A stretch of 64,000 nt of DNA, taken from Scatophagus argus (lineage: Eukaryota > Chordata > Actinopteri > Scatophagidae). The stretch lies in the NCBI RefSeq assembly GCF_020382885.2, contig NC_058504.1, forward strand, positions 17,309,019 to 17,373,018, read 5' to 3'. Both the position numbers and the translations under genes were made by a program. Positions 1 to 64,000 of the stretch are shown one piece after another; position 1 is the first letter of the stretch, and each line of letters starts with the position of its first letter. The notes beneath the pieces were generated by a model that saw only the letters and a program-made list of their open reading frames with translations, was not told where the DNA came from and did not search any database.

Positions 1-2455
1 CTACTACAACAGATAGTTTGATTAGATTACACTGGCTTCAGCCTTAAATGGAAGTGTGTTAAAATGATTGCATTTGTTTTTCTGTCTTTCTGTCTATTTG
101 TCTTTCTGGGCTAGCTGTGTTCAAAAAGGACACCACCTGGCAAATGTCTGTCCTATATATTTCTATTCCTGCCGTAATATTAACATGCGGCAGCAGGAAA
201 CTTACAAAGGTTAAAGTGAGCCTGTACAAATGTGATTTTTTTATTTATTTATTTATTTTTTTTTTGTTGTTTCTTTCAAAACATAGTCTTACTTAAATTG
301 GGTTGAAGGAAGGAATGTGGCCTTGGCCATCATTGGCAGATGTTTACTTTGTGAGCATAATAAAAGAGCTTGCACAGTAGTATTAAAACAAGCTAGTCTA
401 TTGTAGCGTACTCTCATAAGTACTCTTTGTCTTATATTTGGGCCAGTACTCTGGTGTTACGCTGGGGTCTGTTTCTTTCTCACTGATGAGCTTGTGTTGT
501 CAGAGGTTTAATGTGCTTGACCAGCGTGTACAACTATATTGTGTGGTGGATTATTTGTTACAACAGTTTGCTATACATACAGTGACTACAGTTACCAAAA
601 GGTGGGATAAATCCTCTTAAAATAGACTGTCCAAACCCTCAAACACACACAGCCTCATGCATACAGATCAAATGTGATGATAACCTTGAGTTTATACTGT
701 ATATTGAATATGAATCACTCTGAAAGCAATTTGTAACTCGCCCAATGGGAAAGAGTCAGAAAAGAAACACAGACAGATGCGAGGATGACAGATGATGACA
801 TAAGGCGGATGGACCCTTCGAACCATTGCATTCTGGCCCTTAACCTGCCCTAACTCTCTCACTGTACAGTGTGCATGCATGGATGCAAACCCTGTCAATC
901 TGCTAGATCGATCCCCAGTCACACTAAGTCTGCCACTGTGCTTGTCCTCTGTATCAGCTGCAAATGTCAGCTGGTCTTCTGATCCTGTCATTACGAGTGT
1001 CAGGATTTTCTTCTTCCTTTCCCTTGCTCATATTCTGATACTTTGGTGTAGGAGTGTCAAACCATGTGCCACAATGGGCTCGGTGTCCAGGGAATATGTT
1101 ACAAACAAATTGAGAGCATTTTCTAAGCTCACAACGTAGCTGAAGACTCAAAACAATGAGATCTATTTAAGGAGAGATTTAATAGAATAAAGCCATTGGT
1201 CAGTCAAGTACATCAGTGCATTCATATCAATATATACTTAAGTGTGGTTGACTCTGAAATTTTAAATCCTCCTATATAGTAGATATTTATATTCAAACTA
1301 TGGTCAGTATTCCTTAAAATTTTATAGTTTTGGAACATAACTTGACTTTAAAGGACTAATTTTGGAAACAGCAAGTAACAGTAAGTAATATACCTGGCTG
1401 CTGGCTTTAGCTTCACCATACAGTAATAAGCTATTCTTTTACATTTTAGTGATATGTATAAACTGAATATGTGATACTTCATATATGCAGCTATTTTCTT
1501 ATCTGCTTAATAAACTCCCAAGCTCTCTAAACAACTCCAACTTATTACTCTAAACAGCTATTAGCTGTGTGAAGGGCTAGACACTTCATTAGTAATTTTT
1601 TCCATTGGTGGGTTTTAATTGTATTTTTAAGTAGAAAGTTTTTAAACACACGCATATTTCTTCTAAAACATTTCTTAAATTAGCTGCTAGGACCAAATCT
1701 AGGAAGCACTGTGAATAAATATCCAGTGGATACACATAAATTCAACTGGAGTGGACCTGTGAAATCACCTGGGGTCGTCCATGTTTGGAGAACAGCCTGC
1801 AAAACCTGAAATCAGTCAGTCCTCTGCGGCACATTGTTTGACACGTGTATGTGCCTGGTATGAAAACCGTATTTACATAATGACTCTAAATGACAGCATA
1901 TATCTAAATAAAATACTGACTAAAACAGAAGGCAAATTTGCCCTTTGGGTTAAAAAAAGCCTGAATGTCATTTGGGATGATATACAGAGTTAACTGGAAG
2001 CTCAAATGCAAATGAAAGTATAATAGAGTTTAAACCATCCTAACAGAACTAGAGCTTTCCCTGTGGCTCTAATCTCCCATAGGTATTCCCCTTATGAATT
2101 TACATGAAATAACATGCTCATAAGACCCAATTGTTCTGTTGGACCCCTTTAGGTTGACTGATTTAAGTCTTAATGATTCCATTTCATGATAGACTACAAA
2201 TAGGCATAAATGTAAATATGTGCCACTGCAATAGAGAGTAATGACCTATAATATGGGCAAGTATTAAACTAAAGACTTGTTTCATCTCTTGCTGCATGAG
2301 TGCATGTGTTGTGGGGTGTTAATGCACTTTACCTGTACCTCTTGCCTCACAAAACATAATTTGAAAGAACAGTCATGTGTATAAAGTATTTTGATTGAAT
2401 TAGTAGTTAATATAGGCATAGATTAGTCATAAAAATGTGTTTGTTTTTAATATGT

Positions 2456-4054
2456 GAGGCCTGTCTCACAAAGTGAGTTCAATAGTCATCCTCTCTTTGA
2501 ATTAACATCTGATTTTACTAATTTAATCCAACAGCGGTGATTCTGGATAACTGGTAAGCAACTAACTTCAACACAGCTATGACACCCAACGTAGTAGAGT
2601 TGGGTGTCAAAACTAGCAAGCAAGACTAAGAGCAACAAATTTGGAGGTAAAGAAAAGCGAAAGACACCCAAATAAAAGCTTTAAATCAATATGATAAAGA
2701 ATAATAATATTCCAAAAGCATACAAACAATGTGTGTGTTATATTTTAATATTAAGTAGTCTGGAATAGGTACACAAATAAATAGATTTATCTGTTTCCAT
2801 TATAAAGAAAAAAATAAATGAAAAATAAACCAAAAGAAAAAGAAAGAAACAGAAAAAATGCAATGGAAATGTTTCATTCATGTTGCTTCTGTAGATGCAG
2901 CGAGGAGCAGTGCAGAAGTATGATTTGTTAAATTAAAAAAGGCTTAAAAGCCTCTGACCAAAATGCAGATTGAATAAATCACTTGGAGCTAATTTTCAGG
3001 TCGCAAACGTTCTTCCTTCTTCTAAATTAAAACGTTTGATCACTGATCACCATTAGAGTGCAGTCAGAATATGTCTTATTCAGATGACAGTTTCATAATA
3101 AAGTTGCCTCATATTCTCTGTTCTTGCATTGATGGAACAGGAGTCTACATTTAACAAGGCACTGAAAGAATTTCTGTCCAATTAATATGCAAGTGTAGAT
3201 TTTATTAATGGCTTTTCCAGCCTCCCACTGGATACTGTTTTGTGAGAAGCCCTGGTTTACAGCCAGAAAGGAAAACTAGCTTTACTACAAATGATTTATA
3301 ATATCATGTTTATCAATACACATGGCAAGCGTGCCAAATGTTTAGTGAGCACTCCTATGGAAGCCCATTATTCATGTTAGATGATGTTTTGATCTATCAT
3401 TAGGGCTTTTAGTGTGTATCAGACTGTGCTGTCATAAATTTAATGTGCCCTCCGACAGGATAATACTGTATCACAGTATTTCAGGGTGTTTCTACATTAA
3501 TGATACTTTTGAGGAAATGACAAACTAGTCAATATTTTTGGTTTAGGACTCACAATAGCTGTTGAACTGTCCTGCCATTACCACAATATTGATGTTTTGT
3601 TTTTTTAAAAACATATTAAAAATGATGCCGGTATTATTGTGACCGATATGATGTGACACATCTCTACAGGTGATGCTATTTTCTAACTCTGTCCTAACAT
3701 GCTTTGAGTCCTAGCCTGACATTTCCCACTAACTCCTTACTGTTTTGTTAAAAGGCGTTTTAAAGCCAGGGGGGAACACTGACTATTCCAGATCTTTCAC
3801 ACAAAATAAATTATCCATGGCGTAATTATGCAAAGTCATTGTACCAGAGTAACTCAGAGTAGCTCTTTAGTACCTGCCATTTTAAGGTGAATGCAGTATT
3901 TTCTTCCGACTTGGATCCTGTAGGTCCATACAGTTTTTCCTCATAGTTGATATATTTTCTCCATAGTCAGACGTTAGCATTATTATTGAGAAATTGAGAA
4001 ATCCACAGTTCGATCCAAAGTTATCCAGTAATCCTGCTTTGTGAGACAGACCTC
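2456..4054. mobile_element. Possible DNA-transposon-derived block with 18-bp terminal inverted repeats
   Basis: GAGGCCTGTCTCACAAAG at 2456-2473 reappears inverted at 4037-4054 with one mismatch (17 of 18 match). The ends resemble those of fish MITEs whose termini read roughly GGCCTGTNTCATAAAG. The interior shows no transposase frame, and no clear target-site duplication is visible, so it could also be two independent MITE fragments in opposite orientation. Confidence 0.4.
2580..2609. repeat. 11-bp perfect inverted repeat (hairpin)
   Basis: TGACACCCAAC, an 8-base loop, then GTTGGGTGTCA. The arms are perfect. It lies inside the TIR-bounded block in the gria1 intron. Confidence 0.85.
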
Positions 4055-4435
4055 TAAAATCTGTTTTTATTGTTAATGTTTACTCACTGTATGTGTGTCT
4101 GGTCTTCTTGTCTTGTACTATACATGTACTTGACATAACTGTACTTTGTCTCTTTGTACGCCTAAGTAGTCAGACTCATCTACACACTCGTATGTGTTTG
4201 TGTTCTCGTATGTAAGCGTGTGTGTGGGGTTTGAGTGTGTGTTTTGTGTGTCATCCAGTGCATTTGAGTCTTTGCACTTCCTGTTTGTAAAACTAATGTT
4301 CCTCTACTAGTAGGTGTGTGAGTCAGTGTGTGCGTGTGTGTCTTCAGTTTGCTAAAGTATAACGATCTAGAGTTTTATTGCCACTATTGCTCCTCACCAC
4401 TTGCCTCTGCCCCTGCACTCCCTCACCCCCTCCAG

Positions 4436-4748
4436 GACAAGACGAGTGCTCTGAGCCTCAGCAATGTGGCGGGAGTCTTCTACATCCTGATCGGCGGCCT
4501 GGGCCTGGCCATGCTGGTGGCACTGGTGGAGTTCTGCTACAAGTCCAGGACTGAGTCGCGCCGAATGAAGGTGTCCACTGCGCGAGCCGCTGCCGCCTCA
4601 GCCGCTCAGGCCTTTCACTGCTCAGCCTTAGACAGTGGTGCTAGCGCCCCCTACACAGAGCTGCAGAGCTACGGCCTGTACGCCAACAACACTGTTAAGA
4701 TATAAGGGCAGAGCACAGCCACGGGGTAGGAAACGCTGTGATCAAGCC

Positions 4749-4781
<33 letters not shown>

Positions 4782-6785
4782 CTGATGACATCCGCCTCCT
4801 CACCCCCCCGCCCATCTAATCGTGATCACAGTAGGGCCTCTCACGGCTTCCACCGCAGTGCAAACGCTCTCCTGTACCTCTCTCTCCTTCTGCCGCTCAG
4901 TCTTTACATCACTGATCTCCTGCAGTGTTGTTGAATCACTTGATTTTAAAATTGCCCTTATGCCTGTTTGTTGATGGCCTAAAGTTTACATTTCTGGCAA
5001 AATAGCTGATATTGTAAAAAACAAAAAGTCATCTTCCCCATGTTAGTATTTTAAGGCTGTTAGCGTAGTATGGCGTGTTCCACCATTAGTTTGTTTTTCA
5101 AGTTTTAAGAATAGTCAACATTTTACACTGTATTATAATGACTTTATGTTGATATAAATATGTCATTTTTATCAGTCACTTGTAGAATGGTAGAATGTGG
5201 TCAGTGGTAGAAACTAAAATTTGTTGAGCCTTGTAGCTAACTAAACATTTCACTTTTTCATCACAGTTTACAAAAATACTCCTTTCACTTTCCTTGTTCC
5301 ATTCCATTACTGCAGTCATTAGGGTAATCTCGTAGCTCACATCCACAAATGAAGAAATTTTTACTTTGCAGCACAGGTGTAAAGGCAATTTGAATCACAG
5401 TGGTACATCTATCTACCTCTGTCGCTCTGAGCAAATCTCTCCCCTGCTCCTTCTTCTCTGTTTGCTGACTGTTTCCGCAAATGCAGGGCCCATTGTGGTG
5501 AACATCCTTTATATGTATACCATAAGGCAGGCCTGGTGCGGCTAATATGTGTTCCATCACTGCTTTAACCTAGAACAGTCTAACTCAAATTGTTTTATAT
5601 TGACAAATCTGAAAGTAATGACTTGTTTCTTATAACAACTGTCTGGGAGATGTGATATCTCTCAGCTGTTTGTCATCTTCTTCATGAGTCAGTTTACAAC
5701 AAACAACCTTTGATTCATTCTTCTAACATCAAAGCCCCTTGCTGATTTACTCTTCATGTAAACAGACAAAAAAAAAACAAAGAAAGAAGGCAAGACACGG
5801 TCAAGACAAGGAGCGCTCTTCTGAATGAATCTCTTATGTTTTAATCAGCCCACGAAGAGACACCTGATCAGTATGCTGATGAGATTGTCGAGGACCCTAT
5901 TAGTCCAGCGGTGTCTTTATGCTATTTGGCTTAAAAGAAATAACAACGCCATTCCAATTAGAGGCCAGAGTAAATCTCCAGTCCCCATGCAGCACTCACC
6001 GATTGCTCCAGATCACATTCGCTTTGCCCCATTTAATCAGCTATAGAATACAAGATGCAGGCAAACACCAAAGAGGCACATATATATGTATGTACACACA
6101 CACACACACACACACACACACGCGTGCGCCACACATCATTAGGTCAGCTTTCAAGCCCAGTGGCTTTTATTACGCTAGACTGTAGAATGGAGCTATTAAA
6201 CCAGTGAGTGAAGCCTCAGCTCCCGTCTTACCGCCCACACTTCGCTCTGCTCCTCCTGTTACAAATTAGGACATTGATGCACAACAGCCAGTACCATGGT
6301 TTACCACCCGCAAACACCACTCAGGCCAGATAAAGAGGGTAGAAACTAGCACCATAGGACTCCCTATCAGCTCATTCAGCCCCTGAATTTCGTGGTGTGC
6401 CAGTACAACACTCACATAATGATATAAACACATATTTTAATGTAATAAAGACAGAAGAAGTTCTAACACTCTGCAGACTGAAAGTACATAATTCTGTGAG
6501 CTGCTAGCTCTGACTTTTGCATAAGCTTTTTCTCCTCTGATTAGGGTAAAATGCACGCATGTTTGTAAGACTGAACTCTTATGTGTGGACTAAATGCAGT
6601 CTGTTTGTTACTGACAGCAATCCATCAATGACGCCATGCGCTGCTCCACCCTGACCAGGATGAGTGGCAACGGGAGCGGTGGAGAGAACGGACGAATCCT
6701 CACCCACGACTTCCCCAAGACCGTTCAGACGCTGCCCTGTATGAGCCACACCGCCAGCATGGGACTGGGTGCCTCTGGGATGTGA
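4436..6785 (+). CDS. gria1: gria1 3' end, long C-tail isoform (AMPA receptor GluA1)
   Basis: Glutamate-gated cation channel subunit of the postsynaptic membrane; only the C-terminal part is in the window. Exons: 4436-4570 (45 aa, phase 0) and 6618-6785 (55 aa plus TGA). The first starts [15 protein letters not shown], contains the fourth membrane helix (about residues 10-31 of the exon) and ends in the juxtamembrane EFCYKSR...RRMK. The second starts [12 protein letters not shown], contains SGENGR-like and SHDFPK-like stretches (here GGENGR and THDFPK) and ends GASGM; this is the GluA1 long tail by homology (mammalian GluA1 ends GATGL). Both junctions are phase 0: donor AAG|GTGTCC, acceptor CTGACAG|CAA. 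The mammalian insert GFCLIPQ before QSIN has no counterpart here, because the preceding bases contain an in-frame stop. The terminal residues resemble a class I PDZ ligand only loosely (SGM rather than TGL). Whether this is gria1a or gria1b cannot be told. Confidence 0.9.
4571..4705 (+). CDS. gria1: gria1 alternative short C-tail (read-through of donor at 4571)
   Basis: If the weak donor AAG|GTGTCC at 4570/4571 is not used, the frame continues for 44 codons to TAA at 4703-4705. The extension begins [13 protein letters not shown] and ends in [12 protein letters not shown]. Known short tails of GluA2 and GluA3 start at the equivalent point after RMK (VAKN... in GluA2) and end VYG-[IT]-ESVKI. 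The alignment of the last residues (Y, YG, [ST]VKI) and the identical exon geometry indicate homology rather than a chance frame. The terminal TVKI fits the class II PDZ ligand bound by PICK1 and GRIP in GluA2/3. The middle is alanine-rich and differs from GluA2. I infer a real alternative isoform. mRNA support cannot be seen here. Confidence 0.65.
4749..4781 (+). repeat. (ATG)11 trinucleotide repeat
   Basis: Eleven uninterrupted ATG units, 44 bp after the short-tail stop codon of gria1. They would be 3' UTR in the short isoform and intron in the long one. A run of methionines in one frame is a by-product of the repeat. Confidence 0.95.
6094..6121. repeat. (AC)n microsatellite
   Basis: About 14 AC units in the last gria1 intron, followed by CGCGTGCG. 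Confidence 0.95.
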
Positions 6786-7071
6786 TCATCACGTGACTGT
6801 GCTGGTGGCGAGGAATAGGCAGGGTGGGGCAGAAGAAGAGCACAAGACTCTAATGACCTCAGAAGTTCATGGTTGTCTGGTTTGGCCCATCTATTCTCTT
6901 GGCTGTTGACGTGCCCAACTTGAAAAAGACTAACTTACTGCCAAAATGCACTCTCAAAACGCTCTTTACAAACTACAGAACCAAGTCTCGCAACATTTTT
7001 TTTTTTTTTTTAATAAAAAGATGTTTGAAAAGCGATATTGAAAAAAAAGAAGGGAAATGTGCTGCAATAAA
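6786..7071 (+). other. gria1: gria1 proximal 3' UTR with poly(A) signals
   Basis: Sequence after the TGA at 6783-6785. Two AATAAA hexamers occur, at 7012-7017 (just after a T-run) and 7066-7071. They are candidate poly(A) signals for a short 3' UTR of about 0.3 kb. AMPA receptor messages often have longer 3' UTRs, so the true end could lie farther right. Confidence 0.5.
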
Positions 7072-8387
7072 GAAGCCGTCAACGGGGCGTGTTTTTGAAT
7101 TTTTTACAGTGTTCATTTATGTGACAAAAAAAAAGAACTTTATTCTTCAGTGTGACGCCTGCGATGTGCCATTTCGATGGAGCTGTTGACGTTAGTTTGC
7201 GTGTGCAATATCTTCACCTCCACTGCTGACCTTGTACTACCTAGTTGCTTTCTGATGGCTGATGAAACATGTCTTTGCACAGATGTGGCAGAGGAGGACA
7301 AAAATTTGTGACTGCTACGATCGATGGTTTGATATTGTTTCGGGACATTCTTGCTCTCTTTCATTCTCACATTTACATGCCATTTTGGAAGGACAAAGTG
7401 CTCTGTGTAGCATAGCCAATTTTTATGATGCAGTATATAGTTTACACTGTTGTAATAGCGCAAAGAGCTTTGTCAAAAAAGTAGTTTGATTTGATTTATG
7501 CTTGACTGAAGGTTAATGCTGTTTAAATCAGCAGTTGACCAGGCTACAACAAACATGCACTGCTGCTACACCTCATTTAACACATCATGCCTTGTCTTTG
7601 TGCCATATGACCATCCTCACAAATGCACACACACACACACACATGATACACTTGTTGCTACTGGGTCATTTGTTTGGCCTACAGATAGATAGAGAATTTT
7701 TGTATTTAATGATCACAAAAAGCATCAGAGAGCAGAATCAGAAATGCTCACCTATGTGAGAAAGGTTATAGAATAGAGACACATTATGTACAGTACTGAG
7801 TGACCTTACACTGTATTCTACTGTTGTGACATTCATAGCATATTCATTGATGTACTAGAGAGTCTATTTGCAGCACACGTTAAAGAACAATGAATGACGA
7901 ATTCAGAGAAAATACTCCTAAACATATTGTTAGAGCTGTTGCTGCATAATTCACATAATTCCCTGTGATACATTTTCAGTTGTATTCAGTTTTAATGAAA
8001 TGGGCAGCACAGCTAATCATTCTCAATTTATTGAGAGTTGACATATCCCCTGCAGATTGTGCATGTCCTACAAAAGGACAAAAAAAGGCAAGGAGAAGGA
8101 AGGGAAAAGAAAAAAGTTGAGCTCCTCTTGCTGTCGCTACAGCTCAGGAAGGTGGTGGGATGGGACCACTTGGTATATCTGACATGGTTGTTACTGTCTG
8201 TGTGTATTGGAAGACAAGGTTACGGTGGTCACCACACTGCTCAGCTGCAGAATTCTCCCTTTCAGATCATATCAAGTAAAGAGAAATCAGAGTGGCAGGC
8301 TCTGGACAGTAGAGGGCAGAGATGACAAAGGCCAGAGAGCCTGGGTTTGGCACTGAAGGCCTTAAAGGAAGATTCCACCTGAACGCA

Positions 8388-8412
8388 TTTGTGTTAACAC
8401 CGTTAACACAAA
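8388..8412. repeat. 11-bp perfect palindrome with 3-base spacer
   Basis: TTTGTGTTAAC, ACC, GTTAACACAAA. Each arm contains GTTAAC. It could be the centre or tip of a foldback element; a purine-rich repeat-like stretch (AAAGGAAGATTCCACC) lies just upstream. Confidence 0.8.
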
Positions 8413-10005
8413 ATGACTGTTGGTGATGTACACTGCATTTCTTGGCCCGTTTTGTCAATAGTGGTGTATTTTATATTCCCACGTGTGACCATTACTGCCA
8501 ACTGCCAAAAGCAAAATTTAGCTCATGTTGCAAGTTACTATCAAAGGGAAATTTGAAGGACAGAGAAAGAATAAGGCATGATAACTTATTTTCCTTATTG
8601 TCAAGAAATCCGGTCAAAGGACATAATGTGTTGGTTCACTAATCAAAGGCCCTGAAGACCTGTTTTTCTAAACTGTCTCTTAGAATTAGTAACATGGGTC
8701 CTACATGGACACAAGGGGTTTTGCTACTTTACATTTCTGTTGTCTCACTTTTCTATTGAGGACAGGACTCAAGTGGGAAAAGAAACGACAAGGATTTCAA
8801 TATACACAAAGCGTGATGCAAGATGTGGGGTTGCTGTTGACCACTGTCCAAATTTGAATAAACCACACCCACACAGTTCTGTTAAAGCTGATTAGCTGAG
8901 GTTTTGGGTGTGAACCTCTTAAATGATACATGACACTTTTTCTGGATATAGACTTGTTTTGTATTTTGTAGTGAATATGTCATATCTTGAAGGGCTTTAA
9001 TACTTTCTCTTTGTGACACTCCCCTTGATTCTTATTGAAGATGTACATTTTAGTGTGTATTGCATTTGCTGGGGACTATTTTCACCAGTGGATTAATATA
9101 CAGTTGGTGTGCTCAAAACAAACTGCAGTGGACATGTTTATGGTGATGAAGGAAAATATCAGCCAGCGTAATGATTCATGGAATTTGTTGACAAGAGAAA
9201 TATAAAATGTTGTCAGCCTTTGAGCTCAGCGCTCTTACACAAAGCAGGAGAGAAAACGCCTACACAACCGTTCCACTGTAGAGTACAACTGGTACCTGGA
9301 TTATCAGACGTAATTCAAAAAAAATACACAGAAAATAATCAGGTTAAGTCTAAGCAAGTGAAGCACAGAGAAGTGGGTGCAACAATGGCAAATTAAAGTC
9401 CTGAAATGCACTGAACATCATCACATATGATTGATATGGAAGAGTCCACTGGTGTCCAAAGCTGTGATTTTACTTGAAGGTGACTGGAAGGTTGTAACTT
9501 AAAACGGGATTCTCACCGCTGTCAGATGCCAGAGGTCAGCTTTAGATTATGTACCGTGCACTCTCGCTGACTTCTCATTTCCCATTTTCAGGCCAAGCAC
9601 CTGTACAAAGGCAGCACTCATCCTCTGCTTCCACAGCTAGTCTTGTATTATTTTTCCTTCTCCTTTGAGTCTCTGCTTTAAAAAGATATGGTACCAAATC
9701 TAACGTATGACCTCTGTTTTTCTCTACGTCATCATACAAACAAGAAAAATGGGCAGTCAGAGTTTACTGAAATCCTACATATCTCCACCTGTTATGTATA
9801 TAAAAGGCTTTTCTCTTCCCCGGTGAAAATGTTGGTTCCCCCAATCATGGCTCAGTGTACCTGAATTAGTTACCCCGTGAGTACTTTTCCTTTCTTCCCT
9901 CATCTATGCGTCTTCTTTTTCTTGTATTAATTAGAACACAGCCCGGCACTCTTCAGTAGAGGCTTTACCTTTGGAAAGATGTTTTATATGCCATAACAGA
10001 TTTGT

Positions 10006-10048
10006 AAAAAAAAAAGAAAGAAAGAAAGAAAAAAAGAAAGAAAAAAAG
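10006..10048. repeat. (GAAA)n-rich tract
   Basis: Imperfect GAAA repeat on the plus strand, ending before GACACTC. It generates a low-complexity Phe/Leu/Ser frame on the other strand that is not a gene. Confidence 0.9.
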
Positions 10049-13000
10049 ACACTCAATGTTTGTATTATACAAGGAGAGTGAGGGTGCTGGTAAAGTGTTA
10101 TACACTTTGTAGAGTGTAAAAAATAAAACAAACAATGTTGAATAATCTGTAGACACTAATGTTGTTTAAAGTCAGTTTTGAGTTTAATTCATTTTAATTT
10201 GTTGAAATTTTAAAAAGGAGTTCCTGTTGGTGTTTTTTAAGTGCTTGAAATTTAACACCATTTAAATATTTCTTTGTCGTTTTCTTTTTCACAGTATTTT
10301 ACCACTGGAATCTAATCACCAGAAACATCATTATTGTTGTTTTTTAAAGTGTGGAAAGGGTGTTAATGAGTTCAATTTAAAACTATGGTCAAGAAAAGAG
10401 TTCACAGTTTAAAAAAAAATATGTAAAAGAATAAAACTATTAGGAATCAGACTTTTGGGAAATAAACTTTTTTTTTCTAACCAAAGTGTCCTGGAAGGAA
10501 GTCATCATGCTTTTGTAACTGAATAAAGGAATAAAATATGTATATTTGTTTAGCTTATTTCCATGGGAGTCATATATCTCACTCTGTGCCTTGGGAAAAT
10601 GGGATGACTTTAGATAATACAAGCAGAGTAGAGTAAAGTACTGCCTGGGTCACAAAGGAGTGCAGTAATCCAAAAAATAATCTCAGGCAGTCTGTCTTGT
10701 GTGAAAAAAGAGGAAGAAGAGGCCCCTGTTACATACGCTGCAAGGCAATTAAAAAGAACCAATTTGGGTCAATTTAATGGCCCTCTTCAGGGTCATACAG
10801 TTTAGGGAGTACAGATAACATTTAATTAAGGAGCACTTTAGCATGCATTCAACTCAAATTAATTTGCATTAGTATGTATACATCATTTGCATAAACATAG
10901 TCAATTGACCTGTATAGCTGAGACGACAGAATAAGAAAACAGAGAGGGATATATTGTTGTAAAATTCAAAAATCCATGTACTAACTAAGAAAACATTTCA
11001 CATGAACAGGATAAGATGAAGTGATGACATTTTATATCCAAAAGGTTAAAGGTCAACTTCACTGTGATGTAATGTTCTGCAAAAAAAAAACACTTTTCTG
11101 GCCATTATTCAACAGCACCACAACTTGAGAACAGAAGGGCAGACTGTGAGTGTATTTATATTTGGTCAGATATTGAATTGGTGAGGCTAATCTGGGGGGC
11201 CACCTTGAAACTGTGTTCTTTGTAGACCCTCTGTGCTGCCAAGTTGTGTGTCAAGCATCCACATTTAAAAATTTGCAACATCTGCAGCGTAATCCATATT
11301 TATGACATTGTTGTCCACCACAATCTCATTAGTTTCAATAATATGCTTAAGGTGATGGAAGGAAAAATCCACGAGGCAGTATGCTAGTAGTAGTAAACCA
11401 AAAAAGTGAGCCAAAAGACACTAAAAACAAGGTTCATATTTCTTTTAATCTGCAAATTGTACTTCTTTCCTTATGATGTTTAACCAATTCTCAACATTTT
11501 TGACATGAATGCACATCAAGCATGCATATTTCATTCAACACAAAATTAGTACTCTAAACTCACTGCCTCTGTCAAGTTTTTGAATAGACTATTATCTAAA
11601 TGTAGAATATATATGTTTGGCTTCTCAGAACTCACCTCATCACCCCTGACAAGGAACAAGTTCAGCGCAGCAAGGACTGGGGAATGATGATAGTAAGTTC
11701 CCTCCCTAGGGGGATGTTAACAACCTACAGGGTGATGCTAGGAAGGAAATTGAGTTTATTAAATAGTATATTAGCAGTAGTGTTAGACTGTACCTGTTCA
11801 GGTGAGGTGATGTTGCAGCAGGCATACAGCAAAAATGTACACCACAACAATCCAAAGGGTGAAAAAAGCAAGCCATGTGAATGTGGCAGGAGACTCTTGT
11901 TGCCTCCCTGAACAAGCTCTGCTTCATTTAGAAGAAACTGGAAATATTAATTAAAATCATGCCTCTGCAGGTACTGTTTTTTATATTGATTTCATATCGA
12001 TTTACTGGCTGTTTCTACTACAAACACAAACTATCTGGGACATGTCAGTGTACCTGCTGCTGCTGCTGCTGTTAATCCTCAGTGTATGTGCCCATACTTT
12101 GCTTCATGATTCATTTAGATTCAATTATTTGTATAATTGCTTACAGCTTTCAAAGTTCCATCTGTGCGCATAAGAGATGAAGCATTTCCTGCAACAATCA
12201 TTTCTCATTTTATTCTTCAGTCTGGAGAATAAGAATTAGAAAAAGACGACTTAAATATAGAATGCCTTATTGTGTGCTGTAGTGCTTAATGTGTGTTGTG
12301 TTTCTGTTTGTGTGTGTTGGGGTGTGTTACATAGAGATAGCAGGGTGTCATGCTGTGTCACACCCCATGATTAGTGACATCAACCACCGGAGAGGCCTTA
12401 CTCTTTCTCACTCTGACAGCCAGGGGCCTACTGTATAATTAACATCTCTCTCTTTTTCTGTCACTCTCTTTCCTTCTCTTTTCCAAACTAGGTGTTCCAA
12501 TAGCACTTTTGCATTTTTGTTTCCCACTTCACACCCGATTCTTAGTTTGTGTTTATGGCTTTGACACAAGGTGTTTGAAGGGACTTGTTATAAACTTGAA
12601 TGTGCTTTCCAACATCAGTCACCTATATGGCATCAGACTTATAACACTGTACTAACCTCCTGGCCTTGCTACAGGTCTGGTGTGTGATTATAAATGTTGA
12701 GCACTGTCCACTGGAGTCACATTGACTGGCGCTCTGAGCTTGCACCTGAGATGAATTTTAACTAGTCCCCTGGTTTTAAAAGCCCCACTAATCAGTTCTT
12801 ATCTAAAATTAAATCTGTACGCATCACCTGTTATGGATGTTTGAAGACCAGTAAATCATGTCCTAAAATTATGTTGTCCTTTGAAATTGTAATGTCTTCA
12901 GGAATACATTAAAAAAAGACGCCCCTAAAACCAAAATAATGAAGATTCTCAGAAACACCTGCAAGTAATGATGGTGAAGGTGGCAGAAATATTATGGAGG

Positions 13001-13722
13001 AGAGAAGAAGACATTTTGATGAGGAAACATATAGCATGAAAACAAAGAGATGGAAAGAAAGCAAAGTACAGGGAGGGATCTTGTCTCAGCCTGGAGCGTC
13101 ATTGAAAATGAAAGCTGGTTAATTGCGTCCAGGTGTGGATTTCTCACACATTGTGCTGCATTTCATTAGTAGTTCCACTTTCCCCCATTCATTTAGTTTC
13201 AGCCCTTGGAATTACATAACAGCATACATTGCACCAAGGCCACTTGTCAGCCAGTTACGTGTGCAGTGCTTTTTCATGCCTTGCAGATAATTCACAATAA
13301 CTATGCCCCTCAGTGTGGAGCTCCATCTCTTTTTCTGACATTAAACACCATAAACAAAGATAAACAATCACTTTTGTGTTGCCTAACATTACCATAATGT
13401 GAAGTGGTGAGCAAATCACTATAATTCTGCAAAATGATTAATTCTAAATTCAAATAAAACGCAATTGTAACAGTGTAGTGAAGTACCGTCGCTTTTAGAC
13501 ATGATTACTTTGATTATGTGGGTATTGTTATGTCACCTAAAATATAAAATTACTTCACGCAGTATTACACATGTAGTATTTTTGTACCAAAGTTTCCTAA
13601 GACAGTTTCCTAAGACCCTCAGTAAGCTGTTGCTAGGCCCACATCTCATCTACACTGATCATCCATAACATTATGAAAACTGACGGTTGAACTGAATAAC
13701 ACTGATTATCACCTGGTAGTGG

Positions 13723-14435
13723 GTGGGATTTATTAGGCAGCAAGTGAATATTTTGTCCTTGAAATGGGAAGCAGAACAGATGGACAAGCGTAAGGATTTG
13801 AGTGGCATTGACAAGGGCCAAATTGTGATGGCTAGACATCTTGGTCAGAGCAAACTGCTGGTCTCATGGGATGTTCCCAGTCTTCAGGGGTCAGGACCTA
13901 CCAAAACAGGCCCAAGGAGGGAAAACCATTGAACCGGCAACAACTCACTAATGCAGGTGGAGAGAGATGGCTGGCCCTTATTTGCCTATTCAATAGAAGA
14001 GCTAGTATAGCTCAAATTGTTGAAAAAGTTAATGCTGGTTCCAACAGAAAGGTGTCAGGACACACAGTGCATCCCAGTTTGTTGCATATGGCACTGTATA
14101 GCTGCAGACCAGTCAGGGTACCAAGGTACATGTCCAGCGCCAGAAGCACCTACAATGGATATGTGAGCATCAGAACTGGACCATGGAGCAATGGAAGAAG
14201 GTGGCCTGGTCTGATCAGTCACATTTTCTTTTCCATCGTGTGGATGGCTGGGTGCCTGTGCGCTGCTTACCTGGGGAATACGTGGCACCATGGCAGTGTG
14301 ATGCTTTGGGCAATGTTCTACTGGGAAACCTTGGATCCTTCCATTCATGTGGATGTTGGCTACTGGCAACCTGGTGCCAGATACCAAAGTGTTATCAGGT
14401 CCAAGCAGTCAAGGCGACCAATGAGGAGATCATGA
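13723..14435 (+). pseudogene. Tc1-like transposase remnant
   Basis: Broken DD34E-type transposase of the element at 13651-15196. The N-terminal DNA-binding part is readable at about 13780-13860. The frame then changes by small indels, and a further readable piece lies around 14183-14346 (EQWKKVAWSDQS...). The part carrying the second Asp and the Glu of the active site is missing. No intact protein can be made. Confidence 0.8.
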
Positions 14436-14811
14436 GGCAGAGATGATGTACTTCAGTTGATTTTTCTTTATTTCCTCCAGCACCAGGTTTACCAACACCA
14501 ACCACACAGACACACACCATACACAGTATGCCTGCCTTTTATGTCGGGTGCCCTGCTGATGACTGATTGGTATGTACCACCATTAAGTCCCATGAATGAC
14601 CCCACATGAATATACCAAAAACATTTACATAAAACCACTACCAAATTATAAATACATTATCAGTAAATATGTACATGACAAAACCCAAATAGCAAATGTC
14701 CATAAATAATTTACGTAAATATGTACAACAAAAAACAAGAAACTAAACTCCCTTCTAGCCACTACCCTCTTGGTATCTCCCTTCTACTAAAAGGTGTCTG
14801 AGCAGAGGCAA

Positions 14812-14844
14812 TGTTCTGCTGGGAAACCTTGGATCCTTCCATCC
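14812..14844 (+). repeat. Direct repeat of internal transposon segment
   Basis: AATGTTCTGCTGGGAAACCT and the bases after it repeat the segment at about 14311-14343 with few differences. The two copies flank about 470 bp that include non-Tc1 sequence. This points to rearrangement or nested insertion after the element arrived. Confidence 0.75.
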
Positions 14845-17800
14845 ATTTCACAGACTTTTGGCACAGTCTTACTCTTTACTTAGCCACGCAATTCACCACT
14901 GCAATCACTCAAACAATGCATTTTTCCTTTACCATTGCTTATAAGTGAACCTGAAGTGGAATATTTTTTAAACATTTTAAAAAAGCTAAAATCCATGTGT
15001 GTTGCTTTAACCTATGTGTACATATATACTGAACATGTGCTTTATATTTTATCATTTACAGTTGGGCCTTACACACAGCATCCTGTCAGAGGTCTAGTGG
15101 AGTTCATGCCTGTAAGGATAAGAGCTGTTATGGTGGCAAAAGGGGGACCTGCTCAGTGTTAGGTAGGTCTTCATAATGTTATGGCTTACCGGTGCACATC
15201 TCAACCCTTCCGTTCTTGCAAGGTACATGTACAATTTGGAATGATAATAGTGACAGATTTATAACTCAATATTTTTCGCAATTTTGGGGCAATAGGGTCT
15301 TTATTTTTAAACAAACATAGACAAAAGCAAATGTTTTATTTTAAGTCAAACATGAGTTGGTTGAAAATGTTGACTCTAGCTTAATACTTCCAGCTTACTT
15401 GTTTTTAAAATGAGATCCCTTTAGGTCCAAAATATGAACTTGATGGAAGAAGACTAAAAGCTAACTAAAGCTAGCTAAAGCTAACAGGTAGCAAACAAAA
15501 GTCTACAGCCTCAGTAGTTCATTGCCCGTGTATTAGAAATAATGAAACAAACGAGTCTGTTCTTGCTGTGTAACAGGAGAGAAATGTAAGACAAGCAAGC
15601 CACTTTAAAATTTGTCTCAAATGAAAATTTTCTCTGGGTCACTGGGGTTTAAAATTGTTCAAATAATTTACAGTACAGTGAATGTGTTATCATTTTCTTT
15701 ACATAACCAGTACATAATGTAATATGGAACGCTCCTTGGCTTCTGCATGGTCTGCTGTGCCTAGTTAAGCTTATGATTGGACCAATATCGTACAGTTCTA
15801 ACATAATGGCCTAACAACAACCACAAAACGTTGGTACATATTCATTATTAGGATGAGGTGAACATACAAGTGCATCTCTGGGAACGTGATGAAGAATGAG
15901 GTGATGTTACTTTGCCCCAGTCAGCTTCATTGTATGAGATGGTGTTGGAAGCTCCAATGTCTCCAGCATGTCAATAAGGACATTTGCAGTTTAAGTATTG
16001 CATGACCCTTTGAACTCTTAATAGATGCTACTTGTATTCAGTAATGTGTGTGTCGAGCATCCAGTGCCTGCAAAAATATTTAAGTCATAATTTTGGTTGG
16101 TTTTTCTTCAGCTGAAAATAAATATATATTTGTGTGTCATGGTGCAGCTTACTATTGATTTTTGCTGTGGGCATTTTGTTTTCTAAATTAGGTCCATTGC
16201 AAAACTCTCTTCTACTCTTCCTTTGCATTTCAATAATGCTTCTATGAAGAGATGTAGTCTAACTTGGTTTCAGTGTCTCCTCCTGGCATGTGAGCCATGT
16301 TTTTCAAAATAGAGGAGGAAAGGAAATCAATAGCAGTGAAGATGCTGCTGCCAGCTCTTATTGGAGATACGGAGTAAAGTCTCACAGCCATCAGGAAGGA
16401 AATGCTTGCTGCTCTTTGGAACAGCTTGAGTAAGCTTCCTCAGTTTGTAGCAAAAGGGCACAGTCACACAAATGGATGTTGACTCTTCCTCATTATTTTT
16501 ATCTAAAAAGTCACTTGTAATTCACCTGTCTCTCTTTCTGTCCTCTCTTGCATCTTCTACTTATTCCTCCATGTGTGATCCTTACAAGCAGCTGTGGGCA
16601 GTGGTGGCACACATTTCTATGTAGGAGTTTGGTTTTTTTTTTTTCTTTTGACTCATATGTGAGCAAAGACATACACACAGACAGACATGGACAAGTGTGC
16701 ACATAAGCCCACAGAGATGTTGCAAGACTGAAGCCCTGTTCAGGCATGTAGCACCTCTTCTCTCTCATCCATCCGTCCCTCGGACAATTTCTCCCAGTCG
16801 AAGTGACTGCCACTCACATCAGGTTGAAATCTAAAGACAGTATCTACTGACACACTGACAATGCACAGAAATTGCCTCAGGACAGTCCGAGCGTTTGTTA
16901 GATTTCCAAATGCATACATACATACGTATATACTGTATACACTATGGTATTTTGTACTGGTAGAAATGTTATATGTGTTTTAGGGCAACAAGCTAATCCT
17001 GACACAACTGACAATGTTAACTTGAGTAGCTTAACAGCTAGCCGTGGGATATCATGAGTCAGAATTGTGTGTTTTGATATCAGGGGGCATAGACACTGCT
17101 GTTTGCTGCAGTGTTTTTGTTTTGTTTGCTTTTGTCATTTCCCCTGGGGGCCAAGTTGAAAATTTTAAATTCGGCTGTGGGGACTCTGTATACAAAGAGC
17201 TGTGATTCTCACATTTTTCATCCGATGTACAGTTTTAAATTAAATTAAAATCAGAACTTTAACTAAATTATGAGTACGGATTGAACTAAACAAAAGAACA
17301 AAAGGTGGACAGACACAGATACTCTGGCCTCAGGCAGGACCATCTTAAATATTGCTTCAGCACTTCAGTGGTCAGTACACACATCAGGGTTCATAGTTTG
17401 AAGCTTCACTTATCCCATTAGCTGTTGATTTATAAGTGGTAATGCAGTTTTATCACTCTGTAAATGAAAACGTATGAGGTTTTGATGAGTTATTATCCAG
17501 TTGTAGCTTTATTGGTCCTCCCATGTCTCTGCAGTATTGAGGGTCACCCAGGGACCGACTGAATGGGACAGTCAATCAAGAGACAGAGCCTGTTAGTCTG
17601 ATGCTCTCAAGATTAACTGTCCCTGTTTGAGATATGTCCTTCCTTATTGTTGGAGGAACAGAAAAGTTGCTATGCTGCCAGACCTTCTGAAGTTAAGGCA
17701 AAGCTGGCTCCCTTAACGCTACTTCTCTTCCTCTGTTTCCCATCTGTCCGTCTCGCTGGACAGAGGCCTTGACGGCCTGAAGGAGAAGATGGATAGAGGT

Positions 17801-18662
17801 AGTAAATGAGTGCTAGGGACAGAAAGAACAGGAGAGTGGGAAAGAAAGTGAGGGAGAGATGTATGGCAGGCCACATCGCCTCAGACAGTATGACAGATGA
17901 GGGGATTATGGAGCAGCGATACTTTCCACAGTGATCAAAGTTAGGGAGCCTCCCTGCACAACCCAGGTAGACTCGAGCCAATCACTCTGGTGGATAGGGT
18001 CAAAATCCAAGAGGCAGGAAATACCCTCCATTTCAGTGTAATATTTCACTCAATAGGCCAAAATTCCCTACTTGCATCACCTCACTGCTAAGCAATGCTT
18101 CAATTGTCATTTCCATTTGTTGAAAAGAAACTGTTTTTTGACAGTAGTTGACATTTTTCATTCTACCAGTCAGTGCATGTTGGTATGTTTGCTGGGAGCT
18201 ATGAGTGGGTAGTCTCTCCAGTTTTAGCAGACAGTTATTCAGCTCTCATTCTCAATGTCAGAGTATAGTTGTACATATAGTTGGCACACAAATCAAATTT
18301 GCCAAGACAATCACATTACCTGAAATGCATTACTGCAGTAATGGCACATTTAGACTAATGCATGTATTTGAAGTTGTGTAACTCTCTGTGTTTGAGTATC
18401 TTGAGGGAAAATGTATATATGCATGTATGCATGCATGAGTACATGGTGCAGGCGTATGTGCCCCGGTGTGTGAAGCGTGTAGGTGTGATTTCAGCAAGCA
18501 TCAGTTGTGAAGTAAACCTTGAATAATGGATTCAGCTCCAGTAAGAGTAATCAGTGAACCCTGAGCTCAGCCTATTGAAGTTTAATAACATTCTGAATGT
18601 CACAACACATGACAGCAAAGAAACATAATCCCTTCTCCCTGTAGACAGAGGCTGCAAACTAA

Positions 18663-18711
18663 CTCTCCCTCTCTCTTCTCTCTCTCTCTCTCTGTCTCTC
18701 TCTCTCTCTGT
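18663..18711. repeat. (TC)n-rich tract
   Basis: Pyrimidine-rich dinucleotide repeat interrupted by single G bases, followed by TGTGTG. Confidence 0.9.
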
Positions 18712-21700
18712 GTGTCAGTGTATACACACATATCAACACTGGTAAAGCCTTTCAGATTAGCTGGTGTGATTTAAACGGCATTAAAGAGCAGTAAATAAGG
18801 GAGAGTTCCAGTTGAACAGAGTTCACGTCCCCATCCCCTGCAGGGTTTTGTCACTTTATCACAAGGTTCTCTCTGATTATTGGAATGAAAGTCACGCCAC
18901 TCTCTCTCTCTCTATTGTGTTTTGGGCTGCATGACCGTTGCAGCTGCATTGGTTTGTATCAGTATGAAACACCTTTGAACATCAACACTGAAGCTAAGCT
19001 AACATGGGACGTCTATAATTCTCTCTGTGCTGAAGCTAAGTGGAGTCTGATTGAGAAACACATGCGTGATGGTGGAGATGTTACTATATATAATCGAAGC
19101 TCTCAGACACCTCTTGAACTTTCCCTCCCTCACAAGGTAACCATATTATAATGTTTACATGCTTCGTCCCACACGAGCTCTTCAGTTAAAGTGGTCAGGT
19201 GGTTTTTATTGAGGATCTCCATCACAGTTCCAGCCTCTCTTTGGGATTATTTTTCAATGTTAGTGGCTATTGGAGAAGAAATGCAACTTCACTGTGCTTT
19301 CAATCGCCAGCTCAACTTTGCTCTTTTACCATCAAGCAAAACATGTTATTATCATTTTCCTCTCTATGCCTCTACCTTTATTTCAGGAGAACTTTGCCTG
19401 AGAAAGAGGTCATCATTTACAATTTATTGGTCGCTGCAGTATGCAATTCACATGTGAGTGTTGTGAGAAGCTGAAAAGCACAAGCTCATCCTCAGCACTG
19501 CATTAAAATGAGCAACAATGCAGCCTATATGATAATTTTCTATTCTCTTCTCAGATATTGATCTAATTTTTAATGTTTAGGCTCAGAATACTTGCATTAA
19601 AGCTACTATAATTAATATTTTAAAGAATAATATGACTACATGAGCATGACAGTTGGTCATAGTGAAAAGCCTGTAGAAAATTATTAGGGAACTTTAGAGA
19701 TTTTGGTACCTTTCAGCTCATTCTTTTGGTTTTAGTGCCTGTAGATTAACTGTTTTAGTTTACTTTCATTGCTCTCATCAACCACATTTGGGTAGCAGGC
19801 ACCTGCTGTCAGTGAAAAAGCTCTGGCAAACCCATTCCACATGCACAGCACCAAATGGAAGAAAGATAAAAAGTTTACTACTGGACAAAGTGGAGCATTT
19901 AGCAGTAAAGAAGACACATAATTTGCATAGAGAGAGAACAGAGCAAAACTCAAAGTAGAATAAGTAGAATAATTAATATTGGATTTACATTCATCAGGTG
20001 GTGTTTCTCTCTATCTGCTTAATGTGTGAACAAGAAACTTTTTCCTAACAAGTCTGAAATCAGAGGGTGATCTTTCCCCTTGTGGATACTTTTTAGTTCT
20101 TCAGGTACGCACGAAGTAAGCTGCTAAGTATATAAACAACACTGTTTCATCACAATCTGTAGTCTATGCTTATGCATTGCTAAAAAGCAAATATACCATG
20201 AGTTTTAATGTCGCATTAACATGTGACATTTATAAATAACCTAAATGAGAAGCACCATGATATTTGTCCAGCTCATGCAGCTGATTTCCATAATGCAACT
20301 CAAAACCAGCAGTTGATTGTTGACATTAAAGAGAGAATACAGGAAGAGAGGAATACTGAAATCACGACAGTTGATGATGCCGCTGCTATCTCATTAACTC
20401 ATTATCACTGACTTTATCCAGAGTTTGCATTAATTCAGTACTTGAATACCTTTTTATCTCTCCCCTGTCCATCGTCCTGTCTCTCTCTGTCTCGCTCTCA
20501 CACATCTATCACATCTTCTCTCCACACTACCTCCATCTTCACGTTTTCTCACTGTCCCTCTCTAATCTGTAAAACCGCACATTTGGCTCGGTACACAGAG
20601 TGATGAGAGGAAATGTCACATTCCTGTGCAAGCAGCGGACCATCACACTGGAATGTCAATTGGCCGACTAGTGTCGGGGTGGAGGGATGGAGAGATGAGT
20701 GGCTGGAAGAGTAGAGGATGACAGGAGAGGCCCTGTTCCATTGTGTGTTTTTAAAGACATGGCTTTTTTGATGATTATTCTAATCCCACCAAGGACCTCT
20801 CATCCTGAGCTGGGTGCCTTATCTCTCCTCCGCAGTCTTTCTCTCATTAAAACACAATCACAGGCCACCAACTCTAATAAACCTTCAACTTCCTCTTTGA
20901 AAGAGAGTGGGAGTGGGAGGTGGGGGTGAAAATGCAGATTACAGTAGGTCTGTCTGCCAGTCCCTCTGTACGTGACATAGGGAACAGGAATACTGTTTCT
21001 AATCACTTTCAGTGCGAAAAGGCCATTTAAAAATCATTGGATTTTTTTTTTTTTAAATCCATGTTGAAAAAGGTCACTCTTAAATAAAGGTTATGGGGAT
21101 TACAGAGCGCCTAGTGGGATTTAGGCCGTATGTACCTTGATTGTTTTTGGTTGCCTGGAAGAAGTGACTTAAACTCATTTCTGAAGTCACTGCTTTTGGG
21201 CAAGTGGTCCAGAGTTAACATCAAGCCAAACACTGGGAGGCATTGATGCTGCAGCCTGCAATCCTTTCTGACTACCATAGTCTATATTTCGCCCTCTCTG
21301 AGACACATACGCACAAATACACACACACACACACACACACCCCAGACAGGGTTTTAAACCCTCTTTAATCATAAGCTCAAGCGAATATATCAAACCCTGC
21401 AGCTTGGCTTAAATTCAAACATGATGCAGCAAAGTGGGCCAGTTTGTCACCCACCTATCAACTACAACATTTGGGTTTATCTCATGTGCTTGTGTACTGG
21501 GACTGGGCAGTAAAACAAATTTGCTTATTTGATTTGATTTGATTTTATTATTTTATTATTTACTTATTTACTTATTACTTATTAAACTAGTCATACAGTA
21601 ATTAATCCAGAGAAACACTAGTATGCCAGCATGGGAAAAGAAACATCTTTTACTGATGTTTTGCTGTAAACTTACTGTGAGATTTATTATCACAAATGCA

Positions 21701-23334
21701 GAGGTATTCACATCTTTTGCTTAAGTAAAATACAACAATATAAATTACAAAATTAAAAATTCAAGTATTGTCAGCAAATTGTACTTAGACTTGTATCATT
21801 TGTGGCATTTTAGTCTATAACAAATTAAATTTTGATGATTCTTTTCTTAATCTGGAAAATAACTGGACTACAATTAAATATGTCAACTCACTGGTGGTAT
21901 ACAGTATACTGTACTGGGCTGTCTCTAGTATATACATGTAATTTAGTTATTTAAGTTGGATGTGATCCCATGAAAAATGAGTCACATCAAAACACATATG
22001 TAGGCTCTCTTTTCTCTTTCTCTCTCTTCATTTAAAATACTTCTGCTGGCCGAAAAAAGAGAAAGAAAAAAGTCATAATAAACAAAGCTATCGTTGCCAA
22101 GCTGTGATGATTCTGCAAATGTAAATAATAATTTGGCCTAACTGCAGTAACAGGTTTAAACAGGATTAAACACAGTGCTGATGTGTTGTTTGTTTTTGAC
22201 TGATACTGGCTCAGAATCAAGAGTCAACCACTTTTTAAGCATTTTCCTCTAGATTTCATTTCCATTTTACTCCTTCTTTACTCCCTCTCACTTCCAGATC
22301 TTTTCTTCTTCTTTTTCTGAAATCAACAACCTTCCTATGATGGAAAACTGCAAATCAATATTGCTGATGCTAAATAAATAAATGATTATATATAGGCTAC
22401 ACACGTGCACACACACACACATATTTGTAATGTCCCATTTTCCCATTCATCTACAGTACAGATATTTATCTCCAGGTGAGCTCCTCTACCTCCTCTTTGG
22501 GTTTCATTGTTATTATTATTATTGTTGTGTCCCTCAGGCCATAACCCCTGCTTGCATGTAAGAGAATTAGCAGTATGCTCTTTGCTTACGGACACAGCCT
22601 AGAGAGGTAAGGAGAGGAATTTATGGAAATAATATGCATTAAAAACGATGAGAGAAGAGCCAAAGTCAGAGCAAGCAGCTGTCATTGGTAGTGATTCAGA
22701 GGTCTATGAGGCCTCTCACTTTGTTCCTAAATTATTCATGCAATCTGTCAATGCTGCTGTCAGGCAGACTCCTCTCCTCGTGTGTTCAGTGACGACACAA
22801 ATCCTGCACTATGTTCACCACTATCTTCTGCAAATCCCTTACGGGAGGCGCACACGCTGGACTCGCGAAGCTCAAGCACACACTCTTGTGTGTGTGTGTG
22901 TGCGAGTGCATACTCCCACTCGGATGCAGTAATGATACTATGTTGTGTTTGAATTGCTTCCTCTTGTGTTTTGTCACAAGCTTCAGAATCATTTTTGTGT
23001 TGTCTCATGTCTCTGTAAGTATTCTCTCATGCAAAACAGATAATGAAAGCACAGTGGCATATGAATATTCATACACAAATGTGCACACACTATGCTTACA
23101 ACCACACAGACATGCAGACAGAGAAACATGGACAGTGTTTCCTCTTTTCTTCTCATCTCAGTCAGGGGTAGCTTTGCTGCAGTTCCACTTCTCTTTGTGT
23201 GTGGACTATAAAAGACAGATATATTCCTCAGATGTTGGAAAGCATGTATTATAGAAGCTCTCCCTCAAACAGACCCCCAAAGTGCTCCCCCCCGTAACAT
23301 GTTCTTATAATAGATATAATCTTATACATATATA

Positions 23335-23393
23335 TGTGTGTGTGTGTGTGTGGGTGATATATATATACATATATACACACACACACACACACA
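23335..23393. repeat. Composite (TG)n - (AT)n - (AC)n microsatellite
   Basis: A TG run (about 23335-23352), an AT-rich centre and an AC run (about 23374-23393) are mutually complementary, so one strand can fold on itself. Confidence 0.9.
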
Positions 23394-24000
23394 GGATATT
23401 CACATCAAGTGCACTGCTGTCACATGTCTGGCTATGCAGATCTAGTGAAGTATATTCCCCCTAACTTTGTGCCTGCTGTGTTTCGAGTTGGACAGTACAG
23501 CTCAAATTGGGACAGATGTGTCCATGCGTCATGTTGATCCAAGAAACTGTCACTCAGCATTAGGGCAGATTGTGCCTCATCTATCGAGGATGACCAATTT
23601 TTGTATGTGTTGGCTCTTAAAATAGTGAATTTAGCCGGGTAGTTTTGGCCTCACTTTGAAGTATTTTCAGTGGTTTATACACTCGGAAATACTGACAAAT
23701 TAGTCCCTGCGAGTCACAAGTGCCCGTTTAAGAAATGGAAGGACTGTTTGTTTCTACAGATGCTGACATCAGGTGTTTGTACAGCAGCCTCAGGGAGGTT
23801 CAGGAAAGACACAGGGTGAATGCACACACTCGCATGAGTAGGTACACAGACTCATAGATGGATATATACCGATGCAGAGAAAGACATTAATATATTGTTC
23901 CTAAATGTCTGTGGCCAACAGTGATCTGATTAAGAAAAGCCCAGTGAGCAGATTATTTATGTAATGGTAAGTCACTGTGCTGATAATGCACATATTGAAT

Positions 24001-24022
24001 CTTTTTCTTTTTTTTTCTTTAT

Positions 24023-24054
<32 letters not shown>

Positions 24055-24056
24055 TC
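24001..24056. repeat. (CTTT)n microsatellite
   Basis: Imperfect at first, then about eight clean CTTT units. Confidence 0.9.
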
Positions 24057-24670
24057 ATGTCATAACTGACTTTTCACTTGTCCCTGTTTGTTGTATATTG
24101 TTTCTTTATTGCAGGTCTTACTGTAATGGTAAGACCCACATGGTGAACAGTAAATATGATCTCATCCACAGCTTTGGCTTCTGCTTTTTCTATTCAGACG
24201 TCGCCTTATCTTCCAGACACACCTTTGCTTTGCAACAAACTTAAATCCCAAACTCCCTGAGGTAATGCACACACTCCTGTGAGAATGCCATGATGACTTG
24301 CTGCTGGAAAAATTATGACCACTAGGTGATGAGATGAAATAGAGTGATATCAGTGTATGTAGTGAAATGTGAATATTTGTCAAACTGAACTGGCCTCTGA
24401 ATCATCATTTTATCTCGCTTTTCTTCCTGAACCCTTTCTACCCATTTCTTCTGCATGATCGCTCTTTCTTTAACTATTTATTTCCTTCTTTCATCATCTT
24501 CATCACAACCACAATCCTCGCCATTGTCTTGGAACTACTAGATAATGATCTCTCGCAGTTTTTCATTATTCAGATGGTCATTACTCAACAGGTATCCCTC
24601 CCATATGTTTCCTAGCTCCTCGCTGTCCGTTCATTTAAACAAAAATACCTGTCTCTTATTTTCTATACAA

Positions 24671-24766
24671 CAGTGGTTCCCAAACATTTTCTGCATAGTC
24701 CCCTTTTTGTAGATCAGTATATTTTTGTCTCCATAGGGGGCGTGCCACCCAGTTTGGGAGCCACTG
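24671..24766. mobile_element. Short hAT-type MITE
   Basis: The ends CAGTGGTTCCCAAAC (24671-24685) and, inverted, CAGTGGCTCCCAAAC (24752-24766) match at 14 of 15 bases. They fit the CAGNGGTTCCCAA termini of hAT-superfamily elements. The flanking octamers CTATACAA and CTCTACAA are a likely 8-bp target-site duplication (7 of 8), the size expected for hAT. It is only 96 bp long and non-coding. Confidence 0.75.
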
Positions 24767-27700
24767 CTCTACAATATGTCGGTCTGTTAGTTTGATTGAA
24801 TCCCTTGACATACAGCATCTCCATTGAAGCAATAATAATATAATAATATTTCCTTTAGCTTCTTTTGGCCACTTGAGGGCAGCAGAACACACTGTAAACC
24901 TAAACACTCCTTGTAGTTGATATAGCCAACATGTTAGCATAAAATTGCATTTTACATAGAGCGACAACAGCTTTCCTTTGTGTTTCTGGCCTCTTCTAAT
25001 GTTAATTCTTATTTTTGATCTATTTAGACTTCGGTTCCTGAGTGAAATATCTGGCTTTTCAGCTTCTGCTACAGTAAGATACTTTGCTTGTTGTTTGTTG
25101 CCAGTGTGGTCAGTACATAGAGGGTAGGTTAGAAATAGAAATGAAAAACTTACGCAGGGCTGATGCACAGTCAGTGGGACTGAAACAAAACAATTAAGTT
25201 GCAAGCAGTGAAAACAAAACAGTCAGCTGAAAGATGATGGCTATCTGAAGGTTACTGCAGAGCTGGGTGACAATTCTCTTGCTTCAGTTTTGGAAAAATA
25301 AGCAACATGATATTGAAACTAGATGATGGGTGAAAAATTCAAACTCCAAGATTCCACGAATTTTTACCTTCTCCACCAGAATCTAAAATTAACCTCAGAG
25401 GGTTTGAGCAATGTTTGGCTGCAGGGTATGAGTTTGTATTGACTCACCCACTTCACTGGGTCAGTGAGATTTAAAGGGATAACATCCCTTACAGATTGAG
25501 CACCTTGAGAGTTACAGTTCAGGGTGAGATACATCATTAATCAATAAAAAATAGCAGAGTTAAATACATCAGATGACATTGTTGACATCTGATGTGATTA
25601 ACTAAGTTCTGGTAAATTTTGTCTAGCTTGCACACACTGCTGCGGATGAAGCCAAATGTGGTGCAATGTTATAGTCGCAAGAACTTAGATATCTTTGCAT
25701 ACACACTGAATCACATTTGGCTTGGAGCATGCAGCTGGTCTTGAAAACACATTTAAAAAAACGCACCTTCAAACATCTATTGCTTGCACAATACAACAAG
25801 ACTCACACACACACTCCTATCCCTTTTCAAAACTGGCTCTGGGAATGACCTCCCATTATTACATTTGATGCTCAGTGTCTTTCTGTCCTTCAGCTACATA
25901 AATGTAGACAAGCAATCCTCACAGCACACAGACCACATTATACAACTGTGAGGACCATACGAAAGCAGCCTCACAGCCAGGTGTGTGTCTCAGCAGGGGA
26001 TAACTCTACGAATCAGTGAGCCAGTACCATGACATCATGTCTCCTGCAGCGCCCTCCTCCCCATTTCCTGCTTCTCCTGTCCTTCATCGCCCAGCAGGCA
26101 ATTCTGCTTCATTTGTTTTTTTGATTTTTTTTTTCTCCCTACAAAAAATCACTGTAACATTAAAGGACGCTCCGCTTATTTTCCCCTTTAACTCACTCAA
26201 CTTGCTCTAGTGTTGCCTCAAAGAATTCCTTGTAGTGGGGCAAAGGGATGTCTCATCCATCTTTTTCTGACATGTTAAAGTGTCAATCATGCAACTGGAA
26301 GGGCAAATTCTTTTGTTCAGAATCATCAAGTGTCTTCTGGGGAAGTGAAGGGAAAAACTTTCAGAAGTAGAAGAGATAGAGCTCTGCAGTCTAATCCTGC
26401 AACCCAGTGCTCCTACCTGGGCTGGGTCTCTTTATCATTCTTTATATCAGGTTATTTATGATGTGTTCCATGGTGCTAACAGAGGCAGGTGGGCAATATG
26501 TTTACCTTGACTCTCAGAGGCACTGCCACACGAGAGAATACTCATGGGTTTATCGTTGCGTTGACACTCAAGGGGACTTTACAAAGACAGAAACGAGCGA
26601 GATTTATCAGCCCCCCCCACACACACACACACACATACACACACACAAAACTCCAATCCTCCAATGAAGAGGGACATTGAGCACTGCAGAAAGCACACTC
26701 GCAGATTTGACAGCTTGGGCTTTTTCCCCACTATCTTCCTCTCCCGCTCACCCTGCTTCAATTCACCACACTTATCTGTGGGAATTAGCTCACTGCATGT
26801 TGTCTTTCATGCTGTATAAGGTAAACAAAATGGTTTTCACTTCAAAGACAAAGTTTCTCAGTTTCCTAATTGATAATCCTACTCTTGACATTGAGCTTCG
26901 CCAGGCTGGGTTTTGTGTGTGTGACAACAGAGCTGCATTCATCCTCCGGTGCTCTGAGTGGCCCTTTTGCTTCTATATAGCTCAGAGAGCAGGAGAGCCT
27001 ATTTTAGCCAAGACCCTGGTGAGTGCTACCATAATTATGGAGGGTAATTGTTAAAGATTCACACACATACACACACTCATTTGTATTAATGTGCTTTCAG
27101 GATTCATCTCAATTCTAATTCTCTCTATTGCACTTCTCGCCTTGACCCTCACCTAACACAAATTCCAACTTTAATCCCAAACCCTTAAACTAGAGAAAAT
27201 ATCCTTGTAGTAGAAGTTTTTTTTCCTCTTCCTATCCCTGAGGAAACTTGGTCCTCTCAACAGCAGAAAAACAAGAACACACATACACACACACACACAG
27301 CCACAGCCGGTTCCCCCTTTGCGATAACTCCTACAAAACGCCTGTCATCCTTACTCAGTCATACACAAGCAGAGAGTCAGTGCAAGCCGATGGATCAATT
27401 TAGTACAGAAAAGCTGTGGCATTCTTCAAATGTAATGGGCTTTGATGTAGACGCTGAGCTGCATTACAGAACCAGATGAAGCCATGTGAAACCTCTTTTC
27501 ATCTGCCTGCTTCCTATGCAGAGACATTGGCAGGAAACGTGCCTCACCTCTGCTGTGCTGTGTTTTTTTTTTTTTTTTTGTTCATCTCTTGCAAAGAGGA
27601 GCGTGACTCATGGCATGTACACCTACACTCACACATCCTCTTTTACTTTCACTAATTTATGTTCTTTTTAGCTGCATGGGGCATCACTCCCCCCAGCTTC

Positions 27701-28499
27701 TTTTGTACGACTGGTTCTCTCCATGCCAGCCAAAATGTCATTTTAAGGCCCTATTTGTGACACTGACATGCTCATTTGTAGCCTTTATGAAATGGAAAAG
27801 TGGAGTCATACTCTTACTGAGATCTCTCCTTGTTAACAAAGGATGATCCCATCTGCACGACACTCTGCTGTCCTTCCATAGCTACAGATTGCCCCCTGGT
27901 GGAATGTTTGCCCATAGCATGTCTTTAGAATGAACAGCTTTCCTGTATGAAAAGATTTCTTTTGTTTTTCAGTACTACATGTTTAAATCTGAACAACTAT
28001 ACATGAGACAGATGTGTCTTTTCAGATACGTGCCTCATGTCTGAACATAACAGACATTATGGATAATAAACAGGTGAAAGTGTTATCATAACCCATGCCA
28101 TTTCACTGTGCTTGTACAGTCAATGTTCTAATCTAATCTAAAAATCTCATCCAATTGGGCATTCACTGGGACTACCCATTCTATTGATTGTAATTTTAAT
28201 TTCTAACCACAAGAGCAAACCCAAAGCTTTTCACTCTGCTGCAGCTGCAGCACTTCACAGTTCTGTTCGTAATTATAACTGTTTCCATGCCAAAGTGTCT
28301 TGATATCAGTATGTGGGGCACGTTTCACTCCCATCACCCCTCCTCCTTACCAATTTCTGTCATGCTGCGAATTGCAACAGATCTTTGCCACTTCCATTTG
28401 GTTTGCAATGTCACCTTAATGACCAAAAGGAAACTGGTGGCATAAAATTCTAATCACTCAGACACATTAAATGAAGACATTGCAGAATTTGCTGCAAGG

Positions 28500-31400
28500 A
28501 GCTTTATTTCTAATAACATTTAAAAAGTCATCCAGGGGAGCATGCAAACAAACAATAATCGAATCAAGATAATTTGCTTCTCTCTGAAGTGAAGAAATGA
28601 ATATTAATCAGTCAGATAGAAAGTGTTTCAGTGTCAGTGAGTTTAAGTGTACTTGTGACTAACACCAAGCTATTTGAGCACGGAATGCAGAGAATAATGT
28701 GTGTGGTTCAAACAGACCACATCAGCCAACGTTTCCAGCAAGCTGCAGCACATAGCGATGTTCGCTGCCTTTCTTCCACAAGTACACAAGTGTAAGACTC
28801 ATTCTCACGGGGAACTGCTGCCAAGAACAGATCACTTATCGTGCTCCATTTTCTGTGTTAGAGAGAATGTGGATTCAGTGCAAATTGTTCTAGCTGTGTC
28901 CAAGAACATTTTCTGATAGCCCATTTATACGGTACTAAGGCTAATGGACATCAGCCAGGGTACGAAGGGGCAAGAGCTGCAGTCTAAATCAGATGAAAAA
29001 TCATGACTGTGCACTGCAATGCATTAGCAGCAGCAAAGTCAAACCTGTTAAAGATGATAGGCTAATTAAAAAATTGGATCAAAAATACAGGGGTGCAATC
29101 ATTTATTTAACATTTAATCATGAAGTAAATCACACTCATGAAGAAATGTTTTAAACAGAATATTATTCAATGAAAGATGGCATCTTTTATTAATACAAGT
29201 GACACACAAATGTAGATGATTTGAGAAAGAGGAAACATGTGAGCTGAGCATAAGAAAATAAGAATAATAATTTGCACAAAAAATGTTGGTCTCCTCTGAC
29301 AAAAAGTAGAACAGGGGAGTGAAAATCACCTCAGCGGTATTGTACCATGTGTTTATCACACAGGCTTATGAGGCAGGTCAAAAATTCTACAAGAATCTCA
29401 GTCCCTTTTTGTTGTGTTAACTGAGCTTTAATCATGCCTGAAGAAAACCACCTTTATGATGCATGTTTCAGTAAAACCAATACTACTAGCTTTGGAGACA
29501 TGCTGTAAAAAACTGGCACATTCAAGTCTTTGACTCCAAATTCAATCCCAGATGGCATTAAAAAAAAAAAAAAAAAACACAAACAAAACAGAAAAAAACA
29601 AACTTCACAATACTAACAGACCCCAATGACCCATTTTAAGAAATGAAAACAGTGTTTTTTCCCCTCAAGTAAAGGGTTAGTTCCCATGTCGGAGTTCAGT
29701 GCCTATTAATCAGGTGACCAGTGCAGTCCCATTATCCATCAGTCCATAAATTTGTCCTTTAGTGGGACTTGTTTGCGCATAAGGAGTGTCATCCTTATCC
29801 CTTTAATTCTAAGCTTTACCTACAGCATCAACATCTGCTTTGTATTTTGCCGGATTAATTGTCAGTGTTTAACGATATGTTCGCCATGAAGACATGGTAG
29901 TTCACCGTCCACCAAATAAAAGGCATGAGGGTTGAAAACTTAAGTAAAGATTAACTTGAGAGTCCATGACATACATAAAGACAGCAACTATTTAGCTAAC
30001 CACTTCCATATCACACAAAACATACAAGTGTCTATGGCACATTTATCAAAGTAGAAAAACAATTCACAAGCTCTTTTGTTTCACCCAGTTAAGCCCGTAT
30101 TTGTTAGCAAATTTAACTATATGTGACATTGCAGCTTCAACATTCCATGGAATGTAGTACTATATATATCATTAAAAATCAATGGCAAAAATCATACAGT
30201 CCCTCCCCAGTTTTGTGTTGAGACTCTATGATTTGCAGGTCTTCTGGTGAGCTGGCCCAGGCTCTCAAAGGCACTAAGACTGGTGGTATACAGGCCAGAG
30301 AGAGAGAGAGAGAGAGAGGAGGGAGAGAGAGAGAGAGACACATTAGGGGCCAGGCATAGGTGATGCGACCCACAGAGAGGCACCACGGGGGAAGGGGGGT
30401 CTTAGCACTGATCAGGTGCTAGCTTCAGTATTTTACAGTTTGTCCCCTGCAACAAATGTAGATGTCGTCTGGGCTGATGCTTCACTGCACCTCGAGGGAG
30501 TGGACGAGACCACGCCACGCCATGTGTAATTCCACTGGCAAAAAATGACTCCGTATTTACAGATGACGCACATTGTTAAGTGCTGCATCCCCACCCGGCC
30601 ATCAACATGCATGGTCACACAGGGTTCATGTGTAATACAAAGCTACCATTCACTGACTGCATCTCATCATTGTCAGAATTTCACAGAAGACTTTTTCCCA
30701 CTAGATGATAACAAACAGCATCCAGAGACAGCAACAAATCCTAAAAAGGCTGCCATTCCATGTGACACTACAAATTATTACTGCAATATTTACTAATATT
30801 AAGGTTTTCCCTAAGGTTATTAAATGGTATAAAATGAGCCATAGTCAACAACTGCTAAGGCCAACAGACGCAACTGAAATGTAAGCACTGCAAGAGGTGC
30901 CCTTCAGCAAAATCCAAACAACTCAGAAATTATTATCTGCAACTCATGAACTTTAATCCTCTGGTGTGCATAGTCCTGGCAGATTCTCTACAAACTATGT
31001 GTGCTTTTAATATTTTTAATATTTTTTTGTTCTCAATCCAAGCTAAGCTATGTTAATGCACAGTCTGATTTGAATAGGATATTCATGATAGTACAGTATA
31101 GTGCTAACTTGGCTGATACTGATGAATGTTCTTCATGTGTAAAACTGAATGTAGTGAATAGTGACCCCTAGTGCCTAATTTCAGCAATATAATAGGGTAA
31201 ATGAACTGACTCAGCTAAATATTAGGTTACCACATTTGATGAACCTACAAGAGAAGCATCTTTGGTCGACTCTGTTTTGAATCTACTCTGAAACCTTGAA
31301 TTTCCAGGGAAGAAAATGGTGAAAGAAAGATACCATATGCAAACTCAAACAGCAAAAAGCCAACTCTGCACAACTGCAACAAATCATTCACTAAATCTTT

Positions 31401-31603
31401 CTGCTAGTGATCAGATGATTTGGCCTAAAGGTGTGATTTTTATAGTGTGTGATTGTGTGATTTAGTCTCTCCCACATTATTCAATCCAAAAAATCAAACA
31501 TCTGTGGTCTCTGTGGATTTCACTCCTTTCATAAATGTGTCCAAATGTGTGCAAGATTGGACTCTCAGCAAGGTGTGGCCACAATACCACTAGGCCGTGA
31601 GGT
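28500..31603 (-). other. Downstream of the LONRF gene: probable 3' UTR / intergenic
   Basis: No coding exon is seen. On the minus strand this lies just after the LONRF stop codon. Candidate AATAAA signals for that gene (TTTATT on plus) are at 29102-29107 and 28503-28508, which would give a long 3' UTR of 2.5-3.1 kb. I see none closer to the stop, though variant signals exist. An (AG)n block lies at 30297-30338 and an A-run near 29561-29577. Confidence 0.4.
30297..30338. repeat. (AG)n microsatellite
   Basis: Two AG runs interrupted by GAGGG. On the minus strand it gives a Leu/Ser low-complexity frame that is not a gene. Confidence 0.95.
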
Positions 31604-39533
<7,930 letters not shown>

Positions 39534-41249
39534 GATGACTGGGTTATGTCACTAGAACAGCGGCCTCACGGAAAGAAGTGTCGCTTTGTCGTCAAAGCAA
39601 CGAGGACGGCAGAGCTCTTCTTGAGTAATGGTATTGCATGAAGCATTTAAATAACACACTGACAGCTAGCGACACAGTTAATGTCCCTTCTTTGATAACA
39701 CCTGATCGAACCCGACCGATTTCTGTCTTGTCAAACCGATGTTACTTCTAATTTAGCTCTCAAGTGCTCACCTAACAAATTTTCCTTTTCGTATAAAATT
39801 TATCCGTTGACTTTATCATTTTTTTAGCCATAACTTAGTCTTTGGTTTGGGACATATAACGTCTTCCCTTTTGGCTGAATAAAAAAAAAAAACTTCTGAG
39901 TTCCGAGTTCAATGCGACGTCTTCTCCACAGCTCCAAAGTCCGTGAACCGCGACATCAACGGCGACAGAATATTTATGCATTAATAGCCTTGAAAGTGGT
40001 CCGTGTCCGCATTTAACTCCCGCAAGGAAGTCTTCACAGCCACAAAGCTGGGTTACTGTGACACCATTACGTTACATAAATAAAGACCACGTGACGCAGC
40101 AGCGTGCAAACCGATTGGATAAAAGGATGTCTTTCCGCCCTGTTGTGAAACCCAAGGATGCCGAGTTTCATAACATAATTCCTGCGACAAAGGGATGATT
40201 TTTTTCTTTATTCGGTGTAATTAAAAAACGGGGCGGGGTGGCTGAATAGATTGGCACGCGCGTCTAGTCACTGGAGTAATAATATTTTAAATGAAGAGTG
40301 CATGGAATGGAAATCACCCCATCACAGTGAGGAGTATCCCAGCAGAAGACGCTAACAGCCAGGGGGTGGGGTGGCAGGACAGTAACAAGAAAAATCTTTG
40401 ATTACATAGCCCGAAAAGACATGTGCAATTGTACATTTTGTAATGCTTTAAAGTTATGTTATCAAGGAGACTTCAGTTGCTTTTAATTTTTATGTTTTCT
40501 GTTTTGTGTTTTTTTAGGTATAGTAGATTATGCCAAATGGACTTTTGCTGCAGAGTAGCTCCCTGGTGCAACAGATCTCTGTATCTCTGTTACACAAAAC
40601 AGTGCATGTCAAGTGGTCCCTGTCCCACAGAGGCCAACCTGGGTAGTTAAATGAGGCTGGAACCCGTGACACTGCTTAGATTCACATTATAACCTGTATA
40701 TAAACAAAGTGACACATTCTTTGATTATTTTTCTCTAATCGGTTGACATACATGCACACAACCAGGTGAAACTGCCTGTTGTCAACAGTATACCCACTAT
40801 TTTTCAGCAGTGAAATTAATCCCCCAAGGATCTGGTGCCACATTGCCATAACAAAGTTAGGAGATGGAGGAGATGAAGGAGATGTCTTGCTTTCAAGAGC
40901 TGACATTAAACAAGTACTGCTGCTGCAAGAAAATGTTACACAAACAAGGCAATAAAACACTAGTTTGTGCTAAGTGCTTTTTGTGAAAGCTAAGGTGAAA
41001 GGGCTCGAGGGAGGGGGAATGACTGTAAAAGAAATCCAGTCTGTACATAATGACCGTTTAGTAAGCAGTAGGCAAGTTACAGTGACAGAATGCATGGTGG
41101 ACATAACAGAGTGTCTACACATTTAATGGATGCAAATACATTAAATTCTCTGTGATTTCATGTGGTTTCCTAACAAAACGCTGACAGGTTTAAGGAACAT
41201 TTCTGTGCTATTGGGACAGAACTGCACTCCTACAGCAAGTGGAAAGTAC
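39534..41249. other. LONRF promoter region and LONRF-med7 spacer
   Basis: Both genes run to the left, so this spacer is the LONRF 5' region plus the end of med7. A CACGTGAC E-box lies at 40088-40095, about 0.55 kb upstream of the LONRF ATG, near where a promoter would be expected. No TATA box is obvious. No coding sequence is recognised between 40140 and 41249. Confidence 0.45.
40088..40095. promoter_or_regulatory. CACGTG E-box upstream of LONRF gene
   Basis: CCACGTGACG contains the palindromic CACGTG core bound by USF and by MiT/TFE factors (CLEAR-like GTCACGTGAC). The position fits a proximal promoter element; function is inferred. Confidence 0.35.
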
Positions 41250-41255
41250 TTTATT
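41250..41255 (-). terminator. med7: med7 poly(A) signal
   Basis: AATAAA on the minus strand, 184 bp after the med7 stop codon. This spacing is normal for a compact 3' UTR. Confidence 0.6.
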
Positions 41256-41438
41256 GGTTTCATTACAAAACTGAAAGTTAACACCCAAGTTACTCTGTAT
41301 AATATTTACATTCTTAACATCTTCACAGGAACTTAGCATTTACATGATAATTTTTACATAAAATACCATTCAATTCCAGATTATGACTTAAAGCCAAGTG
41401 AAAACACAGCAACTGATGTAATACTTCTCAACAGAAAA

Positions 41439-42203
41439 TTAAGCAATTTCATCAATAATACTGCACATGGCAGCATCTTTGTCCCATATTTTGTCCCTCT
41501 TTGACGGAGGGACACTCTTGTCCTGGTGACCTGCTGCCATACAGCTGGCGCCTGCTTCCTCTACATCCATTGGTTCAGTTTTCAGCCTGGGGGCCTGCCC
41601 AGAGGAACAACCAACACTAGATACTGCTGACACACTCCTTGTCCCGTCACCAGCAACATCAGGACCCTCCATCTGTGGTAAGTCATCAGGTAAGGAGGCA
41701 AGGCACCCTTGGATCATCTCCACCACCCTTTCCAGATGTTTCTGGAACCTCTCAGCCGTCTCTAGCCTCTGTCTCTTCTGCACCTCCATCATCACCCTCA
41801 GTGTCTCCCTTGCTTGATGAGGCCTGTATTCATTTATCAGGTGGTGCAAATGAACAAACAGAAGCTTTAAATCCTCCAGCTTCTCTTCTCGCTTTATACT
41901 CCCCGGGCTCTTGATAAGGATGTCCAGCAGGTCCAGAAAGTTCACGAGAATGGACATGTTGAGCTTTTTAAGCTCCCGTTTGTGGTCAAACTGCATAGGA
42001 TGTAGCCTCTCAATGCCTTGGCTCTCCAAAGGCCGGATGATGAGGTCATCACACTGGAACTGGTTGCCAAACATCATGTAGCTATCTCTGATGGGTGGAG
42101 GTGGTTTAGGAGCCAGGCCCTTGCGGATGTTTTCATCTGTGTATTCTTTGATGTACTGCATAGGTGGAGGAGGCAGAGCACTAACCTGCTGTGGTTCACC
42201 CAT
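41439..42203 (-). CDS. med7: Mediator complex subunit 7
   Basis: Nuclear subunit of the Mediator middle module, which links transcription factors to RNA polymerase II; it pairs with MED21. The coding region is a single exon of 254 aa. Start choice: the ATG at 42203 opens [20 protein letters not shown], as in other vertebrates. An upstream in-frame ATG at 42269 lies in intron sequence, because a good acceptor (ACCGTTTCAG) precedes 42212. Visible features: two proline runs (about residues 11-14 and 34-37), the [12 protein letters not shown] and [10 protein letters not shown] segments typical of MED7, [17 protein letters not shown], and a long helical region (about 75-175) forming the coiled coil. 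The tail beyond about 180 is Ser/Gly-rich and ends SIIDEIA. Human MED7 is 233 aa, so the C-terminal linker is somewhat longer. It runs in the same direction as the LONRF gene and head-to-head with itk, 2.7 kb between start codons. Confidence 0.97.
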
Positions 42204-43030
42204 GATGCTGACCTGAAACGGTGACATAAAATCTAAAATCAGCCCGTTTTCCTTCCCCAAGCAATTCACATGTTATTCAGTGTTATGTTATACAGTAACA
42301 GAATAGTTGGTCTTTTACATAAACGTAGCAATGCTGTTCCACAAAATGCTGTATTACAAGTATTTAACACGCTGCATGTACAGCAAAATGTGAAGTATCA
42401 AGAGTAGTCATGACAAGGAACGGCCACGTTCAGACTATTGTCGAGGGGGAAAAAAGCATTTCTGCAGTAATACATGAGTAAGCTTAATTTTTATTATTGT
42501 GGTTCGTGTGGTTGTTAACTTCATGTTCTCCTGAGTATTTTAATTCCCAACGACGAGATATGTTTCACGTGATTCTCTTGTGTCTCGTGTGTAAAAATAT
42601 TAATCTGCAAGTTTACTTGGAACTACAGATGTCCCAGAAAATACAATGAAGTCAGAAGTATAAAATCTGTCATTTAAATGTGGAGTAAAATGTGTCCAGT
42701 GAAAAGATTTTATCGTAAGTATGCACGAACCAATTTGGCCTATTTCACAAAACGGGTGAGGGCTAATGTAATAATCATTAATTCACTGTAACGGCTACCT
42801 GCCAGAACAATTTAGGAGGAGATACCTTCATTTACTATTTAACGTGTAGCGTATAGTTTCCGTGCACAACAAAGCGTACACTTTAAGAGACAAATGCAGC
42901 TAACAATTTTAGCTATGTAGCTAGCGGTTGTTTTATTTGTGCTAACCTCTACTAACTAGATAGCTTTACGTCGGTACCAAAAACTAACTTCACAAAATAG
43001 GAAAAATACAGCAATGGTACTTCTACAAAC

Positions 43031-43100
43031 CTCTATAATGTGTCCTCGGTTGTTCAATGTAGACCTAAAAATAAAATATTGCAACGATAACTCAAACAAT
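43031..43100 (-). other. med7: Probable non-coding first exon of med7
   Basis: The acceptor at 42212 demands an upstream exon. On minus, ACATTATAGAG|GTTTGTAG gives a donor after 43031. The transcription start is not visible, so the outer edge is approximate. An inverted CCAAT box (ATTGGC, 43174-43179) and a CRE-like TGACGTTA (43150-43157) lie just upstream and suit a housekeeping promoter. Confidence 0.4.
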
Positions 43101-44394
43101 TACTCCTAGCTCATGACTAAACTAGCTTCCTTCCAGAAACTGACGAACATGACGTTATTTCACATCGTAATTCCATTGGCTGAGCTGTACTCGTGACAAT
43201 TTTTGGTTATGCGGATTGGACAAAAATACCAGCTCCTTGGAACCATGGTGAATAGTTTTCTCATGATTTCAATGATGCGGTATTAGATAAAAGATAGCTT
43301 AATTCTTGGAACTATATTGTGGTAGCGATACCACGAACCTACAGTAACGTTAATGTATAACGCCTATCTTAGATGTTTCATTTTTTAGCTTATCTCTAGA
43401 TAAAACTGCCTACTTGTGTAAAAAAATCAATAAGAATAATATTAATAGTAATAACACAGAAATTAGCTGAATAAAATCTACTGGACATTGCCTGTTTATT
43501 TTTGAATCCTCAAATGTTGCCTTTCTCAGTCCGCTGCATTACATAATAGAACTCAGTGACTTGTGAGATAAAACTTTCCACTGTTTAAAATCTTGAAATA
43601 AATAATAGAAATAAATAGATTATTATTATTATTATTGCCTGTACTAAATATAAACTTTTTTTAATCCCAGTTGTGATTTTATGACATTGTTTTTCATTAC
43701 CTTCAGAGAAAAATGACTAAACATTTTAATCCAGAATAAATTGTTTCCTGAAGGTTGTGCTACAGCATCCATTTCAATCTGCCATTGTTTTGGAGGATGA
43801 ATTGTTATAGCTTTTAACTCTCTCACGTTTTAAAATTATACTGAGGTCAACACTACAAGTTAACAAATTACTTTGCCCCTGCGTCACGTTTAAACAGCTC
43901 TAATGTAGCTTGAAACTGGGTAGGCAACATTGTTGTATAATATAGCCCAAACAACATCAGCACAAACAGAATGTGTCTCTACTTGTCTGTGATTATTGTG
44001 AGGGAGAGAGCGAAAGCTGGGACCAACTCACAAGTGCTGTATAAAAGCAAAGACACAATGAGACTTAATCAAAGGAACAATTAGTCAAATAATGTAATTT
44101 TCAGATGAGCTTTACAGTGTCACCGGGGAAACAAAATTATTTAACATAAAACACTTCTCCAAATCTTCGTTATGGCAGAAAGTTGAAATTTCAGTTTTAA
44201 TTCTCAGTACCTGAGGTATTTGTTGGCAGAACTGGTCTCAGGTATCATGCATCATTTAAATGGAATGAGCTCCACACCACCCACAGACTAAAATCTTACA
44301 TTCCCCTTGGCATTCCTCTGATGTATTTAATGTTTCTTGTAATTGTTTTCTCCAACTTCTTGTGGCCTTGTTGTGTTTGCTGATTGCATTCCTG

Positions 44395-44480
44395 TAAATG
44401 TTTTTGTTCACTGCCCTCTCAGGAAAAAAAGATCTTAATCTCAGTGAGACTGTCTGATTAAATAAAGTTTCAATAATAAT
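44395..44480 (+). mobile_element. Retroposon 3' tail (L2/SINE-like)
   Basis: The sequence GATCTTAATCTCAGTGAGAC followed by TGTCTGATTAAATAAAGTTT matches the familiar 3' end of fish LINE/SINE copies (ATCTCAATGRGACT...TAAATAAAGG). Older LINE-like sequence may extend left to about 44280. Confidence 0.5.
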
Positions 44481-44685
44481 TTTGTTTTCAAGTTATCAGT
44501 GGGTGTTGCTTGATACTACTTTGGTTCATGTCATGTTTTCTTGTGAAATGAACAGTTCTGTCCAATCTTAAACTAAATGTTAACAGGATACATCACTGCC
44601 TTTAAGATGTATTTTGGTGGAAAATGTTCAAATGAGCTGAGCTTACGCACAGACTTGGTACAATATTGTCAGTGAATGCGTGCAC

Positions 44686-44698
44686 GTGTGTGTGTGTT

Positions 44699-44739
<41 letters not shown>
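44686..44739. repeat. (TG)n-(AG)n compound microsatellite
   Basis: A TG run then an AG run about 200 bp upstream of the itk start codon. Confidence 0.95.
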
Positions 44740-44742
<3 letters not shown>

Positions 44743-44937
44743 AAGTGTGTGTGCACGAGTGTGGGTGAGCTAGTACAACCCATTTTTTGCCATAAGGATG
44801 TGGTTTACAGAGCAATTTTTTGCCGGAAACCCCACAGCTTCCATCAAGTTATCATACTTCTCTCACTGCCTGCGCTCAGTCTCTCTCTACAAGCCAAAAG
44901 GCATCAGTGTTTCTTGTAGCATTGTTCAGCCGTTACC

Positions 44938-50800
<5,863 letters not shown>

Positions 50801-51057
50801 CCTGAGATAAGAACTGAGTGTGATGAGCAGCTATATTTATTTTATTTATTGATTTATTCCCAGTGGCTTGTCATATCTTTTACATATGTCTATACATATA
50901 CCTGTGAATGAATCTGTGAGGATTAGGATCATTACAAAGAAAAAGAGAATTTCAAATCTCTGGATTTTGCACTTTATCTGTTTCTTCTGTATACAGTCCA
51001 TTCATGCAGCGACTGCTGCTCACTGCAGTTTCTGTTAAAGTTTCAAATATCATGTAC

Positions 51058-51063
51058 ATTAAA
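51058..51063 (+). terminator. itk: Candidate itk poly(A) signal
   Basis: ATTAAA, 258 bp after the itk stop. It is the commonest variant of AATAAA, and a T-rich stretch follows within 50 bp. Confidence 0.45.
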
Positions 51064-52443
51064 GAGATGAAATGATTATGCTGTTAAATCCATAGTATAT
51101 TTTTTTTTTTTTACATGGAGTGTATTTTTTCTTGTACATTTTCAATACTACAAGAATTGTAATGTTGCATATTAACTGAAACAAATGACACTTTATTTTC
51201 AGAAATGAAATGTAAGGGTCAGCAGCTTGACCCAAAATCTATCTTTTGACAATTAGTCACCCCCTTGTGAGCTTTAAGGGCGGTTGTTCTTTGCTTCTTT
51301 AGGGAATACAGTAGCCAGCATGAATTCAGGTCAGCTGCAATGAATTTAAAGTTTCAAGAAACATCATGTAAATGTATAGAGAAACAGCAGCTGTAACACC
51401 ATTTATTTTTCAGAATACATGCTTGAAAGGGTAAAAAAAAATACAGCGAAAGACTGCCTTTTCATCAAAGCTACCGCAAAAATTACAAGTAACAAGTAAC
51501 TGGAAATGTAAAAATAATATAAATAGTCATTACTGGGACCAACATAACAGGTGTAATAATTTATTTCTGGTATCAGGCAACCAAGCTGTGGTGTGTAGCT
51601 CTGCAGGTGTGGTGGCCAGTGATGGAACTACAGGTGACACTGTTCTCTCTGACTCTTGGATACTTTGCCACACATGCTGTCACCAAATATCTAAATATCA
51701 AAGCTGGATCATATAATCCCTTACAAGACAAACACACATAGATCAACAACACAAGTGTAAGCACTGGATGAACACCTTGTTTTCCACAGATTTGGCCCTG
51801 TATGTTACCATAAGTGCATAACAATAATGACAATAATGGACTGGTTGCACAGCAGACATTTTGTCATGTCACAGCAGAAGACTCACAGTGTACTAATGAT
51901 TGCTGCATTTAACTTAGGGGAGGTCGTGCTACTGTGCATGCTGCTTCACTGTCACTGGGACACTTAAGGGAACTGAGCTGTCATCATTTTTCCTGCAGAG
52001 ACAAGTGAAAATGTCTGCTGTGCAGCCTGTCCGTTGCATATGCAGCTAGCCTACAGGCCTACAACACATACATAATATCACTATGCATCATACATCAATT
52101 TGTCATGTTCAAAAACACTGTTTCAAACAATATATGTTGAAGAAAAATTGGCCAATAAACAATCTTTACAGCAGTGGTGTGACATGACATTATTTCATTT
52201 TATGCTGTATCATCATTACATCATTAATTTTGTTTGAATTCAAATGGTTTTGTCTCTAAAAACCAAATACAACACATTTACCACCATGAGCACTATCATG
52301 ATATATATATATTTATATATATATATATATATTGCGTTTTGACTGGTTTTTGATTGCTTTCCCTTAAGAGGACAGTGACCCTCTGCTCTATTTCATGCCA
52401 AGGATCAAAGTTCACTATCTCTCTCCCTCTCTCTCCCCTTTCG

Positions 52444-52478
<35 letters not shown>

Positions 52479-52679
52479 GCACAAACTACTTTTAATGTGT
52501 AGAAATAAGGAAGTATTCCTCCATGTGAACAACTAAGTTTTAAAAACTATATCAATAAGAGCACAAATGAACAGCAACAACGTGTGTGTGTGTGTGTGAG
52601 ATGGGGTGGGAGTGGGGGGGGGGGGGTTCCTCATCACCCATCACTTCAGTGTGACTGTCCCTTTAAGAAAATGCACTTG
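51064..52679. other. itk-cyfip2 spacer
   Basis: No gene is recognised. It contains an (AT)n block (about 52300-52332), a TC/CA compound repeat (about 52419-52478), (TG)n near 52580-52597 and a G-rich tract at 52603-52626 next to the presumed cyfip2 promoter. Confidence 0.55.
52603..52626 (+). promoter_or_regulatory. G-quadruplex-forming tract upstream of cyfip2 exon 1
   Basis: GGGG-T-GGG-AGT followed by 13 consecutive G gives at least four G-tracts with loops of 1-3 bases. It sits about 200 bp before the inferred first-exon donor, so within or close to the promoter. The role is inferred. Confidence 0.5.
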
Positions 52680-52840
52680 CAGCCATTTTCTGCTCTTTGT
52701 GTGGGGTGGATTAGCTGTGGGTAGGCGCTGGGCGAAAACTAGAGCATCAATCGGCACAGAAGGCTAGGGGGAAAAAAGATTAGCGAACCTTGGACCGCCG
52801 TCGCAGATTTTGGATTGCCGGACGGACATGCAATTTACAG
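52680..52840 (+). other. cyfip2: Probable non-coding exon 1 of cyfip2
   Basis: The coding exon at 57571 opens with an acceptor before the ATG, so an upstream untranslated exon must exist. CAATTTACAG|GTATGT at 52840/52841 is a strong donor. The preceding sequence has raised GC and CpG content (GACCGCCGTCGCAGA, GCCGGACGGAC) unlike its surroundings. The left boundary is a guess. Confidence 0.45.
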
Positions 52841-55800
52841 GTATGTGGCAAATGTAGCAATGGATGGAACCGCAGCGCTGGAGACGAACGGGGCTGGTGA
52901 TGCGCTCTGGGTTAGTGATGATGGCTGGAGACTGGCGAGCTGTTTTTTTTTTCACAACCTCCTCTACCCCATTGTGCATCATTCCCGTTATTTACCTCTC
53001 CGTGCATAACAGAGATAATCAATGGGTGGATCACCGAGAAATCGCCGTCTCTCGTGAGCCGGATCGAGCGTCCCGGTTTTCACGGATTATTCTGACACAT
53101 GAATGGGATCCCCGTTAGCTTATATCGGCATAGCTCACACTGAGATGGGTGGGGTGAGGATAGGGTGCTTGTGTAGCAAGTGCACACTGATGGAGGATGG
53201 ATCACGGAAAAGCTGAACGATTTTCTTAGCTGGTAACGACGTTTTCGGCGCACAGAGAGGAAAAAAAAAAGATGTCTGCTATGATAAGAGGTTAGAATTT
53301 GATGCTTCAGATGGTTCGATTACACTTTCTCTCTCTTTCATATACACATTGTTTTTGCCCTGCTCTGTCCTACATCGCCGCTTTGACCCATCCGAGCAGC
53401 GTGCAGGGTGTAAGTGAGAGCAGGCCAGTCGTTCTCACAGCGTTCACAGCGGCCTGTATCAGCAGGGCTGTTACTGATGCGACTAACGGCAGGTTCACCT
53501 ACTTCCGTTTCAAGTGTCTGAACCCTGTTGTTTGATTCTTTTTTTTTTTTAACTCTCCGTTACATTATGATACATGCGCCCAGTAACTTAAACCAATAGG
53601 TTGTGTACATGAATATGCTGTTGTATCAAACTGGCTGAGTTGTAACGACCAGACCCTCACCAGCCAGCAGTGATGTAATGATGAGGCTGCTGCTTGCTAA
53701 TACTGATGCACATACCACATGCAAAAAAACACCATAATATTCCTTTTAATATTTCCAATGAAGTCAAGTCCTGTTTTCACTAGACTTGGCTTGGATAAAT
53801 ATGCAAAAATTATATAATAATACTAATGATAATAAGCAGTTCAGTCGATACTGAAAATAACCTTTAATTTATCCCTCAAATATGGTTGGAATTGTGGTTG
53901 TTGTAACATATGTGTCATAGCTAATACATTGTACCATACTACCAGCAATATAACTAATAGCAGTAAACCTGGTATAATCACGAGCAGACAATAGCAGCTA
54001 TTAATACTGTTTCCAGTTCAGTAAATGAAGACAGAAAGCATGTGGTTATAAATAATGAACCAACCACCTAAACATCCAAAGAAAAGGGAAGCAGAGATAA
54101 ACAATGTGGACAAACTGTGGTGAAAGTATGCAGGTGTGATACTGCAGATTAGTAAAGACATTTTTGAATATCCTGCAAACTCAAAGCCCGGCGATGTGTT
54201 TGTTTATGATCCTCTACCTGTCAGTGTGAGCCAGTCGTAACGCGAGGCGCCAGGCTTATGTTGCATATTCATGTGATGGTCATTGTTGTCGGTCTGAAAG
54301 GAGAGCATGACATCACGGGCGATCATGAGACAACAGCACAACAGGTTTCCCCTCGCCGGTCTCTGAAATGACAATCAGCCTGTCAAATACCCCAGCTGCC
54401 CTGCACATGATGACGCGCTGTAGACTGCACAGATGCTGCTGGAACGCACATGTGACTGGTGTTTATTTGTGTGTGTGTTTCTGTCAGTGAACGTGGTTTG
54501 AATGATCATGTGTACATACGTGTCCAAATGCTTAGGAATCCCTGTCTTCACGCTGATCGGATCTCATCTTATTGTGAGGATGAATATGTTTTACAAAGCC
54601 AGCCTTAGGGGGAGATCCCACTGAGTGGTGTGGCCCTGGAGTTGACACACTTTTTCTTACTCTCTGTCCTTCTATCTGGCTCTGGATGTGTTACACGAAT
54701 GCCCAGCAGCACATAATGGATCTGTGTTGATGCTGCTGTTTTTCTTTTTCTCTGTCTCATTCTCATTTGTCTTTTTTCTTTGCCATAATCATTTGAGCAT
54801 TTCTTCAGACTTATTTATTCTTTAATGGTTTAATGTCACGAGGAGATATGATCCCAGTTTCTTGGTGTACAATAGCTTTAGTTATAATGTCATGTCAGCC
54901 ATGGGGAATTTTGCTATGCTTGTCATTCATGTTCTGTGTTTCATTTTCCCCAAGAGCCCAACTACTGTGTGAACTGTGTAAAAGGAGTTATCATGTGTGG
55001 CCTACAGCTATGTTACTAAGTGTCCAGAAGGGAATGAAGGGGCCCTTTGCTTTGTAAAGATGCATACACACACAGACAGACACACCAACTGTTGAAAAGA
55101 TTCGGGTACAGAGTGGGAAAGTTTATTCAGCCAACGCAGGCTTCAGTCTGCGTCTGTATTCCCAAGCACAGATGGGAGTTTAACAGAACTGAGCGTGTTT
55201 ATCTGCCCTACAGAATCCCTTTTAACAAGCTGCGTGTTTCCTTTTCTATAAGATGAACAGTTAAAAATAACCAGCCAAGTCTTCAAAGAACCAGACAATG
55301 CTTGAATCCAGGTTGTGAAGTCAACAGCAGTTAAAAAAAAAAAAAAAAAATACAGGAAACTGCAGTCTTTTTTTAAACATCTGAATTACAAGGTTACAGC
55401 AGCACAGGGAGCTTCATTAGTGTAATTTCAAATCTGTATGTCTTTACCCATTGCCTTTTCACATGTCACACTTTTCATCCAATAAACCTCAGTCTTAAGT
55501 AATTTACCTTATTAACGCCTCTATTTGAATGGCTTTTTGTGTAGCACTAAACTTAAGTGTATGTAAGTATCATTAGACGACTCTGATGACTCTGGCACTG
55601 GTCTTATTGTGACCTCAAGTTCTGTGGTCTAGCTAATTCAAATATAAACTCTGGGCATGTTGAAGTGACAGGAAACTCAACCCACCTCCCTTCTCATTGC
55701 TTTTGCAATCATGTATATCTGCCCGCATGTGGGACCACAATCAACAAGAATGTGTCTCAGTGAATGTGTGAGCTCCGCCTGTGTCATTTCTTTTTCCTAA

Positions 55801-57570
55801 AACCGATCCCTCTTTTGATGACAGAATTACATTTGAAAGTATACCCTGACATTCCTTACATTTATTATTATTACAAGGAGCAAAGTATGAAGATTGGGCC
55901 ATTTAGTGAAAGCCACAAAGCCACTCTATGAATTGTAGAGTAAACATCTTACGTTGGCTTGACATGTTGTCAAAATGCTGCTGTTTTGACTTTTAAATGT
56001 AGCTTCACCTCTCTGTTCATGTCATCCTCAGTCTGTTGCTGACTTTAAGGGAAAAAAGACATACATAAGATCCTATAATCCAGCTTTATTCATCAACTTT
56101 TTGTCTACCTATGGCAAGAAGAGGAGAGACAGTCACGTTTTCATTTTATCGGCCTCTTTTCTCTGTGCTGTTTGGCCTCTGGCAACCTCAGCTCTAGTTG
56201 TTCTCTCTCTGGCTGTGAATATTAAGCTGATTATTGGCTCTGTCAGCCCTGTCTGCCAGGTCAGACATAAAACACACATTCTGAGAGGCACATGATATAA
56301 AAGTGAGTGCATACACACACTGCTTTGGCTGGGCTGGAGTTTTATAACGAAAAGAGGGCACTGCAATGGCTGTACTGTAAGACGGTTTAGCCATTCATTT
56401 CAAGGACAGATCAGGTGGAGTACAGTCATTATAGCTGTGGATTTTTAAAGTTTATGCGTGAGGTGAATGCACATTCTTTGGTCGTATATATCACTAACTC
56501 TTCATTTTAACTTATTAAAAATCTAAAATATAAGCTCTCCTAAAGCTTCTGTGAAAAGGCGATTTCAAGTGGGTCCACTGCCTTTGCACGACAGCACATT
56601 TTTCTGTTTGTCAGATGTCATTCACTGCCACATTTTTCGTCAGCTTTCTCAAGTCAGTGAGATTTCCTGGCCTACGCATTTCAAGATTTTATGCTTCGAA
56701 TATGCCTCGAGTCAAATGAAAAGGTTGAACGGAAACAGTCTTGGGTCTCTGCCCTTTACTTCCTCTGATCTTTAGTCTAGTGTTGACATATTGTGAAATG
56801 GGAGGGGATACAGGTGCAGAGCGAACACGTGAACATGCGGCAGCACATAAGTCACGACAGGGCTTCAGAAGAGGAAGTGGAGTTATACATGTAAAGAGAA
56901 TATTGGGTGTATTTGTTTTTCAGTTAAGAGAGAAATCGCATACAGTTTGACTGTGCTGTGGCATTTGACTGTGCCTCCACCATTCATTTGATCCATTGAT
57001 TGTCTCTTACACTTTATTTCAGCCTCAGCCTGCTCCTAAAACTAACCCTGTCAGAATGACTTGACACCACTCACCGTGTTCCAAATTTATTAATTTGAAC
57101 AGACTGCATATTATTGAACTAATGGGTCTTTTTAGTTAAATTTGACTTCACTGCACTGCTAGACAAGCTGGATGTTTCATCAGTTATCTTTTATTTCTAA
57201 ATAAATTTAATAAACCTATCTGTTTTTATTATATATTTTAATCTATTAAATTTCTGTTTAACATATTTCAACAGATCATCTATCACTTTTAGTTATGTAT
57301 TTTAACCACTTGCTGTTTTATTTCTGCTTCACCTTCACCTTCATTTGTAGTGTTTAGTTGCTTTGACTGGGTATCTGAATATATTTATTTAACCAAACTA
57401 CATTTTTTATTTTATCATATCTAATATGCAACCTGGCAACTTCTGAATAACCGCCTGGGGCACAAGTACCCTGACTGCATATTCAGCCCCATTTTGCATC
57501 TTAAGGCTGTGTCATAGAGCTTTTTCTGCATCCTTATCTCAAATTATGGTTCTCTTTTTATTTCTGTCAG
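52841..57570 (+). other. cyfip2: cyfip2 intron 1
   Basis: About 4.7 kb between the probable 5' UTR exon and the first coding exon. No other exon is recognised. The first 500 bp keep promoter-like CpG content. An A-run lies near 55333-55350. Confidence 0.5.
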
Positions 57571-57591
57571 GCTGGGGTGTTGTGTGAGTGA

Positions 57592-64000
<6,409 letters not shown>

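Follow-up and report, generated by a model that had tools for sequence, protein, structure and literature searches.

In mammalian AMPA receptors the C-terminal tail is long in GluA1 and short in GluA2, and the tails of the subunits are held to govern subunit-specific receptor trafficking in synaptic plasticity. A gria1 gene of the fish Scatophagus argus raises the question of whether a GluA1 subunit may also be made with a tail of the GluA2 type. The 3' end of this single gene lies on contig C12, in the window analysed here (the whole 64-kb stretch of DNA, 64,000 nucleotides), which was compared with the genome of the same species (570.7 Mb searched, 48 contigs).

The gene that hosts the short tail is gria1, as identified by its TM4 exon, by a last exon coding for a GluA1-type long tail and by the flip and flop exons upstream. 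The TM4 exon through RMK matches PDB GluA chains (best E about 2e-21 among the 60 of 147 matches shown) and compares at 97.8% with that of a sister gria1 copy, while the pore-region, flip and flop exons are present in order directly upstream of the window (L027, same genome). Neither the TM4-plus-tail peptide nor the long tail matches any Pfam family at E up to 0.01. The long tail joins RRMK straight to QSIND, and the mammalian segment GFCLIPQ, present in the PDB GluA1 alignment, has no counterpart because a TGA at 6612 lies in frame upstream of the acceptor; the acceptor may have been shifted upstream in mammals. The coordinates and translation proposed earlier for 4436-4705 were borne out (TM4 exon, 44 codons, TAA at 4703-4705), and the boundary of the last exon, placed at 6617 in the same proposal, was moved to 6618 (Table 1).

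Table 1. Features of the 3' end of gria1 in the window (positions are those of the window)
Feature	Position	Strand	Basis or remark
gria1 TM4 exon, common part (DKTSALSL...SRTESRRMK)	4436..4570	+	phase 0 at end; translation, PDB GluA matches
Inner (long-tail) donor AAG/GTGTCC	4571..4576	+	-0.49 bits; U1 duplex -5.2 kcal/mol, 20th of 136 GTs
Candidate short C-tail, 44 codons	4571..4702	+	frame open straight after RRMK; single genomic place
TVKI codons, class II-type (V-K-I) PDZ-ligand-like end	4691..4702	+	translation, alignment
TAA, short-tail stop	4703..4705	+	translation
GG/GCAG, where gria4 has GG/GTAG and one gria3 copy AG/GTAG	4706..4711	+	suggestive only
Candidate outer (short-tail) donor GGG/GTAGGA	4726..4731	+	20 nt past stop; U1 duplex -8.9 kcal/mol, 4th of 136 GTs
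AATAAA	6444..6449	+	only exact one between short-tail stop and last exon
Acceptor AG of last exon	6616..6617	+	common to both forms in proposed model
Last exon, coding part, GluA1-type long tail (QSINDAMR...GLGASGM) and stop	6618..6785	+	translation 6618-6782, stop 6783-6785

Some other features of the window were recorded. The neighbouring genes are a RING-finger gene, LONRF-like by eye (32743-40000, minus strand), med7 (41442-42272, minus strand, Pfam E 6.5e-48), a tyrosine-kinase gene, itk-like by eye (44920-50000, plus strand, PK_Tyr_Ser-Thr E 4.9e-8), and a gene judged cyfip2-like by eye (57592-64000, plus strand), of which the piece tried had no Pfam match. Remnants of Tc1/mariner-type transposases lie at 13836-14432 (plus strand) and 35017-35316 (minus strand), with HTH_Tnp_Tc3_2 below the cut-off and DDE_3 just above it. 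Rfam gave no match at gathering scores in the 64-kb window.

The short tail follows the (M/L)K of the TM4 exon in phase 0 and with no intron between, as in AMPA receptor short C-tails, and the GluA2-like tail with a class II-type (V-K-I) end described in the earlier note is indeed present in the translation. Its ending has the pattern Y-x-x-Y-x4-T-V-K-I, in which the tyrosines at positions 11 and 8 from the end align in register with those of AMPA receptor short tails. The V-K-I and the two tyrosines are the residues held important in known short-tail ligands, and the threonine of TVKI occupies the position of GluA2 Ser880. The same note had called this ending very close to that of GluA2/3, which is correct insofar as the end resembles it beyond chance, but overstated in degree: over the final 11 residues it agrees with GluA2 or GluA3 at 5 only (Y, Y, V, K, I), and the first 28 residues show no recognisable relationship, being alanine-rich, diverged and not alignable with confidence to known short tails. 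Homology does not extend over the whole 35-36 residues of these known tails, only the end being alike in a tail of 44 residues. When the whole window tail is compared by tblastn with the gria4 tail, the match (E = 0.67) is no better than a chance match in L014. The GluA2 segment VAKNAQNINP, which we take to be the NSF/AP2-binding segment, is absent from the window tail, gria4 having VDLSPPHCPS at that place. The window tail would work like AMPA short tails and has an end probably homologous to theirs, but is not classed as an ordinary member of their group.

How such a tail could be reached depends on the splice donors. The bases of the inner donor are read as Val-Ser codons in the short form, and a second candidate donor is present past the stop (Table 1; ranks are among the 136 GTs in 4301-6700, scored by a donor matrix). 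This outer donor has the best U1 pairing of the ten GTs in 4540-4800, and its nine bases are identical to those of the gria4 post-stop donor; by this matrix it reaches only 1.39 bits, a score as low being obtained by about 17% of donors drawn from that matrix. Its distance from the stop is 18 nt greater than in gria4, and the old place has a C for the T. The nine bases directly after the stop tell little about the age of the tail: they agree at 5 of 9 with gria4 (a level also attained at 286 of the 6,922 window stops) and at 5 of 9 with one gria3 copy (L011; 235 of 6,922), whereas the 3 of 9 shared with the other copy (L013) represent no signal (2,954 of 6,922). With GC standing where gria4 has GT, the outer donor may have shifted by 18 nt, and the GG/GCAG left there is perhaps a former or GC-type donor. 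The region 4540-4760 around the donors folds no better than shuffled sequence (z = 1.39; 185 of 200 shuffles at least as stable). An ATG/GAT triplet-repeat run occupies 4749-4780, about 45 nt past the short-tail stop and just beyond the candidate donor.

In the mechanism that we propose, two competing 5' splice sites would end the TM4 exon, both being joined to the acceptor at 6617. Splicing at the weak inner donor (4571) would yield the usual long tail of GluA1. If the outer donor at 4726 were chosen instead, 155 extra bases would be kept and 4725 joined to 6618; translation would then continue for 44 codons to the stop at 4703-4705, and the last exon would become 3' UTR. The usual decay rule involves 50-55 nt from stop to junction, and since the stop would lie 20 nt before the last junction, the short-form mRNA would escape nonsense-mediated decay. 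We infer the use of the outer donor, the escape from decay and the protein itself, and we assign a probability of about 0.68 to the reading that the window gria1 chooses between a long and a short tail by alternative 5' splice-site use, in an arrangement homologous to that of gria4 and GRIA2. The earlier note had likened the donor, AAG/GTG with the GTG read as Val, to that of GluA2; the arrangement is the same in gria4 of this genome, and an alternative donor in the penultimate exon is described for human GRIA2 (PMC8257547).

The other gria genes of the genome provide a context for this arrangement. Seven gria TM4 loci were found, their names resting on TM4 and tail sequence with no tree; of the 9 and 10 matches in two genome searches, the weaker ones on C9, at C5:21.79 Mb and at C14:12.30 Mb (E 1e-4 to 1e-3, 40-46% identity) were judged by eye to belong to other ionotropic glutamate receptors and left out of this count. 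The sister gria1 (L002/L010) has a strong inner donor AAG/GTGAGA (6.45 bits) followed by an unrelated frame, with no short tail. Similarly, the gria2 gene (L006/L014, C2:324254, plus strand) has a strong inner donor AAG/GTACGT (5.63 bits) and no adjoining short tail, a last exon of the GluA2-long type being present further down (L026:7035). Both copies of gria3 lack a GT at the inner place (TTG and CTG instead of GTG), end in ...YGTESVKI and have donors 2 and 3 nt past the stop, leaving the short form only. One gria4 (L007/L015) has a weak inner donor AAG/GTGGAC (0.19 bits), a Val-initiated short tail ending in ...YGSEGVKI and an outer donor GGG/GTAGGA 2 nt past the stop. The second gria4 (L004/L012, C14:20752229, plus strand) has AAG/GTGGAG (0.58 bits) and a tail frame of 71 residues that ends in ...GYGSDGEADKM without VKI, with a good donor 67 nt past the stop, far enough for decay; by its sequence this tail looks as if it is being lost. 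Among the five loci with an inner GT, and five only, VKI tails thus go with weak donors (-0.49 and 0.19 bits), the degenerate tail with 0.58 bits, and the absence of a tail with strong donors (6.45 and 5.63 bits). When the GluA2 short tail served as query against the whole genome, only the two gria3 copies and one gria4 came up; the search missed the window tail, so that diverged tails could escape it. With a single gria2 found, GluA2 may be long-tailed only in S. argus.

The main rival to alternative splicing, which we consider unlikely, is that the short form is ancestral and unused in the present lineage, its frame being still undecayed. Such a relic would be in keeping with the tail-less sister gria1, the degenerate end of the second gria4 copy, an old donor place that is not GT and the drift of the first 28 residues. 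However, V-K-I and the two tyrosines are still there with no stop or frameshift, and the weakness of the inner donor contrasts with the strong one of the sister gria1. Moreover, a simulation indicates that such a tail would outlast only a small divergence without selection. In 3,000 neutral runs (frame, stop and VKI kept without indels; indels assumed at one tenth of substitutions), survival was 26.6% at 0.05 substitutions per site, 6.7% at 0.1, 0.4% at 0.2 and 0.13% at 0.3, and none survived at 0.5. Conserved intronic sequence between the two gria1 copies was ruled out, no alignment being better than E = 0.15 (only matches of 12-25 bases, E 0.15-0.54). The few neutral survivors, together with gria1 introns that no longer align, suggest in this model that the short tail was under selection until at least recently, if it is old; a loss of the short form in the recent past is possible.

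The same short tail could also come from a transcript that is left unspliced and is polyadenylated within the intron, the route on which the earlier note had relied and which we find improbable and unnecessary. The weakness of the inner donor would favor it, as would the AATAAA at 6444 that precedes the acceptor and the variant signals that occur earlier in the intron, for example ATTAAA at 6195. However, with the AATAAA it would need about 1.75 kb of intronic 3' UTR, whereas gria3 and gria4 of the same genome have donors just past the stop and the window has one at 4726; these donors weaken retention with polyadenylation as the sole route. The window donor, 20 nt past the stop, pairs better with U1 than the inner one, so that alternative 5' splice-site use is the likelier route, and a lack of unspliced polyadenylated transcripts would therefore not refute the isoform.

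A chance origin, in which an open intronic frame would end like GluA2 by accident, appears very improbable, even if 44 open codons are not rare in themselves in G+C-rich DNA, much of the tail is low-complexity alanine and BLAST alone would miss it, as the tblastn value given above illustrates. When the tail was shuffled and scored against the two short tails available from PDB alignments (GluA2 and GluA4-short), 0 of 20,000 shuffles equalled it in ungapped score over the last 12 or the last 16 residues, whichever of the two was used; for the last 8 residues the score was reached by 4 and 1 of 20,000, and the gapped global score by 7 of 5,000 (GluA2) and 2 of 5,000 (GluA4-short). A genomic null gave a similar picture: among 6,960 stop-ended open segments of 11 residues, taken in six frames from the window and six 10-kb gria loci (L010-L015; 124 kb), the tails of two gria3 and one gria4 scored 54, 54 and 50 against AMPA short tails and the window tail 27.8, the next best segment reaching 15.8. 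In addition, gria4 has a short tail at the same place and phase. On these sequence comparisons the short tail is a real, non-random feature. Composition was dropped as evidence of coding (G+C 0.61 in the extension, 0.55 in the next 135 bases past the stop). An origin of 4571-4735 as a repeat or a retrocopy was excluded, a DNA search of the genome with this segment matching its own place only. A search for relatives in viral contigs confirmed none of 20 pattern matches. Finally, although alternative splicing often acts on dosage, a non-coding role in which outer-donor or retained transcripts would lower GluA1 dosage is hardly credible: with only 20 nt between stop and candidate junction the usual decay rule would not apply, and the peptide end resembles functional tails.

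The tail is more likely to be old than to have been invented in fish, because its place, phase and ending are common to gria3 and gria4. The Val-initiated read-through of the inner donor is also common to gria4, which, together with the shared place, phase and ending, points to a two-tailed ancestor. The layout is probably homologous to that of the two-tailed gria4 and human GRIA2, and from these shared features the two-tail layout is most likely older than the divergence of the four AMPA subunit genes of vertebrates. The suggestion of an ancestral tail kept in fish is thus retained for its age, but the tail is not general for fish GluA1, as the sister gria1 is without it. More tentatively, and with somewhat less than even confidence, we suggest that the textbook division between a long, activity-driven GluA1 and a short GluA2 bound by PICK1/GRIP is not ancestral: a pre-duplication gene would have had both donors and both tails, of which its copies dropped one, and the division would be partly reversed in this genome, with a gria1 capable of the short tail and the only gria2 found long-tailed alone. 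The gria set of one genome would in this way suggest how two tails were divided after gene duplication.

The long tail of the window ends in A-S-G-M, fitting the class I PDZ pattern. In the short form it would be exchanged for a class II-type ligand, like the one through which GluA2 attaches to PICK1. The predicted change is that the long GluA1 tail would be lost and class II PDZ binding gained, which falls short of a full GluA2 identity. The NSF/AP2 segment of GluA2 being absent, the proposal that such channels would traffic like GluA2/3 could therefore apply at most to the PDZ part. We infer PDZ binding, trafficking and age alike from the sequences compared. With the tail swapped, the receptor would rely on other proteins for its transport to and from synapses, and if the reading is true, a vertebrate GluA1 gene able to splice in such a tail would amount to a tail-swap experiment performed by nature: tail rules would not be tied to subunit identity, and the role of each tail could be tested in fish.

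Full-text literature searches (titles and abstract openings, in a collection with few subscription papers) returned no report of a short-tailed GluA1, and the terms 'C-terminal', 'PDZ', 'GluA1' and 'splice' were absent from the searched portion of the text of an eLife 2018 survey of metazoan glutamate receptors (PMC6307864); an isoform of this kind may be present already in automatic genome annotations. For human, the excerpts of an RNA-seq survey (PMC8257547) list no C-terminal alternative for GRIA1, the sole junction meeting the relevance criteria in brain besides flip/flop being in the 5' UTR, and its authors state that the approach is not adapted to intron retention. According to the same excerpts, GluA2-long, which is without the type II PDZ motif, is produced through an alternative donor of the penultimate exon, this donor is missing in GRIA3, which has no GluA3-long, and both tails of GluA4 occur in brain, GluA4-short at about 40% global abundance (PMC8257547). 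The long tail of mammalian GluA1 binds SAP97 via a class I PDZ motif (PMC2806832), the GluA2 C-terminus binds the PICK1 PDZ domain (PMC8634674), and a cloned zebrafish gria2 alpha cDNA with the long C terminus is mentioned (PMC4018279).

Compared with these systems, the window gene is the same as mammalian GluA1 by its TM4, long-tail and flip/flop exons, mammalian GluA1 being known with the long tail only. Its candidate short form ends in T-V-K-I where GluA2 ends in S-V-K-I, but unlike GluA2 it is without VAKNAQNINP. The short tail of GluA3 has the same place and ending as that of the window; however, GluA3 has no inner donor, and hence a short form only. The arrangement is like that of GluA4-short (GluA4c) and GluA4-long in gria4 of this genome, with an inner donor at RMK/V, a candidate outer donor of the same nine bases past the stop, and a tail ending with the same Y-x-x-Y and V-K-I. 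It differs from GluA4-short in that the subunit is GluA1, the tail has 44 residues as against 35, and the candidate outer donor lies 20 nt past the stop instead of 2.
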